A DNA stretch of 60,191 nucleotides from assembly GCA_023409995.1 (NCBI GenBank), contig JAEYQN010000129.1, positions 1 to 60,191 of the forward strand. Reading direction: 5' to 3'. The notes beneath the pieces were generated by a model. That model searched no databases. It was not told the origin of the DNA and was given only the letters and a program-made list of their open reading frames with translations. Within the stretch, counting starts at the first letter, position 1. Each line of letters starts with the position of its first letter. A program made the position numbers and the translations under genes. Of this stretch, positions 1-60,191 are shown in pieces. Source of the DNA: Cyanobacteria bacterium OH_CBB_238. Its GTDB lineage: Bacteria > Cyanobacteriota > Vampirovibrionia > Gastranaerophilales > Gastranaerophilaceae.

Positions 1-1
1 G

Positions 2-811
2 TTCAAGAGTGTTGCAGATATCTTTGTTGATATTCCTAATTCAAGTAAAAGAAATAAAGAAGGATATGACTGTCATTTAACCTTTTTTATAAAAGGACAA
101 TCAGAAGACTCTGGAAAAATAATAATAACTATTCCTTCAGATATTTTGCCAGAGTTGCCGTCTTATTCAAAAGAATACAATTTCCCTTTAGATTATTTCC
201 CAAAAGTACAGGTTCCAGTTAATTTGATAGTCGGCAAAAGTAGAATATCTTTAAATGATGTTAAAAATATTGAGGTAGAAGATATTGTTGTTCTTGAAAA
301 AAGCAATATTAATACTATGACAATTTGTGTAAAAGATTATATAAAACAATTTAAGCTAGCTCCTGATCCATCTTTGATTGTTAGTTTTGGTGATGGAGAA
401 GGTGATGAGGATGATGGAGGAGTGATAATGGATACAAGTGTAACTCAGACTATGTGGGATTCAATTCAAGTCGACATAAGTGCTGAATTTGAGCAGGTTA
501 AAATTCCTCTTGGGGATCTTAGACAAATTTCTGAGGGTTTAGTTGTAGATATCGGTTCTGTCTATGAAAATAAAATTGATTTAAAAGTAGAGAATAAAAT
601 AATTGCTTCAGGAGAACTTGTCATTATAAATGATAGATATGGGGTAAGAGTTGACACTGTTTATAACAGTTCTTCTAAGTCTCAACCTCAGTCACAAGAA
701 GCTGTAGAGCCTAATTCTATTGAGGAGGAACCTAAAGCTCAAGTTGAAGAAGAATTTAATGAAGATGATTTCGATTACGGCAATTTTGAAATCGATGACG
801 ATGATATTTAA
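2..811 (+). CDS. Flagellar motor switch protein with two SpoA domains (FliN/FliY-like), 5' partial
   Basis: The frame is open from base 2, so the gene begins before the window; about 269 codons are visible. Two SpoA-type segments can be seen, one near bases 195-345 and a more canonical FliN-like one near bases 460-665 (pattern VDISAEFEQVKIPLGDLRQI). A very acidic tail follows. SpoA domains build the C-ring of the flagellar motor (FliM/FliN/FliY) and the type III sorting platform (SctQ). Having two in one protein resembles FliY or SctQ more than a simple FliN. The next genes are fliO, fliP, fliQ and fliR, which places it in the flagellar system. The missing N-terminus prevents a firm choice between FliM, FliN and FliY. 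Confidence 0.85.
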   Translation, partial: FKSVADIFVDIPNSSKRNKEGYDCHLTFFIKGQSEDSGKIIITIPSDILPELPSYSKEYNFPLDYFPKVQVPVNLIVGKSRISLNDVKNIEVEDIVVLEKSNINTMTICVKDYIKQFKLAPDPSLIVSFGDGEGDEDDGGVIMDTSVTQTMWDSIQVDISAEFEQVKIPLGDLRQISEGLVVDIGSVYENKIDLKVENKIIASGELVIINDRYGVRVDTVYNSSSKSQPQSQEAVEPNSIEEEPKAQVEEEFNEDDFDYGNFEIDDDDI

Positions 812-825
812 TAAGGAGTATAAAA

Positions 826-1251
826 ATGGGCCATTATTTAATTAATTTTGCAGCATATACATTGGCAATGGTAGGATTTATTTGTCTTTGTCTTGTTGTT
901 TATAAAAAAACTTTTGTTGATCAGAAAGCTGTTAGCTCTACTAAGTTTCTGGTTGTTGAAAATAAGTTGAACCTTTCTCCGAGAAAGTCAATTTATGTGA
1001 TAAAAGCAGGAGAAGAAAAGTTCTTGGTTGCTTCAGATGTTGATCAAACAACATTCTTAGCAAAACTCGGAGAAAAAACTAATATTCAGCCTTCTGCGAT
1101 TGTTGAATCATCAAATGTTACAAGAATGCCAAGAAGATCAGCTTTAGCTGGAGTTTCTGTAGATAAGGATGTTTTTCATACAGACTCAAATGTCAGAAAA
1201 ATGCCCGTAATGAAAGAATTAGCTCGTAAATTAAGCGCACAAAATATATAA
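826..1251 (+). CDS. fliO: Flagellar biosynthesis protein FliO
   Basis: This 141-residue protein has one membrane segment at about residues 8-27, then a small cytoplasmic domain with the FliO pattern (KLNLSPRKSIYVIKAGEEKF; hydrophobic strands around a basic patch). A clear AAGGAG lies before the ATG. FliO assists assembly of the FliP ring in the export gate of the flagellar type III apparatus. It is poorly conserved in general, so position matters: it sits 14 bases after the switch protein gene and directly before fliP, the usual fliNOPQR order. The C-terminal third is basic and probably flexible. Confidence 0.85.
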   Translation: MGHYLINFAAYTLAMVGFICLCLVVYKKTFVDQKAVSSTKFLVVENKLNLSPRKSIYVIKAGEEKFLVASDVDQTTFLAKLGEKTNIQPSAIVESSNVTRMPRRSALAGVSVDKDVFHTDSNVRKMPVMKELARKLSAQNI

Positions 1252-1270
1252 GAGGGATTATTTAAATATA

Positions 1271-1912
1271 ATGGATAGTGTATTAAAGGATTTAAGTCCA
1301 GTTTTGCAAATGTTGCTGGTAATGAGTTTATTCTCATTACTTCCATTTATCTTTACTTGCATGACAAGTTTCTTGAGATATGTAATTGTTTTTTCTTTTC
1401 TAAAACAAGCTTTGGGAACGCAACAATTGCCCCCGGCAATGGTTTTGATAGGGTTATCTATAATTCTTACATTCTATTCTATGGGTAATGTGTTTCAACA
1501 AATGTGGGATGCAGGCTCAAAACCATATGAAAAAACAGGTAATATGGTTACTGCAATAGCAGAGGGCTCAAAACCATTGAAAGAATTTATGATGAAGCAA
1601 ACTCGCGAGGATGATTTGGCTTATTTTGTTCAACTATCCAAAAAACGAAAACCAACAAGTCCTGATGAGATTACAATATGGGAAGTTGCACCAGCTTTTA
1701 TTATAAGCGAGTTAAAAACATCTTTTGAAATAGGTTTTATAATTTTTGTACCGTTCATTGTTTTAGATCTTGTTGTTGCAAATGTGCTACTGGCGCTTGG
1801 TATGTTTATGTTATCACCTACAATTATATCTTTACCGTTTAAGTTGCTTATTTTTATTGCAGTTGATGGATGGAGTCTTATCGTTCAAGGACTGGTAGGT
1901 AGCTTTAATTAG
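1271..1912 (+). CDS. fliP: Flagellar export gate protein FliP
   Basis: The 213 residues match the FliP family. The N-terminal membrane segments carry the TSFLRYVIVFSFLKQALG signature, followed by the soluble loop and the C-terminal pair of helices (FIISELKTSFEIGFIIFVPF and the VLLALGMFMLSP region). FliP forms the pentameric core of the export gate with FliQ and FliR. Many FliP proteins have a cleaved signal peptide and about 245 residues; this one starts directly at what would be the mature N-terminus. An AGAGGG lies about 13 bases upstream of the ATG, longer than ideal spacing. It sits in the fliO-fliP-fliQ-fliR operon. Confidence 0.95.
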   Translation: MDSVLKDLSPVLQMLLVMSLFSLLPFIFTCMTSFLRYVIVFSFLKQALGTQQLPPAMVLIGLSIILTFYSMGNVFQQMWDAGSKPYEKTGNMVTAIAEGSKPLKEFMMKQTREDDLAYFVQLSKKRKPTSPDEITIWEVAPAFIISELKTSFEIGFIIFVPFIVLDLVVANVLLALGMFMLSPTIISLPFKLLIFIAVDGWSLIVQGLVGSFN

Positions 1913-1923
1913 GAAGTAAAATT

Positions 1924-2415
1924 ATGGAAATATTAATAGAATTTATGGGTAAGGGGCTTGTGGTCATGTTAATGATCTCTTTGCCTTGTGTATTAACTGC
2001 TGCTGCTATTGGTTTGGTTGTGGGGATTTTGCAGGCTGTAACTCAAGTTCAAGAGCAAACAATTGCTGCTGCTCCAAAGATACTTGCTGTGTTTTTGGTT
2101 ATTATGATCTTCGGGATAGGCTATGTTAGGATGCTAACAGAGCTTATAAGGGAATCTACAATGCTCGCATTCAATGTTGTTCCTAAAAATGAAGTATATG
2201 TTTTACCTGCTAATTATTATAAATATACAAAACCGTTTGCAAGTGAAATGAAAGCGGACAGTTTTAAAAATATTCCATCTGTTGATGAAGTCATGAACAA
2301 TGCAGGAAAGCCACCTTTCTCAAATCAAAATGAAAGAGTGAAATATAATGCGGCAAGTAAGGTTCCTGTTCCTACACCTAATTTTATAGAGCGAAAAAAA
2401 ATAAACGGTAGATAA
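1924..2415 (+). CDS. fliQ: Flagellar export gate protein FliQ with long C-terminal extension
   Basis: The first ~88 residues are a standard FliQ: two membrane helices around the QAVTQVQEQTIAAAPKI loop. FliQ subunits wrap the FliP/FliR gate. The family is normally about 89 residues; here the frame continues to 163. The extra ~75 residues are hydrophilic, rich in Pro, Asn and Lys, and end in a basic tail. No second start, frameshift or stop separates the parts. The gene follows fliP by 11 bases, and its stop lies two bases before the start of the next gene. The extension could reach into the cytoplasm beside the export gate, but its role is unknown. Confidence 0.92.
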   Translation: MEILIEFMGKGLVVMLMISLPCVLTAAAIGLVVGILQAVTQVQEQTIAAAPKILAVFLVIMIFGIGYVRMLTELIRESTMLAFNVVPKNEVYVLPANYYKYTKPFASEMKADSFKNIPSVDEVMNNAGKPPFSNQNERVKYNAASKVPVPTPNFIERKKINGR

Positions 2416-2417
2416 GT

Positions 2418-2786
2418 ATGAAAAAATTTGTAGTCTTTCTATTTTTAGTTTTTTGTTTCCCCTTTGCTTCTCAAGCTGAGGGGGCAGCTAACAATATCTC
2501 TTTAAAAGAAGGATCTACATACCTTGTTATCGTTGATAGTCCCGCACAGTCTTTTACTATCTCTAATCCTGGCATTTTAGATATTCAAGTTGATACAACT
2601 CTTGAAAACGAAAGACAACAGTTAATCATTCAGGCTAAAAATGATGGAGTTACTTTATTGTCCATTAAAACAGAAGATGAAAATTATGATTATAAAATTA
2701 CCGTTGGAGATCTATCAAACTTAGGCTCTAATGATAATTTTATAGAAATAGATGCTCCTGATTTTAGGGGAGAAGATGACGAATGA
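2418..2786 (+). CDS. Small secreted protein with secretin/pilus N-terminal-like domain, inside the flagellar operon
   Basis: The 122 residues begin with a signal peptide (Lys-Lys, hydrophobic core, cleavage probably after SQA near residue 20). The rest looks like one small beta domain at about residues 28-97 with alternating hydrophobic positions, resembling the N-terminal domain found in RcpA/CpaC-type secretins (T2SS-T3SS pil_N family). The C-terminus is acidic. It starts 3 bases after fliQ and its stop overlaps the fliR ATG in ATGA, so all three are probably translationally coupled. I know of no standard flagellar gene at this position. A periplasmic partner of the export apparatus or basal body is a reasonable inference, not shown. 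Confidence 0.75.
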   Translation: MKKFVVFLFLVFCFPFASQAEGAANNISLKEGSTYLVIVDSPAQSFTISNPGILDIQVDTTLENERQQLIIQAKNDGVTLLSIKTEDENYDYKITVGDLSNLGSNDNFIEIDAPDFRGEDDE

Positions 2787-3565
2787 TAGATACTATTGTA
2801 GCAAACTTTGGTAAATTTTTTCCCGAAATTAATAATGTTTTGAATGTTGGAATTCTTGTGTTTATAAGGTTTTTGGGCTTGGTTAGGTTTGCACCTGTTT
2901 TAAATAGAAAAGAAATCCCTGCAATTATAAAGTTATGTTTTGCCCTTATTTTTAGTATTTTAATTGTGATGGTTATAAAGCCGACTCCACCACCAACTGG
3001 AACGCAGCTTCTATATGCATCTGCAATTAATTATATTTTTGGTGCGCTAATCGGATATATTGCTAATTGCATTCTAACTGTGGTTGAAGCCGGTGGAGAT
3101 ATGATTAACATGCAGATGGGGCTAAGCTCAGCAATGGTTTTAGACCCCACCAGCCAAGCCCAAACGTCAATTTTAGGAAAGTTCTTTGCTCTATTCGGGC
3201 TTTTGGTTTTTGTACATGTTGGCGGAATCTATTGGTTATTTAATGCCTTCATAAGAAGTTTTGATATTTTTCCGGTATATGCAGTTGCCATACCTTTAAG
3301 TAAGATTGTCAATATACAGTATCTTGTAACCATAACATCAAATGTCTTATATATGGGATTGCAGATAGCTGCCCCGGTTCTTCTTGCTACTTTGGGGCAG
3401 GATATTATCCTTGGGATAATTTCAAAAACTGCACCTCAAATAAACGTGTTTCAGTTAAGTTTCCTATTTAAACCTGTTTTTGGTGCAGCTATATTGATTT
3501 GGATTATGCCAATGTTATACAATGTTATAAATGATTTTTTCTTATCATTTTCACAAATTTTCTAA
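2783..3565 (+). CDS. fliR: Flagellar export gate protein FliR
   Basis: This 260-residue polytopic membrane protein matches FliR (SpaR/YscT family): an N-terminal FIRFLGLVRFAPVLNRKEIP segment, the GGDMINMQMGLSSAMVLDP motif in the centre, and the QINVFQLSFLFKPVFG helix near the C-terminus. FliR completes the FliP5-FliQ4-FliR1 gate. The start overlaps the stop of the preceding small secreted protein by four bases (ATGA), a sign of coupled translation. It is the last gene of the operon in this window: flhB and flhA do not follow, and the next gene is convergent. Confidence 0.95.
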   Translation: MIDTIVANFGKFFPEINNVLNVGILVFIRFLGLVRFAPVLNRKEIPAIIKLCFALIFSILIVMVIKPTPPPTGTQLLYASAINYIFGALIGYIANCILTVVEAGGDMINMQMGLSSAMVLDPTSQAQTSILGKFFALFGLLVFVHVGGIYWLFNAFIRSFDIFPVYAVAIPLSKIVNIQYLVTITSNVLYMGLQIAAPVLLATLGQDIILGIISKTAPQINVFQLSFLFKPVFGAAILIWIMPMLYNVINDFFLSFSQIF

Positions 3566-3802
3566 TTAAAAATAGTCACAAATTCTTTTGTGTTTGCCTA
3601 CAATAAATTTGTGGATAAACTTTTTTAGGAAAGAAGGCTTTTCTTTTGTCAGTTCATTATTTAGGACGGCTTTTTCTATTAGTGTGCGATTGTATATCTC
3701 ACTTAAGCTTGTAGAATGTTCGATGTTTGGCTTTAAATTCTTAAGCCTCATCTGGCACAAAAGCATGGCATTCCTGATATTATCAATCTCATTTTGCTTC
3801 AT
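3566..3802 (-). CDS. Small basic hypothetical protein
   Basis: 78 residues, charged and mostly helical in appearance, without a signal peptide or membrane segment; the C-terminus is strongly basic (KKFIHKFIVGKHKR). I do not recognise it. The minus-strand reading is preferred over an overlapping plus-strand frame because AAGGAA lies about seven bases before its ATG and its composition is protein-like. It ends immediately next to the fliR stop on the opposite strand, so the two genes converge with no gap. Confidence 0.55.
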   Translation of the reverse strand: MKQNEIDNIRNAMLLCQMRLKNLKPNIEHSTSLSEIYNRTLIEKAVLNNELTKEKPSFLKKFIHKFIVGKHKRICDYF

Positions 3803-4099
3803 CAGTCGATTCCTTCGGATGTCTATTCGATACTCTATTTAATAAAAACTACTCAAACTATGTTTAATAAATAATCGTTGAATCTTATTTCTTCTCAACG
3901 TTTATATAATAATCAATATTTATAAACTCGCACTCCACTAAACGATTTAAAATTCATGATTAGTTTATAATAATTTACATTAGTCTGGATTGCTTTGTTT
4001 ACTTTCCTTGCTGGCAATTTTTTGTTGTGATAGTATACAGTAAATAATTTATGAACAATTAGTTGTGTAGATATTTAGGTATAGGTTTTCTCAATTATT

Positions 4100-5161
4100 A
4101 TGGAAAATAAGAAGATTTTAATCATTAGGCTGAGCGCATTAGGTGATACTATACATACTATACCTTTGGCATCTGCCCTGAAAGAAAATTATCCATCTAC
4201 AACCATTGGTTGGATAGTTGAGGATAAAGCAAAACAATTTGTAAAGAACAATCCTGTTGTTGATAAGACATATGTTATTCCAAGAAAAAAATGGAGAAAA
4301 CGCGGGTTTTCTTTAAGGAATTTCAAGGAATTTTTGGCAATAATTCGTAGAATTAGAAGAGAAAAATATGATATTGTAATTGACACTCAGCAGCTTTTTA
4401 AAAGCTCAATTATAATGTTATTTTTAAATATTAAAAGAAAAATTACACACAAAGATGGCAGAGAATTCTCTTGGTTATTTGCTAACGAATTTGTGAAATC
4501 GGATAGAAAGCAGTTTGATTTAAAATATCATGTGGTTAAAAGGAATCTTGATTTCGCAAAGTACTTGGGAATAAGTGATCCTAAGGTTAAATTTGAGCTT
4601 CCGCTTTTGGATATTCATGGGTTTGAAAAAATTAAAGGGATGCTCTGTACGTTAGATCAATCAAAACCTACAATTGCTTTAGCCCCAGCTACAACATGGG
4701 TTAATAAGCATTGGCTTGAATCCTATTGGTCAAAAATTATTGAAGAGTTTTCAGATAAATCAAATATTATTATAACGGGCTCAAAAATTGACGAACCATT
4801 GGTGAAAAGAATAATTGATGAAGCAAATGTCGGAGGTGTATACAATTTTTGTGGAAAAACAAATCTTCTAGAATTGGCTCAATTATATAAAAGCGTTAAT
4901 GTTGTGATTAGTCCAGATTCGGGCAGTGCTCATATAGCTTGGGCTGTAAATAAACCTGCAACAGTTACTGTTTTTTCTGCAACATCTAAAGATAGAACAG
5001 GTCCATTTGGTGATAACAATTATTCAATAGGCCCAGAAATAGATTGTTCTCCTTGCATGAAAAGAAAATGCAGATTAAAAAATGAACAAAATATTTGTAG
5101 GGCGGCTGTTAAGCCTGAACAAATTATAAATATTGTTAATAACATATTACATTTAAGCTAA
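4100..5161 (+). CDS. Glycosyltransferase family 9, lipopolysaccharide heptosyltransferase-like
   Basis: 353 residues with the GT9 layout: N-terminal IIRLSALGDTIHTIPLA motif, a DTQQLFKSS segment, and the C-terminal nucleotide-sugar half with VVISPDSGSAHIAWAVNKP and GPFGD. In this family the enzyme adds heptose from ADP-heptose to the inner core of lipopolysaccharide (WaaC/WaaF), working at the inner face of the inner membrane. A Cys-rich stretch near the C-terminus (CSPCMKRKC) is common in the family. No Shine-Dalgarno is evident before the ATG. It stands alone, with a GGDEF gene downstream. Which sugar it transfers cannot be read from sequence. Confidence 0.85.
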   Translation: MENKKILIIRLSALGDTIHTIPLASALKENYPSTTIGWIVEDKAKQFVKNNPVVDKTYVIPRKKWRKRGFSLRNFKEFLAIIRRIRREKYDIVIDTQQLFKSSIIMLFLNIKRKITHKDGREFSWLFANEFVKSDRKQFDLKYHVVKRNLDFAKYLGISDPKVKFELPLLDIHGFEKIKGMLCTLDQSKPTIALAPATTWVNKHWLESYWSKIIEEFSDKSNIIITGSKIDEPLVKRIIDEANVGGVYNFCGKTNLLELAQLYKSVNVVISPDSGSAHIAWAVNKPATVTVFSATSKDRTGPFGDNNYSIGPEIDCSPCMKRKCRLKNEQNICRAAVKPEQIINIVNNILHLS

Positions 5162-5201
5162 AAAAGTTGTATAATCTAACTATTCGGTGAAAGTGCAGTG
5201 A

Positions 5202-7109
5202 ATGAGTATCTTTTCTAAATTTCAGACATATTTAAATAAAATAAAACAAGTTGAAAATAATATTGTTTTAAGTACTACAGGCTTTTTAGAAGTTTATGAG
5301 AGAAATATTGCCCTTGAGCAAGAGATTGAACTCAGGACGAAAGAACTTAATCAAGCCAATCAAACGTTACTAACCTTGAGTAATATTTGGGACATGATGA
5401 ACTCTTCTCAGCCTTTATCAAATGTTCTTGAAAAAATTGTAAATTCTCTACATGGTGAAATGGGTTATGTTAATAGTACTATAATTCAGCTCGAAGAGGA
5501 TACTAAAGGGAAATTTTTTATTCCTAAGTCTTATTCCATGTCTAATGTTGTTCAGATGATAATAGACGAAAGTAATAATAACGACAAAATATTTAAAGTT
5601 CCTTACCACGAAGAATCCATTCTTGTAAAAGTTTTGAAAGAAAAAAGAGTTCATTATACTCAAGATATTGATGAATTTTTTAAAGATATATTGGATTCTT
5701 TTTCTGATGAATTTGTTGATAAAATTTTAAAAGAAGCAACGAGTAAATCCCTTATCGTTGTTCCCTTATATAAACATGACAGCGCCTTTGGTTGTCTAAC
5801 TGTATTCTCAGAAAGAGATATGCCTACTGATACGGAGCTCAACTTTCTGAATTTATTTGCAAATCAGATTGAGCTGGCTATAACAATTGCAGGTTTGTTT
5901 GAAGAGGTTAAAAAACAAGCAGTTACAGATCCTTTGACGGGGCTTTATAATAGAAGATTCTTTGAAGATAATATTGTAAAAGAAGCTGAAAGATCTTTAA
6001 GATTGAAACAGCCATTTTCTTTAATTTCGTTGGATTTGGATTATCTAAAGAAAATTAATGACACATATGGTCACCAATATGGCGATATCGCAATCAAAAC
6101 CATAGCTGAGGTTATAAAGAAAAAGGCTCGATCAATAGATATTCCAGCCAGAATTGGCGGCGAGGAATTCAATGTTCTCTTGCCAGGTATAGATTCTTAT
6201 GGTGCACTTATCGCGGCAGAACGTGTAAGAGCAGCAATAGAAGCAGAAAATGTTGAAAAGGTTGGTCATATTACAGCAAGTATAGGTGTTGCTACTTTTC
6301 TAGAACATAGTGATAGAATCGATGAGCTTGTAGAACTTGCGGATCAGGCTATGTACAAAGCAAAAGTAAGTGGAAGAAATCAGGTTCAAATTACAAAGCC
6401 TCAAAAAGATTCCGATTGGCAACAAGTTGCTGTTGGCGCATTCCTTGACATTTTGACAAAAAAGAGAATTCCTGTTCCCGAAGATATTGCAAAAACATTA
6501 TCTTGCAAACTTGATACAGCTAATGTTATTGGCAAAAATTCAAAAGATGTACTGTATTCGGTTGTTGATATGATTTCTCAATCATATAATAATATGCATA
6601 AACTTGGTGAGACTAAGTCAAAATTGCTATTGGCTGTTTTACTTGCTAAAAAATTAGATTTAACCAAAATAGAAATAGATAAGCTGAAAATAGCCATGTT
6701 GCTTTATGATATTGGTAACAGTATGATTCCTGGTGCTATTTTTAATAAATCAGGTCCTTTGACTCCAGAAGAGAAATCGCAAGTTGAAGAACATCCCGTT
6801 ATTGCTGCTCGAGAAATACTGAAGCCTATTTCAAATATTCAAGATATTATTCCTATAATTGAATATCACCATGAATACTGGGATGGAACCGGATACCCAA
6901 ATAAAATTTCAGGCAATGAAATACCAATTACGTCTCAGATTATTCTTTTAGTTGATGCATTTTTTGCTCTTACCCAAGATCGTCCTTATAGAAAAGCTTA
7001 TAGCGTTGAAAAGGCAATTGAAATAATTCGTTGTGGCAGTGGTAAACAGTGGAACGAAAAGCTTGTTGATGAATTTGTTTTTGTTGTCAGGAGTGACAGC
7101 TTTGTCTAA
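5202..7109 (+). CDS. GAF-GGDEF diguanylate cyclase with degenerate HD-GYP-like domain
   Basis: 635 residues. A short coiled coil (about 25-60) leads to a GAF-like sensor (about 60-235), a GGDEF domain (about 245-395) and an HD-GYP-like domain (about 410-625). The GGDEF signature is intact (GGEEF, residues 319-323), with an RxxD inhibitory site at 310-313 exactly five residues upstream, so c-di-GMP synthesis with product inhibition is expected. In the HD part the HD-x-GK motif reads Y502-D503-I-G-N506, while H531, H556-H557, the DGTGYP loop (561-566) and D585 remain. Loss of the first His suggests weak or absent phosphodiesterase activity. A TATAAT at 5171-5176 may be its -10 box. The next gene overlaps its stop. 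Confidence 0.9.
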   Translation: MSIFSKFQTYLNKIKQVENNIVLSTTGFLEVYERNIALEQEIELRTKELNQANQTLLTLSNIWDMMNSSQPLSNVLEKIVNSLHGEMGYVNSTIIQLEEDTKGKFFIPKSYSMSNVVQMIIDESNNNDKIFKVPYHEESILVKVLKEKRVHYTQDIDEFFKDILDSFSDEFVDKILKEATSKSLIVVPLYKHDSAFGCLTVFSERDMPTDTELNFLNLFANQIELAITIAGLFEEVKKQAVTDPLTGLYNRRFFEDNIVKEAERSLRLKQPFSLISLDLDYLKKINDTYGHQYGDIAIKTIAEVIKKKARSIDIPARIGGEEFNVLLPGIDSYGALIAAERVRAAIEAENVEKVGHITASIGVATFLEHSDRIDELVELADQAMYKAKVSGRNQVQITKPQKDSDWQQVAVGAFLDILTKKRIPVPEDIAKTLSCKLDTANVIGKNSKDVLYSVVDMISQSYNNMHKLGETKSKLLLAVLLAKKLDLTKIEIDKLKIAMLLYDIGNSMIPGAIFNKSGPLTPEEKSQVEEHPVIAAREILKPISNIQDIIPIIEYHHEYWDGTGYPNKISGNEIPITSQIILLVDAFFALTQDRPYRKAYSVEKAIEIIRCGSGKQWNEKLVDEFVFVVRSDSFV

Positions 7110-7446
7110 GCTTGATAATATAATAACGGCTTTGTATCGATGGGTGACAACTTATAAAAACAAAGAAATCTTTAGAGATATGACCAAGCTTAATAACGTT
7201 AAGTTTGATGCATTTATAGAAAGCTCTGTTTCTGAACCGTTGTCTTTTACTATTTTTGAATTATCCGATAAGGGAGAGTTAATTATCGATGATGTCTCTA
7301 GATTAATGGATAGTCAGGCTGCATTTTTTCTGTTTGCCAACCCTAAAACAGGCTGGATATTTGCAGTGAAAAATAATCTTGAAAATCAGAAAAAACTGAT
7401 AAAACAAGAGCCAATACAAAACTTTAAAATTAAGATTAGTCAGTAA
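7102..7446 (+). CDS. Unknown 114-residue protein coupled to the GGDEF-HD gene
   Basis: The frame is open from 7033, but the best start is TTG at 7102, with AGGAG at 7089-7093 eight bases upstream. This overlaps the preceding stop by eight bases, which suggests translational coupling. The protein is soluble, with no signal or membrane segment, an amphipathic N-terminal helix and a mixed alpha/beta C-terminal part. I do not recognise a family. Its tight link to a c-di-GMP enzyme suggests a regulatory partner or an input protein, but this is context only. Its end overlaps the end of the next, convergent gene by 11 bases. Confidence 0.6.
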   Translation: MSKLDNIITALYRWVTTYKNKEIFRDMTKLNNVKFDAFIESSVSEPLSFTIFELSDKGELIIDDVSRLMDSQAAFFLFANPKTGWIFAVKNNLENQKKLIKQEPIQNFKIKISQ

Positions 7447-7693
7447 ATTCAAAGTCAGCAATTTGGCTTTCATCTTTTGATGCTGCTTCTAGTAAAGAAT
7501 AAGTCATATATGCACCAAGAGCTACCGCTTTTGGGTCTAAGTTAGTATGATTGGCTGCTTCTATTATAGCCGTATTAATCTCAGGGTTTTCTTCTTTAAG
7601 ATAGTGAATCATCTTCTTTCTCCAAGCGTGAACATCTTGGAATATTTCTGCAAATATTAATGAAGAATGATCTTCGCTAATTATTGGTAACAC
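7436..7693 (-). CDS. Small hypothetical protein
   Basis: 85 residues starting at GTG with AGGA about six bases upstream (GTAGGATAAAAGTG). It is helical and acidic, with no signal peptide or membrane segment. A central segment (LDPKAVALGAYMTYSLLEAA) could form a hydrophobic helix in a small fold. I do not recognise the family. It lies between the convergent 114-residue gene, which it overlaps by 11 bases, and the hibernation factor gene upstream on the same strand; a terminator hairpin separates it from that gene. Confidence 0.55.
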   Translation of the reverse strand: MLPIISEDHSSLIFAEIFQDVHAWRKKMIHYLKEENPEINTAIIEAANHTNLDPKAVALGAYMTYSLLEAASKDESQIADFEFTD

Positions 7694-7782
7694 TTTTATC
7701 CTACTTTTCTAATGACTTACTACAATATTATAAATCAAGGGATTTTTAAGAGGCTTCTTATGAAGATTTCTTTACAAAATAA

Positions 7783-7809
7783 AGCCATACAAGGATAGTA
7801 TGGCTTTTA
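7783..7809 (-). terminator. Intrinsic terminator of the hibernation factor gene
   Basis: The arms AAAGCCATAC and GTATGGCTTT form a perfect 10-bp stem around a 7-base loop. Read on the minus strand it is followed by TTTATTTTG. It lies just past the end of the minus-strand hibernation factor gene. Confidence 0.85.
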
Positions 7810-7826
7810 TATTGGTATTTTATTAA

Positions 7827-8201
7827 TTATTCTTCTATAGTATCAGTTTCTTCTTCAACATCGTCTGTCAGAGCATCTGTTCTGATAGAACCAGTTTTAG
7901 ATTTTGCCATATTTTTGTCTTTAAACTTTTGGACTTGTCTGTTTAATTTATCAGCAACTAGGTCTATGCTAGCATACATAGATTCCGCATTTTCCTCAGC
8001 TTGGACAGAACCAGAAACAAATTTACAAATAACTTCAGCTGTGTGGTTTTCAGCAACTGATGGGTTTTTAATAACATTTAAAACTACTTCTATTGATTGT
8101 ATTTGGTCGTAGTGATTAACTACTTTGCCGATTTTTTCTTCAGCATAAGCTTTAATTGCATCTGTGATTTCAATATTACGCCCTTTAACGGTCATGCGCA
8201 T
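7827..8201 (-). CDS. hpf: Ribosome hibernation promoting factor (HPF/RaiA family, short form)
   Basis: 124 residues with the sigma-54 modulation/S30EA fold: MTVKGRNIEITDAIKAYAEEKI at the start, then basic helix residues in DKLNRQVQKFKDK. HPF binds the 30S subunit and inactivates ribosomes as 100S dimers or protects them. Long forms have a C-terminal dimerisation domain; here there is only a ~25-residue acidic tail, so it is a short form. An ATG 15 bases upstream exists, but GGAGG lies eight bases before the internal ATG at 8201 (ATGGAGGCAAATTATATG), so I take the internal start. It is monocistronic, with its own terminator. Confidence 0.9.
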   Translation of the reverse strand: MRMTVKGRNIEITDAIKAYAEEKIGKVVNHYDQIQSIEVVLNVIKNPSVAENHTAEVICKFVSGSVQAEENAESMYASIDLVADKLNRQVQKFKDKNMAKSKTGSIRTDALTDDVEEETDTIEE

Positions 8202-8378
8202 ATAATTTGCCTCCATAAAAATTGTTACTTATTGATTATAAACCAATTTAAAAAACTTTTAAACCTCTTTAATCCTATTTGTTAAATATTTGGCTATTTT
8301 TATTAAAAAATATTGAAATATTGATGTTAAAAAAAATCTACGAATGCTATAATAACAAGGAAGGTAATGGAGATTTAT

Positions 8379-9335
8379 ATGCAAAATTTTGCAATAGGAA
8401 TTGATTTAGGTGGTACAAAGGTTCTTACGGCATTGGTTGATAAAAATACCGGTGAAGTTGTGCATTTTGTGAAGAAAAAAACAAAGAAAGACAAAGGCCC
8501 TGAAAAAATAATTCACAAAATAATCAAATCTATACATGAAATTTTTGAAGAACAACACCTATCGGTAAAAGACATTTCTTCAATAGGCATAGGTGCAGCA
8601 GGACAGGTTGATAGAGAAAAGGGAATAGTTATAGCAGCACCCAATCTGGATTGTTTCAATCTTGAGATAAAAGCTATAGTAGAAAAAGAATTCTCAATTC
8701 CTGTATTCCTAGGTAATGATGTTGAAATAGCGACATTAGGGGAATTTCATTTTGGGGCAGGAAAAGGTTACAAAGATTTTGTTTGTATATTTGTAGGAAC
8801 CGGAGTTGGATCAGGTTTGGTTCAAGATGGCCTTGTAAGAAGAGGAAGCTCTGGAACTGCGGGAGAAATTGGACATATTATAGTTGATGTCGGTGGTCGT
8901 CCCTGCGCTTGTGGTGGTAATGGCTGTTTAGAAGCATATGCTTCTCGCTTAGCCATAGAAAAAAGAATTGTTGGTGCTTTAAAAAAGGGAAGGACTTCAG
9001 ACATAACAAACTATCTTGAAGAAGGAAAATCTATAAAAACGAGTATGATAAAAAAGGCATTAGATAATCATGATGAGTTAGTGACTCAAAATATAGATGA
9101 AGCAGCAGAATATCTAGCCTGCGGTCTTGCCAGTGTTATTAACTTTTATAATCCAGGACTAATCATTCTTGGGGGTGGGCTGATTGATGCTATAGACTAT
9201 TTTTATAATAAATCCGTGAAAATTGCTAAAGCAAAAGCATTACCGACTCCATCAAAAAACATAGAATTTAAGAAAGCTCAATTGGGTGACTTTTCTGGGG
9301 TGATAGGTGCTGCTATTTTGCAGGAGTATCAATAA
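8379..9335 (+). CDS. ROK-family sugar kinase (glucokinase-like)
   Basis: About 318 residues with the ROK hallmarks: N-terminal phosphate loop IGIDLGGTKV, the GNDVEIATLGEFHFGAG region with the catalytic Asp, the GTGVGSGLV loop, and a zinc-binding CACGGNGCLEAYAS motif. ROK kinases phosphorylate glucose, N-acetylglucosamine or related sugars with ATP; this looks closest to glucokinase. An ATG at 8367 is also in frame, but GGAG ending six bases before 8379 favours the second ATG, which also gives the usual short N-terminus. TATAAT at 8348-8353 is a likely -10 box. The gene's end overlaps the following minus-strand gene by 23 bases. Confidence 0.88.
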   Translation: MQNFAIGIDLGGTKVLTALVDKNTGEVVHFVKKKTKKDKGPEKIIHKIIKSIHEIFEEQHLSVKDISSIGIGAAGQVDREKGIVIAAPNLDCFNLEIKAIVEKEFSIPVFLGNDVEIATLGEFHFGAGKGYKDFVCIFVGTGVGSGLVQDGLVRRGSSGTAGEIGHIIVDVGGRPCACGGNGCLEAYASRLAIEKRIVGALKKGRTSDITNYLEEGKSIKTSMIKKALDNHDELVTQNIDEAAEYLACGLASVINFYNPGLIILGGGLIDAIDYFYNKSVKIAKAKALPTPSKNIEFKKAQLGDFSGVIGAAILQEYQ

Positions 9336-9696
9336 GAGCTGACGATTGACAGTAGTTGTGCTTATGATTGTAATCATCTAAAGATTTGGCTAAGTCGCTG
9401 CAGGTGTAGTCCTTATTTAGTTCAACCAATTTATTTAATTCTTTTTCACTGTGGGTTATTTTATTTAATTTTTTTAATATTTCTGCTTTTTCATAAAGAA
9501 TTTGAGTATTATATTTATCAAATGGTTCTATCATTTTCAGATACTCAAGGGCTTTATCGTATTGATTATTGGTTGAATATAATGAGGCAATTTCCAAATA
9601 ATCCAGCACAGTATCCCCCGTGACACAAATTTGTGAAAAACAGGGGATACAAATTAATATATATGTTAATACGGTTATCGCTCTTTTATGACTCAT
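9313..9696 (-). CDS. Small exported TPR-like protein
   Basis: 127 residues. An N-terminal signal peptide (residues 1-21, TVLTYILICIPCFS) is followed by two to three degenerate tetratricopeptide-like helical pairs (LEIASLYSTNNQYDKALEYL and the ILYEKAEILKKLNKITHSEKEL region). A Cys in the signal region could make it a lipoprotein, but the lipobox is not clear. The start overlaps the end of the preceding hybrid-cluster-like gene by 11 bases, so it is probably the last gene of that operon. TPRs usually bind proteins; a periplasmic adaptor role is inferred only. Confidence 0.6.
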   Translation of the reverse strand: MSHKRAITVLTYILICIPCFSQICVTGDTVLDYLEIASLYSTNNQYDKALEYLKMIEPFDKYNTQILYEKAEILKKLNKITHSEKELNKLVELNKDYTCSDLAKSLDDYNHKHNYCQSSALIDTPAK

Positions 9697-11308
9697 AACC
9701 TGTTTGCTTCAATATTGTATGTAAATCGTCTTTCGGGTTCCCTTTCATATATTTAACATCAAATATATCGTTCAGACCTTTTATTAGTGATGGATTAACT
9801 GCTGTTGGGCAACAATTTCCAAGGTAAATGCTATTTAGTCCAAGTGCTTTTAAATTTAATATGTGAGATATTGTTTGCATATTACACTGGGTTAAAAACA
9901 CGGATATTTTATTTAGCTCTTCTTGTGAAATTCTCTCAACAATAGTGTTTAAAATATAGTAAATAAGAGAATATCCATAGAATGAATCTAAGTGCCAAAC
10001 ATTGTCCTTTTTCTTATCAAATGAAAGCGAGATTGTGTAACAATCATCTGGAATACTGTCAATTAAGGAGTCTATATAAAGGTCTTTTGTTGGGTATTGA
10101 CTGATCAAGTCAACTATAAATAAATGCTTAATTTGATTTGTTTTTAATTTGTTTAATATTTCATTTAGTTTTACAGTTACTTCTTCTTTATTATACCCAA
10201 CCTTTAATTTTCCTATTTCGACATCATGTTTAAATCCTTTCGCTTCTTTTGCGGCTTGAATTAGAGGGGCCAAATCATTATTTTCTATTTTGGATATGCC
10301 AAAAGCTGAATGAGAATCAGATGTAAATATTCGTCCTCTTATTATATCAACATTGGGTTGAGAATTTTTTGAAATAAGAATCGCTCCAGGAAATGAAGCA
10401 AAATCCATTTGAATATTGTTAGAGCCTCTGTGAAAATGACCGGTTAAATTTGGATATTGCTGAATTTTTTTTAAGCTATGGGCAATTAACATTTCGTTGT
10501 GAGTATAAACTCTTATGTCCTCATTCTCTGTGGCTTTTAAGACTTCTTCCAAATCTTTTATAAAGTGACCTGAGACAAGAATAGCATGGCCTTCTTTTAA
10601 ATCCAGAGACACTTCTTTTTCATTAATACCATCGTATTCTTCCAAAAATACTTCTCTTAGTTGTTCCATTATTTTTAATGTTACTTTGCTGAATTCGTTT
10701 ATTTTTGCTAGCCATTTTTCGTCTGGCGTTGTTGGAAAGTTTGTTGTATTTAATAATTTAATTACAGCATCTTTGCTTTCCTCACATTCTCTTCCGTAAT
10801 TTTCTATTTCTACTAAGTGTAAACAAGCGTTTTTAATTAAACTCATCATGACTTCATATAGTGTTTTTTTATTTTCAGAAAGAATGGTGTTTTTTATAAT
10901 TGATTGTCTTTCACCTTCGTTTATTGCTGAAATTATATCGAATGTTCCTGCTTTTAAGTCATAGGATGGCTTTAATGGTTGAAAGGTTGTACCGTGCTTC
11001 TGGCATACACCATAGTACTTTTCTTCAAGAATTGTTCTATCTTCTTTTATTTCTTCTATTATTTCTTTAAATTCGTCTCGCTTAAAGTCCATATTTACAA
11101 AAACTAAAGAAATGTATTGAATTACCTTGTTTCTAATTTCGCTTGTATCAATGGATAGATCGGAAAGTTTAACGATATAGTAAGCGATGTGTTTTAATTC
11201 ACATAGCAATAACTCTTTTAACGACAAAATCGAAGGGTCAAATGAAAAAACACTTGGAGAGTTCCCTTCGTTACAAATTGGATTATCATAATTAAAAAAT
11301 ATACTCAT
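9686..11308 (-). CDS. Hybrid cluster protein (hydroxylamine reductase/prismane) homologue lacking cluster ligands
   Basis: 540 residues, about the length of hybrid cluster protein (HCP). The middle aligns by eye with HCP: ILVSGHFIKDLEEVL (HCP VSGHDLxDLExLL), VYTHNEMLIAH (VYTHGEMLPAH), YPNLTGHF, FPGAILISKNS (FPGPILxTTNC) and RIFTS. Of the seven hybrid-cluster ligands known from Desulfovibrio HCP, only the His (H248) and first Glu (E272) remain. The four Cys positions become S316, I402, F430 and G445, and the second Glu becomes N476. The N-terminal Cys set for the 4Fe-4S cluster is absent. It should therefore hold neither cluster and cannot be a normal HCP. It follows a glutaredoxin gene and precedes a secreted TPR protein. 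Confidence 0.75.
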   Translation of the reverse strand: MSIFFNYDNPICNEGNSPSVFSFDPSILSLKELLLCELKHIAYYIVKLSDLSIDTSEIRNKVIQYISLVFVNMDFKRDEFKEIIEEIKEDRTILEEKYYGVCQKHGTTFQPLKPSYDLKAGTFDIISAINEGERQSIIKNTILSENKKTLYEVMMSLIKNACLHLVEIENYGRECEESKDAVIKLLNTTNFPTTPDEKWLAKINEFSKVTLKIMEQLREVFLEEYDGINEKEVSLDLKEGHAILVSGHFIKDLEEVLKATENEDIRVYTHNEMLIAHSLKKIQQYPNLTGHFHRGSNNIQMDFASFPGAILISKNSQPNVDIIRGRIFTSDSHSAFGISKIENNDLAPLIQAAKEAKGFKHDVEIGKLKVGYNKEEVTVKLNEILNKLKTNQIKHLFIVDLISQYPTKDLYIDSLIDSIPDDCYTISLSFDKKKDNVWHLDSFYGYSLIYYILNTIVERISQEELNKISVFLTQCNMQTISHILNLKALGLNSIYLGNCCPTAVNPSLIKGLNDIFDVKYMKGNPKDDLHTILKQTGYES

Positions 11309-11328
11309 AGTCTTATACCTATCAATTT

Positions 11329-11598
11329 CTACTCATCCTTTAAAAGCGTTTGCAATTCCTCCGTCTCAATGAGCTTTTCAAGATCATCGCAACCGCCCAT
11401 ATGTTTGCCACCAATTATTATTTGTGGCACTGTTACAACACCTTTAATGTTGTAGTAATCTCCAAGTTCTTTTCTATAGACGTCTTCATTTTCTGTTATA
11501 TCTATTTCTTTGAACTCAATATTTTGTTCTTTCAAAAGTTCTTTTGCTTTATGACAAAAAGGACAATAATTAACTGTGTATATTTCTACTTTTTTCAT
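11329..11598 (-). CDS. grxC: Glutaredoxin
   Basis: 89 residues with the full glutaredoxin fold: KKVEIYTVNYCPFCHKAKEL with the dithiol C-P-F-C active site, the TVPQIIIGG cis-Pro glutathione-binding loop, and HMGGCDDLEKL. Such proteins reduce disulfides using glutathione or an equivalent thiol. An extra Cys lies in the GGCDD motif. The start has a GCAGGGA upstream. The gene is first in an apparent operon with the hybrid-cluster-like and TPR genes; 20 bases separate it from the next. A hairpin covering its ribosome-binding region separates it from the upstream TPR gene. Confidence 0.92.
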   Translation of the reverse strand: MKKVEIYTVNYCPFCHKAKELLKEQNIEFKEIDITENEDVYRKELGDYYNIKGVVTVPQIIIGGKHMGGCDDLEKLIETEELQTLLKDE

Positions 11599-11608
11599 AA
11601 TAAAAATC

Positions 11609-11648
11609 CCTGCGAAATAACTGTATTAATTATTATTCATTCGCAAGG
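11609..11648 (-). terminator. Possible terminator or RBS-sequestering hairpin ahead of glutaredoxin
   Basis: CCTGCGAA (11609-11616) pairs with TTCGCAAGG (11640-11648) around a 23-base loop, with one bulge. On the minus strand the stem is followed by GATTTTTATT. It could end transcription of the upstream TPR gene. The 3' arm also contains the glutaredoxin Shine-Dalgarno, so it might control translation instead. Confidence 0.4.
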
Positions 11649-11674
11649 TTTTTAAATTACACATTAGTTTAATA

Positions 11675-12448
11675 TTAAGAAGTAATCCTTTTGATAAGAT
11701 TAGAGATTGTTTCTTTTTCTTCTTCTGGGAGATCAAACTCGATATAGTCATTGAAATATTCAATTGCGTCTTGATTATCGCCTCTTGCCATAAAGAGGAT
11801 TCCTAATTTTTTGTAAGAAGGATGAAATTTCTCATTTAGAGCAATCGTTTTTAAATGATTTGAGATGGCCTTATCTATATCATCATTGGCTTCGTAAGCA
11901 AGTGCCGTTTGATAATATATTAATGGATTACTGTCTATCTGCTCCAGTACGCTCTCATAGCAAGAAATAGCATTGTCGTAATCGCCTAATTCAAAGTGTG
12001 CATTTCCTAAATCCCAATATGCATCTATATTTTTTGGTGAAATGTCAAGAATTGAATTTAGCTGATCTATTGCCATATCAAATCTTGAATCTTCAATGTA
12101 GAATCTTGCGAGGCAGTGGCTCAAAACTATATTATCAGGAATAAGCGATACTGCATTTTCTAATAAATTTATTGCATCTTCTACTCTTCTGTTTTTATAG
12201 TATATGTCAGATAGATTTACATAAGTTTCAACGTTTTTAAAATTATTCGATAATGCTTTGATATAATAATCTTCAGCAGATTCATCATCTGCCATTTTTG
12301 CATAGCATAATCCGATGTTGTTAAGTATTCTCGCATCATCGCTATTGTCTGTTAATGCTTCTTCAAAATGTTTTATTGCTTCTTCAAATGCTTGTTTTTT
12401 AAAGCATTCAAGAGCTTTTTCAATTTTTTCGTCCATTTTATTTTCCAT
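11675..12448 (-). CDS. Tetratricopeptide repeat protein
   Basis: 257 residues made almost wholly of TPR units, about six and a half. Typical units include GLCYAKMADDESAEDYYIKA, AFEEAIKHFEEAL and LGNAHFELGDYDNAISCYES, with the canonical Gly/Ala/Tyr/Pro positions. There is no signal peptide or membrane segment, so it should act in the cytoplasm as a protein-binding scaffold. The start could be the first ATG or the one four codons on; neither has a strong Shine-Dalgarno. It is divergent from yebC with 54 bases between them. Confidence 0.85.
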   Translation of the reverse strand: MENKMDEKIEKALECFKKQAFEEAIKHFEEALTDNSDDARILNNIGLCYAKMADDESAEDYYIKALSNNFKNVETYVNLSDIYYKNRRVEDAINLLENAVSLIPDNIVLSHCLARFYIEDSRFDMAIDQLNSILDISPKNIDAYWDLGNAHFELGDYDNAISCYESVLEQIDSNPLIYYQTALAYEANDDIDKAISNHLKTIALNEKFHPSYKKLGILFMARGDNQDAIEYFNDYIEFDLPEEEKETISNLIKRITS

Positions 12449-12502
12449 AAATTTATATTACAATAAAATACAACAATATCAAATATATGAAGGAGTTAAA
12501 TA

Positions 12503-13252
12503 ATGTCAGGACATTCAAAGTGGTCTACAATAAAACATAAAAAAGCCAAAGTTGATGCCCAAAGAGGTGTTGCTTTTCAAAAATTCTCACGAGAATTAAT
12601 CGTGTCTGCCAAAATGGGTGGGGCTGATCCAAATTCCAATTTTAGATTGAGAACTGCTATTGAACGAGCAAAAGCGGCAGGATTACCAAATGATAATATT
12701 AAGAGAGCTATTGAAAAAGGTGCTGGTGGGTTAGGCTCTGATAATTATGAAGAGTTAACTTATGAGGGTTATGGTGCCGGGGGTACCGCTATTTTTATAG
12801 AAGCAATGACTGACAACAGAAATCGAACAGCAGGTGATTTGAGAAGCTATTTTACTAAATTCAATGGAAACCTTGGAGAAAGCGGTTGTGTAGGTTGGAT
12901 GTTTAAGCAGGTTGGTCAGATTGTCTTTGATCAAAAATTAGATTATGAGCAGTTGTTTGAGGCTGCTATAGAAGCAAATGCTCAAGATGTATTAGATGAA
13001 GATGATGAATTTCTGGTAATAACATCTGTAGAAGATTTACAATCTTGTGCAGAAGCTCTTGAAAAATCAGGATTTGATGCAAAATCTGCAGAAGTTATAA
13101 GAAGGCCTGAAAACTCCATAGAGGTTAATGACCCTCAAACTGCAACTCAAATATTAAAGCTTATGGATAGACTTGAAGAACATGATGATGTTCAAAATGT
13201 TTACTCAAACTTTGACATTTCAGATGAAATTATGGAGAAAATAAATTTATAA
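12503..13252 (+). CDS. yebC: YebC/PmpR family protein
   Basis: 249 residues, full length, beginning with the family signature MSGHSKWSTIKHKKAKVDAQ, then GLPNDNIKRAIEKGAG and YEGYGAGGTAIFIEAMTDN. Older work describes the family as transcription regulators; later work links it to translation of proline-rich stretches. A strong GAAGGAG lies before the ATG. The gene has no operon partner. Its mRNA would run into the short antisense-strand small gene downstream. Confidence 0.95.
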   Translation: MSGHSKWSTIKHKKAKVDAQRGVAFQKFSRELIVSAKMGGADPNSNFRLRTAIERAKAAGLPNDNIKRAIEKGAGGLGSDNYEELTYEGYGAGGTAIFIEAMTDNRNRTAGDLRSYFTKFNGNLGESGCVGWMFKQVGQIVFDQKLDYEQLFEAAIEANAQDVLDEDDEFLVITSVEDLQSCAEALEKSGFDAKSAEVIRRPENSIEVNDPQTATQILKLMDRLEEHDDVQNVYSNFDISDEIMEKINL

Positions 13253-13254
13253 TT

Positions 13255-13398
13255 CTATGTTGAAATAGCTGTATAAAGATACATAGAACATATAAGAAAT
13301 AAACTAGCAACAAGCCAGCAAATAGTCACTGGATGTTGATTGGCAATTATATAACTTATAGATAGTTTTTTAGTTTGGACTTCTTGCAAATTTCTCAT
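13255..13398 (-). CDS. Small membrane protein, 47 residues
   Basis: This short frame has a near-perfect Shine-Dalgarno (AGGAGG, plus-strand 13406-13411) seven bases before its ATG. The N-terminal half is hydrophilic (MRNLQEVQTKKLSISY), and residues about 25-44 form one membrane helix (VTICWLVASLFLICSMYLYT). I do not recognise it. It converges on yebC, whose stop is two bases away. The strong ribosome-binding site and amphipathic-plus-membrane layout make it likely real despite its size. Confidence 0.55.
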   Translation of the reverse strand: MRNLQEVQTKKLSISYIIANQHPVTICWLVASLFLICSMYLYTAIST

Positions 13399-13478
13399 AA
13401 CTAATCCTCCTGATTCTTATTCTACATAGTTCTAGGAGAACATATATCGGCTAAATGAATTAATTTATACAAAAGAAT

Positions 13479-13504
13479 AGAGGGCTCGAATTTTCGAACC
13501 CTCT
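13479..13504 (-). terminator. Intrinsic terminator of the SLH-domain gene
   Basis: AGAGGG-C-TCGAA pairs with TTCGA-A-CCCTCT around a two-base gap. On the minus strand the odd pair is a U-G wobble and the stem is followed by ATTCTTTTG. It lies just beyond the SLH gene stop. Confidence 0.75.
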
Positions 13505-13526
13505 TTCTTGTTGAAAGGAAATTGTA

Positions 13527-15548
13527 CTATCTTGTTGTTTGACAACCGAATGCGATTGTAACTTTTTCTTTTGGGTTGATTGAGGAAACTTTCATTCCTT
13601 TTGGATCAACCAAGTAAGTTAGTTCATCACCAGTGTATTGGAATATACCCATAGTTCCAGATAATGCTGTTCTTGTTACATCAACAGGCGCTGTAACTAT
13701 TTGTTTTCCTACGTCTTGGTAACTTCTACCAGCTGCCTTGAATTGACCGGTAAATAATTCGCCAGTGGCAACACCAAAGCCTTGTACAGAGTTGTCAACT
13801 GCGTTACTAGCTGTGACAATTGCACCACCAACTGTTCTACCTACGTTACCTAACAAGCCACCAACCCATGTGAATGGAAGTTGAATTGTTCTTACGAATC
13901 CGTTAGGAGCTTTTACTTTGTTTACTTGGGCAGAAAGTACTTGTTGAGGTAGATCTGCTTTACAATCTCCATATTGGATTGTATCGAAAGATAATCTTAT
14001 AGCACCTTGATCACATTTTGTTGGTCTTACAACTTCAAGAACTTTACCATTAACTCTTGACCCACAAGGGTAGCTAACGCCGTTAATTGTAACTTCTTCA
14101 GTTGTTTCAGCTGCGAATTGGTCTCCAATGTGAGCTGCCTTAGCGGTTACATTATCCTTAAATGCAAGTTGTAATGTTGGAATTTTTACGACATCAGTTT
14201 TTTCCATATAAGCAGCGCCGCCGGCACATCCACATCCTGCAGATGCCGTTGCTTTATCTACACTACTGTAGCCTAATGCAACTCTGACATTTTCAAGCAT
14301 AGAAGCAATTTCTGCACGATTTGCATCTTTGTTTGGTGCGATTAATGATGGACTTGGCGCATCAGATAAAGCACCTGCTTGAATAGCTTTAGCTACAGGA
14401 ATTTTAGCCCAATCAGGTACATTTGATGCATCACAGTATTGGTTTAGTATTTCATTAGCTTTACATTCATCCATTGGGCAATTGATACCTTTTGAAAGAA
14501 TAGTAAATGCTTCAGCACGGCTAACAGGTTCATTTGGTTTGAATATATCATGAGGATATCCAGCCATCATACCGTTAGCTACTGCGTTATTGATAACTTT
14601 ATTTGCCCAGTGATGTTTTGGTACATCTTTGAATGACTTTTGTGGGCAAGTCATTTTGTCATTTAGGTTGAATCCTTTTACAACAAGTGAAGCCATTTCT
14701 GCTCTTGATACAGGTAGATTTGGTTTAAATGTTCTATCAGGGTAACCAGCAATGATATTATTTTCAGTTAATTTGTTGATGTCACAACCAGCCCAAAATC
14801 CGCTAGGAACATCTTCAAAAGCACTCACTAACGGTGCTGCTGCACCTGTAGGAGTTGAAATGTCAAAAGGAACAAATGACTTTTGAATTGCTTCTAAACT
14901 TGAATTTGTGTGAATCTGTACAGGACATCCTGCTCCGTCAAGTTTTGCAGGATCTCTGCTTACAGGAATACCACTCATTGGGCTATAGCTGCCACCATTA
15001 AGTTCTGGTAAAGAGGCTGCTGCTCCAGTACAACCACATTTTTCTCCGACAGGAACACCTGGAGAGATGTATGCTGCTGCGCCAGTTACCCCTGTGTTTG
15101 TTGATTCACCTATGTATAATCCATCGCTATGTTCACCTATTAATTGGTTTTCGCCATAGATAGCATTTGGGTATGCATAAGTTTGCTGTTTGTGTTTTTC
15201 ATCTTTACAGCTAGGGCAGATAGCACATGCTGGTGGAGTTGGACAGTCACAAGCCGGTGCCGGTGGGCAGTCACATTTTGTTGGACTTGGTTGGCAAGGG
15301 CATGCGGCTCCTGTTGTACATGGGTCTATCTTTGGTTGTGGACAACTACAGTTGTCGAAGTCTGATAAACAGCTTGGGCAAGTTGCCGTTTGTGGTGTCA
15401 CAGGAGTTGGGCATCCAGACAAAGGGCAAGCTGCCAAAGTGCTTGTTGACGGGTCAGTTGTCAAATCTTGGGTAAGACCCGCGTAAGCAGTGCTTGCCAT
15501 AATACCTATTGATAAAGCAGCGGCAAGCGTAAATTTGTTGATATTCAT
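13527..15548 (-). CDS. Secreted cysteine-rich SLH-domain surface protein
   Basis: 673 residues. A signal peptide (1-23, cleavage after AYA) is followed by a Cys- and Pro-rich region (about 40-115) with 16 cysteines, many as CxC or CPxC. A Gly/Ala-rich linker follows. Next come three SLH repeats at about 243-293, 305-355 and 370-425; the first two are canonical (AGYPDRTFKPNLPVSRAEMA), the third weaker. A beta-rich C-terminal region ends the protein. There are about 30 Cys in total. SLH domains anchor proteins to the cell wall or to peptidoglycan-linked polymer. The number of cysteines suggests disulfide cross-linking on the outside. A strong AAGGAGG and its own terminator suggest high expression. 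The exact role is unknown. Confidence 0.85.
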   Translation of the reverse strand: MNINKFTLAAALSIGIMASTAYAGLTQDLTTDPSTSTLAACPLSGCPTPVTPQTATCPSCLSDFDNCSCPQPKIDPCTTGAACPCQPSPTKCDCPPAPACDCPTPPACAICPSCKDEKHKQQTYAYPNAIYGENQLIGEHSDGLYIGESTNTGVTGAAAYISPGVPVGEKCGCTGAAASLPELNGGSYSPMSGIPVSRDPAKLDGAGCPVQIHTNSSLEAIQKSFVPFDISTPTGAAAPLVSAFEDVPSGFWAGCDINKLTENNIIAGYPDRTFKPNLPVSRAEMASLVVKGFNLNDKMTCPQKSFKDVPKHHWANKVINNAVANGMMAGYPHDIFKPNEPVSRAEAFTILSKGINCPMDECKANEILNQYCDASNVPDWAKIPVAKAIQAGALSDAPSPSLIAPNKDANRAEIASMLENVRVALGYSSVDKATASAGCGCAGGAAYMEKTDVVKIPTLQLAFKDNVTAKAAHIGDQFAAETTEEVTINGVSYPCGSRVNGKVLEVVRPTKCDQGAIRLSFDTIQYGDCKADLPQQVLSAQVNKVKAPNGFVRTIQLPFTWVGGLLGNVGRTVGGAIVTASNAVDNSVQGFGVATGELFTGQFKAAGRSYQDVGKQIVTAPVDVTRTALSGTMGIFQYTGDELTYLVDPKGMKVSSINPKEKVTIAFGCQTTR

Positions 15549-15565
15549 ATTTTTCCTCCTTGTAT

Positions 15566-15593
15566 AAGAAACGTTACAGGCAAACGATTTCTT
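15566..15593 (-). promoter_or_regulatory. Leader hairpin upstream of the SLH gene RBS
   Basis: AAGAAA-CGTT pairs with AACG-A-TTTCTT around ACAGGCA, giving a 10-bp stem with one bulge. It lies 5 bases upstream of the Shine-Dalgarno of the SLH gene, in its presumed mRNA leader. It may stabilise the mRNA; there is no other evidence of function. Confidence 0.35.
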
Positions 15594-15790
15594 ACCTATT
15601 TCCCTTTTAACTCTAATAATCTTACGTGTTTCTTATGCATCAATTATGATGGTGAAAATGCTTATTATTCATTACCATAAAAGGTTATCCTGTCGGGCTA
15701 TTTGTATTTTTATTAAGCTCTAATAATTATAATATGATTGCGTTTTAGGTCTTTTTTTGACCGTCTAAAAAAATATTTATTTACAAGGAT

Positions 15791-15819
15791 TTGGCAAAAA
15801 TTAGGTTAGGGTATATTAT
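15791..15819 (+). promoter_or_regulatory. Sigma70-type promoter of the leuA-like/leuC/leuD operon
   Basis: TTGGCA (15791-15796) and TATTAT (15814-15819) are separated by 17 bases. The predicted start near 15826 gives a leader of about 59 bases before the ATG. Confidence 0.65.
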
Positions 15820-15884
15820 AGATTCATTAAAATACATCTAGCTTTTTTTCATTAGTAATAACGACTTAGCATAGGAGCCTTTGT

Positions 15885-17189
15885 ATGAGCAGAATTTATA
15901 TTGTGGATGTAACAAATAGAGATGGGGTTCAAACTTCAAGATTGGGTTTGGCTAAGCTTCAAAAGACCATAATTAATCTTATGTTGGATGATATGGGGGT
16001 TACTCAGTCAGAATTTGGGTTTCCTACAACCAAACATGAATTGAATTATTTAAATGGCAATTTAGAGTTAATTGATCGTGGGGTTATCAAAACAACAAAA
16101 CTTTCTGGTTGGATGAGGGCTGTGGCATCAGATGTTGTTCAATCTTTTCAGAATGTTCCAAGGCTTAAAAACGTAAACTTGTCACAATCCACTTCTGATC
16201 AAATGATTAATGGAAAATATCAAGGTAAAAAAACAAAAGAAGATATTCTATTTGATACTATAGAATCTATTGAGGCTGCTAATACTTGTGGTGCGCAAAT
16301 CATTGGTGTTAATGCGGAAGATGCTTCAAGGAGTGATTTAGATTATTTAATTAAGTACGCGGTAGAATCAAAAAAACATGGAGCACATCGTTTTAGATAC
16401 TGTGATACGCTAGGCTATGATGATCCTCAAACAGCATACGACCGAATTTATGCCATAGCTAAAGAGTCACAAATGGCTGTGGAAATGCATTTTCATAATG
16501 ACTTAGGAATGGGAGTTGCATGTTCAGTAATGGGTGCTAAGGCGGCGATAGATGCTGGTGTTGATGCTTATATAAACACTGCTGTAAATGGTATGGGCGA
16601 AAGGGCAGGAAATGCTGATTTGGTTTCTTGTATATTGGCTATTTTAAAATCAAGTGGCTTCAAGGATAAGTATAAATTAGACGAGAGAATTGACTTGTCA
16701 AAAGCTTGGAAATTAGCAAAATATACTTCTCTAGCTTTTGGCGTTTCTATTCCTATAAATCACCCTGCTGTTGGAGGCAATGCTTTTGCCCATGAGTCAG
16801 GAATCCATGCGGATGGCGCATTAAAGGATAGAAGAAATTATGAGTTATATGATTATGAAGAACTTGGTAGAGGCGAACCAGAAATAATTGAGACAGGTAG
16901 GAAAATTACAGTTGGTGAATATGGTGGTATAAAAGGTTTTCGAGATGTTTTTGAGGGTCTTGAGCTTGAATTCCATGATGAAGATGAGGCTAGAAATATT
17001 CTTGAGCTAGCCAGGTATGCAAATGTTCATACCCAACTACCTCTTACAGACAGCGAATTACGGTTTATATATTATTATCCTGATATTGCAGCTAAAGTTA
17101 TGACCGTTACTCCTTATTATGAGCCTAAAGGCGAGCTTAAAAAACGTTTGGAATCTTCAGGGGTACATGACTCTAAATCAATAGTCTAA
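15885..17189 (+). CDS. 2-isopropylmalate/homocitrate synthase family protein (LeuA-like)
   Basis: 434 residues with the DRE-TIM (HMGL-like) barrel: metal and catalytic motif DVTNRDGVQ at the N-terminus, HFHNDLGMG with the HxH metal ligands, and NTAVNGMGERAGNADL. A helical region with HESGIHADG follows, typical of LeuA/homocitrate synthase rather than HMG-CoA lyase. The family condenses acetyl-CoA with a 2-oxo acid. AGGAG precedes the ATG. With leuC and leuD directly downstream, leucine (2-isopropylmalate) synthesis is the simplest reading, but homocitrate synthase or citramalate synthase cannot be excluded. No leuB is in the window. The protein lacks the full LeuA regulatory domain. Confidence 0.82.
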   Translation: MSRIYIVDVTNRDGVQTSRLGLAKLQKTIINLMLDDMGVTQSEFGFPTTKHELNYLNGNLELIDRGVIKTTKLSGWMRAVASDVVQSFQNVPRLKNVNLSQSTSDQMINGKYQGKKTKEDILFDTIESIEAANTCGAQIIGVNAEDASRSDLDYLIKYAVESKKHGAHRFRYCDTLGYDDPQTAYDRIYAIAKESQMAVEMHFHNDLGMGVACSVMGAKAAIDAGVDAYINTAVNGMGERAGNADLVSCILAILKSSGFKDKYKLDERIDLSKAWKLAKYTSLAFGVSIPINHPAVGGNAFAHESGIHADGALKDRRNYELYDYEELGRGEPEIIETGRKITVGEYGGIKGFRDVFEGLELEFHDEDEARNILELARYANVHTQLPLTDSELRFIYYYPDIAAKVMTVTPYYEPKGELKKRLESSGVHDSKSIV

Positions 17190-17210
17190 AAATTTTATAA
17201 AGGAAAATAA

Positions 17211-18464
17211 ATGGGGCAAACGTTAGTTGAAAAAATTATATCATCTCATACAGGGTATGATGTTAAACCTGGAGAGTTATGTGTTGCAAAAGTTGATGTT
17301 GCTGCAGTGCAGGATGGAACGGGACCTTTAACGATTCAGGAGTTTAAAAAACTTGGGCGAGAACAGCTTGCAAACCCAAAGAGAACTATTCTTTTTATTG
17401 ATCATGCTTCTCCCAGTCCTCGCAAAGAATTATCAAATTCCCATATGGTTTTAAGGCAGTTTGCAAAAGATACAGGGGCTATACTTTCTGAAGGTGGTTG
17501 TGGTGTTTGTCACCAACGACTTATTGAAGATTTTGTTAATCCGGGAGAAATTCTTGTCGGTGCTGATTCTCATACGTGTACCTCAGGTGCTCTTGGTGCT
17601 TTTGCTACAGGCATGGGGTCAACTGATATAGCTGTTGCAATGGCTTTGGGTAAAACTTGGCTTAAAGTACCTAAGACATTTAAAATTGTTGTAGAAGGAA
17701 AATTTAATGATGGCGTTTATGCAAAAGACTTAATATTGCATTTGATAGGTATTATAGGTGCTGATGGTGCTACTTATAAGGCTTTAGAGTTCTGTGGTTC
17801 AACAATTGAAAAAATGGAAATGTCGGATAGATTTACCCTTGCTAATATGGCAGTGGAAGCTGGTGCTAAGTGTGGGTTATTCGCTTCAGATGAGAAAACT
17901 AAAGAATATCTAAAACAAAGAGGACGAGAAGATAAATTTATTCATATGATTCCTGATAAAGATGCAGAGTACGAAAAAATTATTGAAATTGATGCTTCAG
18001 AGATAAAACCCACAGTTTCTTGTCCTCATACTGTAGATAATACTAAGAACGTTGATGAATTGAATAACGTGAAAATTGATCAGGTTTTTATTGGTACTTG
18101 CACGAATGGAAGAATTGAAGATTTAAGAATCTCTGCAGAAATCCTTAAGGGTAAAAAAATAGCTAATAATGTAAGATTGTTGGTTGTTCCTGCATCAAGG
18201 AACGTATTAAAGCAAGCTTTGAAGGAAGGGTTAATTGATATATTTGTAGATTCAGGTGCTTCTGTATCTGCTCCTGGTTGTGGCCCTTGCGTTGGAGTAC
18301 ATGGTGGTATTCTTGGTGATGGAGAAGTTTGTCTTGCAACACAAAATAGAAATTTTCAAGGTAGGATGGGAAATACTTTGGGTGAAATATATCTAGCCTC
18401 TCCTGCAGTGGCTGCTTATAGCGCTATTAAAGGGTATATTGCTAATCCCCAAGAAGTATTATGA
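17211..18464 (+). CDS. leuC: 3-isopropylmalate dehydratase large subunit (aconitase family)
   Basis: 417 residues of the short, archaeal-type LeuC/homoaconitase large subunit. It begins MGQTLVEKIISSHTGYDV and carries GADSHTCTSGALGAFATGMGS. The three Cys of the 4Fe-4S cluster are C297 (in FIGTCTNGR), C357 and C360 (GCGPCVG). With the small subunit it isomerises 2- to 3-isopropylmalate (or homocitrate to homoisocitrate). It follows the synthase by 21 bases and precedes leuD by 10. Sequence alone does not decide the substrate. Confidence 0.9.
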   Translation: MGQTLVEKIISSHTGYDVKPGELCVAKVDVAAVQDGTGPLTIQEFKKLGREQLANPKRTILFIDHASPSPRKELSNSHMVLRQFAKDTGAILSEGGCGVCHQRLIEDFVNPGEILVGADSHTCTSGALGAFATGMGSTDIAVAMALGKTWLKVPKTFKIVVEGKFNDGVYAKDLILHLIGIIGADGATYKALEFCGSTIEKMEMSDRFTLANMAVEAGAKCGLFASDEKTKEYLKQRGREDKFIHMIPDKDAEYEKIIEIDASEIKPTVSCPHTVDNTKNVDELNNVKIDQVFIGTCTNGRIEDLRISAEILKGKKIANNVRLLVVPASRNVLKQALKEGLIDIFVDSGASVSAPGCGPCVGVHGGILGDGEVCLATQNRNFQGRMGNTLGEIYLASPAVAAYSAIKGYIANPQEVL

Positions 18465-18474
18465 AGGAGTAAAA

Positions 18475-18975
18475 ATGGTATTAAACGGAAAATCTTGGAA
18501 GTTCTCAGATAATATATCTACTGATCATATTGCTCCAGGTAGACTATTCCATCTGAGATCTAATCTTCCTGAGCTGGCTAAACATGTGCTGGAAGATGCA
18601 GACCCTAATTTTGCATCACAAATGCAAAAAGGAGATTTTGTTGTTGCTGGAAATAACTTTGGGTTGGGCTCTTCTAGAGAACATGCTCCTCAAATAATAA
18701 AAATTGCAGGAGTTAATGCTGTATTGGCAAAGTCGTTTGCTAGAATTTTTTACAGAAATGCTATAAATATAGGGCTTTTACTGCTTGAATGTGATACTGA
18801 TTATATTGATCAGGGCGATGAGCTGCAAATTGACATTAAAACAGGTATTATAAAAGACCTAACAAAAGGAACTGAATTGACTTTTACGCCACTGCCGGAA
18901 GTAATGATAAAATTGCTTGAAGATGGCGGTTTGATTGAGCATATAAAAAAGAATGGTGATTTTAAACTAGTCTGA
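18475..18975 (+). CDS. leuD: 3-isopropylmalate dehydratase small subunit
   Basis: 166 residues starting at ATG 18475, chosen because GGAG lies six bases upstream; the longer frame from 18439 would overlap leuC without a ribosome-binding site. Motifs are DNISTDHIAPGR, the GNNFGLGSSREHAP loop and AKSFARIFYRNAINIG of the swivelling domain. It supplies the substrate-recognition domain to LeuC. It ends the three-gene operon. Confidence 0.9.
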   Translation: MVLNGKSWKFSDNISTDHIAPGRLFHLRSNLPELAKHVLEDADPNFASQMQKGDFVVAGNNFGLGSSREHAPQIIKIAGVNAVLAKSFARIFYRNAINIGLLLLECDTDYIDQGDELQIDIKTGIIKDLTKGTELTFTPLPEVMIKLLEDGGLIEHIKKNGDFKLV

Positions 18976-19008
18976 TAAGATTAGAAAATTAGCCATTTTC
19001 ATTCATTT

Positions 19009-19113
19009 ATGGGATGGTTTACTCCAGGTAAATTCACCTTAAGGTTGATGTATATAGGATTTGAATTTGAGAGAATTTATCATAAGGTTGGTAGTTCGTG
19101 TGAGAAATCCTAA
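19009..19113 (+). CDS. Possible 34-residue peptide
   Basis: A short frame (starting MGWFTPGKFTLRLMY) ending in TAA that abuts the ATG of the next small frame. There is no clear Shine-Dalgarno before it. It is reported only because two small frames lie head to tail in the 272-base gap before the CHASE2 gene. It could be chance. Confidence 0.2.
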   Translation: MGWFTPGKFTLRLMYIGFEFERIYHKVGSSCEKS

Positions 19114-19239
19114 ATGAATTTAAACGAAGAGTGTTTATTAAATTATCTGCAAAATCCTGAGGAATTAGAAAATTTAACTGCTATATTGATGGACAATATT
19201 ACTTCTGTTGCAGAACCAATTCCATGTATCGTAAATTAA
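19114..19239 (+). CDS. Possible 41-residue acidic peptide upstream of the CHASE2-GGDEF gene
   Basis: A short acidic frame (starting MNLNEECLLNYLQNPEELEN) with two Cys. It ends eight bases before the CHASE2-GGDEF ATG and its stop overlaps the AAGG ribosome-binding site of that gene, so it could be a coupled leader peptide. Its own ribosome-binding site is weak. I do not recognise it. Confidence 0.35.
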   Translation: MNLNEECLLNYLQNPEELENLTAILMDNITSVAEPIPCIVN

Positions 19240-19247
19240 GGTAAAAG

Positions 19248-21125
19248 ATGAAATCGAAAATTAAATCAATAAAAAAGTACAGAAATGAATTCTTGTACAC
19301 GTTATCTTTAATATTACTGTTAATTCTTTTGTTTGTTGTTTTTCAAACGGCAGGAGTTAAGAGTTTTTTTTCGTTTATGGAGGCCAAAACATTTGATCTT
19401 AGGCAGGTTATAACTGCTCCATCGAAAAAAGTTAACAAAGACATAGTAATTGTTGCAATTGATGACTATAGTTATGAATATCTTGTTGATGAATTTGGAG
19501 ACTGGCCCGTTCCTAGAGAAGTATATGCTGATTTTTTATCTTACGTTGAATCTCAAAAACCAATTGCTGTGGCCTTTGACCTTTTATTTGTTAAATCATT
19601 AAAAAGCAAACCATACAGCGATGCTAGATTGGTGAAAGCATTATCTTCATATAATAATGCTTATACTGCCATGAGTTTTGATGATCAGCCTTTTGACTTA
19701 AGAACTCCTCCAACTCTTCCGAGTGGAATTAGAGCTAATGTTGAATCAAAATCAAAAAAATTTAGTCCGCAATTAGTTACCAATTCTCGATCAATATTAA
19801 ATTCTATCCTTGATTCAACAAATAATGTTGGGCATATTAATACAATGCGTTCAGACGATGGTATTAACAGGAAAGCGCCACTTTTTATTTCCTATCCCAA
19901 TTATAATTTTAAAAATGGAAAATATACCTATGAGTCTATAGGATATTACCCTTATATGACACTCAAGGTGGCTAAAAAATATTTGGAAGTGAAAGAAAAT
20001 TATAGTGATGTTAGTTATAAAATTGACTCTAACAATAATCTTGTTTTTGCAGGAAGAAAACTACCAATGTCTTCAGATGCTCAAGTTATTCTAAACTGGT
20101 ATGGTCCAAGTGGAATGAACGACACTAAAACATATACGTATGTTCCTTTTTGGAAAGTTTTAAAATCTTATAAAGCTCTCAAAGCTGGGCAAAAAGAGCT
20201 GTTACCAAGAAATTTCTTTAAAGGGAAAGTTGTATATGTTGGTACAAGCGTTATGTCCTTATCTGATATCAAAAGTGTTCCTACTGAAAAATATCTGCCC
20301 GGAGTTGAACTTCATGCGACCTTGTTAAATAACATAATTGATAATTCACTTATTAAAAAAATAGATTTAAAGTATAACATTTTGATAACGATGGTTTTAG
20401 CACTAATTGTGGGGCTGTTGGTTTTTTATACAAATTCAACCTTTTTATCTTTGGCTTCAACAGCATTGGTATCTATCGGCTATTTGTTCATAAGTATATG
20501 GGCAATGCAGTTTTTTAACTTATGGATTTGGGTCGTTATTCCACTTCTTTCAGTGTTAATTGTCTTTATAGCCGTATATCTGGCTAAGTATGTAATAAAA
20601 TCCAGAGATTTAGAGTATACCTATAAACTTGCTACAACAGATGGCTTAACGGAGTTATACAATCACAGATTCTTTCAGGAACAAATGTTATTTAATATAG
20701 AATATTCTAAGCGAACCGGGGATAATTTCTCTCTAATTCTAATTGATATTGATTTCTTTAAAAAATTTAATGATAAATTTGGCCATCAGGCAGGCGATGC
20801 TGTATTAAAGCAAGTTGCTCAAGTCCTTAAAAAGACTGTTAGAAGCTCAGATCTTGTTTGTAGATATGGTGGTGAAGAAATGTCTATTATTCTAAGAAAT
20901 ACAAATAATACAGAGGCTCTTTTGACTGCTCAAAAAATATGCGATGCAGTTGCTAATAAACCATTTAAGCTGGGTGTAGATCTGGAACAAAATGTTACGA
21001 TTAGCTTAGGCGTTTCTACATATCCTGAAAATGGTTTAACACCTGCAGACTTGATTGAATATGCGGATAAAGGATTATATGTAGCTAAAGAAAATGGACG
21101 AAATCAGGTCGGGAAGCTACAGTAA
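19248..21125 (+). CDS. CHASE2-domain membrane diguanylate cyclase
   Basis: 625 residues. One membrane helix (about 15-35), an extracytoplasmic CHASE2 sensor (about 40-365; starts KDIVIVAIDDYSYEYL), three closely spaced membrane helices (about 370-445), then a GGDEF domain (about 460-620). The active-site motif reads GGEEM at 541-545, with Met replacing the usual Phe. An RxxD inhibitory site is present at 532-535, five residues upstream. It should turn an unknown periplasmic signal into c-di-GMP. An AAGG lies before the ATG. It is the second GGDEF protein in the window and converges on the purine permease 14 bases away. Confidence 0.9.
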   Translation: MKSKIKSIKKYRNEFLYTLSLILLLILLFVVFQTAGVKSFFSFMEAKTFDLRQVITAPSKKVNKDIVIVAIDDYSYEYLVDEFGDWPVPREVYADFLSYVESQKPIAVAFDLLFVKSLKSKPYSDARLVKALSSYNNAYTAMSFDDQPFDLRTPPTLPSGIRANVESKSKKFSPQLVTNSRSILNSILDSTNNVGHINTMRSDDGINRKAPLFISYPNYNFKNGKYTYESIGYYPYMTLKVAKKYLEVKENYSDVSYKIDSNNNLVFAGRKLPMSSDAQVILNWYGPSGMNDTKTYTYVPFWKVLKSYKALKAGQKELLPRNFFKGKVVYVGTSVMSLSDIKSVPTEKYLPGVELHATLLNNIIDNSLIKKIDLKYNILITMVLALIVGLLVFYTNSTFLSLASTALVSIGYLFISIWAMQFFNLWIWVVIPLLSVLIVFIAVYLAKYVIKSRDLEYTYKLATTDGLTELYNHRFFQEQMLFNIEYSKRTGDNFSLILIDIDFFKKFNDKFGHQAGDAVLKQVAQVLKKTVRSSDLVCRYGGEEMSIILRNTNNTEALLTAQKICDAVANKPFKLGVDLEQNVTISLGVSTYPENGLTPADLIEYADKGLYVAKENGRNQVGKLQ

Positions 21126-21139
21126 TTATTTTGTGATTA

Positions 21140-22438
21140 TTAATAAGGATAAACAATAAAGAAAGCAAGTGAAAATAGTGCTAAAATCCACATTGCTAGG
21201 TTTGTTTCCGCCTTTTTTCCTGTTAATAATTTAAAAATGGGGTATATAACAAATCCTGCAGCCATACCTATCCCAATATTGTATGAAAATACCATAATCG
21301 CTATAGCAAATAAGGCAGGCATGTACTCTGTTACATCCTCAAAATCCATTTGACCGACTATTGAAACCATTAACATTCCAACAATTAGTATTGCCGGACC
21401 ATATGCGTATGGAGGTATTATTGTAAATAAAGGAGTTAAAAATAATCCCAATAAGAACATAAGTCCAGTTATTACTGCTGTTAATCCTGATTTTCCTCCA
21501 CTTTGGATTCCGGTTACGGACTCAAGATAGATTCCCGATGTTATTGTTCCCATAAATGATGCAAACATTGTGCTTAAAGAATCACAAAACATAGGTTTTT
21601 TTATTTCAGGTATGCAGCCTTCATCATCTAATAGTCCTGCTTTATAGCAAACTCCCATCATACAACCCATGGTATCAACATATACTAATAAAAATATTGT
21701 AAAAAAGGTTGGTAAAAATTTAATATTTAATAACCCCGAAAAATCTAATTGACCTAAAAGAGGCATTATACTTGGCGGTGCTGATAAAATCTTTTCAGGA
21801 ATGTAAACATCACCTATAAGATAGCCAATTAGGGTGTTTACAACAATCCCTATCAAAATGGCCGCTTTAATATTTCTTTGCATTAGCGTTATGGTTAAAA
21901 CAAATCCAAAAATTGCCAATAAAATGGTAGGTTCATGAAAATCTCCAACTTGAATTGGAATTGAATTTTGAGTGAACTTTATTATTCCTGTTTCAAGAGT
22001 TCCGACGAATATCAAAAACAAGCCAAGTCCCACACTAAATGCTTTTTTCATTGTTTCAGACATTGAGTTAACTAGCCAAGGTCTGATTTTTGCTGCTGTG
22101 AGTATAAAAAATATAAAACCGCTAACAAAAATAGCGCCTAATGCTGTTCTCCAAGACTCTCCAAGGGCAATGACTACAGTATATGCAATGAATGCAACTT
22201 CTCCAACATATGGAGCCACTGCAAATGGTCTTTTTGCATATAATCCCATAAGCATACACCCAAAAAAAGCAGCTAATATTGTTGCTGTAATTGATGCTTC
22301 AAAGGGAAATCCTGCCGAAGCAAGCATTTTGGGATTTACTATTAATATATAAGACATAGTAGCAAAGGTTGTAAGCCCTGCAAGTACTTCTGTTTTAATA
22401 TTTGTATTAAGTTCTTTAAAATTGAAAAACTTTTTCAT
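21140..22438 (-). CDS. NCS2/AzgA-type purine permease
   Basis: 432 residues of a highly hydrophobic carrier with about 12 helices. The start TEVLAGLTTFATMSYILIVNP is the signature of the AzgA/PbuG/GhxP subfamily of nucleobase transporters, which import guanine, hypoxanthine or adenine with protons. Further family segments include RPFAVAPYVGEVAF and QSGGKSGLTAVITGLMF. No purine riboswitch is visible upstream because the solute-binding protein gene ends only 13 bases away; the two may be cotranscribed. The exact base transported is not readable. Confidence 0.88.
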   Translation of the reverse strand: MKKFFNFKELNTNIKTEVLAGLTTFATMSYILIVNPKMLASAGFPFEASITATILAAFFGCMLMGLYAKRPFAVAPYVGEVAFIAYTVVIALGESWRTALGAIFVSGFIFFILTAAKIRPWLVNSMSETMKKAFSVGLGLFLIFVGTLETGIIKFTQNSIPIQVGDFHEPTILLAIFGFVLTITLMQRNIKAAILIGIVVNTLIGYLIGDVYIPEKILSAPPSIMPLLGQLDFSGLLNIKFLPTFFTIFLLVYVDTMGCMMGVCYKAGLLDDEGCIPEIKKPMFCDSLSTMFASFMGTITSGIYLESVTGIQSGGKSGLTAVITGLMFLLGLFLTPLFTIIPPYAYGPAILIVGMLMVSIVGQMDFEDVTEYMPALFAIAIMVFSYNIGIGMAAGFVIYPIFKLLTGKKAETNLAMWILALFSLAFFIVYPY

Positions 22439-22451
22439 TTTTATTCCATTC

Positions 22452-23681
22452 TTATTCAGTCAGTTCATTCAGTTGTTTTAATAGTTTTGGAGTAAATACA
22501 TTACTAACATTTTTACTACCATTAAATACGGGTTCTAATTCTTGATTCAAAATATCATTAATTTGTGGATAATTACTATTTACTGCCGTTGGCTTTGAAT
22601 ACTTTAGCACATCAATGAACAAAATTGAATGTTCCGGTTTTTTTGTTTTTGAAAGAAAATTATTTGAGTATGCTACATCTTTTCTGGCTGGGATTATTAA
22701 GCCACTTTCTGTGATTTTAGTTATAGATGCCTTAGAGGATAAAAATTTTATGAGTTGAATTGCTTCTTTTTTATTGTTGGATTTTTTTGAAAGTGCCCAT
22801 CCGGAAGCATCTATAGGAAGTTTGTTTTCTTTTGATGCAGGAAAATTGACAATATCCCAGTCAAAACTTAGCGTCTCTCTAAATTTAGGGACCATCCATC
22901 TTCCTCCCAGATACATAGCCAGTTTCCCTTCAATAAACATTTGAGCAGAGGTCATGCTGCCTTTTTGAGCTTTTGTAGGAGCAACATGTAGATTGTTACT
23001 TAAGGAAGAATAGAATCTTATGCCTTCCTTGCTTTTTATTGAATTAATTATGATTTTTCTTGTGTCATCGGACAGTATTCCACCACCATTGGCTGCGAGG
23101 TAATATAACCAATACAAAGAGTCGCCTTCGTAGTTAATTGCAAAGTTGTTATTCGTTGTTGTCTTAAGAGCCTTTGTCTGTAAATCATTCAGTGTCCAAT
23201 CGCTTTTGGGGTAGGAGATTTTATTTTTGTCAAAAATATTTTTATTATAATAAATAACCAGATTTGAGATATCTCTTGGTATTGCATATGTTTTTCCATC
23301 TGAAGAAAATGCTTTTATTGCGCTGTCAAAAAAAATATTATTAGATATTTCATTTTTGAAGTATGGAGTTATATCTTCTAGCATGTCGGCTTTTATGTAT
23401 GTTTTTGCATATATATTGTTAATAAAAACAACATCTGGTTCTAGATTTGATGCAAAAAGAAGGTGTAATTTTTGAAAATAATTTTGTGGAATATGTATAA
23501 ATTCTACCTTAATATTGGGATTTTGTTGTTCAAATTCATTTATAAGGTTGGTTAATATAGGCACTTCACTTTTTGAACCCCAACTTGAGAACTTTATCGT
23601 TGTTTTTGCTGGTTTTTCTTTTGAACAAGCAGAGAATAATACAGTAAGTGAAACAAGAAAAAGTATAAGTATTTTTTTCAT
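22452..23681 (-). CDS. ABC transporter sugar-type solute-binding lipoprotein
   Basis: 409 residues. The signal peptide ends in a lipobox LFSAC with Cys19 as the lipidated residue. The rest fits the family 1 extracellular solute-binding fold (FEQQNPNIKVEFIHIPQ; PDVVFINNIYAKTY; later AMYLGGRWMVPKF and DASGWALSKKS). These bind sugars or glycerol-3-phosphate in the periplasm and deliver them to a CUT1-type ABC transporter. No permease or ATPase is nearby, so it is an orphan. It starts one base after the stop of the preceding minus-strand gene. Confidence 0.85.
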   Translation of the reverse strand: MKKILILFLVSLTVLFSACSKEKPAKTTIKFSSWGSKSEVPILTNLINEFEQQNPNIKVEFIHIPQNYFQKLHLLFASNLEPDVVFINNIYAKTYIKADMLEDITPYFKNEISNNIFFDSAIKAFSSDGKTYAIPRDISNLVIYYNKNIFDKNKISYPKSDWTLNDLQTKALKTTTNNNFAINYEGDSLYWLYYLAANGGGILSDDTRKIIINSIKSKEGIRFYSSLSNNLHVAPTKAQKGSMTSAQMFIEGKLAMYLGGRWMVPKFRETLSFDWDIVNFPASKENKLPIDASGWALSKKSNNKKEAIQLIKFLSSKASITKITESGLIIPARKDVAYSNNFLSKTKKPEHSILFIDVLKYSKPTAVNSNYPQINDILNQELEPVFNGSKNVSNVFTPKLLKQLNELTE

Positions 23682-23682
23682 T

Positions 23683-24891
23683 TTAGAACTCTATAAGTAC
23701 CTTCATAGATGTCTCAGTGGTTTCCACAAGAGCTTTGTAATTATCAACTCTTACAAGGTAGTTTGCTCTATTTTTTTCTTTTTCATGGAGTCTTGTTTGC
23801 ATATTTTTTGTAGACAATGATTCAAATCTTTTAAGAATATAAATGTTGTCATCAATATATCCAATTAAGGAAGCTTCGCCATCATAAGTTATAAGGTAAA
23901 ACCCTTTATTTTTGTCGATATGAGAGATGGATAAAAGCTGGGGATTTTCCGGGTTTATTGTTGCGGTCATTTTAGGTTGTATAATCTCAACATTTTCTTC
24001 TTCATCATCTTCATCAAGCTGTCTATTTTGTTTTTTAGCAGATATTGTGGAATTTTCAGTTGTTTGTTGGATATCCTTTGCTTGGTTACTAACTTCTTGT
24101 GCAAAAGAATTATTTGAGCTTCTACGAACGCTCATAGATGTAAGTTTTTCGTGAATAACTCGTTTAAGTTTTGCTGCCAGTACTATAAATATAAACACCA
24201 ATAAAGACATTTTTACTATCATGTCAAGATAATCTGCATTCCAAGGCTTTTTTGTAGGTGGCTGCATGTCTATCATTGGCAGTGATTCTTCTTGAGGTTC
24301 TATTTTTGATTGAGGTTGCTGATTCTCTGGTGTTTTTGCTTCATTTGCATCTTGGGCTATTTGATTGGGGGCTGCTTGTATTGGTGGAATGGGGTCTGGG
24401 CTTAATTTGGCTCCAACAGTAGCAAGTTCTTTGTTTATTATTTCAATGTTTTTCTTTGCAATCTTGTTTTCGCTTGGCAAGAGATTTTTGTCAGAAACAA
24501 CCTTTAGCAGAGAGTTATCATTGACGGTTGCTGTTATTTTCACATATCCGTTATTTATACTGCTGTCTAAATAAGGATATTCGTCAACTCTCAATCTGAC
24601 ATTATCTTTTCCATCCTTATAGGTTACCTTTACGTTATTAGAAGATATCTGTGTCTCTGGCAAAACTACAGAATACATTTTTGGCGATCTTTTGCTTATA
24701 TTTAATGGTTCGGAATAATTATTATTGAAAATTAAGTTTAGAGTGTAAGATCCCATACCAGATTTGCTTATATTTATCTGCTCAAGGGTGTTTTTGTAAT
24801 TTGAATTTATGGCATGTGACGGGACAGAAAAGGCTAGTAATGTAACTACTGTTAATAAAGAATTATTTACTTTTTTAAAAAGAAATTTCAA
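23683..24891 (-). CDS. Secreted, membrane-anchored protein with AMIN-like N-terminal domain
   Basis: 402 residues. A signal peptide (1-27, SHA cleavage) is followed by a beta-rich domain (about 35-135) reminiscent of AMIN domains, then a Pro/Gln-rich linker (about 165-215). One membrane helix lies near 222-242 (MIVKMSLLVFIFIVLAAKL). The C-terminal part contains an acidic patch (DEDDEEENVEI) and a small alpha/beta region (300-402). If the helix is a stop-transfer, the beta domain is outside and the tail inside. A FliO-like layout (helix plus small basic or beta domain) is possible, but I do not recognise the family. It is followed closely by the orphan solute-binding protein gene. Confidence 0.6.
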   Translation of the reverse strand: MKFLFKKVNNSLLTVVTLLAFSVPSHAINSNYKNTLEQINISKSGMGSYTLNLIFNNNYSEPLNISKRSPKMYSVVLPETQISSNNVKVTYKDGKDNVRLRVDEYPYLDSSINNGYVKITATVNDNSLLKVVSDKNLLPSENKIAKKNIEIINKELATVGAKLSPDPIPPIQAAPNQIAQDANEAKTPENQQPQSKIEPQEESLPMIDMQPPTKKPWNADYLDMIVKMSLLVFIFIVLAAKLKRVIHEKLTSMSVRRSSNNSFAQEVSNQAKDIQQTTENSTISAKKQNRQLDEDDEEENVEIIQPKMTATINPENPQLLSISHIDKNKGFYLITYDGEASLIGYIDDNIYILKRFESLSTKNMQTRLHEKEKNRANYLVRVDNYKALVETTETSMKVLIEF

Positions 24892-25224
24892 TTTTCAGTC
24901 CAGTCTGTTTCTCTTTTATGGTGTTGTGCTCTCTTATATTGTATTATCTTTATAATGATTTGTTTTAGCTAAGTTAGGCAATCTAATTGGGTTACCTACT
25001 TAATATTATCTCATTTTAGCATCTAAATATTTTATGCGAAGATTTTATCCGTTAAAGCTATATTTTTATTAAGAAAATGTTTAAACTTTTTCATGTTTGT
25101 ATTAGTATTAAACAGAGTTTTGGTAAGTACGATAGGTCTGACTTTTTCAATTAGTTAAGACTTAGTCTCCGAAAGAGATGGGAACAGCATAACTTAATGT
25201 TTACAAATAATAAGGAGAAGAAAG
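24892..25224. other. Intergenic region and rpsB leader
   Basis: 333 bases between the divergent secreted-protein gene and rpsB. No frame with a ribosome-binding site is seen. The last ~75 bases before rpsB can fold, listed separately. The rest is AT-rich and presumably holds the divergent promoters, which I cannot assign with confidence. Confidence 0.5.
25153..25198 (+). promoter_or_regulatory. Possible ribosomal protein S2 leader structure
   Basis: GTTAAG (25154-25159) can pair with CTTAAT (25193-25198), or AGTTA with TAACT, enclosing a TCTC-CGAAA-GAGA hairpin (25166-25178). It lies directly upstream of the rpsB ribosome-binding site. Autoregulatory leaders before rpsB-tsf are known in bacteria. 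The match here is structural only, and the two alternative outer pairings are suggestive. Confidence 0.35.
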
Positions 25225-26055
25225 ATGCCAGTAGCATCAATGATTGAATTACTTGACGCAGGTGTACACTTTGGTCACCAAACGCAACGTTGGAACCCGA
25301 AAATGAAACCATATATTTATGGTGCAAGAAATGGGATTTATGTTTTAGATTTAAGAAAAACAACAGCAAAATTAGATGAAGCATATGCCGTTGTTAGAGA
25401 ATATGCAGCAAAAGGTAAAAATGTAGTTTTTGTTGGAACAAAAAGACAAGCTGCAGACGTAGTTGCTGAAGAATCACAAAGAGCAGGCGCTTATTACATC
25501 AATAGAAGATGGTTAGGCGGAATGCTTACTAACTTTGAAACAATCAGAGGCAGAGTTAATAAGCTTAGAGAAATTGAGGAATTTGTTGCTTCAGGCCATA
25601 TCGATAAATTACCTAAAAAAGAAGTTGCTCAAATTATGAGAAAACTTTCTAAATTAAGCAAGACATTAGGCGGTATCAAAGAAATGAGAGGTATGCCTGA
25701 CTTGTTATTTGTTGTTGACCAAAGAAAAGAAGATATTGCAATAGCAGAAGCTAATAAACTTGGCATTCCTGTTATTTGTTTAGCTGATACAAATGCTAAT
25801 CCTGATGGAATTGATTATATTATTCCTGGAAATGATGATGCGATCAGAGCTATTAGATTGATAGCTTCAAAATTAGCTGATGCTATACTTGAAGGAAAAC
25901 AATTAAGAGAAAACAAAGCAAATCAAGTAACAAAAATTGAAGCTATAAAAGCTGAAGATGCAGGTGTTGAGGAAACTGATAAAGAAGAAGTTTCTGAAGA
26001 TGCAGAAACAGAAAAATTTTCTGACATTTCAAGCAAATTTGAAACTGAAGAATAA
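25225..26055 (+). CDS. rpsB: 30S ribosomal protein S2
   Basis: 276 residues with uS2 signatures: [19 protein letters not shown] at the start, [35 protein letters not shown] and [19 protein letters not shown]. It binds the 30S head-body junction. An AAGGAG lies before the ATG. The C-terminus has an acidic, low-complexity tail of about 45 residues beyond the conserved core. It is followed by tsf, the usual pair. Confidence 0.98.
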
Positions 26056-26078
26056 TTAAGCGTACAATATATATTAAA

Positions 26079-26107
26079 TCGAAGTGCTTCTTTATAGGAG
26101 CACTCGA
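26079..26107 (+). other. Stem-loop between rpsB and tsf
   Basis: TCGA-A-GTGCT pairs with AGCACTCGA around a 10-base loop, nine base pairs with one bulged A. No U-tract follows, so it is not a simple terminator. It could be a processing site or could set the ratio of the two products. Confidence 0.45.
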
Positions 26108-26146
26108 TAATTTAAAAGAATTTAATGTTACGAAAGGATATTTAAT

Positions 26147-27007
26147 ATGAATATAACTGCTTCACAAGTTAAAGAACTTAGAGAAAAAACTGGTGCAGGG
26201 ATCATGGATGCTAAAAAAGCTTTAACCGAAGCTGAAGGCGATATGGAAAAAGCAATGGAACTCCTTAGACAAAAAGGCATCGCTTCCGCAGATAAAAAAA
26301 TGTCTAGAATTGCTGCTGAAGGCATCATTGGGTCAGTTATTGAAGGTAATATAGGCGCAATGTTAGAGGTTAACTGTGAAACTGACTTCGTTGCTAAAAA
26401 TGAAGAATTCAAAGAATTAGTTAAAACAGTAGCGACATATGTTGTTAAAAACAATCCTGCAGATATTGATGCATTGAATGCAATTACTATGGATAGTGGT
26501 GTTTCTATCGAAGAATTTATCAAAGAAAAAATTGCAAAAATTGGTGAAAAAATTACTTTGAGAAGATTCGTCAGAGTTGAAGGAAATGTTGCTACATATA
26601 TTCATAATAATAAAATTGGTGTCTTATTAAATGCTTCAGCTCAAGATGATGTTTTGGCTAAAGATATTTGCTTGCATATTGCAAGTTCGGCTCCTGAATT
26701 CGTTTCAAGAAAAGAAATACCTCAATCAGTTATTGATGAAGAAACAAGAATTGAAATGGGCAAAGAAGATTTGGCTAATAAGCCTGAACAAATCAGAGCT
26801 AAAATTGTAGAAGGTCGTGTAAATAAATTGATGTCTCAAAAATGTTTGTTGGAACAGCCATTTGTTAAGAATCCTGACCAAACAATTGAAGAACTAATTA
26901 AGGATAAATTTGAAATCAACTCATTCACAAAATGGAATCTTGGTGAAGGTATCGAGAAAAAACAAGATAACTTTGCTGAAGAAGTAATGAGTCAAATAAA
27001 TAAATAG
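26147..27007 (+). CDS. tsf: Elongation factor Ts
   Basis: 286 residues. N-terminal ASQVKELREKTGAGIMDAKK and KALTEAEGDMEKAMELLRQKG (UBA-like domain) are followed by VEVNCETDFVAKNEEF and the dimerisation/core domains (CLHIASSAPEFVSRKEIP). It exchanges GDP for GTP on EF-Tu. It lies downstream of rpsB with a 91-base gap containing a hairpin, and is followed by a strong terminator. AAGG precedes the ATG. Confidence 0.98.
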   Translation: MNITASQVKELREKTGAGIMDAKKALTEAEGDMEKAMELLRQKGIASADKKMSRIAAEGIIGSVIEGNIGAMLEVNCETDFVAKNEEFKELVKTVATYVVKNNPADIDALNAITMDSGVSIEEFIKEKIAKIGEKITLRRFVRVEGNVATYIHNNKIGVLLNASAQDDVLAKDICLHIASSAPEFVSRKEIPQSVIDEETRIEMGKEDLANKPEQIRAKIVEGRVNKLMSQKCLLEQPFVKNPDQTIEELIKDKFEINSFTKWNLGEGIEKKQDNFAEEVMSQINK

Positions 27008-27026
27008 TTATTGATTTTTAAATCTA

Positions 27027-27062
27027 AAAAACGAGGTGAGCTTATGTAGTCACCTCGTTTTA
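27027..27062 (+). terminator. Intrinsic terminator after tsf
   Basis: ACGAGGTGA pairs perfectly with TCACCTCGT around a 10-base loop; flanking A and T runs extend the stem, and T residues follow. It lies about 20 bases after the tsf stop. Confidence 0.9.
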
Positions 27063-27065
27063 TGT

Positions 27066-27071
27066 TATAAT
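27066..27071 (+). promoter_or_regulatory. TATAAT -10 box predicting a leaderless histidine kinase mRNA
   Basis: A perfect TATAAT ends six bases before the ATG at 27078, with no Shine-Dalgarno between. A start seven bases after the box would fall on the A of ATG. No convincing -35 box is seen; the site sits right behind the tsf terminator. Confidence 0.55.
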
Positions 27072-27077
27072 TTCAGC

Positions 27078-28082
27078 ATGAAAATGGTTTTATTATTTGT
27101 ATTTACAATAATGTTGCTTATTGTTTATGTAATATATGTAAGAATTAGGTTTAATAGATTGAGAAGAGCTTATGTTCACTCTCAGCGTGATGCAAAAAAA
27201 ATAATAAGACTAATAAGGAGAGTTAGATACGGTAAATTAAGTGAAAGCGCTGAAAACTTAAACAATAAAGAGCTAGAAGAAGCTTTTAATCGACTTATTG
27301 AGACTATAGTTGATCGAGAAAGCATGATTACTGAATATCAGTTAAGTTTGTCTGATAAGAATCATTCATTGCAAAACATGATAGATGCAGAAAAAGAGTC
27401 ACAAAAATTTAAAGAGGATTTTATTGCTACTTTAACTCATGATCTTAAGGTTCCAGTTATAGCTGAGTTAAATACGCTTGATTTTCTCTTGGCGGGGCGT
27501 TTTGGAGAACTTAATGATAAACAAATTGAAGCGTTGACTCTTATGAAAACATCAAATGAAGAGCTAATTGAACTTGCAGATATTCTTCTTCAAACATATA
27601 AGGTTCAACAAAATAGCATTTCCCTTGTTAAGTCCAAAATAAATATTGTTCAGTTTATTGAAAATATTGTTGAAAACATGAAGCCAATTGCTCAAAATAA
27701 CAGCCAAACAATAATTCTTGATTCTATGGATAAAACTATTGAGTTGAATGTCGATAAAGTTCAACTTGCTAGGGTTTTTAAAAATCTTATAATGAATGCA
27801 ATTACTTTTAGTTATCACGACTCGAAAATAATTGTCAAAATGGACATTGTTGGCGATAAAATGTCTATTCAAGTCATCAATAGTGGAAAAGGAATAAGTA
27901 AAGAAGACCTTGAGTTGATTTTTAACAAATACTATTCAAGTGCTAAGAAGTTTAGGAAAATGGGCACAGGTCTTGGTTTATATCTTTCTAATCAAATCGT
28001 AAAAGCTCACAAAGGACATATCAGCGTGGATGCGTCGCAGGATGAAATTACAACTTTTACTGTTCTATTGCCTATTAGTTAA
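27078..28082 (+). CDS. Membrane-bound sensor histidine kinase
   Basis: 334 residues from ATG 27078; the longer frame from 27036 starts inside the tsf terminator and is rejected. One N-terminal membrane helix (about 3-22) is followed by a basic region and coiled coil. The HisKA domain has the H-box at H121 (ATLTHDLKVPV), and the HATPase domain shows the N-box (NLIMNAITFS), G1 (NSGKGISKED) and G2 (GTGLGLYLSNQIVKAHKGHI). With no periplasmic sensor domain, it probably senses membrane or cytoplasmic signals. No response regulator lies beside it. Its end overlaps the end of the convergent RicT gene by four bases. Confidence 0.9.
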   Translation: MKMVLLFVFTIMLLIVYVIYVRIRFNRLRRAYVHSQRDAKKIIRLIRRVRYGKLSESAENLNNKELEEAFNRLIETIVDRESMITEYQLSLSDKNHSLQNMIDAEKESQKFKEDFIATLTHDLKVPVIAELNTLDFLLAGRFGELNDKQIEALTLMKTSNEELIELADILLQTYKVQQNSISLVKSKINIVQFIENIVENMKPIAQNNSQTIILDSMDKTIELNVDKVQLARVFKNLIMNAITFSYHDSKIIVKMDIVGDKMSIQVINSGKGISKEDLELIFNKYYSSAKKFRKMGTGLGLYLSNQIVKAHKGHISVDASQDEITTFTVLLPIS

Positions 28083-28996
28083 ATATTACCTGTTGAACTG
28101 TTTTTATCATCTTCCAGTTGTTTTATATCAATATTGTCTTCATTTTCTTCAGTATATGAATATGGTGTATCTATTTCTATGTTTACGTCAGCATCTAACA
28201 TCTCAATGTCGTCTTTTCCGTAGTCTTTAATTTTTCCATCTTCTAGTTTTACCGACAATTTGTTATTCAAGAAGTGCAAAGAACATACACAACCTACGCC
28301 GTCTGGTGTCATAACGCTAGAACCTACAGGAGATAATTCTTTTGCTGCTTCTATATAATTTGGATATTCGTAATTTAAGCAACAAAGCAACCTTCCGCAA
28401 GTACCGGATATTTTACTTGGAGTTATTGGCATTCCTTGGTCTCGCGCTAGTTTAACATTTATAGATTCAAAATTTCTCTTAAATGAGCAACAGCAAAAAG
28501 GTCTTCCACAGATTCCGCTTCCCTGGCATAAAGATGTTTCGTCTCTTACACCAATATGTCTCAAGTCTATTCTAACCCTCTTAAATACTTGAGTAAGATC
28601 TTTTAATAGAGCTCTAAAATCAACTCTTTCTGGAGCTGTGTAGTAAAAAGATACTTTTTTTCTGTCAAAGGTATATTTACATTGCACCAGACTCATATTC
28701 AAATTATGCTGTTTTATCAATTGATTACAGCTGTTAAATCCTTCTTCTTCTAAAGCCGTTAATTCCTTTAAAGACTCAAGATCAGCTGCATTCATTACTC
28801 TTATTAATGGTAGTATTTCCGGTTTTTGTTTTTCCCACATCTTTGAAATTTCTGAAGAAACCGTGAAGACTTTTACTGCTTCTTCCCCTTTTTCGGTTCT
28901 TACAAGAACCATTTGTCCGTGTTCCACCTCTACCGATTCAGGTATACTAAGTGGGTAAAATTTATTTTTTAATAGCATTACTGCAAATTTGATCAT
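28079..28996 (-). CDS. PSP1-domain protein (YaaT/RicT-like)
   Basis: 305 residues starting at ATG 28996, chosen because GAGG lies eight bases before it; the ATG ten codons upstream has no ribosome-binding site. The PSP1 C-terminal domain is clear, with a dense Cys pattern (CGRPFCCCSF and CGRLLCCLNYE). In Bacillus the homologue RicT, with RicA and RicF, carries 4Fe-4S clusters and affects RNase Y-dependent mRNA maturation. An acidic tail follows. Partners RicA/RicF are not visible here. Confidence 0.88.
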   Translation of the reverse strand: MIKFAVMLLKNKFYPLSIPESVEVEHGQMVLVRTEKGEEAVKVFTVSSEISKMWEKQKPEILPLIRVMNAADLESLKELTALEEEGFNSCNQLIKQHNLNMSLVQCKYTFDRKKVSFYYTAPERVDFRALLKDLTQVFKRVRIDLRHIGVRDETSLCQGSGICGRPFCCCSFKRNFESINVKLARDQGMPITPSKISGTCGRLLCCLNYEYPNYIEAAKELSPVGSSVMTPDGVGCVCSLHFLNNKLSVKLEDGKIKDYGKDDIEMLDADVNIEIDTPYSYTEENEDNIDIKQLEDDKNSSTGNI

Positions 28997-29129
28997 ATGA
29001 TAAACCTCGTGAAAACATTGTATCATAAAGCTTTGCCTTTTTTAATATTTGTAAAGTTTCTTCTTATTTAGGCAATATTTTTAAGTGAAATTTTTTTATT
29101 AAAGTGTAATTAAAATCTTAGGGGGATGT

Positions 29130-29294
29130 ATGCTTAATCCAAATCTTGTGAAATTTATTATTAAAAATAATTTGGAAGAATCGCATGTTGAAGAGAAAAC
29201 TAAAGTAACAAAACAAGTACACTTTTCTCGAGGTCTTGATAAGTTATACTCTTGTGGCAAACTTGCCCCAGTTCATCTAGAAGCAAGAAAGTAG
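29130..29294 (+). CDS. Small basic hypothetical protein, 54 residues
   Basis: A short frame beginning MLNPNLVKFIIKNNLEES with AGGGGG four bases before its ATG, ending 19 bases before a strong terminator. It is basic, with no signal peptide or membrane helix, and one Cys near the end. I do not recognise it. The ribosome-binding site, complete frame and terminator together make a real gene likely. Confidence 0.55.
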   Translation: MLNPNLVKFIIKNNLEESHVEEKTKVTKQVHFSRGLDKLYSCGKLAPVHLEARK

Positions 29295-29312
29295 GGTTCT
29301 ATTTTGTAGTTT

Positions 29313-29342
29313 AAAACCGACATAAATATTTATGTCGGTTTT
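29313..29342. terminator. Bidirectional terminator
   Basis: AAAACCGACATAAA pairs perfectly with TTTATGTCGGTTTT (14 bp, two-base centre) with T-rich sequence on both sides. It serves the 54-residue gene on plus and the DUF1858 gene on minus. Confidence 0.9.
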
Positions 29343-29363
29343 AAATTTTTATAATTTTATAAA

Positions 29364-29564
29364 TTATTCTTCAATAATTTCGTTTATTTCTGCTACCATT
29401 TGTTCTGGATCAATTCCGTGGACCTTAGCACCAGCTTCAAGGTTTTCAAATCTAGCTGCTGCGCATCCAATACATCCCAAGCCATATTTTTGAAATACTG
29501 GAAGCGCTTCAGGGTAGTTTTGCACGATTTCTATAATACTCATTTCTTTTGTTACTTTTGCCAT
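29364..29564 (-). CDS. DUF1858 domain protein (hybrid-cluster-associated redox disulfide type)
   Basis: 66 residues, one complete DUF1858 domain: ITKEMSIIEIVQNYPE-like helix, then the LPVFQKYGLGCIGCAAA motif with a C-x-x-C pair and FENLEAGAKVHGID. The family is found near or fused to hybrid cluster proteins and to ScdA-like repair factors. AAAGG lies before the ATG. The window also holds a divergent hybrid-cluster-like protein 18 kb away, but there is no operon link. Confidence 0.85.
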   Translation of the reverse strand: MAKVTKEMSIIEIVQNYPEALPVFQKYGLGCIGCAAARFENLEAGAKVHGIDPEQMVAEINEIIEE

Positions 29565-29652
29565 AATATTTACCTTTCATATTTTTGGATGTTGAATTTC
29601 AACTTAATTTTATTAAAATAATTATACAACAAAATATGGGATATAATTATTT

Positions 29653-29838
29653 ATGCAATTTTTTGAAACAGTTTTAAAGAGTGAATCTTATGTTGGGCTT
29701 AGTTCAATGAATTTGTCCAGAAAAAAAACTATTCAAATGTATAAAGGAAGTGGAAATACTTCTATGTTTGATTTTGATTTTACAGCTCCTTTGAAAAATT
29801 CTTTTTTGATTATTGATCAGATTCTTTGTCGTCCTTAA
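29653..29838 (+). CDS. Possible small protein, 61 residues
   Basis: A plus-strand frame beginning MQFFETVLKSESYVGLSSMN. A TATAAT at 29642-29647 ends five bases before the ATG, so if real it would be leaderless. Its last 29 bases overlap the end of the DUF151 gene on the other strand. The composition is protein-like, but no family is recognised. Confidence 0.35.
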   Translation: MQFFETVLKSESYVGLSSMNLSRKKTIQMYKGSGNTSMFDFDFTAPLKNSFLIIDQILCRP

Positions 29839-30319
29839 GAAGTTTTTCAAAATCAGACGGTTTTATGCTTTGGACAAAGTTTCTGAATTCTTGAGCCTCT
29901 TCTTCGTCTTTGGAGTTATCCGTTGATATGGAACCATCAGCTAAAACATTGGCTGTAACGAAAATGGGTGCATCAACTCTTATTGATAGCGCTATAGCAT
30001 CAGATGGTCTTGCATCTATTTCAATTTCTTTGCCATTTTCATCCTGCAAAAATATAGCTGCAAAATAGGTTTCTTTATCCACATCGTTTATCTCAATTCT
30101 GGTGATCTCATAACCTGTTTTTTCAATAATATCAATTACAAGGTCATGAGTCATTGGGCGTGCTACTTTTATGTTTTCTATTTTTCTTATAATCGCACTT
30201 GCTTCAGCTGAACCAATCCAGATTGGCAAAGCTTTTCTATTTTCTTTATCATTTAGTACAACTATAGGTGAGCCTGATCTTGTATCTATAGCTATTCCCA
30301 TTACTCGCATTTCTATCAT
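29810..30319 (-). CDS. DUF151 bifunctional nuclease family protein
   Basis: 169 residues, a complete DUF151 (BFN) protein: IEMRVMGIAIDTRSGSPIVV, LPIWIGSAEASAIIRK, and the acidic motif KEIEIDARPSDAIALSIRV. A Thermotoga structure and a plant homologue established the family; the plant one has RNase and DNase activity. An acidic C-terminal tail is present. It is common in cyanobacteria and actinobacteria. It lies 83 bases after the map stop on the same strand. Confidence 0.88.
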   Translation of the reverse strand: MIEMRVMGIAIDTRSGSPIVVLNDKENRKALPIWIGSAEASAIIRKIENIKVARPMTHDLVIDIIEKTGYEITRIEINDVDKETYFAAIFLQDENGKEIEIDARPSDAIALSIRVDAPIFVTANVLADGSISTDNSKDEEEAQEFRNFVQSIKPSDFEKLLKDDKESDQ

Positions 30320-30402
30320 ATTTGTGAAACCTAATTATGTCTTAATATACTATTATTATAATCTAAAAAGCTTACGGCAACTATTAGAAGATATCCCAAT
30401 TT

Positions 30403-31155
30403 TTAGTGAAGCTTAGTTAGAATTTCTGCACCATTATCTAAGATTAAAATACTATGTTCAAAATGAGCAGACGCTTTATCGTCAGTGGTTACAACAGTCC
30501 ATTCATCATCAAGCACCTTTACTTCATCCACTCCAAGATTTAACATTGGTTCTATGGCTAAAGTCATTCCTGCTTTCAGTATAATTTTGCTACCGACTCT
30601 ATAGTTGAATATAAAAGGTTCTTCATGCATTGCTCTTCCGACGCCATGTCCGCCGTACTGCCTCACTATTCCAAGTTTGTATTTTTTTGCAACGTCTTCT
30701 ATGGCTCCCGAAACTTCATCTAGGCATATGCCATCTTTAGCTGTTGCTATTGCTTCCATTAGAGACTCTTCGGTTGCTTTTAATAACATTTGTTTGTCTT
30801 GAGTGATTTCTCCCACTGGATAAGTCCAGGCTCCGTCTCCGACCAGACCTCTATAGGTAGCTCCTACATCTACACTTATTATATCCCCATCTATTAGAGT
30901 CACGTTTTCTGATGGGATGCCATGTACAACTTCAGAATTTATCGATGCGCATATTGAACCAGTAAATCCATTGTATCCTAAGAAGGTTGGTTCGCACTTG
31001 TTATCTCTTATTATTTCATTAGCAATATTGTCTAGATATTTTGTTGTTAACCCAGGCTTTATAATGTTCTTCATTTCTTGGTGAACCATTGCAACAACAG
31101 AACCCGCAAATTTCATTAGCTTTATCTCATCTCTGGATTTTTTCTTTATAGCCAT
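30403..31155 (-). CDS. map: Methionine aminopeptidase, type I
   Basis: 250 residues, full length. The pita-bread fold motifs are visible: GFTGSICASINSEVVHGIPS, DGDIISVDVGA (first metal Asp), VGDGAWTYPVG (second Asp), YGGHGVGRAMHEEP (metal His), and Glu in LAIEPMLN and EHSILI. It removes the N-terminal Met from new proteins. The start overlaps the adk stop by one base, so the two are coupled. The adk-map pair is the normal continuation of the spc operon. Confidence 0.97.
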   Translation of the reverse strand: MAIKKKSRDEIKLMKFAGSVVAMVHQEMKNIIKPGLTTKYLDNIANEIIRDNKCEPTFLGYNGFTGSICASINSEVVHGIPSENVTLIDGDIISVDVGATYRGLVGDGAWTYPVGEITQDKQMLLKATEESLMEAIATAKDGICLDEVSGAIEDVAKKYKLGIVRQYGGHGVGRAMHEEPFIFNYRVGSKIILKAGMTLAIEPMLNLGVDEVKVLDDEWTVVTTDDKASAHFEHSILILDNGAEILTKLH

Positions 31156-31811
31156 TATTTTACTGCTTCTTTCAATTTCTCAAATACATCATCTACTGAT
31201 CCAGTTGCATCAACCTTTACTAAGACATTTCGTTTTTCGTAAAAATCCACAAGAGGAGCTGTTTGGGTGAAGTATGTTTCAAATCTTGCCTTTGCTATTT
31301 CTTCGGTATCATCTTTTCTTGTGACCAATTCTGTATTACAAAAGTCGCAATGTCCTTCTTTTTTAATTAGCATTGTTTTTATATTAAATATTGCTCCACA
31401 GCTAGGACAAGATCTTCTATTGACTATTCTTTCAATGAGATTATCCAATGGAATATCAAAGTATAAAACTTTTAATTGTGCTTGTTCATCCTTGTCCGTT
31501 TCTTCAAGTATAAAATCCAAAGCTTCTGCTTGTTCTAAGCTTCTTGGATATCCGTCAAGAATGAATCCTTTTTTGCAATCATCTTTCAATAGTCTTAATT
31601 TGATTATATTTTCAACTATTTTCGTTGGAACCAGCTGACCCTTTTCAATATAGCTTTTAGCAACTTTTCCATCTTCTGTCTCGTTTTTAATTGCTTCTCT
31701 TAAGAGGGAACCTGTGTCTACGTGAGGAAATCCAAGCTCTTTAGATAATCTAAAAGTTTGTGTTCCTTTTCCGCTGGCTGGTGGTCCTATAAATATTAAT
31801 TCCTTCTTCAT
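31155..31811 (-). CDS. adk: Adenylate kinase with zinc-binding lid
   Basis: 218 residues. P-loop FIGPPASGKGTQ, the GSLLREAI and DGYPRSLEQAEALD motifs, and a lid with four Cys (CPSCG and CDFC), so the lid binds zinc as in Gram-positive enzymes. It interconverts ATP, AMP and ADP. Its own -10 box (TATAAT on minus, plus-strand 31845-31850) lies behind the secY terminator, so adk-map is a separate transcription unit from secY. GAGGG precedes the ATG. Confidence 0.97.
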   Translation of the reverse strand: MKKELIFIGPPASGKGTQTFRLSKELGFPHVDTGSLLREAIKNETEDGKVAKSYIEKGQLVPTKIVENIIKLRLLKDDCKKGFILDGYPRSLEQAEALDFILEETDKDEQAQLKVLYFDIPLDNLIERIVNRRSCPSCGAIFNIKTMLIKKEGHCDFCNTELVTRKDDTEEIAKARFETYFTQTAPLVDFYEKRNVLVKVDATGSVDDVFEKLKEAVK

Positions 31812-31874
31812 CTTTTTACCCTCTTTTACTTTTGCAGCCTGTATATTATAACATATTTAATTTTTAAATTAAAT

Positions 31875-31907
31875 AAAAAGGTAAATGAAATGATCATTTA
31901 CCTTTTT
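31875..31907 (-). terminator. Intrinsic terminator after secY
   Basis: AAAAAGGTAAATGA pairs perfectly with TCATTTACCTTTTT (14 bp, five-base loop). On minus a TTTTTATTTAATTT tract follows. It splits secY from adk-map. Confidence 0.9.
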
Positions 31908-31926
31908 GTATGTATTTGATTTTTTC

Positions 31927-33270
31927 CTACTCTTTTAAGAAGCTTTCGTAATTTCTTGCGAGCAAGTGAGTTTTAATTTGATTTATGAAATCAAGCGCAA
32001 CACCTACCATGATTATAAGAGAGGTAGCACCAAGACCTTGCAATGTTGTTATATGTGTTAAGGTACTTGCTAGCGAAGGGATTAAGGCCACTGCTCCTAG
32101 TCCAATCGCTCCAATTAGTGTAACTCTGCTTAGAATTTTATCTAATGCTTCAGCCGTTGGTTTGCCAGGTTTAATTCCTGGAATTGACGAACCGTACTTT
32201 TTCAAGTTAGTTGCAATTTCCTTAGGCTGCATATTTGGCATAATTGATGCATAGAAGAATGTCAGCATTACAATCAAACCAAAATAGATTGCATTATATG
32301 AGAACGTAGATGGATTTAACAAGTTTGAGGCTTTGGTTAATATCTCGCTTAATATAGGGTTTGGGATATTTGCAGTTCCTGCAATTTGCAAAACAGTAGT
32401 TGGGAATAATAATATTGCTACAGCAAATATTATTGGCATTACTCCACCAGGGTTTAATTTGAAAGGAATAAATGTATTCATCCCTCCGTAAACCTTGTTC
32501 CCAACCTGTCTTTTTGGATTTACAATGATTACTTTTCTAGCTGCTTCTTGCATTATTACAATTAATACCATTGTTGCAAAAAAGATTGCTAGTAGAAAAA
32601 CTAAGCCTAGTTGTAAACTGCTATCGCCTGTTACAATTATGGATGTTTGTTCAAAATAATGCGGTATTCTGGATATAATTCCACAGAAAATAAGCATTGA
32701 TGCTCCGTTTCCTAAACCATATTCTGTCATTAGTTCTGCTAACCACATAATAAAAACCGAACCTGCCGTCAGCACTATCGTAGATGCAAATATAAATGCT
32801 GGAATATTTATATCTGGTGATATTGCTCCCGGTGCGCTTTTTGCAAGGAAGAATAAAAAAACTATTGCTTGAAAAATAGCAATAACAACAGTAAATACTC
32901 TTGTGTATTGAGAAATTTTTCTTCTGCCAGCTTCTCCTTCTTCTTTTTGCAACTGTTCCAAGTGTGGAATAACTACTGCTAAAAGCTGCATTATAATAGA
33001 TGCTGTTATGTATGGACCTATACCTAGTGCTACTATTGATATGTTAGCCAGCGCTCCGCCAGAAAACATATCTATAAAGCTAATCAGGTTATGGTCGGCA
33101 GCTAAGTGCTGTAGTGCATGACTGTCTATACCAAAAATAGGTAAGTGAGCACAGAAACGAAAAACTGCTATCATCAAAAATGTGAAAATAATTTTTTGTT
33201 TCAGGCCTGACACCTTAAACATAGATACCAATTCATCCATTGTAGGAGGTTTGATTTTTGCTTGTTGCAT
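31927..33270 (-). CDS. secY: Preprotein translocase subunit SecY
   Basis: 447 residues with ten membrane helices. Signature segments: FRFCAHLPIFGID near the N-terminus, MFSGGALANISIVALGIGPYI after the plug region, LGNGASMLIFCGII, and VNPKRQVGNKVYGG in the large cytoplasmic loop. It forms the protein-conducting channel with SecE and SecG. The start codon overlaps the rplO stop by one base. It is the last gene of the rpsE-rpmD-rplO-secY unit. Confidence 0.98.
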   Translation of the reverse strand: MQQAKIKPPTMDELVSMFKVSGLKQKIIFTFLMIAVFRFCAHLPIFGIDSHALQHLAADHNLISFIDMFSGGALANISIVALGIGPYITASIIMQLLAVVIPHLEQLQKEEGEAGRRKISQYTRVFTVVIAIFQAIVFLFFLAKSAPGAISPDINIPAFIFASTIVLTAGSVFIMWLAELMTEYGLGNGASMLIFCGIISRIPHYFEQTSIIVTGDSSLQLGLVFLLAIFFATMVLIVIMQEAARKVIIVNPKRQVGNKVYGGMNTFIPFKLNPGGVMPIIFAVAILLFPTTVLQIAGTANIPNPILSEILTKASNLLNPSTFSYNAIYFGLIVMLTFFYASIMPNMQPKEIATNLKKYGSSIPGIKPGKPTAEALDKILSRVTLIGAIGLGAVALIPSLASTLTHITTLQGLGATSLIIMVGVALDFINQIKTHLLARNYESFLKE

Positions 33271-33722
33271 TATACTAACTGAGCCTTTCCGCCTGCTTTT
33301 TCGATTTTTTCAGCTGCTGATTTTGTAAAATATCTTGCTTTTACAACAACTGCCTTTGTTATTTCACCATTACCAAGAACTCTTAGTTCTGCTGTTGATG
33401 GGTGAGCTTTTCCTGCTTCTTTAAGAATTGCTAAATCAATTTCTTCTTTTCCTAATGTTTCAAGATCACTAACATTGATCTCAGCATAGTTAATTGCTGA
33501 AAAATTTGTGAAACCTTTCAATTTAGGCATTTGTCTGTAACCAGGCATTTGACCACCTTCAAATCCTCTTTTAGATGATCTTCCTGATCTTTGACCTTCA
33601 CCATTATGTCCACGGCAACTTGTTTTACCATGTCCAGAAGCTCTTCCTCTACCTACTTTTTTGGTTTTTCTTGTTGCGCCTTCAGCAGGTCTTAGATCTT
33701 CTAAAGTTATTCTTTCTGACAT
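33270..33722 (-). CDS. rplO: 50S ribosomal protein L15
   Basis: 150 residues: N-terminal LEDLRPAEGATRKTKKVGRG with the Gly/Arg-rich RGRASGHGKTSCRGHNGEG, then GFEGGQMPGYRQMPKLKGF and a mixed C-terminal domain. It is a late assembly protein of the large subunit. It overlaps secY by one base and follows rpmD by 35. Confidence 0.98.
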   Translation of the reverse strand: MSERITLEDLRPAEGATRKTKKVGRGRASGHGKTSCRGHNGEGQRSGRSSKRGFEGGQMPGYRQMPKLKGFTNFSAINYAEINVSDLETLGKEEIDLAILKEAGKAHPSTAELRVLGNGEITKAVVVKARYFTKSAAEKIEKAGGKAQLV

Positions 33723-33757
33723 TTTTATAATTACCTTTCTTAGTTTTTTAATTAGCG

Positions 33758-33946
33758 TTATTTAACTATTTCTACAAGGTGAGGAATCTTATTAACCATA
33801 CCCATTATTGTTGGGCTAGCTAAGTGTTCAACCACTTGATTTGTTTTAGTTAGTCCTAAGCCTTTAGCCACTCTTATTTGTTTTTCAGTTGAGCCAATTA
33901 AGCTTTTTTTTAATTTTATTTGAATTTTTTCTGTTTTATTAGCCAT
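33758..33946 (-). CDS. rpmD: 50S ribosomal protein L30
   Basis: 62 residues of bL30: IQIKLKKSLIGSTEKQIRVA, LGLTKTNQVVEH and MVNKIPHLVEIV. It lies between rpsE and rplO as in the standard spc order. To my knowledge cyanobacteria and plastids lack this protein, so its presence fits a non-photosynthetic relative or another phylum. Confidence 0.95.
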   Translation of the reverse strand: MANKTEKIQIKLKKSLIGSTEKQIRVAKGLGLTKTNQVVEHLASPTIMGMVNKIPHLVEIVK

Positions 33947-33966
33947 AATTATAATTCCTTTTATGT

Positions 33967-34506
33967 TTAGTTAAGCATTTCTTTTAATGTGATACCACGT
34001 TTTTTAGCAACATCGCCGAATGATCTTAGAGATCTTAAGGCTTCTAAAGTTGCATTAGCCGCATTTAATGGTGATTTTGAACCTAAAGATTTGCTCAAAA
34101 TGTTTTCAATACCGGCAAGTTCTAACACTGCACGTACTGCACCACCTGCGATAACCCCAGTACCTTGAGAAGCCGGTCTTAGCATTACGCTACCTGCTCC
34201 AGAAATACCTGTAATTGGGTGAGGAATTGTTGTTTTAAATACAGGAACTGTAACTAAATTTTTTCTTCCGTCTGCTACAGCTTTTTGAATTGCTACAATA
34301 ACTTCAGCTGCCTTAGCACAACCAACTCCAACTTGACCATTTTTGTTGCCAACTATAACAATAGCTCTAAAGCTAAGTTTCTTACCACCTTTTACAACTT
34401 TTGTAACCCTTCTGATTTGGATTACTTGTTCTTTCCATTCACTTTGAGGTGCTTCTTCTCTTGTTTCAACTTTTCTTTTTTTTGTTTTTACTTTTGTTTC
34501 TTCCAC
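33967..34506 (-). CDS. rpsE: 30S ribosomal protein S5
   Basis: 179 residues: uS5 with [38 protein letters not shown], and the [13 protein letters not shown] loop ([20 protein letters not shown]). A basic and acidic extension of about 20 residues precedes the core. S5 works in decoding fidelity. It is the first gene of its unit: rplR and rplF, usually just upstream, are missing, and the next gene is divergent. Its own promoter and a terminator-like leader lie upstream. Confidence 0.98.
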
Positions 34507-34545
34507 TTTTATTACCTTTCATTTAGTGAGTTTTAAAATAAAAAA

Positions 34546-34604
34546 AACATGACCTCAATAGGAACTATGAATTGTTTTTACACAATCCACCCTATACTCA
34601 TGTT
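34546..34604 (-). promoter_or_regulatory. Terminator-like attenuator structure in the rpsE leader
   Basis: On the minus strand, three nested stems form: AACATGA (34598-34604) with TCATGTT (34546-34552), ATAGG (34591-34595) with CCTAT (34558-34562), and ATTGT with ACAAT inside (34571-34586). The structure is followed by an unbroken T-rich tract of about 13 bases. No minus-strand gene lies upstream to be terminated, so it probably acts inside the rpsE leader. Confidence 0.6.
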
Positions 34605-34637
34605 TATCTGTGGGGTTTTTAGTTTTCTGACAAGATA

Positions 34638-34665
34638 ATCATACAATATAAAATTTTTATTGCAA
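34638..34665 (-). promoter_or_regulatory. Promoter of the rpsE operon
   Basis: On minus: TTGCAA (plus-strand 34660-34665), 16-base spacer, TATGAT (34638-34643). The predicted start is near 34631, giving a leader of about 125 bases that contains the terminator-like hairpin. Confidence 0.6.
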
Positions 34666-34773
34666 TACCTAATTACGCTTTGTAAAGGCTATAGCCTAGT
34701 GGTTAACTTTTAAAATATCTTAATACTATGTTCTTTTTAGTAAATATTTAGTATTGCTGTAGTTTATAAGGGT

Positions 34774-35562
34774 ATGAATATTTCTTTATCTTCTAATATG
34801 TATCATTTAAGTTCCTTTAGTTGTTCTAACTATAAGAATCGTGTGCAAGAAAACGATAATAAAAATCAATCCGTAAATTTAGCTCAGATTCCTCATTACA
34901 GACCTGCATTTTCAGGTGCTTTAAACAAAAACTTGAATGTTGCAAGAGATGTTATAAAAGAATTTGGTGAAGAGTTTCCGTTAATCAAATCCAATACAAA
35001 AATTGGTTCTTATATTGACAAGCATGAGTTTGAACCACAGTACAGAATAATTGTTAAGAAGTTAAAAAGTATTGAAAAGCAATACTCTAAAGGAGTTGAG
35101 CAAACAAGAAATGTCATGGATGATTATGAATTGTTTGACGATATAAATGGTTACAAGCTATTTATTGATAAGTTGTCAAAGTCGGTAAAAGATACAGGCT
35201 TTGCTAATTGCAATGAGTGTTCGCAGTTGTCTCAATCAATGTTGTTTAAGAGAGGAGTGGTTGCCAATAATGTTTTGTTGGATATAAAGTATCAATTTTC
35301 TGACAGAGATAAGCTTAGGGGGAGCCATATATTTAATGTTATAGGATTAAAACCAGGAGAAATTTTAACAGAGCCTACCTCTTGGAATGATAATGCAGTA
35401 GTTGTTGACCCCCTTTTTAAATTAACGATTCCTGCAAAAAATGCTCTTTCATTATATAAAAAAATGTTTGGATTTGATCCTGAAATGTATAATCTTACTT
35501 ACCATAATGCAAATTTGATGCCCGATCTTATGATAGGAAAAATTATAAACGATTTTCAATAA
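34774..35562 (+). CDS. Unknown protein with possible papain/transglutaminase-like triad and N-terminal F-x-G motif
   Basis: 262 residues. The first ~50 are polar and end in a PAFSGA motif (F46-x-G48), shared in form with two other proteins here. A helical region follows (55-140), then FANCNECSQ (C146, C149), GSHIFNVIG (H185) and VVVDPLFKL (D212). The order Cys-His-Asp, with small residues around the Cys and hydrophobic strands around His and Asp, matches papain- or transglutaminase-like folds. No signal peptide or membrane segment is seen. Activity is inferred from spacing and context only. The ribosome-binding site AAGGG is unusually close to the ATG. Confidence 0.6.
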   Translation: MNISLSSNMYHLSSFSCSNYKNRVQENDNKNQSVNLAQIPHYRPAFSGALNKNLNVARDVIKEFGEEFPLIKSNTKIGSYIDKHEFEPQYRIIVKKLKSIEKQYSKGVEQTRNVMDDYELFDDINGYKLFIDKLSKSVKDTGFANCNECSQLSQSMLFKRGVVANNVLLDIKYQFSDRDKLRGSHIFNVIGLKPGEILTEPTSWNDNAVVVDPLFKLTIPAKNALSLYKKMFGFDPEMYNLTYHNANLMPDLMIGKIINDFQ

Positions 35563-35588
35563 AATTAACGTTATACAAGTCCAAATTT

Positions 35589-35623
35589 TTTGCCGCATTG
35601 AGATTATTTTTCAATGCGGCAAA
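35589..35623 (+). terminator. Strong hairpin after the triad protein gene
   Basis: TTTGCCGCATTGA pairs perfectly with TCAATGCGGCAAA (13 bp). It lies 27 bases after the stop, but no U-tract follows, so it may protect the mRNA end or terminate weakly. Confidence 0.5.
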
Positions 35624-35711
35624 TAGATATTTATTATAAATAATGATTGGAGATATCTATATCAATTGTAAATTATTTTAAACATCAGTCATACTAAAGT
35701 TTAAATGATTC

Positions 35712-35739
35712 TAAAGGGCTAGTTTATATCTTCCGACAA
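35712..35739 (+). promoter_or_regulatory. Sigma28-like (flagellar) promoter
   Basis: TAAA (35712-35715), 16 bases, then TCCGACAA (35732-35739), close to the flagellar sigma consensus TAAA-N15-GCCGATAA (six of eight in the -10 part). The predicted start is about 45 bases before the ATG of the Ser-rich gene. A fliA gene is not in the window. Confidence 0.4.
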
Positions 35740-35789
35740 GGTGGAATATAACACGTATAAATAAAATTAATGTCTAAAGGAGAATTGCT

Positions 35790-36290
35790 ATGTCAGTCAG
35801 CTCAATTTCATCAATAGGTGCTTCATCCATAACCTCATCATCTCAATCTTCGAAAGAATATGAAGAAGTCAAAAAGAAATTAAAGGAGTATGGTATTGCT
35901 TCTACTGGTAATGAAGCAACGGATAAAGCATTGCTTCAAGCAGAAGAGGCAAAAGATAAAGCTGCTACTCAAAATACTCTATCAACAAAGTCGTCTACTC
36001 AAGATTCATCATCATCACAAGCTGCCCAGATAATTCCTACAGAATTGAATACAATACTATCTCAGCTTGGGATAGCCACTTCAGGAAGTGATATTGATAC
36101 CTTAATTTCAAAAGCTTCAGATGTAATTGAAGAAAAATTGAATGAAGAAGACGTGTCTGATTCGGATAAGTCGAAATATACAAGCTTGCAAAGACAGTTG
36201 GTTCAGTTTGAATCTACTCAGTCACCTTCAGCTATGGCAGGTGCTTCTGCTTTAGCCGCAATGAATAAATCTTTGTTAGTCAATAGTTAA
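35790..36290 (+). CDS. Ser-rich disordered protein, possible flagellar/type III export substrate
   Basis: 166 residues starting MSVSSISSIGASSITSSSQS. Ser, Thr and Gln are abundant; there is no Cys or Trp, no signal peptide and no membrane segment. Two helical segments (about 22-60 and 108-145) flank a Ser-rich linker. An uncleaved, Ser-rich, flexible N-terminus is typical of flagellar/type III substrates. With the sigma28-like promoter upstream this hints at a late flagellar or secreted protein. AAAGGAG precedes the ATG and a terminator follows. No family is recognised. Confidence 0.7.
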   Translation: MSVSSISSIGASSITSSSQSSKEYEEVKKKLKEYGIASTGNEATDKALLQAEEAKDKAATQNTLSTKSSTQDSSSSQAAQIIPTELNTILSQLGIATSGSDIDTLISKASDVIEEKLNEEDVSDSDKSKYTSLQRQLVQFESTQSPSAMAGASALAAMNKSLLVNS

Positions 36291-36333
36291 ACTAATATCT
36301 CACAATCCATACGATACCTATACTATGCACATG

Positions 36334-36356
36334 CCCGACTTTTTACATAAGTCGGG
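36334..36356 (+). terminator. Intrinsic terminator of the Ser-rich gene
   Basis: CCCGACTT pairs perfectly with AAGTCGGG around a 7-base loop, followed by TTTC. It lies 43 bases after the stop and just before the convergent ftsQ gene. Confidence 0.8.
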
Positions 36357-36360
36357 TTTC

Positions 36361-37212
36361 CTATTTATTGTCATATTCTAATTTTAAATAGTTTGTTTCT
36401 TCCCAACGCAGGTCGACATATTTTATTTTCTTGGTGAATGTCTTTATTTGAGGAAGAATTGAGCTGACAGATTTTATTCGATTAAATACGCTGTCGTCTA
36501 ATTCACCCAATCTTAATTTAACACTTTCAATTTGAACATATGTATCATGTGGGTTTCGAAGGTCAATATATAGGACTTTTTCACCCGATAAAGCACTAAG
36601 TTCTTTTGAAAGCTTGTAGAGTGTTTTTATTTTTGAAGGTCCCCAGTGTTGATAGTCATCACCTCTAGTACCGTAAGTGAGGATAAGGGTTGTGTGGTAA
36701 TTTTTCTTAAATGGGAGATATTCTCTACCTATCAGTTTTCCACCTTCTGTAAAAAATGCAATTGGGGGAACGGTTTCTGAAGGAGATATGAGTAGTATGG
36801 GCTTTCGCTCTTGAACCATTATATCTAACCTTGCAGGCCACCAGTATCTTCTTATATAAACTCTTTTTATTGGATCAATTTGTTTTATATGCTCTGACAT
36901 TTCATCGGTATTAAGCATATAAATGGGGTGATTTGAAAGTTCAACTTTTCTCAATGCATTTAATATTTTATAATCAGGGGTTATTTCGTTTCCGTATATT
37001 TTCAAATAAGGGTTATCTGGCGAATTAAAAATAGCTTTGCTTATATACCAATAGTGACATGTCGCTAATTTATAGGTTACAAAAATTATACTCAATATTA
37101 TAAAAAGCCTCATTAATGCAAAAAAACGTCTCACAGTCAGTTCACTTCTTCGAACATTACGCTGCATTTGGTTTCTTTTTATTCGTCTCTGTATTGAGTC
37201 GTTGGTTTCCAT
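36361..37212 (-). CDS. ftsQ: Cell division protein FtsQ/DivIB
   Basis: 283 residues. A basic cytoplasmic N-terminus (1-30), one membrane helix (about 33-50), a POTRA domain (about 65-140; ends with KRVYIRRYWWPARLDIMVQE) and the FtsQ beta domain. It recruits division proteins at the septum. It is the last gene of a murC-murB-ddl-ftsQ run, four bases after ddl. No ftsA or ftsZ follows here, so the division cluster is truncated. Confidence 0.88.
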   Translation of the reverse strand: METNDSIQRRIKRNQMQRNVRRSELTVRRFFALMRLFIILSIIFVTYKLATCHYWYISKAIFNSPDNPYLKIYGNEITPDYKILNALRKVELSNHPIYMLNTDEMSEHIKQIDPIKRVYIRRYWWPARLDIMVQERKPILLISPSETVPPIAFFTEGGKLIGREYLPFKKNYHTTLILTYGTRGDDYQHWGPSKIKTLYKLSKELSALSGEKVLYIDLRNPHDTYVQIESVKLRLGELDDSVFNRIKSVSSILPQIKTFTKKIKYVDLRWEETNYLKLEYDNK

Positions 37213-37216
37213 CTTC

Positions 37217-38167
37217 TTATTTGTTTAATCCTGAGTTATTTAAGATTATAAGAACAAGCTCATCATAACTTATATCAATGGCCTTTGCTTGTGCCGGAAG
37301 GTCACTTAGGTCTGTCATTCCTGGGCTGGTATTTACTTCAAGAACATAAGGGATATTGTTTGCGATTAAAAAATCTACTCTGCCTACCCCATTACACCCA
37401 CAAGCTTTAAATGCTTCTAGAGCAATATCTTTAACTTTTTTTGTCATTTCTTCAGGGAGTTCTGCGGGTAATATAAACTCAGTTAATCCTTCAGTGTATT
37501 TTGCTTCGTAATCATACCATTCGGTTTTTGTTCTGAATTCCAATATTTCTGTGACAATTAGTTGATCTTTATCTTCCAGTACGCCGACAGTTCCGCAAGT
37601 GCCAACTAAGAATTCTTCTACCAGTATATCTTGTTTGCATTCCAGTGATTTTTTAAATAAATTTTCAAGCTCATCCGAGGTATTTACTTTGTACATCCCA
37701 ATGCTTGAACCTTCACTTACAGGCTTTAGCATTAATGGATAAGTCAGGTTTTTCACTTTTTCAAGAATATTGTCATCTTTTTTAACAAGAACAGATTTTA
37801 TCAACGGAATGTCATAGTTTTTTAGAATGTTTTTTGTGTATTCCTTATTCATACATACCGAGCTTGAAAAGACACCACATCCTGTATATTCAATGCCTAA
37901 TATTTCCAGTACACCTTGGATACAACCATCTTCGCCATATTTTCCATGCAAAGCATTATATGCGACTTCAATTCCTTTTTCGGTTAAGTCCTTTGCTATA
38001 TTTTTGCTGACATCAACTAGTTGAGTATTTTTATACCCAAGTCTAAGCAGAGCATTATATACGTTCTTTCCAGAGCGCAAAGAAACTTCTCGCTCGTTTG
38101 ATAAGCCACCATATAATACCGCTATTTTTGTGTCTTCTGGGTACTTTTTCCAATTAATGTTTGCCAT
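37217..38167 (-). CDS. ddl: D-alanine--D-alanine ligase
   Basis: 316 residues with the ATP-grasp fold: IAVLYGGLSNEREVSLRSG, NALHGKYGEDGCIQGVLE, the LKPVSEGSSIGM ATP loop, EEFLVGTCGTVGVLE, and C-terminal GVGRVDFLI plus VLEVNTSPGMTDLS. It joins two D-Ala residues for peptidoglycan. Its first 46 bases overlap the end of murB, so the genes are coupled. The start is the first Met; no later Met would keep the Gly-rich loop. Confidence 0.96.
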   Translation of the reverse strand: MANINWKKYPEDTKIAVLYGGLSNEREVSLRSGKNVYNALLRLGYKNTQLVDVSKNIAKDLTEKGIEVAYNALHGKYGEDGCIQGVLEILGIEYTGCGVFSSSVCMNKEYTKNILKNYDIPLIKSVLVKKDDNILEKVKNLTYPLMLKPVSEGSSIGMYKVNTSDELENLFKKSLECKQDILVEEFLVGTCGTVGVLEDKDQLIVTEILEFRTKTEWYDYEAKYTEGLTEFILPAELPEEMTKKVKDIALEAFKACGCNGVGRVDFLIANNIPYVLEVNTSPGMTDLSDLPAQAKAIDISYDELVLIILNNSGLNK

Positions 38168-39048
38168 ATTTCTTCTTCTTCCGCATTTCTAATACCAATA
38201 AATTTTACTTCAGGTCTCAATTCTATTGTGTATTTTTCTTTGACTATATTATACATTTTTAACATGAGATTCAAAACATCATTAGATGTTGCATCGTCTG
38301 TATTAACTATAAAATTAGCATGATTTTCCCATACCTTTGCTCCACCCACAGAAAATTCTTTGGCACCTGCAATATCAAGAAGCCTTCCAGCTGAGTCATT
38401 TGGTGGGTTTTTGAAAGTACTTCCGGTATTTGGCAGTTTAAGTGATGGTTGTCTTTTCGTTCTAAACTCTATGTTTCTTTGCATTAAATCATTTATTGCT
38501 TCTTTATCTTTATATTCAAGTTCAAATGTTGCAGATAGTAGTACATAATCTCTTTGAGAGATTATAGAATTTCTATACACGAAATTCATTTCTTTTTTTG
38601 TTAATACAAGTATTTTTTTGTTAGTTCGATCATATACATGACATTTTACAAAATGGTCTGCAATTGCCTGATTATGGGCTGATGCATTCATTGTGATCAT
38701 TCCGCCAATAGTTCCAGGGAATCCTATCATAAATTCGAAACCAGACAGGCCTTCTTTTAAAGATTCTTTTGATAGCAGAGGACCTTTTGTTCCGCAGTTT
38801 ACTTTTAAAATGTTTTTTTCAAAACTATAGTTGTTGATTTTTGATGTTATTATAATGTCTTCTTGCAATCCTGTAGAAGATATTAATACATTGGAACAGT
38901 TACCTAATATTATAGGATTGTTTGCTTCTTCAATGGATTCTATTAAGTCTTCTGGTGTTGTTGGGAAAAAAACTTTAGCAGCACATCCGCCTATCTTAAA
39001 TGTTGTGTGCTGTTTTAGTTCATAGTTCTCTCTGATATCTATACTCAT
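38122..39048 (-). CDS. murB: UDP-N-acetylenolpyruvoylglucosamine reductase
   Basis: 308 residues. FAD-binding motifs HTTFKIGGCAAKVFFP and GNCSNVLIS, the GFEFMIGFPGTIGGMITMNAS region, PNTGSTFKNP with the catalytic Ser region, and the C-terminal VHWxNH-like WENHANFIVN. It reduces the enolpyruvyl group to make UDP-MurNAc. Residue spacing fits type I MurB. It overlaps murC by one base and ddl by 46. Confidence 0.96.
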   Translation of the reverse strand: MSIDIRENYELKQHTTFKIGGCAAKVFFPTTPEDLIESIEEANNPIILGNCSNVLISSTGLQEDIIITSKINNYSFEKNILKVNCGTKGPLLSKESLKEGLSGFEFMIGFPGTIGGMITMNASAHNQAIADHFVKCHVYDRTNKKILVLTKKEMNFVYRNSIISQRDYVLLSATFELEYKDKEAINDLMQRNIEFRTKRQPSLKLPNTGSTFKNPPNDSAGRLLDIAGAKEFSVGGAKVWENHANFIVNTDDATSNDVLNLMLKMYNIVKEKYTIELRPEVKFIGIRNAEEEEIWQTLIGKSTQKTQK

Positions 39049-40445
39049 TATTTTGTTATCTTGCTATACTCTTCCTGTAATAATACGCCTATTTTTGTAA
39101 TATCGCCAGCACCAAGGGTAAGGACAGTATCTCCTGATTTTATAAGCGGCAATATCTGCTCTGCAGCTTGGGCAATTGATCCTTTTATGTATTCAGCATC
39201 ATCATGTATTATTTCTTTAACGAAGTCTTCCGGCGATGCTCCTTCTATTGGATTTTCTGATGCAGCATATACATCTAACACTAACAATTTGTCAGTTTTA
39301 TCAAAACTACTTAGGAAGTCATTCCACAGCCCTTTAAATCTTGAATATCTGTGAGGTTGAAATATTGTTATAAGTCTTGAACTTATAGCTTCTTTTGCAC
39401 TCTCAACTGTGGTTTTGATTTCACTCGGATGGTGCGCATAATCATCTATAATTTTTATACCATTAAATTCTGCCGAAAGTTGAAATCTTCTGCCCATACC
39501 AGAAAATGAACCAAAATGATTAACGAATGAATCAATGGGTAAGCCCGCTTCACACAGTGATGCAAACACAGCTAGAGCATTATATACATTATGAATGCCA
39601 GGAACGCTAAGGGTTATTTCAGTTAGTTTTTCGCCTTTATATAACACCTCAAAATTCGAACCAAAGTTTTTGTATTCTATATTTTTGGCAGTATAGTCAG
39701 CATCTTTTAATCCAAATGAAATGAATTTCTTATTCGGGTTTAATTTTATTAATTCTAAATTTCCTTTGCAGTCGGTATTAATTATTATTTTTGCTTCAGG
39801 TGCTAAGTTATTTAAGTATGTGGTAAATGTCTTTATTAAATCTTCAAATCCACCTGTATAAAAATCAACGTGGTCAACTTCGAGATTATTTATAACACTT
39901 ATATCAGGGCGATATTTTAATATTGTCCCGTCTGATTCATCGAGTTCCGCAATAAAAAAGTTTTCTGAATCAAACCTCGCATTATCATTGAGATCTGGTA
40001 TTATTCCTCCAACGACATAAGAAGGTTTGTTTTCGGATTTTTCTAAAAGATATGAGCACAATCCACTTGTTGTTGTTTTGCCATGTGTTCCTGAGAAGCC
40101 TATAAATTTGCCATCTGGATTTTTCGAAAATTCATCTGCAATTATTTTTAGCAAGTCAGAACGATGTAGAATATTTAGTCCGAGATCTTTAGCTTTTTTA
40201 AGTTCAACATTGTCTTCTTTTATTGCACTACTTGCAATTATGGTTTGGTCATTATTAATATTATCAGAGTTGTGTCCTATCGAAACTTTAGCACCAAGTT
40301 TTTCCAGCTGTTTGGTGTATTTGCTTGCTTGAACATCGGAACCAGTCACTTCATACCCTTTTTCTAATAAATATTTAGCAAGCCCACTCATTCCAACGCC
40401 GCCAATTGCAATGAAATGGAATTTTTTATTTTTAACTTCTGACAT
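39048..40445 (-). CDS. murC: UDP-N-acetylmuramate--L-alanine ligase
   Basis: 465 residues. N-terminal Rossmann FIAIGGVGMSGLAKYLLEKG, the ATP loop FSGTHGKTTTSGL, NLEVDHVDFY, PGIHNVYNALAVFA, and DDYAHHPSEIKTT. It adds L-Ala to UDP-MurNAc. It is the first gene of the minus-strand wall/division operon. An AAGG lies upstream of the ATG. Confidence 0.97.
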   Translation of the reverse strand: MSEVKNKKFHFIAIGGVGMSGLAKYLLEKGYEVTGSDVQASKYTKQLEKLGAKVSIGHNSDNINNDQTIIASSAIKEDNVELKKAKDLGLNILHRSDLLKIIADEFSKNPDGKFIGFSGTHGKTTTSGLCSYLLEKSENKPSYVVGGIIPDLNDNARFDSENFFIAELDESDGTILKYRPDISVINNLEVDHVDFYTGGFEDLIKTFTTYLNNLAPEAKIIINTDCKGNLELIKLNPNKKFISFGLKDADYTAKNIEYKNFGSNFEVLYKGEKLTEITLSVPGIHNVYNALAVFASLCEAGLPIDSFVNHFGSFSGMGRRFQLSAEFNGIKIIDDYAHHPSEIKTTVESAKEAISSRLITIFQPHRYSRFKGLWNDFLSSFDKTDKLLVLDVYAASENPIEGASPEDFVKEIIHDDAEYIKGSIAQAAEQILPLIKSGDTVLTLGAGDITKIGVLLQEEYSKITK

Positions 40446-40650
40446 AATTAATCATTGAACCTTATAAAACGTAGTCTGATTTAATTTTATTACAAACAAC
40501 TAAATTCGTTAAAGTCTTTATAATTAATTATTAAGAATATTCTAAATGTACCCATTATTACTATTATTTAAGTAAGTTTCTATATCAAGAACCTTGCAAA
40601 TAGGATAAAAGACTTTAATGGTTCCCTTCATATATCCTTTATTTATATTG

Positions 40651-40679
40651 TTGTCTTATTTTTTAAATAATAGTACAAT
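40651..40679 (+). promoter_or_regulatory. Promoter of the dicarboxylate/amino acid symporter
   Basis: TTGTCT (40651-40656), 17-base spacer, TACAAT (40674-40679). The predicted start is about 36 bases before the ATG, with GAGG between. Confidence 0.6.
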
Positions 40680-40721
40680 TAATTTTGCTGTTATTATTAT
40701 AAAAAAAATAAGAGGTATATT

Positions 40722-42074
40722 ATGAAATTACATATGCAAGTCCTGATAGCATTGGGACTGGGGATTAAGCGAAACGGACATATTTTCTTTGGACTAATTG
40801 CAGGTATCATTCTTGGTATTGTAATTCACGCTCAACAACAACCATCGGGTGTCATTGATAACAATGCATTAAATGTCTTATTGAGCGTCTTGGGTTTTAT
40901 AGGTCAAGTATTTATAAGGTTAATTCAAATGGTTGTTATACCTCTTGTGAGTAGTGCAATAATTGTTGGTTTGTCTAGTATTGGTGATAATAAACAGCTC
41001 GGTAAATTTGGTAGAAAGATGGTTTTATATTATGGAATAATTACTGTTTTGGCTGCTGTAATAGGTGCAGTTCTTGCCTTGGGAATAAAACCTGGGGTTG
41101 GAGTTCAGTCTTTTATAAATCAAGCGTCAGCAGGTGAAATCCAAGCACAAGTTCATAATGCAATAGCAGAGCAAAAAGGAAATATTGGTACAATTTTCTT
41201 GAATTTAATACCTCAAAATCCACTAGAGTCTTTATCTAAAGGGGATATGATTCCAATAATTTTCTTTGTATTGGTATTTGCAATTGCCTTGGCGAAAGTA
41301 GGCGAAATAAACAGACCAGTAGTTTCTTTCTTTGAGTCAATATTTGCAGCAACGATGAAAGTTACAGATTGGATAATGTATCTTGCAGCTCCCGGTATTT
41401 TTGCCCTTACGGCAGTTGCTGTCTCCTCGTTTGGAATTTCAATATTCAACAGTATTTCTAAATATTTCTTAGTTCTGCTTATTGGTTTTGCTCTTCAATT
41501 ATTTGTAATATATCCACTTCTTATAAAAGCATTCAGTAAGGTTCCAATTTTAACTTTTTATACGGCAATCACAGAAGCAATGATGGTTGCCTTTGGTACT
41601 GCAAGTAGTTCGGCTACGTTACCTCTAACAATTGCTTGTTGTGAGAAGCGAGGAATCTCTCATAAAGTTTGCAGCTTTGTGCTTCCTCTGGGTGCTACAT
41701 TGAATATGGATGCAACGGCGCTATTTCAAGTTGTTGCAGTTATATTTCTTACCCAAGCATATGGGGTTGTGTTAGAACCGGTGCAAATTATTCAGGTAAT
41801 AGTTCTTGCAATAATAGCATCAAGTACTTGTGCGGGGATCCCGGGTGCCGGATTGATAACGATAGCTCTTGTTCTAAATGGTCTAGGATTAACTCCTCAT
41901 CAATTAGTTGAAGGCTTTGCTTTCTTATTTGCTATAGATAGGATTATTGATATGATTAGAACCATGATTAACGTTACGAGTGATGCTGTGGTTGCCGCGG
42001 TTATTGCTGATAATGAAAATGAAATTAACTATGATCTTCTTAATAGTCCGGATTCTTACAAAGAGATAATTTAA
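40722..42074 (+). CDS. Dicarboxylate/amino acid:cation symporter (DAACS, GltP-like)
   Basis: 450 residues with the glutamate-transporter layout. It has eight helices plus hairpin HP1 (FGTASSSATLPLT, Ser-rich), the VLPLGATLNMDATALFQ motif of helix 7, HP2 (CAGIPGAGLITIALVLNGLG), and the helix 8 segment RIIDMIRTMINVTSDA with substrate-binding Asp, Arg and Asn. It imports glutamate, aspartate or C4-dicarboxylates with protons or sodium. The exact substrate is not decided. It is monocistronic with its own promoter and terminator. Confidence 0.92.
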   Translation: MKLHMQVLIALGLGIKRNGHIFFGLIAGIILGIVIHAQQQPSGVIDNNALNVLLSVLGFIGQVFIRLIQMVVIPLVSSAIIVGLSSIGDNKQLGKFGRKMVLYYGIITVLAAVIGAVLALGIKPGVGVQSFINQASAGEIQAQVHNAIAEQKGNIGTIFLNLIPQNPLESLSKGDMIPIIFFVLVFAIALAKVGEINRPVVSFFESIFAATMKVTDWIMYLAAPGIFALTAVAVSSFGISIFNSISKYFLVLLIGFALQLFVIYPLLIKAFSKVPILTFYTAITEAMMVAFGTASSSATLPLTIACCEKRGISHKVCSFVLPLGATLNMDATALFQVVAVIFLTQAYGVVLEPVQIIQVIVLAIIASSTCAGIPGAGLITIALVLNGLGLTPHQLVEGFAFLFAIDRIIDMIRTMINVTSDAVVAAVIADNENEINYDLLNSPDSYKEII

Positions 42075-42094
42075 ACAAAAGATCTATAATTATA

Positions 42095-42120
42095 AAGAAG
42101 AGAACATTTGTTCTCTTCTT
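42095..42120 (+). terminator. Intrinsic terminator of the symporter gene
   Basis: AAGAAGAGAACA pairs perfectly with TGTTCTCTTCTT (12 bp, two-base centre), followed by four more T residues. Confidence 0.92.
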
Positions 42121-42140
42121 TTTTGGGGAATTTTTCAAAT

Positions 42141-42173
42141 AAAAAGAACCTCTTTTATATAGGGGTTCTTTTT
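42141..42173 (-). terminator. Intrinsic terminator of the small Cys-rich gene
   Basis: AAAAAGAACCTC pairs with GGGGTTCTTTTT (12 bp, one wobble, 9-base loop). On minus a TTTTTATTTG tract follows. It lies 24 bases past the stop of the minus-strand gene. Confidence 0.8.
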
Positions 42174-42196
42174 ATAGATAAGGTTATGGTTTAATT

Positions 42197-42415
42197 TTAT
42201 TCAATGATAACTTGTTGCATTTCTACATCTGGTTTACCAAGAACTCTTACTAACTCAAGTACAGATGCTTTCATTTGGCAACGTTGAGATGTACCATTGA
42301 AAAAGTCGGTATAGAAACAACCTTCGCAAATACATCCTCTTTTGTAGCATTCTAAGGCCGTGTTTGTCCAGCGCCTTACAGCTACAGCTCTCCCCATATC
42401 TCTGCTTCTTAGCAC
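42197..42415 (-). CDS. Small Cys-rich protein, probable metal binder
   Basis: 72 residues starting at GTG with a strong GGAGGAG upstream. The centre has the pattern CYKRGCICEGCFY with a fifth Cys in QRCQMK, after a basic N-terminus. Four to five closely spaced Cys suggest a zinc or iron-sulfur site. The C-terminal half (ASVLELVRVLGKP) looks like an amphipathic helix. I do not recognise the family. It is monocistronic, with a terminator of its own. Confidence 0.75.
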   Translation of the reverse strand: MLRSRDMGRAVAVRRWTNTALECYKRGCICEGCFYTDFFNGTSQRCQMKASVLELVRVLGKPDVEMQQVIIE

Positions 42416-42655
42416 GATTACTCCTCCAAAAAAAATATTATTTATTTCCCCAAGTTGTGTTTTTTAGCTCTCAATGAACTGTTTTAACTTAATTTTATTA
42501 TAGCTTTTAACCTTGCTTTTTCAAGGCAATATTGGCTAATTATTACATTACGATACAAAGAGCGCTACTTCGTTCCCCTAGTGTCGTTACAGGCTATATT
42601 TTCTTCGTGGCTCTTGAGTAAAAAAACGTTTTTTCACGATTAGTGTGATTTTTTG

Positions 42656-42676
42656 GCATGTCTACATGCCTTTTTA
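42656..42676 (+). terminator. Terminator-like hairpin without an obvious plus-strand gene
   Basis: GGCATGT pairs with ACATGCC around two bases, followed by TTTTTATATTTG on plus. No plus-strand gene ends nearby, so it could close an unannotated short RNA from the 42.42-42.65 kb gap. Confidence 0.5.
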
Positions 42677-42694
42677 TATTTGAAGATTGCTAAT

Positions 42695-44350
42695 TTATGT
42701 TAATGCTCCGCGGTTTGCACTTTGAACAGTTTTAGCATATTTCGCCAAATACCCTTTTCTTTCTTTTGCTTCAGGCATTATAAACGAATTCCTTCTTTTT
42801 TCTATTGTTTCGGCATCTACAACTAGCTCAAGTTTCCTATTAGGAATATCAATACTGATTTTGTCTCCATTTCCAATCAATCCTATTAGTCCGCCATCAG
42901 CTGCTTCAGGGCAAATATGTCCTATGCACAAACCTCTTGTTCCTCCAGAAAATCTGCCGTCAGTTATTAGTGCAACTTTTTTGCCTAAGCCTTTGCCGAC
43001 AATTAATGATGTTGGAGCTAGCATTTCTCTCATCCCCGGGCCGCCTTTGGGTCCCTCATATCTTATTACAACAACGTCACCCGCCACTATTTTATCTGAT
43101 TCTATTGCTTTCATTGCATCTTCTTCAGAGTGGAATACTTTTGCTATACCTTCAAAAACTAAGCACTCTTTATCAACTCCTGATATTTTTATAACAGCAC
43201 CTTCATTTGCTAGATTTCCATATAGTACAGCAAGACCTGGGTTTGTTGTTATTGGATTTTCTAAAGTTTTTATAACTTCATTATCAACCCAAGATTGCTC
43301 AGCGATATCTTTGATTTTTATACCAGAAATATTTTTTGTGTTATTAAATTCTTTAGTTTTACCAAACAATGTTTTTATGACCCCGGGGATACCTCCTGCG
43401 TTGTCAAGGTCTGTCATAGTCAAATCTGATGATGGATCCAGTTTAATGATTTGTGGTATCTTGTGGCTTAATTCACTGAAGTCTTTTAATGTTATATTTA
43501 TGTCTGCAGAATTTGCAATTGCTAATAAATGCAGAATTGAATTTGTTGATCCTCCTAGTGCAAGGTCTGCAATAATTGCATTTCGTAAGGATTCTCTGTT
43601 TATAATATCTGTAGGTTTAATATTTTTTTCTACCATTCTTACTACTTGCATTCCACTATCAAAAGCTATTCTCTTTTTCTTTGCACTTACTGATGCCGAT
43701 GTCGCACAATAAGGCAAGCTCATTCCTATTATCTCTGTTAAACAAGCCATTGTATTTGCAGTATATAAGCCCTGACAAGAACCTGAGCCAGGGCAGCAAT
43801 TTTCTTCCATTTCATGAAGTTTATCTTCTTTTATTTCTCCAGCCCTATATTTTCCTATAGCTTCAAAAGAACCTTTAATAAAGGTAAGTGTTTCATTTTT
43901 ACATTTTCCATCTAACATTGGACCAGCGGTTACTACTATACATGGAATATCAAGCCTTAAAGATGCTATTAGCATACCAGGGGTAATTTTGTCACAATTT
44001 GTCAATAGCACGAGGCCATCAAGCTGATGTGCTTGTGCAACTGATTCTACGCAATCAGCTATTAATTCTCTTGATGGAAGAGAATATTTCATCCCAGAAT
44101 GTCCCATTGCAATACCATCACAAACTGCAGGCACTCCAAAAATAAAAGATTGTCCACCTCCAGAGTGGATTCCTTTTTCTATACTTCTTTCAAGTTCTCT
44201 CATATTAACGTGACCAGGAACTAGTTCGGAATATGCACTGGCTATTCCGATAAAAGGACGCTTCATTCCCTCTTTTGATACTCCGGTTGCATATAATAAA
44301 GCTCTATGTGGTGCCCTGTTTATTCCCTTTTTTATGTTGTCACTTTTCAT
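42695..44350 (-). CDS. ilvD: Dihydroxy-acid dehydratase
   Basis: 551 residues, full length. Iron-sulfur cysteines lie in [11 protein letters not shown] and [18 protein letters not shown]; other motifs are [30 protein letters not shown] and [19 protein letters not shown]. It dehydrates dihydroxy acids in valine and isoleucine synthesis. AAAGG lies before the ATG. It is alone; with the leuA-like/leuC/leuD operon the window carries part of the branched-chain pathway but no ilvB, ilvC or leuB. Confidence 0.97.
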
Positions 44351-44424
44351 ATTGAGACCTTTCTTAAGTATATTCTTTATTTCATTTTAATTGAATCTCA
44401 ATAATACCGCAATTATTTAACTAT

Positions 44425-44453
44425 TTGACATATTTTTACTGGTACAATAACAT
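44425..44453 (+). promoter_or_regulatory. Promoter of the prepilin gene
   Basis: A perfect TTGACA (44425-44430) and TAACAT (44448-44453) separated by 17 bases. The start near 44460 leaves a 25-base leader with GGAG at 44474-44477. Confidence 0.6.
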
Positions 44454-44484
44454 GTAAGTGGTTAGAACTGGTCGGAGCTTGGTT

Positions 44485-45120
44485 TTGTTTTATAAAAAAG
44501 CCTTTTCACTTACAGAAGTTTTGTTAACTTTGGTTATTATTGGCGTAATTGCTGCAATGATGATTCCTTCTGTTCTTTCAGACGTAGAAAAACGCAGAAA
44601 TATAGAATCTTGGAAAAATTTGTACTCCGAAGTTGCTCAAGCTACAAATTTAGTTATGCTTGATAATTCTGGAAGTCTAGTCGATGTTTGCACTTCTTGG
44701 GATGATAATTGTCTTAGAGATAAGTATAAAAAGTATATGAACGTTATGAAATCATGTGATGAATCGGGAAATCTTGGAGTCTGTTGGCACCCAAATGATA
44801 ATTCGTCCAAAATGTTGGACGGAGAAGGTATAAATTGGTGGTCTTCTTCAAGTGGATTGATTCAATCAAATGGTAGTTTTGTTAATTTTAATTTTACATC
44901 AAATGATTGTTCCTCAACTTATGGAACATTAAATACTTGCGGTTTTATTCTTGTTGATGTAAATGGCTTTGGTAAGCCTAATGTTCTTGGTAAGGACATT
45001 TTTCAAATTTGGCTACTTAAATATGGAGTAAAGCCAAGAGGTGTTGATGATGGCTATCAGAATTCTTGTAACAGCAATTCATCAGGTTGGAGTTGTGCAG
45101 CAGAGTATATGTACAATTAA
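44485..45120 (+). CDS. Type IV prepilin-like protein
   Basis: About 211 residues from TTG 44485, preceded by GGAG at seven bases; the longer frame from GTG 44458 is less likely. The prepilin motif is at the N-terminus (KKAFSLTEVLLTLVIIGVIA): processing after Ala rather than Gly, Phe next, Glu at +5, then a hydrophobic helix. The globular part has several Cys and a Trp/Ser-rich segment. It is a class III signal substrate of PilD, either a pilin or a minor pseudopilin of a type IV or type II system. No pilus assembly genes are near, and the position before cleavage being Ala is unusual. Confidence 0.8.
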   Translation: MFYKKAFSLTEVLLTLVIIGVIAAMMIPSVLSDVEKRRNIESWKNLYSEVAQATNLVMLDNSGSLVDVCTSWDDNCLRDKYKKYMNVMKSCDESGNLGVCWHPNDNSSKMLDGEGINWWSSSSGLIQSNGSFVNFNFTSNDCSSTYGTLNTCGFILVDVNGFGKPNVLGKDIFQIWLLKYGVKPRGVDDGYQNSCNSNSSGWSCAAEYMYN

Positions 45121-45129
45121 TATTATAGG

Positions 45130-45465
45130 CTAGTCGCCGGCTGATAGTAACGTAGTTATAATTGAGAGTAATATTGAACCAATAAGTGCAGCAATAAAAC
45201 CTTTTACTTCAAAGCCTGAAACAATTTTTGATACGAGCCAGAATAATAGTGCGTTTATCACTATAGAAAATAACCCTAATGTAACTATATTTATTGGTAT
45301 TGTGAGTAAAACCAATACTGGCTTAATGAATATATTTACTATACCCATCATTAATACAGCCCATAATGCTGCCATAAATCCAGTTAATTCTATTCCTGGT
45401 ATTATCCAAGCGACAAATAAAAGAGAAAGCGCAAATATAATCCATTTAATTAGTAATTCAAACAT
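45130..45465 (-). CDS. Phage-holin-4-type (PF04020-like) small membrane protein
   Basis: 111 residues with four membrane helices and the family features: WIIPGIELTGFMAALWAVLM, then VNIFIKPVLVLLTIPINIVT and NALLFWLVSKIVSGFEV. Despite the holin name, the family is widespread in ordinary chromosomes with no phage nearby; the function is unknown. It ends 9 bases from the convergent prepilin stop. Confidence 0.85.
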   Translation of the reverse strand: MFELLIKWIIFALSLLFVAWIIPGIELTGFMAALWAVLMMGIVNIFIKPVLVLLTIPINIVTLGLFSIVINALLFWLVSKIVSGFEVKGFIAALIGSILLSIITTLLSAGD

Positions 45466-45582
45466 TTTTTCATCCTTTTTATATTGATTCTTACAATATA
45501 CTTTTTAATTTATCTATTTCATCACCATGTTAGTTATTTTATAGAGTAAGAAATTATTTTTAATAAATTATTATTTTTATTC

Positions 45583-45588
45583 TATAAT
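45583..45588 (+). promoter_or_regulatory. TATAAT -10 box predicting a leaderless dxr mRNA
   Basis: A perfect TATAAT ends seven bases before the dxr ATG at 45596, with no Shine-Dalgarno between. The start would fall at or within a base of the ATG. No clear -35 box is seen. Confidence 0.5.
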
Positions 45589-45595
45589 TTAATGT

Positions 45596-46744
45596 ATGAA
45601 AAGAAAGATTACTATTCTGGGTTCAACAGGCTCTATAGGCACTCAAGCTTTAGAGGTTTTAGAAAAATTACAGGACAAATTTGAGGTTGTTGCATTAAGC
45701 GCAGGTGATAATGTTGAGTTGCTATCAACTCAGATTAGAAAATTTTCACCTGGTACGGTTTGTACAAAGTCTGAAGCTGGAGCAACTGCTTTAAAAAAAA
45801 TATATCCGAATTTAAATATCCTATTTGGTGAAGAAGGATTGGTCAAAATTTGCTCTGACAAAACTAATGATGTGATTTTGGTGGCTGTATCTGGAAGAAT
45901 TGGGCTAAAGCCCACTGTAGCTGCTATAAAATCTGGAATAGATATTGCTCTGGCAAATAAAGAAACGCTTGTTATGGCTGGTGATATTGTAATGAAGATG
46001 GCAAAAGACAACAATGTAAAAATATTGCCGGTTGATAGTGAACATTCGGCAATTCATCAGTGCAAGAATCCTGTATCTAACATTAAAAAACTTATTATAA
46101 CTGCTTCGGGTGGTCCTTTCAGAAACTCGTCAATAGATGAAATAAAGAAAGCAACGGTAAAAGAGGCGCTTGCCCATCCAAAATGGAACATGGGTAAGAA
46201 AATAACGGTAGATTCTTCAACATTGATGAATAAAGGCCTTGAAGTAATAGAGGCTCATCATTTATTTTCGGTAAATTATGATGATATAAATGTTGTTGTA
46301 CATCCTCAAAGTATAGTACATAGTGCTGTTGAATACTTAGATGGTAGTGTAATTGCTCAATTAGGTTTGCCTAGTATGCATATTCCTATTCAGTATGCTA
46401 TAACATACCCCGAAAGAGTTGAAGGTATTAAAACAGAGAGCTTTGATTTTACAGCTATTGCAAGGCTGGATTTTGAAAAACCTGACCTTGAAAAATTTCC
46501 GTGTTTAGAACTTGCATTTTGGGCGGGAAAAAATGGTGCTACATATCCATTATGCTTGAATGCGGCTAATGAAGAAGCAGTTTTTGCCTTTTTAGAAGAT
46601 AAAATTTCGTTATATCAAATCTATGAAATAACAAAAAAAATGTTGGACAAACATAGTCCCAAATATAATGCATCTTTGGCAGAAATTTTTGAAATAGATG
46701 ATATGGTAAGAAAAGAAACAAGAGATTTGATTGCGTCATTATAA
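45596..46744 (+). CDS. dxr: 1-deoxy-D-xylulose 5-phosphate reductoisomerase
   Basis: 382 residues. NADPH motif TILGSTGSIGTQALEVL, the ALANKETLVMAG segment, metal and substrate motif PVDSEHSAIHQC, ITASGGPFRNS and HPKWNMGKKITVDSSTLMNK. The GLEVIEAHHLF region completes the catalytic domain. It makes MEP for isoprenoids, so the organism uses the DXP pathway, as cyanobacteria do. No other isoprenoid gene is beside it. Confidence 0.97.
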   Translation: MKRKITILGSTGSIGTQALEVLEKLQDKFEVVALSAGDNVELLSTQIRKFSPGTVCTKSEAGATALKKIYPNLNILFGEEGLVKICSDKTNDVILVAVSGRIGLKPTVAAIKSGIDIALANKETLVMAGDIVMKMAKDNNVKILPVDSEHSAIHQCKNPVSNIKKLIITASGGPFRNSSIDEIKKATVKEALAHPKWNMGKKITVDSSTLMNKGLEVIEAHHLFSVNYDDINVVVHPQSIVHSAVEYLDGSVIAQLGLPSMHIPIQYAITYPERVEGIKTESFDFTAIARLDFEKPDLEKFPCLELAFWAGKNGATYPLCLNAANEEAVFAFLEDKISLYQIYEITKKMLDKHSPKYNASLAEIFEIDDMVRKETRDLIASL

Positions 46745-46755
46745 ATTGATATAAT
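46727..46755 (+). promoter_or_regulatory. Promoter of aroQ
   Basis: TTGATT (46727-46732), 17-base spacer, TATAAT (46750-46755). It begins inside the end of dxr. The start near 46762 leaves a 24-base leader with AAGG before the aroQ ATG. Confidence 0.65.
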
Positions 46756-46785
46756 GCACTAATAAACTTTGTTGTAAGGATTCAT

Positions 46786-47217
46786 ATGAAGATATTATTT
46801 ATTAACGGACCTAACCTAAATTTATTAGGAACAAGAGAGCCTGAGACATATGGTAAGTTAACGCTTGCTGATATAGAGGAGTATATAAATATTGAGGCTC
46901 AAAAAAATGATGTTTGTGCTGAATTCTTTCAAAGTAATGTCGAAGGTGAAATTGTTAATATTATTCAAGATGCAAGAGGTGTTTTTGATGCAATTGTCAT
47001 AAATCCTGCAGGTTATTCGCATACAAGTGTTTCAATCAGAGACGCTATTTCTGCGGTTATGATTCCAACTGTTGAAATCCACATTTCTAACATTCATGCA
47101 AGAGAAGAATTTAGAAAGCATTCCATGATTGCACCTGTTTGTATTGGGCAGATATGTGGATTTGGAGTTACTAGTTATAAGCTGGGGTTAATAGCTGCTG
47201 TAGATTATTTAAAGTAA
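46786..47217 (+). CDS. aroQ: 3-dehydroquinate dehydratase, type II
   Basis: 143 residues of the dodecameric type II enzyme: FINGPNLNLLGTREPETYG with the catalytic Tyr, FFQSNVEGEIV, INPAGYSHTSVSIRDAI, and EIHISNIHAREEFR with the catalytic His. It acts in the shikimate pathway. It has its own promoter within dxr, and ends one base before the convergent SGNH gene. Confidence 0.97.
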   Translation: MKILFINGPNLNLLGTREPETYGKLTLADIEEYINIEAQKNDVCAEFFQSNVEGEIVNIIQDARGVFDAIVINPAGYSHTSVSIRDAISAVMIPTVEIHISNIHAREEFRKHSMIAPVCIGQICGFGVTSYKLGLIAAVDYLK

Positions 47218-47218
47218 T

Positions 47219-48166
47219 TTAAAATTTCAAATATTTTGCAAGTTTTGGAGCTACTTCATTCCAGGCTTTTTCCGATGGATGTTCTTTATCTTCAGCTCTA
47301 TATTGAGCACTTTCTAATTCATGCCCAACTAGTTCTTCTGCATCAATAACAACAAAACCGTTGTCAGCTAATAGTTCTCTTTGATCATCGGCCATTGTTG
47401 AGTGTCCAGAGTCTTTGTATAATAAAACTATAAATTTTGAATTTGGGTAGTATTCATCCGTTTTTTTCTTGATCTCCTTTAATACTGCTATTAAAAGATT
47501 ATAATTGTTACCTAATTTTTCCGTATTTTTGTTTTCTATGAGCAGTTGGGCCCTTTTAACACTGAATAAAGAATACAGTGGTAGAAGCTTTGGCGTTATA
47601 AGTTTGAGCTCTCCATTTTTTATTTCGTACCTAACATTTGCTTCAATATTACCGTTTGAATTTGGAAATGGTGAAAGCGTATAGGCATAGAGACGAAGCA
47701 TATGATCCCATATGAAGGTATAAATTATATACTTTGCATTTGGGACCTGAGTTTTAAAGTCATCTTGACTAATATCATATAGAGCTACTTGTGGTCCTGC
47801 TCCTTCAATTCCCCTGTTATAAACAGTTCTTCCTGTTAGTTTATGTATCTTGTAAGGTAGTGTTTGGGTCTTTTTTAGTAGTGTGCCATATGTGTATGAG
47901 CAACCTATGAATAAAATTCCTGGATTTTTTCCTTTTAGCGGCTTTCTCATTTTGATACGAGCATTGGCCAGGTCAAATTCAATAGTCGGATTATATGTAA
48001 CCTTTGTAATGGGTATTCCTTGTTGTTTGAAAGCCTTATTTAAATTATTTAAATATTCTTTTTGGTCGGCAGGTAAATTTAGGAAACAAATTGTTTCGAT
48101 AAATATTGCAAATAATAGTAATAATACAAGATTAACTATTATAATTTTCTTAGGGTTCTTTTTCAT
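47219..48166 (-). CDS. Membrane-anchored SGNH-hydrolase-like protein
   Basis: 315 residues. One N-terminal membrane helix (about 9-28) leaves a long extracytoplasmic part. SGNH blocks are visible: GCSYTYG (Ser block), NRGIEGAGPQ (Gly block), and a C-terminal D/E-x-x-H motif in EDKEHPSEKAW. These enzymes act as esterases or O-acyl transferases/deacylases on surface sugars. The position of Asn block III is unclear. It lies downstream of manC on the same strand, so a role in surface polysaccharide is plausible, but not certain. Confidence 0.75.
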   Translation of the reverse strand: MKKNPKKIIIVNLVLLLLFAIFIETICFLNLPADQKEYLNNLNKAFKQQGIPITKVTYNPTIEFDLANARIKMRKPLKGKNPGILFIGCSYTYGTLLKKTQTLPYKIHKLTGRTVYNRGIEGAGPQVALYDISQDDFKTQVPNAKYIIYTFIWDHMLRLYAYTLSPFPNSNGNIEANVRYEIKNGELKLITPKLLPLYSLFSVKRAQLLIENKNTEKLGNNYNLLIAVLKEIKKKTDEYYPNSKFIVLLYKDSGHSTMADDQRELLADNGFVVIDAEELVGHELESAQYRAEDKEHPSEKAWNEVAPKLAKYLKF

Positions 48167-48218
48167 TTATGGAATCCTTCTATTAAGTTTTTATTAAACT
48201 ATTTTTATTATGGATATC

Positions 48219-49664
48219 TTACACTCTGCCGTAAATATCTTCAAGTCTTTCTATATCAGTTTCTTCAAGAATATGCCCTCGTTGAACCTCGAGGATTTTT
48301 AATGGTTCTTCATAAGGGTTTTGTAGGGAGTGAACCTCTTCAATAGCAAGATCAACGCTTTCTCCTGGCATGAGATCAAGAAATTCTTTACCCTTTAGTA
48401 CTTTTGCTCTTCCTTCAAGAACTACCCAATGTTCGCTTCTATGGTGATGAAGTTGAACACTTAGTTTTGCTCCAGCATTAACAACTATGCATTTTGTTAG
48501 AAAGCCTTCACCTTCTTGCATTACTGTATAATATCCCCAAGGTCGGTACATTGTTTTGTGAACCTGATGCGCCGCATCATTTTTGCTTTTTAATTTATTA
48601 TATATCTGTTTTACATCTTGAGCTTTATTCTTATCACAGACTAAAAGCGCATCTTCAGTTTCAACTACAATTAAGTCTTTTAATCCTATTGTTGTAACTA
48701 GTTTTGAAGTAGAGTATATTATTGAACCTTTAGAATCTATATCTATTACATTTCCTGATATATAATTTCCATCTTTATCTTTTTCTGATATCTCGTAGAT
48801 TGACTCCCAAGAACCAAGGTCATACCAGCTGCAATTTAAGGGAACAGAAACCAATTTTTTGCTACTTTCCAGTAAAGCATAATCAATTGACACATCAGGC
48901 ATTGAGTCAAAATCTTGGAATGATGCACAAGGTGAGGACTCTAATAAGTTTAATTTCTCAACTGATTCATAAATGAGTGGGTTATGTTTTTTTAGTTCTG
49001 CGAATAAAACAGATGCTTTGAACATAAACATTCCGCTATTCCAGAAGTATTTTTTTGACTCTATAAATGATTTTGCATCTTCAAATTCTGGTTTTTCAAC
49101 AAATTTTGAAACTTTTTGTGCACTATTAGAAATAGATGATATTTTTTTATCGTTGCGAGTTTTTATATAACCCAAACCCACGTCAATATTATCTGGCTCT
49201 ACCCCAAAAGTAACAACATAACCGGCTTCAGCGAGTTTTTCACCTTCTTCAATCGCTTCAGCAAAACATTTTTCATTTAAAATAAGCTGATCTGATGGGG
49301 TAACCAATATAATTGGATCAGATTTTGGTACTGCTATTTTTTCTTGAATGTATTTTACCGATAGGGCTATTGCAGGCGCTGTATTTTTACTTACAGGCTC
49401 GGACAGAACTTTATAATCTGATTCTCTACAAAATTTGTTTTTTATCTCTTCAAGTTGCTGTTTTACGATTGATTCGTGCTTAATATTTGTTATTGTAATG
49501 ATATTTCTGTCATTAACAACATTTATAAGGCGCAAGAATGTTGATTGGAATAATGTGTAATCATCGTTCATTTTTAGTAATTGTTTGGGGTGCATTTCAC
49601 GACTCAAAGGCCATAATCGACTTCCACTCCCTCCAGCTAAGATTACAGAATATATATTTGACAT
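48219..49664 (-). CDS. manC: Mannose-1-phosphate guanylyltransferase / mannose-6-phosphate isomerase
   Basis: 481 residues. N-terminal nucleotidyltransferase: ILAGGSGSRLWPLSREMHPKQ, VTPSDQLI and FVEKPEFEDAKSFIES. The C-terminal cupin domain carries the type II phosphomannose isomerase signature (RPWGYYTVMQEGEGF; QLHHHRSEHWVVLEG). The bifunctional enzyme supplies GDP-mannose for surface polysaccharide or fucose. Downstream on the same strand is the SGNH gene. Confidence 0.93.
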   Translation of the reverse strand: MSNIYSVILAGGSGSRLWPLSREMHPKQLLKMNDDYTLFQSTFLRLINVVNDRNIITITNIKHESIVKQQLEEIKNKFCRESDYKVLSEPVSKNTAPAIALSVKYIQEKIAVPKSDPIILVTPSDQLILNEKCFAEAIEEGEKLAEAGYVVTFGVEPDNIDVGLGYIKTRNDKKISSISNSAQKVSKFVEKPEFEDAKSFIESKKYFWNSGMFMFKASVLFAELKKHNPLIYESVEKLNLLESSPCASFQDFDSMPDVSIDYALLESSKKLVSVPLNCSWYDLGSWESIYEISEKDKDGNYISGNVIDIDSKGSIIYSTSKLVTTIGLKDLIVVETEDALLVCDKNKAQDVKQIYNKLKSKNDAAHQVHKTMYRPWGYYTVMQEGEGFLTKCIVVNAGAKLSVQLHHHRSEHWVVLEGRAKVLKGKEFLDLMPGESVDLAIEEVHSLQNPYEEPLKILEVQRGHILEETDIERLEDIYGRV

Positions 49665-49714
49665 AAAAAATCCTTCTTACTCCTCATCTAATTATACACA
49701 ATCAAAAATTAATA

Positions 49715-49744
49715 TTGCAATAGAGTCTTAATAAATTATATAAT
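49715..49744 (+). promoter_or_regulatory. Promoter predicting a leaderless anmK mRNA
   Basis: TTGCAA (49715-49720), 18-base spacer, TATAAT (49739-49744). The box ends six bases before the ATG at 49751, so transcription should start at the A of ATG. No Shine-Dalgarno is present. Confidence 0.6.
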
Positions 49745-49750
49745 TTAGAA

Positions 49751-50881
49751 ATGCATAAGAATTATAAAACGATTATTTCAATGATGTCAGGCACTTCCTT
49801 GGATGGAATAGATGCTTGTTTGCTTAAAATATTTGATGATTTGACCTTTGAAATTATTGATTCTACTTCATTTGAATATCCTGTTGAAGTGAAAAATAGA
49901 ATATTATTGGCTGCTAATAATAAAGCTGATACTCAAGAAATATGTCTGCTTAATTTTTTTGTTGGCGAATGTTTTGCAAAATGCGCAAATAATCTGCTCA
50001 AAAAAGTCAATATTGATTATTTAGAAGTTGATTTTATTTCTTCCCATGGTCAGACTATCTTTCATATACCTAAAGAATTTGAAGCAGGTGGCTTTATGAC
50101 TAGAAGCACGCTTCAAATTGGAGATATTTCTGTGATCTCAGAAAGAACCGGTATTAAAACAGTTGGCGATTTTAGGACAAAAGATATAGCCGCTGGAGGT
50201 CAGGGAGCTCCTTTAGTTCCTTTTGCTGATCAAATTCTATTTGGAAATGATAAAAATAGGGCTATTCAAAATATTGGAGGGATATCAAATGTTACAGTGT
50301 TATCTGATGCGATAGATACTTTTGCTTTCGATAATGGCCCAGGGAATATGTTAATAGATTATTTTATGCAGAAGCTATATGGTAGACCTTATGATAACAA
50401 TGGAGAGATTGCTTCAATTGGAATAGTTGATAAAAAGTGGCTAGATTTTCTGTTGGCAGACGAATATTATGATCTACAACCTCCGAAAACGACAGGAAGA
50501 GAATTTTTTAATGACGAATATGCGGAAAAAATTTATCTTAATTCACCGACTGAAAAACAAGACGTAATTGCCACATTAACTGCTCTCACTGCTAAAACGA
50601 TAGCTGACTCTTATTCGAAATTTGTTCTGCCACTGGTAAAGTTGGATGAAATTGTGCTTGGTGGCGGTGGGGCATATAATAAAACGCTCAAAAAAATGTT
50701 AAAACAATATATCGGAAATATTGATATAAAAACGCATGAAGATTTTTCAATTCCAAATAAATTAAAAGAGGCCTTAGCATTTGCTTATTTGGGCTATTTT
50801 ACTATTGATAATAAGCCAAATAATGTGCCTTCTTGCACTGGCGCTTCAAGACCTGTCGTAATGGGAAAAATATCTTATTGA
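49751..50881 (+). CDS. anmK: Anhydro-N-acetylmuramic acid kinase
   Basis: 376 residues with the AnmK/hexokinase-fold motifs: ISMMSGTSLDGIDACL, SSHGQTIFH, GDFRTKDIAAGGQGAPLVPF, QNIGGISNVTVL, FDNGPGNMLIDYF and LGGGGAYNKTL. It phosphorylates and opens 1,6-anhydroMurNAc from recycled peptidoglycan, producing MurNAc-6-P. The last 7 bases overlap the convergent sdaAA gene. No murQ is nearby. Confidence 0.95.
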   Translation: MHKNYKTIISMMSGTSLDGIDACLLKIFDDLTFEIIDSTSFEYPVEVKNRILLAANNKADTQEICLLNFFVGECFAKCANNLLKKVNIDYLEVDFISSHGQTIFHIPKEFEAGGFMTRSTLQIGDISVISERTGIKTVGDFRTKDIAAGGQGAPLVPFADQILFGNDKNRAIQNIGGISNVTVLSDAIDTFAFDNGPGNMLIDYFMQKLYGRPYDNNGEIASIGIVDKKWLDFLLADEYYDLQPPKTTGREFFNDEYAEKIYLNSPTEKQDVIATLTALTAKTIADSYSKFVLPLVKLDEIVLGGGGAYNKTLKKMLKQYIGNIDIKTHEDFSIPNKLKEALAFAYLGYFTIDNKPNNVPSCTGASRPVVMGKISY

Positions 50882-51753
50882 TTTTTTAGGCTTTCTGCTA
50901 TTCTTATACCGGTTTTAGTTCTTGCAAGTCCTGCTTCTGAACTTTCTTTTAATGATACAGACATCAGTTGCCCTACTTGTCTTGTTGCATCGACGACTTC
51001 ATCGATGGGGATTATACTTTCTATTCCCGCCTGAGCTAATTCAGCCGCAACTGTGGCATGCATTGCAAGAAACGGATTTCGTTTTACACAAGGTACTTCT
51101 ACTAATCCAGCAACCGGGTCACACACTAATCCCATTACATTTTTTAATGCAAGAGCTGCTGCATTAAGTGTTTGAGATATTGATCCATTTGACAACTCAA
51201 TCACTGAGGCTGCTGCCATAGCGGATGCTACACCACATTCTCCTTGGCATCCCATAACTGCTCCAGCAAGAGCCATTTTATTAGAAATTACCTTTCCTAT
51301 GAATCCTGCCGTTATGAGTGCATTAATTTGTTTTTCCTCATTTGCATGCATTGATTCAGCAAGTGCAATAAGTACTGCAGGCACTATTCCACAAGATCCT
51401 GCTGTAGGGCAGGCTACTATTTTTCCCATTCGGGAATTTTCTTCTATAGTTGCAAAAGCATATAAGAGTATTTTTTGAAAGGCGGAACAAAATAATGTAT
51501 TGTGATTTTTGTATCGTTCTTTTAGTTTTTTGCAGTCAGTACCTACCATTTTGCTAAAAGATGGTTCTTCTGAGTAAAGCCCTCTATTGATAGCATTTTT
51601 CATTTCATTTAAAGTGTTTTTTACTTTGAACCTGACATCTTCTACAGAAATTTCAAGTGATTTTGCTTCTATTTCTTGAGCAATTTCATATATTTTCTTT
51701 CCTGTTTTATCAGCGACAAGGGTGAGTTCTTCAAAGGTTTTAATGTCTATCAT
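50875..51753 (-). CDS. sdaAA: L-serine dehydratase, iron-sulfur dependent, alpha subunit
   Basis: 292 residues. Conserved segments are CPTAGSCGIVPAVL, MGCQGECGVASAMAAAS and CDPVAGLVEVPCVKRNPF; the cluster cysteines lie among these. With the beta subunit it deaminates serine to pyruvate and ammonia using a 4Fe-4S cluster, as in Gram-positive anaerobes. The start overlaps the sdaAB stop by four bases (ATGA-type), so translation is coupled. Confidence 0.95.
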   Translation of the reverse strand: MIDIKTFEELTLVADKTGKKIYEIAQEIEAKSLEISVEDVRFKVKNTLNEMKNAINRGLYSEEPSFSKMVGTDCKKLKERYKNHNTLFCSAFQKILLYAFATIEENSRMGKIVACPTAGSCGIVPAVLIALAESMHANEEKQINALITAGFIGKVISNKMALAGAVMGCQGECGVASAMAAASVIELSNGSISQTLNAAALALKNVMGLVCDPVAGLVEVPCVKRNPFLAMHATVAAELAQAGIESIIPIDEVVDATRQVGQLMSVSLKESSEAGLARTKTGIRIAESLKNQ

Positions 51754-52421
51754 TTTGGTATTGCCTCAATATTTCTGAACAAAAATACATCTTCGACTGT
51801 AGATAATTTTTCTATAGTGGCTTTGCTTAGAGGTGAATCCAGGCATATGCACATTGATGCTTCTTCACCTTTTACGGAACGCTCACAAGTTAGAGATGCT
51901 ATGTTTACTTTTTCATCTTGTATGAATTTGCTTATTTTGTATACCATGCCTGGAACATCTTTATATATAAGCATTAGAGTGTGATAATCGCCTCTTATAT
52001 CCACTTTATATTGGTTTATATAAGAAATCATTGCTTCACCGCCACCTAGTGACTCACCTTTTACTGTCATTTTGTTAGGCTCTAGGAATATTATATCAAC
52101 AGAGTTGGGGTGTCTTGAAAAATCATCCTCATAACAAAATTCATATTCAAGGCCTATATTCTTGGCTATATCAAATGCGTTCTTTATTGCAGTATCTCCA
52201 ACCCCCATTCCTAAAAGTCCTGCTACCAGTCCTTTATCTGTTCCGTGCCCTTTTCCTGTTTTGGCAAAAGAATTATATAGAACAAATCTAACTTTTTTAG
52301 GTTGGTGTTGGTATAATTTTTGTGCAAGGAGACCTATTTTTACGGCGCCAGCAGTGTGAGAGCTTGAAGGACCGATTATGACAGGACCTATTACATCAAA
52401 TATAGAAACTGATTTTTCCAT
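51750..52421 (-). CDS. sdaAB: L-serine dehydratase, iron-sulfur dependent, beta subunit
   Basis: 223 residues. N-terminal VSIFDVIGPVIIGPSSSHTA and KTGKGHGTDKGLVAG are the beta-domain signature; an ACT domain (HTLMLIYKDVPGMVYKISKF) closes the protein and may bind serine. It precedes sdaAA. Upstream is a divergent 85-base region shared with the GT4 gene. Confidence 0.95.
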   Translation of the reverse strand: MEKSVSIFDVIGPVIIGPSSSHTAGAVKIGLLAQKLYQHQPKKVRFVLYNSFAKTGKGHGTDKGLVAGLLGMGVGDTAIKNAFDIAKNIGLEYEFCYEDDFSRHPNSVDIIFLEPNKMTVKGESLGGGEAMISYINQYKVDIRGDYHTLMLIYKDVPGMVYKISKFIQDEKVNIASLTCERSVKGEEASMCICLDSPLSKATIEKLSTVEDVFLFRNIEAIPK

Positions 52422-52494
52422 TGAAATCCTCTAAATTTTCAGATAACATAATACTAAATATATTGTGTGTTATCAATCATCAAAATTTACGTGA

Positions 52495-52500
52495 TAAAAT
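52495..52500 (+). promoter_or_regulatory. TAAAAT -10 box predicting a leaderless GT4 mRNA
   Basis: TAAAAT ends six bases before the ATG at 52507, with no Shine-Dalgarno in between. A TTATCA 19 bases upstream may be a weak -35 box. Confidence 0.4.
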
Positions 52501-52506
52501 TATTTT

Positions 52507-53613
52507 ATGAAAAAACTGGCACTTGTAGTTGTTAATTTAGATGTTTTAACCGTCTCTGAAAATATTAAAGGTGGTGGAAGCCATGTGCTGAAAAATTTAC
52601 TTAAACAGTGGGTTATTGATGATAATGTTCAAGTAGATGTTATTTGTACAAATTCAACACTAGATGCTTATGACGGTATTAACAAAATTATAAAAATTCC
52701 TCATTGCCAAATGGGAGCAATTTTTCAATTCGTAAAAGAATTGAAAAAAATACAACAAGTAGAACAATATGATAATATATTATTTGGTGATTTCATCTCT
52801 CCATACGCTAGTGTTTTGTTACAATCACATTCTTTTGCATATAGGTATGATTTGTATAACTGGTTTTTAAGGGCAGTTTTTAAATATTTGAAAAAAGAGA
52901 AATTACTAAATCAAGAATTGCTTTTCTCTAGAGAAAATGAAGTATACATAGCTGTCTCAGATAGAATCAAAAGAGACTATGCTCAGCATTTTCATATTCC
53001 TGAAGAAAAAATATTTGTTGCTTATCCCGGAGTTGACATGCCGACTTTAGAGCCTGCATATAAAAATAATGATACCTTAACTTATGGCATTGTCGGTGGT
53101 AGCAGCTTAAATAAAGGATTGCCTTTATTTCTACACTCTTTTTCAAAACTTGTTAAGCAAAAACACAAAGTAAAGGCTATTGTCATTTGTAATAATTATG
53201 AAAAACTCTATTATATAAAATTTTTAGTGAAAGTATTAAAGCTGGAAAAATATCTTGAAATATTGGATTTCCAATCTGATATGGGAGAGTTTTATAAAAA
53301 AATAGATTACTTGGTCATGCCATCGAGGCATGAGGCGTTTGGTCTCGTTGCTCTGGAAGCTGCTTCTTTCGGGGTAGTACCCATTGTTAGTGCTAATACT
53401 GGCTTTTGTGAGATTATTACTGAGGGAGTAAACGCTTTTTCTTTTAATATAAATAAGTCACCAAAGAAGAATCTTCACAAAGTATTGCTTCAAACAGCCA
53501 AATTATTTTATGAAGAAAGAGATAGCTACAACATAATGGTCAATAATTCTTGGCATTTGGCAAACCTGTATACTTGGAAAACTTTTGCTGATAAAATTAC
53601 AGAAAATATGTAA
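52507..53613 (+). CDS. Glycosyltransferase family 4
   Basis: 368 residues, a GT-B fold with the retaining GT4 signature: AYPGVDMP at the linker, a nucleotide-binding half with YGIVGGSSLNKGLPLFL, and the E-x7-E motif in HEAFGLVALEAASFGVVPI. The N-terminal half has GGGSHVLKNLL. It transfers a sugar from an NDP donor to a lipid or glycan acceptor, probably for cell-surface glycan. The gene begins a pair with the PIG-L gene (12 bases apart). Substrate is not known. Confidence 0.88.
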   Translation: MKKLALVVVNLDVLTVSENIKGGGSHVLKNLLKQWVIDDNVQVDVICTNSTLDAYDGINKIIKIPHCQMGAIFQFVKELKKIQQVEQYDNILFGDFISPYASVLLQSHSFAYRYDLYNWFLRAVFKYLKKEKLLNQELLFSRENEVYIAVSDRIKRDYAQHFHIPEEKIFVAYPGVDMPTLEPAYKNNDTLTYGIVGGSSLNKGLPLFLHSFSKLVKQKHKVKAIVICNNYEKLYYIKFLVKVLKLEKYLEILDFQSDMGEFYKKIDYLVMPSRHEAFGLVALEAASFGVVPIVSANTGFCEIITEGVNAFSFNINKSPKKNLHKVLLQTAKLFYEERDSYNIMVNNSWHLANLYTWKTFADKITENM

Positions 53614-53625
53614 GAGAGATTATTT

Positions 53626-54357
53626 ATGTTTAAAGCATTATTGTTTAATTCTTTGTTGCCGAAGATTTATAAATTTTACCTTTCGGTTAATTTGAAGACA
53701 AAAAAGTTAGAACTTGAAAAAGAAGCAAAATGCTTATGCTTAGCGCCTCATTCAGACGATGAAAGCATTGGAATGGGGGCTACTTTATACAAATATTCAT
53801 CGCAGTTTCAAGTTATTTGCTTAACGAATGGAATAAAAGGCATAAAGTCACTTCCTACAGAAGAGGCTAAACAAGTGAGAAAAGAAGAGTTTTCAAATGC
53901 AATGAAAGTCGCGTCAATCAACAACTATGATGTTTTGGATATCAATGACAAAAATATTATTGGCGAGTATGAAAAATTCTGTAAGATAGATATTTCAGAT
54001 AAAGATTATATATTTATCCCAAATATTCTCGATCAACATTTGGATCATAAATCAGTTGCAATTAATCTAAATAGATTGTTGAAAGAAAATCGCCATAAGC
54101 CCAGCTTAAAAATTTTAATGTATGAAGTTTGGTCATCTTTAGCTGTTCCTAATTCTTTTGTTGACATCACAGATCTAGTGTCTTTTAAAAAAGAAATGAT
54201 AAATTCACACAAGTCTCAAGTATCTGTTAAGGATTATACTTCAAAAGCAATAGCACTAAATGTATATAGAGGCTTACCTCATGACATAGATTATGCGGAA
54301 GCATTTATGATGATGGATATTGCTATGTTTAAAAAGATATGTAAGCTTTGTGTGTAA
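53626..54357 (+). CDS. PIG-L family deacetylase (LmbE-like)
   Basis: 243 residues. The zinc motif CLAPHSDDESIGMG and the downstream ILDQHLDHKSVA give the metal ligands (His, Asp and His). The family removes acetyl groups from N-acetylglucosamine-type sugars on lipids or small molecules. An N-terminal hydrophobic stretch may attach it to the membrane. Coming right after a GT4 it probably modifies the same glycan, an inference from order only. Confidence 0.87.
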   Translation: MFKALLFNSLLPKIYKFYLSVNLKTKKLELEKEAKCLCLAPHSDDESIGMGATLYKYSSQFQVICLTNGIKGIKSLPTEEAKQVRKEEFSNAMKVASINNYDVLDINDKNIIGEYEKFCKIDISDKDYIFIPNILDQHLDHKSVAINLNRLLKENRHKPSLKILMYEVWSSLAVPNSFVDITDLVSFKKEMINSHKSQVSVKDYTSKAIALNVYRGLPHDIDYAEAFMMMDIAMFKKICKLCV

Positions 54358-54463
54358 ATAATTGTAAAAGATACAATTAAAACTTAATACCAACTGACAA
54401 AAAAAAATAGTTCTCTACCTTGAAATTAAAAATAGACAGAGATTTTTTTTGAGAGGTGTGTAG

Positions 54464-57022
54464 ATGGATAATGTTATTAATCCTGTAAAATATAGTTCAC
54501 AGAACTATATTTATGGAGTTAAGAGACAAGAGAGTGTTGATTTTTTTCAAGAAGATAATATAAAGAATGTAGATAATCAAAAAATTAATGCATCATTGTA
54601 TAAATCTTATTTCTTAGCCAATACTTTTTCTCTTTCATCTTATGCTGTTTCTTTTATGGGAAAAGCTTCCAGCGTTAAAAACAAGGTCACGGTAGCTCCT
54701 GATGACAATGTGCTGAAAGATAACGAGCTATTACTGAGGCAAAAGAAATATGCACAAATATCAAAGCAATCTTTTTTAGATGCTAAACAAGGAAAAACTT
54801 CTATTATTTCATTGTTTGATAAAGATATGTTGCCTGATTTATTTAAAGACAACATAAAAATACTAGTTAACGATAATACTTTTTCAAAGTTGGGATATGA
54901 TTCAAAATCCACTAAAATTATTGATGTAAATGTTGGGGAGCTCATAGAAAAGGATGGGAGCCCTGTTGAGTCTATTTTAGCTAATGTAAACGATGCAAAA
55001 AAAGAGAATAAAAAATCTGTACTTATAATCGATGATATCACAGTCCTGATGAATGCTATGTCAGATAAAGATAAGTTGGTCTTTTTTAATAGTAATACAT
55101 TAACAAAAGTTCCAAAAATATTCTTTCATATTGCAAAAGACGATATGGATTGTGTAACAGAATCTAATGAGTTACTTGATACAGTTATGCTCTCCCCAGA
55201 GGGACTTACCGAGAGAGATACGGTTGAATTGCTCAGAAGAAAAGATTTTCAGAATAAATACGTTTTTGAAGATGCATCAGCGGATGTAAATATAACAGAT
55301 AAGGCTATTTCTATGGCTGTTAAGGCAGCAGTGAATGACGAGAGAACTCTTCCTGGTGGTGCTGCGAATATATTGAGGTATGCGTATAATTTAAGATGCC
55401 TTAGTTCTGATCATCGTGCAATAAAAAATATAACAGCAACAGATGCAGATAAAGCAATTATGGAGCTCACTTGGCAAGGTGAAGATGAAGAAGAAGTTGA
55501 CTACCTACCAGCTAAGAAAGCAGCTCCAATTGAAGTTCCTAAAGTCAGATTTGCAGATGTTGGCGGGATGACCAATGTAAAAGCACAAATTCAAGAAGAG
55601 TTTTTAGATCTTATAAATAATCCTGATGTTAAACAAAAGGATATACCTAAAGGCATCTTGCTTGAAGGACCCCCAGGAACAGGTAAAACTTTACTTGCGG
55701 CTGCTATCGCAGGAGAAGCCGGAGTGCCTTGCATTTTTAGAAACGGATCTGATTTTGGTGCTAAGTATGTTGGAGAATCAGAGGAAAATGTCAGAAAACT
55801 ATTTAAGGACGCTACGAAAAAAGCAAAAGAATCTGATAAGAAAACATGTATAGTATTTATTGATGAAGTTGATGCACTTGCGGTGAAACGTTCAGATGAT
55901 GAGGCTGGTAAGGTATCTGCCAGTGTTGTAAATACATTGCTGGCAGAAATGGATGGCGCAGCAAATAAAGATGGCTCACAAAATTATAAAGTAATTGTTA
56001 TTGCTGCAACTAACAGAAAAGATATGTTGGATCCTGCATTCTTAAGACCAGAGAGAATGGATCTTAAGTATACAATTGATAATCCTACTTATAGTAGAAA
56101 ATCAAGGGCTGAAATTATTCAAATTCATACAAAAAACAGGCCTTTTGAAAACGAAGAAGCGAAAAATCGTTTGTCTGAAGAAATGGTTGATTCGCTTGCG
56201 GGTTTTTCTGGTGCAGAAATTGCAGATGTATTCAGAAGAGCTGAACGTATGACCTATAAAAAGCCAAAAACTGAAAGATTTATAACTAAGGATGATTTGT
56301 TGGAAGCATCAATGCAAACAAAAAGTGGCATTAAAACAGAATTGGAGACTCCAGAGTGGGATAGTGAGTGTACTGTGGCTCATGAAGCTGGACATGCAGT
56401 TAACTCGGTATTGATGAGTATGGTTTATGGTAAAGACGAGCCATGGAATTCACCAACGAGTAAACTACACTTCATTACTAATCAAGCAAGAGGTGAAGCT
56501 GCAGGAGCAACATACTTTGTGTCTTCTGATAAAAATGTTAGATATTCTTTCCCTTCTTTAATAGCAGATTTGGTTTGTTCATATGGTGGACTTAGTACCG
56601 AAAGAATGGTTTATGGCGGTAATGCAGATGGAGTTAGAGGTGACCTTAAGGCAATAACTCAACTTACAACAGAAGCTGTAATAAATTGGGGTTTGGGTCC
56701 TAATACCGGAGCTCTTGGTATTGATAAAGATGATGAGTTTATGCTTGATTTGTACAAACAAGAAATAAAAAAAGATATACAGCTCATAACTTCTATGGCT
56801 AAGAAAATATCTGATAAATTTATTTTCTTTACTAAGGGATTTATAAAAGAATATGCTGAAGAATACAGAAATAATCCAAAAATGAAAGAAGACATAATAA
56901 CCGCAGAAGAGTTTTCTACCAGGTTTAATAATTGGGTTACTAAAAATGGTAAACAAGAAGAATTAGACAAGTTGTGCGACGAAGTTAAAGATGCAATATT
57001 GACTAATTCCATGTTATCTTAA
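54464..57022 (+). CDS. Soluble FtsH-like AAA+ metalloprotease with degenerate Clp-D1-like N-terminal domain
   Basis: 852 residues. The N-terminus is polar and contains F64-M-G66, the F-x-G motif. Residues about 95-345 resemble the D1 AAA+ domain of ClpB/ClpA from its Walker B region (SVLIIDDITVL, D190-D191) to the small subdomain, but without a clear Walker A. Residues about 360-610 are an intact FtsH-type AAA+ module: Walker A GPPGTGKT (402-409), Walker B with D467-E468, and SRH residues in LRPERMD. The M41 protease follows with HEAGH (640-644) and D727. I see no membrane helices, unlike standard FtsH. The ribosome-binding site is AGAGG. Confidence 0.85.
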   Translation: MDNVINPVKYSSQNYIYGVKRQESVDFFQEDNIKNVDNQKINASLYKSYFLANTFSLSSYAVSFMGKASSVKNKVTVAPDDNVLKDNELLLRQKKYAQISKQSFLDAKQGKTSIISLFDKDMLPDLFKDNIKILVNDNTFSKLGYDSKSTKIIDVNVGELIEKDGSPVESILANVNDAKKENKKSVLIIDDITVLMNAMSDKDKLVFFNSNTLTKVPKIFFHIAKDDMDCVTESNELLDTVMLSPEGLTERDTVELLRRKDFQNKYVFEDASADVNITDKAISMAVKAAVNDERTLPGGAANILRYAYNLRCLSSDHRAIKNITATDADKAIMELTWQGEDEEEVDYLPAKKAAPIEVPKVRFADVGGMTNVKAQIQEEFLDLINNPDVKQKDIPKGILLEGPPGTGKTLLAAAIAGEAGVPCIFRNGSDFGAKYVGESEENVRKLFKDATKKAKESDKKTCIVFIDEVDALAVKRSDDEAGKVSASVVNTLLAEMDGAANKDGSQNYKVIVIAATNRKDMLDPAFLRPERMDLKYTIDNPTYSRKSRAEIIQIHTKNRPFENEEAKNRLSEEMVDSLAGFSGAEIADVFRRAERMTYKKPKTERFITKDDLLEASMQTKSGIKTELETPEWDSECTVAHEAGHAVNSVLMSMVYGKDEPWNSPTSKLHFITNQARGEAAGATYFVSSDKNVRYSFPSLIADLVCSYGGLSTERMVYGGNADGVRGDLKAITQLTTEAVINWGLGPNTGALGIDKDDEFMLDLYKQEIKKDIQLITSMAKKISDKFIFFTKGFIKEYAEEYRNNPKMKEDIITAEEFSTRFNNWVTKNGKQEELDKLCDEVKDAILTNSMLS

Positions 57023-57725
57023 TTTTGCAACATTCTTCATTTTGATCTGTTTTGATAGAGTGAAGTGTAACTTTAGATTCTTTCAGAAATTCGATTTCTG
57101 AAAGAACTTTAGAGCCGTATTTTATTTCTTTCTTGTATTGAATTTCCAGTTCTTTAATTTGGTTTTTTGCTCTAAATTCAAACCATAGTCCTTCTAGTGC
57201 CCATATTAAATAATTAGCATTATTGGCATGTTGATTTATATCAATGTCATCATACCTTACGTCAAACATCTTACATATATCAGATTTTTCTATATTGTCT
57301 ATTTTGGGAAATTTTGAATCCAGAGCGACATCTGCAGAAAACTCAAAGCCATTTAAAACTTTAGCAGGATTTGCAATTTTTTTTGTTTCTAAATCTATTA
57401 AAACCCAAGAGCTGCTTACAGCTGCTATTTTTTTACCCTCAATTGTATACACTTCAAAATCCCTGATACAAGATAGTTTAAAAATACCTCTAGGCCATGT
57501 TTTTATTTTTATTTTGCTAATGTTTTGAGGCCATTCGAAAAATTTCATATGGTATTTTAGTAAAAACCATCCAAGGTTTTTAGTTTCTATATGACTATAT
57601 CCAAATCCAAGATGTTCAGCGTGAACAGCTGCTATATCTTGTAAAAAATTCAGCAATACGGATTCTTTTAACTGGTTCTTAAAATCTACCTCGTAGAACT
57701 TGATTTCATATTCTTTTGTAAACAT
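57003..57725 (-). CDS. Acyl-ACP thioesterase
   Basis: 240 residues. ATG at 57725 has AGG six bases upstream; a TTG six bases further out is too close. Double hot-dog fold: FTKEYEIKFYEVDFK, IKTWPRGIFKLSCIRDFEV, SSWVLIDLETKKIANP, and the catalytic block in DIDINQHANNANYLIWALEG (Asn, His and downstream Glu, as in FatA/FatB). It releases free fatty acids from acyl-ACP. It converges on the FtsH-like gene with a 20-base overlap of the ends. Confidence 0.88.
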   Translation of the reverse strand: MFTKEYEIKFYEVDFKNQLKESVLLNFLQDIAAVHAEHLGFGYSHIETKNLGWFLLKYHMKFFEWPQNISKIKIKTWPRGIFKLSCIRDFEVYTIEGKKIAAVSSSWVLIDLETKKIANPAKVLNGFEFSADVALDSKFPKIDNIEKSDICKMFDVRYDDIDINQHANNANYLIWALEGLWFEFRAKNQIKELEIQYKKEIKYGSKVLSEIEFLKESKVTLHSIKTDQNEECCKIKITWN

Positions 57726-57915
57726 TTGCAACCTACTTTATTTTAAATCATGATTATAAGTTTACATTAGATATTAACTATTGTTAAATAGTTAATAAAT
57801 GGTCTAGGAATTAGTCTTACTTCTTTCATGGAAAGTCTTATCCATATTGAGATAAAGGCAATTTTTATAGGTTGGTTGTTTTATTATATATAGGTAGATT
57901 GGGTAGGATGAAAAA

Positions 57916-59088
57916 GTGAATATTTCAGCCATTAATCAAAAAGTCGCTTATCAGGAGATTAAAAAAAGCGGTAATGTTGCATTTAAAGGCAGATATGCAT
58001 TGAATAGAGAGATTTCAAAGCAGATAGCCGAAAATAGCGATCCTATGGTTAAATTCATAACAAAATTGGGAAAAAATAATGGAGAGATTCTTAATACGAT
58101 TGTAACGGCTATCGGTACAGCTTTTGTTGCTCCTGTTTTTATTGCGTTTAATCCATTTTCTAAAGAAGACAAAGAAACAAAAACTTACTCAGCGCTTAGG
58201 CAACCTATTTCAGCTGTGCTTGCCTTAGCAATGCAAATTGGAGTTAATTCAAAGTTTAATCAAGCTTTAGATAGATATGCAAGTACAGGGCAACTTGATA
58301 GAGCGAACTTAACGGCTAAGCCTCAATTTTCACATTTGAGAAATATAATCAAGCTCGAAAAAACGGGTCTAAAAACGGAAGAGATCGAAAATATTATTGA
58401 GCAACGACAAGATGCTGCTTTCTGGTCAAAAGTTGAATCTATGAGGGCTGATAAAAATCTGGAAATAAAATATTCGGATTTAGTTGACCCAAGCTCCTAT
58501 AAAAAAGCTGAAGAGCAAATAAAAAAAGAAATGGGACCTAGCTTCTTTGTAAAGGGTAAGAAAATAAGCGCCTCACGTAGAGCGCAAGTAATGGATAGGG
58601 CTGCTAAAAATATTGAAGCCGAGCTGAAAGAAGAAGCAAAAGTTAAGTTAAGAGTTGGAAAAATGCAAGAATCAGGCATCTCTTATGATGAGATTCTAAA
58701 AGATTTACATACAAAATCTACAAGAATTCAGGCTAAAATAGATTCGGCAAAAGATGGTACAAAGGCTAAAGAAATCTACAAGAATGCTCATTCGCAATTA
58801 AACTCTGTATTGGAAAAACTGGAAAACTCTGGTGGTTTTGGTAAAGGTAAGGCTGTTGGTAAGTCATATGAGGAAATACTTCATAACGTCAAGGTTAAGA
58901 AACTTGTTAAGGCTCAGATAAACAATTCTGAGGCTGTTCTAAAATCTTATAAAAAATGGGGCGGAATTTTTATTTCTCTTGCAACATTACCATTGTCCTG
59001 TGGTTTGTTGAATTGGGCTTATCCTAGAATAATGGAAAAATTAATGCCAGATATTGCAAATGCAAAAAAAGCAAAGGAGGCTAAGTAA
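57916..59088 (+). CDS. Unknown membrane protein with N-terminal F-x-G motif, first of a two-gene module
   Basis: 390 residues from GTG with AGGA about seven bases upstream; an ATG seven bases before is out of frame. It starts MNIS, like the protein at 34774, and has VAFKG (F23-x-G25). A hydrophobic segment (about 60-80, TIVTAIGTAFVAPVFIAF) and an amphipathic one (about 93-110) come first. A long charged helical region follows (about 115-340), with a C-terminal membrane helix near 348-370. I do not recognise the family. Its stop overlaps the next ATG by one base. Confidence 0.75.
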   Translation: MNISAINQKVAYQEIKKSGNVAFKGRYALNREISKQIAENSDPMVKFITKLGKNNGEILNTIVTAIGTAFVAPVFIAFNPFSKEDKETKTYSALRQPISAVLALAMQIGVNSKFNQALDRYASTGQLDRANLTAKPQFSHLRNIIKLEKTGLKTEEIENIIEQRQDAAFWSKVESMRADKNLEIKYSDLVDPSSYKKAEEQIKKEMGPSFFVKGKKISASRRAQVMDRAAKNIEAELKEEAKVKLRVGKMQESGISYDEILKDLHTKSTRIQAKIDSAKDGTKAKEIYKNAHSQLNSVLEKLENSGGFGKGKAVGKSYEEILHNVKVKKLVKAQINNSEAVLKSYKKWGGIFISLATLPLSCGLLNWAYPRIMEKLMPDIANAKKAKEAK

Positions 59089-59702
59089 TGACAATAGGCT
59101 CTAAAATTGCAAATACTGCTCTGAATTCATCAGCTATGAAATATTTAACTGCTCCAAATGCTGCGTCTGCAGCTGCAACGCTTGCAATGATTTCGAATAT
59201 ATCTAAAGATGGTGTAAATTGTTATTACTATGTTACCCAGTCTTTAAAAAACGAAAAAATTCCTGAAGAAAAAAGAAAGTTTGTTGCTTCTTTGGATCTT
59301 TCAAACGGAATTTTGAACATAATTACTCAGTTAGCTGTTGGAATACCTGTTATTAAGATGGCATCAAAAATCTTTGATAATAAGATTGCACCAAAATATT
59401 TCTCTAAAAAAGCTGCAGAAAATATGTATAAAAAGATAAACCCAAAAATGTCACTTGAAAAATTCTATGGAAGATTTTCTCGTAATAGAAGTTTAGCAAA
59501 AACAGGGATGGGGGTTATAACCACTCTTGTTGCAACTCAAGTTTTTGCAAAAAGAGTTATTGTTCCACTTATTGCAACACCAATGGCATCTTTCTTCAAA
59601 AAGAAAATGGAAAAAGGAAATGCTGTTCAAGCCCAATCCCCTGGTTGTGACAGACCTGAAAATTCTCAAAATATGCCAGAGTGTTTTAAAAATTTAGCAT
59701 AG
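59088..59702 (+). CDS. Unknown membrane protein, second of a two-gene module
   Basis: 204 residues, overlapping the preceding stop by one base, so coupled. Three hydrophobic stretches are visible at about 23-40 (AASAAATLAMI), 72-92 (GILNIITQLAVGIPVIKMA) and 146-172 (GVITTLVATQVFAKRVIVPL), with basic loops between. There is no signal peptide. The C-terminus has two Cys and is polar. Similar hydrophobic/basic patterning to the first gene suggests they form a membrane complex. Family unknown. Confidence 0.7.
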   Translation: MTIGSKIANTALNSSAMKYLTAPNAASAAATLAMISNISKDGVNCYYYVTQSLKNEKIPEEKRKFVASLDLSNGILNIITQLAVGIPVIKMASKIFDNKIAPKYFSKKAAENMYKKINPKMSLEKFYGRFSRNRSLAKTGMGVITTLVATQVFAKRVIVPLIATPMASFFKKKMEKGNAVQAQSPGCDRPENSQNMPECFKNLA

Positions 59703-59727
59703 TTTTACTGCTATTAATAACTAATCC

Positions 59728-59758
59728 ATAAGCCACCGTGAGTAAAATGGTGGCTTAT
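59728..59758 (+). terminator. Intrinsic terminator after the two-gene membrane module
   Basis: ATAAGCCACC pairs perfectly with GGTGGCTTAT around an 11-base loop, followed by CAATTTT. It lies 26 bases after the stop. Confidence 0.85.
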
Positions 59759-60105
59759 CAATTTTAAGAAATATTATGATATTTTGAATAAATATAATAG
59801 GCTGTGAGCTAATAGAGATAATAGTATGCAGAAGTGAATACATGCGCACGCATGTGTTCATCATGTTTTTGGGGGTTTCGAACCATGGAATCCATGACGG
59901 CACATGGGATACGGCGGTTTGGGTATTGATTTGTTGTGTTGCTACTGGCACATGGGATAGTCATGTGTGTTATGGCGTAAATACTATATTTACATGACTT
60001 TGCGGGTTGTGTATCATGCGAAACATAGTAATGGAGTCCTTTTTGCAAATTAAGCAATAAGAGTGTGGTAAAAATGGCTAAATAGTGAATATGTGAAAGA
60101 GAAGT
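59759..60105. other. Gene-poor, compositionally odd stretch with repeats
   Basis: About 350 bases with no convincing gene. The central part (59820-60030) is richer in G and C than its surroundings and has two copies of GGCACATGGGATA at 59899-59911 and 59947-59959. It also has the palindrome ACATGCG-CA-CGCATGT at 59840-59855. A 51-codon plus-strand frame (59842-59997) translates the two repeats as GTWD units 16 residues apart, but it lacks a ribosome-binding site. It may be an RNA element, a small gene or the remains of something transferred. Confidence 0.45.
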
Positions 60106-60191
60106 ATGTATAGAGAAGAAAAAGGATTTTCAATAGCAGAAGCGTTGATAACGTTAATGATAGTGAGTCTGATATTAGCAGCGGTGTTACC
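60106..60191 (+). CDS. Type IV prepilin-like protein, 3' truncated by window end
   Basis: Only the first 28 codons are in the window, but they are diagnostic: MYREEKGFSIAEALITLMIV has the prepilin peptidase site Gly-Phe with Glu at +5, followed by a hydrophobic helix. It is processed by PilD and is either a major pilin or a minor pseudopilin. AAGAGAA lies upstream of the ATG. It is separate from the prepilin at 44485, whose motif has Ala instead of Gly. Confidence 0.75.
   Translation, partial: MYREEKGFSIAEALITLMIVSLILAAVL

What the first reader, a model, noticed from the sequence alone, without database searches (positions are those of the whole stretch)
9686..11308. A hybrid-cluster-protein homologue that has lost most metal ligands, encoded with a glutaredoxin
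Seen: several HCP motifs (VSGHFIKDLEEVL, VYTHNEMLIAH, FPGAILISKNS) are kept, but by eye alignment the four hybrid-cluster Cys become S316, I402, F430 and G445, the second Glu becomes N476, and the N-terminal Cys set is absent. Known: HCP uses these residues for its two clusters. Inference: a pseudoenzyme or a protein given a new role, perhaps redox signalling with the adjacent glutaredoxin and the exported TPR protein.
Basis: partly seen in the sequence, partly recalled or inferred. Interest (0 to 1): 0.78.

Follow-up and report, generated by a model that had tools for sequence, protein, structure and literature searches.

The report
Cluster-less hybrid cluster protein beside glutaredoxin
In a group of gut-dwelling, non-photosynthetic relatives of cyanobacteria, a copy of a well-known metal enzyme has lost the metal-holding residues of its main cluster, gained a new pair of cysteines, and usually sits beside a glutaredoxin gene, which suggests an old metalloenzyme fold reused for cysteine-based redox work.

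The parts
9686..11308 (-). ligand-less HCP homologue, 540 aa
11329..11598 (-). dithiol glutaredoxin (CPFC), 89 aa, 20 nt upstream of the HCP homologue
   Evidence: PF00462 E 3.9e-22; glutaredoxin upstream in 60 of 80 related loci
11675..12448 (-). TPR-repeat protein, 257 aa, first gene of a recurring TPR-glutaredoxin-HCP-like run, divergent from the gene matching YebC-like neighbours (12503-13252)
   Evidence: upstream in 26 of 80 loci. The name YebC is recalled from the sequence, not from a family search
9313..9696 (-). small TPR protein with a signal-like start (by eye), overlapping the HCP-like stop codon; not found beside the family elsewhere
   Evidence: 0 of 80 loci
9884..9886 (-). codon of Cys475 (new; Tyr/Phe in 27 canonical HCP rows)
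9812..9814 (-). codon of Cys499 (new; Ser/Thr in 27 canonical HCP rows)
9809..9811 (-). codon of Cys500 (subclade I; Leu/Met in 27 canonical HCP rows)
11273..11275 (-). codon of Cys12, the only Cys of the N-terminal segment in this protein
10361..10363 (-). codon of Ser316 (ligand Cys312 of D. vulgaris HCP)
10103..10105 (-). codon of Ile402 (persulfide Cys406)
10019..10021 (-). codon of Phe430 (ligand Cys434)
9881..9883 (-). codon of Asn476 (ligand Glu494)

Best explanation
It is a duplicated hybrid cluster protein that gave up its hybrid cluster early in the Gastranaerophilales and was kept as a cysteine-based redox protein coupled to glutaredoxin and glutathione. Shown by sequence: HCP fold, loss of the hybrid-cluster ligands in one clade, strong purifying selection, a new Cys475/Cys499 pair, a glutaredoxin gene a few bases upstream in most of the 80 loci read, and glutathione-synthesis gene families in each of 20 genomes tested. 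Inferred: Cys475 and Cys499 lie side by side at the mouth of the old cluster pocket and form the working dithiol, oxidised by its substrate or signal and reduced by the neighbouring glutaredoxin at the expense of glutathione. The remaining N-terminal cysteine(s) form a second, separately dispensable element. The substrate (a nitrogen oxide, a nitrosothiol, a per- or polysulfide, or a protein partner) is not known.
For: None of 257 aligned members keeps two or more of the four hybrid-cluster Cys (145, 112); C459 is in a gap in all 257. One side of a branch, SH-aLRT 100, apart from canonical HCP and from partial-ligand paralogues (short search, 53 rows). dN/dS 0.032-0.125 in 11 pairs. C475 and C499 are both present in 270 of 280 rows and in none of 27 canonical rows; of the 10 exceptions 6 lost both and 4 lost one (the Fisher p of 9e-10 ignores relatedness). 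Merging rows at 90% identity leaves 259 clusters, 249 with both. A glutaredoxin lies directly upstream, same strand, gap -59 to +14 nt, in 60 of 80 loci, against 0 of 16 canonical HCP loci (one of these, L090, holds only 141 nt upstream). Four genes flanking canonical HCP were named: two Rrf2, one Crp-type, one cupin. In 16 of 20 genomes the adjacent glutaredoxin is among the PF00462 matches and in 8 of these 16 it is the only match (places set by eye). GCS2 and GSH-S_ATP families in 20 of 20 genomes. [quoted passage not shown] by the phmmer alignment, C475 equals Met433 and C499/C500 equal Ile457/Leu458.
Against: No coordinates of the model were available, so the distance C475-C499 was not measured. 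Adjacency of glutaredoxin may mark shared regulation rather than chemistry; 18 of 80 loci that hold upstream DNA have none adjacent, and 17 of 18 loci of the further set (mostly a shorter form) have none, though 14 of those 18 keep both Cys. C102 is as conserved as the pair (140 of 145) but is also common in canonical HCP. Two distinct glutaredoxin types, 23% identical, sit beside the two subclades, and four of the 60 have CPYS, not CxxC. PF02955 also rings in control genomes such as Bacillus subtilis, so it is weak evidence for glutathione on its own.
Confidence: 0.4

Rival explanations
1. Rebuilt metal site. The protein lost the hybrid cluster and half of the N-terminal [4Fe-4S] ligands and assembled a single four-Cys site, most likely Fe-S, from the remaining N-terminal Cys plus C475, C499 and, in subclade I, C500. 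Glutaredoxin helps to load or reduce it.
For: 134 of 150 rows have exactly four Cys in this set: 76 with two N-terminal Cys plus C475/C499, 58 with one N-terminal Cys plus C475/C499/C500, as if a ligand had moved; 92 of 112 further rows have exactly four too. The two loops that carry these Cys abut the [4Fe-4S] domain in a solved HCP (passages; mapping).
Against: The swap lies mainly on one branch of the tree, so it is close to one event. The two pairs are lost independently: 9 of 112 rows lack one or both N-terminal Cys while all 112 keep C475/C499; P0045, P0054, L119, L122 and L123 lost C475/C499 but keep two N-terminal Cys.
Confidence: 0.3
2. Non-catalytic scaffold or regulatory pseudoenzyme: the fold serves as a binding partner (of canonical HCP, of glutaredoxin or of TPR proteins) and the Cys pair is structural.
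For: Loss of the known catalytic ligands; TPR gene upstream in 26 of 80 loci.
Against: Only 104 of 286 genomes have an HCP above the enzyme cut-off while at least 233 carry the ligand-less form, so it cannot depend on canonical HCP throughout. A scaffold for other partners is not excluded.
Confidence: 0.2
3. Decaying pseudogene or assembly artefact.
For: An HCP homologue that fails the curated cut-off.
Against: Open frames, dN/dS 0.032-0.125, order-wide presence, conserved synteny.
Confidence: 0.02
4. A metal cluster is still bound in the old hybrid-cluster pocket by other residues.
For: Some HCP motif residues (G247, Y268, T269, mostly H270) are kept; C434 survives in 4 of 145 and 34 of 112 rows.
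Against: No Cys within 4 residues of the C312 or C406 position in any of 145 rows; in the window protein no Cys near any of the four positions.
Confidence: 0.05

Closest known systems
Class I hybrid cluster protein (D. vulgaris, M. thermolithotrophicus; NCBIfam TIGR01703, Pfam PF03063)
   Same: Fold over nearly the whole length, similar length, the VSGH, YTH-EML and FPGAI motifs.
   Different: All four hybrid-cluster Cys and the second Glu lost, N-terminal four-Cys site reduced to one or two, new C475/C499, glutaredoxin neighbour.
Class III HCP (M. marburgensis 7e0l) and the CODH superfamily
   Same: Same superfamily; the Mm HCP C67Y variant shows that the rest of the fold survives loss of the N-terminal cluster (PMC10502027, passages).
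   Different: The window protein aligns over the full length only with class I/II structures and has no cluster ligand set.
Partial-ligand HCP paralogues of the same order (L097, L098, L099, L100, L102)
   Same: Found in genomes of the same order, incomplete ligand sets, nearer to the ligand-less clade than to canonical HCP in the tree.
   Different: Keep different subsets: L102 the N-terminal four plus C312 and C406; L097/L098 C15, C21 and C312; L099/L100 C406 and C434.
Glutaredoxin 3 (TIGR02181)
   Same: Neighbour gene 11329-11598 is nearest this model, 87.9 bits against a cut-off of 90.
   Different: Partner, not the protein itself; two glutaredoxins of the second subclade were nearest Grx2 and YruB models, far below cut-off.

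Membership tests
Hybrid cluster protein (enzyme) | HCP fold and sequence homology | tested here: met
Hybrid cluster protein (enzyme) | score above the curated hydroxylamine reductase cut-off | tested here: not met
   194.7 against 360.8 bits
Hybrid cluster protein (enzyme) | four hybrid-cluster Cys | tested here: not met
   S316, I402, F430, gap; 27 of 27 canonical rows keep all four
Hybrid cluster protein (enzyme) | His and two Glu ligands | tested here: not met
   H248 and E272 kept, second Glu is N476
Hybrid cluster protein (enzyme) | N-terminal Cys-rich [4Fe-4S] motif | tested here: not met
   only C12
Hybrid cluster protein (enzyme) | hydroxylamine or NO reduction | not testable with these tools
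   needs purified protein
Ligand-less HCP clade of Gastranaerophilales (defined here) | falls in the clade, with C475 and C499 and without the hybrid-cluster Cys set | tested here: met
Glutaredoxin (neighbour gene) | PF00462 with CxxC active site | tested here: met
   E 3.9e-22, CPFC
CO dehydrogenase | C-cluster ligands | not tested

The most novel reading that the evidence does not exclude
An old Fe-S-O metalloenzyme fold has been emptied of its cluster and turned, across most of a bacterial order, into a glutathione/glutaredoxin-driven cysteine enzyme (or a rebuilt four-Cys metal protein) whose active site lies where the former N-terminal cluster domain met the second Glu ligand.
Probability: 0.4. 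Interest if true: 0.8.

Novelty: new variant of a known kind. Interest (0 to 1): 0.62.

Why it matters
HCP classes known so far are described as keeping their metal ligands throughout (PMC10502027, passages). An order-wide, selectively maintained HCP without them, tied to a glutaredoxin, would show that the HCP/CODH fold can work without its clusters and would offer a tractable route to what the fold does besides holding metal. It also warns that 'hydroxylamine reductase' names on such proteins are doubtful (two members, P0185 and P0201, carry that name from a source), and it points to a thiol redox system in little-studied Gastranaerophilales.

Tried and rejected
Own genome: not held, so it is unknown whether the window's own genome has a canonical HCP; the 60-kb window has no second HCP-family ORF. 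The downstream TPR as a partner: rejected. Simple decay: rejected. 'Replacement of canonical HCP': rejected as the sole story, because 15 of the 32 genomes have an HCP match over 370 bits besides the ligand-less one (counted by eye). An obligatory four-Cys site: first favoured, then lowered when the N-terminal and C475/C499 pairs were found to be lost independently. Suspected split or frameshifted genes in weakly scoring genomes: the 18 opened are open frames, 17 of them a shorter form of about 480-500 residues lacking the C434 region. Promoter and terminator scan: no excess over shuffles. No tRNA in the window. Paper searches: Gastranaerophilales + hybrid cluster protein, 0 papers; Melainabacteria + hydroxylamine reductase, 0; hybrid cluster protein + pseudoenzyme, 0; Gastranaerophilales + glutaredoxin, 1, a phage paper seen as a listing; other HCP searches seen as listings. 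I read passages only of PMC10502027, PMC10210160, PMC4773151 and PMC8003979. A flawed first count of N-terminal Cys was replaced. The Fisher tests ignore relatedness.

Limits of the samples: one search listed the best 120 of 569 matches, another the best 120 of 903 (112 of them new), and the latter was run with a profile of ligand-less members, so it favours such rows; one search kept 80 of 232 relatives. Rows dropped: P0035-P0038 (near-copies) and P0070, P0071 (incomplete) from the alignments on; L038 and L040 (incomplete genes) from the 145; CL091 was not recovered by my script and is not among the 27 canonical rows, though L091 is among the 16 canonical loci. The 280 rows hold a few repeats (274 clusters at 99.5% identity, 259 at 90%). 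The 215 of 286 was counted by hand from the table (best E below 1e-125; the 27 canonical rows reach at most 372 bits with the same profile). The subclade split was made by hand. Two of the 60 glutaredoxin gaps (-59) come from a mechanical choice of the earliest start.

Full report
What is there. The finding's ORF lies on the minus strand at 9686-11308 and encodes 540 aa. Upstream on the same strand are a dithiol glutaredoxin (11329-11598, gap 20 nt) and a TPR protein (11675-12448), with a YebC-like gene (name recalled) divergent beyond it; downstream a small TPR gene overlaps the stop codon. Homology to HCP is plain in Pfam, NCBIfam, PDB sequence and model-to-structure comparison, but the NCBIfam enzyme models are missed by a wide margin.

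Ligands. Aligned with canonical HCPs, the window protein has S316, I402, F430 and N476 where HCP has Cys312, Cys406, Cys434 and Glu494, and a gap at Cys459; H248 and E272 remain (D. vulgaris residue numbers are recalled and assigned by motif).

A family, not an accident. A protein search listed 71 proteins without the ligand set, the window's own among them, before the first canonical HCP (table). A scan of one genome per GTDB species gave 232 relatives, of which 80 were kept; all 80 score 416 bits or more with the ligand-less profile (the 27 canonical rows at most 372). Their record titles name Gastranaerophilales (one Avigastranaerophilus), Melainabacteria or Cyanobacteria, or only a bacterium. 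Across 145 members C312 and C406 are Cys in none, C434 in 4, C459 is in a gap in all, and Glu494 is kept in 5, while 27 of 27 canonical rows keep the seven hybrid-cluster ligands. A second set of 112 proteins, found with a profile of ligand-less members, gave C312 in 3, C406 in none, C434 in 34, never two together. The clade is one side of a branch with SH-aLRT 100 among 53 rows; a FastTree of 123 rows agrees on the separation from canonical HCP. dN/dS in 11 close pairs is 0.032-0.125. In 286 sampled genomes of the order, 274 have an HCP-family match, 104 one above the enzyme cut-off, and 215 one whose score lies above every canonical sequence tested with the same profile. Eighteen of the remaining 59 with a match were opened and all 18 carry ligand-less forms, mostly a shorter one; 12 of 286 have no match at all. 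Related paralogues keep partial ligand sets, so the order shows several stages or routes of ligand loss.

What was gained. Positions nearly fixed in the clade and different in canonical HCP include E32, N190, D302, R324, S427, C475, C499 and N505. C475 and C499 stand out: both are present in 139 of 145, 112 of 112 and 14 of 18 rows; over 280 rows 270 have both, 6 neither and 4 one. C475 lies one residue before, and C499 23 residues after, the position of Glu494. In the published M. [quoted passage not shown] by the alignment these regions carry the equivalents of C475 (Met433) and C499/C500 (Ile457/Leu458). The new Cys therefore probably face the place of the old N-terminal domain. That domain's own Cys are reduced: subclade II keeps C15 and C21 (74 of 80 each), subclade I has C12 (61 of 65) and adds C500 (64 of 65) (split by hand). 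Counting them together gives exactly four Cys in 134 of 150 rows and 92 of 112, which would suit a rebuilt four-Cys site; but the N-terminal and C-terminal pairs are lost independently, which suits two separate elements better.

Partner. With a profile iterated from the window's glutaredoxin, a glutaredoxin lies directly upstream on the same strand in 60 of 80 loci; of the other 20, two have no upstream DNA. Two types, 23% identical to each other, account for 30 loci each; presence or absence needs 3 changes on the tree. None of 16 canonical HCP loci has one within the DNA held, about 1-1.5 kb upstream in 15 and 141 nt in one. In 20 genomes searched with PF00462, 16 have the adjacent gene among their matches and in 8 it is the only match; the four genomes without an adjacent one have a glutaredoxin elsewhere. 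All 20 have the GCS2 and GSH-S_ATP families, so glutathione is probably made, with the reserve that PF02955 also rings in controls such as Bacillus subtilis. A TPR gene upstream of the glutaredoxin recurs in 26 of 80 loci, the downstream small TPR in none.

How it most likely works. Shown: fold, ligand loss, selection, Cys gain, gene order, glutathione gene families. Inferred: C475-C499 is a redox-active dithiol reduced by glutaredoxin. The substrate is unknown; because the parent fold handles nitrogen oxides, a nitrosative or sulfur-stress role is a reasonable first guess, no more. I give this 0.4, a rebuilt Fe-S or Zn site 0.3, a scaffold 0.2.

Known or new. It sits on a known fold but fails the defining features of the HCP enzyme, so it should not be filed as hydroxylamine reductase. 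I found no paper on it in the searches; most subscription papers are not held.

Noticed in passing
L035 6010-10875: Three ligand-less HCP genes in tandem in one Gastranaerophilales contig; L101 (G253) has two in tandem; several contigs of the protein search seem to carry two or three copies, judged by shared contig lengths.
   Followed up: partly
L097, L098, L099, L100, L102: HCP paralogues of the same order with different partial ligand sets, possible intermediate or parallel stages of cluster loss.
   Followed up: partly
L108-L124: A shorter ligand-less form (about 480-500 aa) without the C434 region and without adjacent glutaredoxin; L119, L122 and L123 also lost C475 and C499.
   Followed up: partly
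L081, L082, L085: Canonical HCP of the same order sits beside Rrf2 (L082, L085) or Crp-type (L081) regulators, in L082 also a cupin.
   Followed up: no
window 5202-7109 and 13527-15548: GAF-GGDEF-HD protein and an SLH-domain protein near the finding; ordinary neighbours.
   Followed up: no
P0185, P0201: Ligand-less members carry the source name 'hydroxylamine reductase', a probable misannotation.
   Followed up: no
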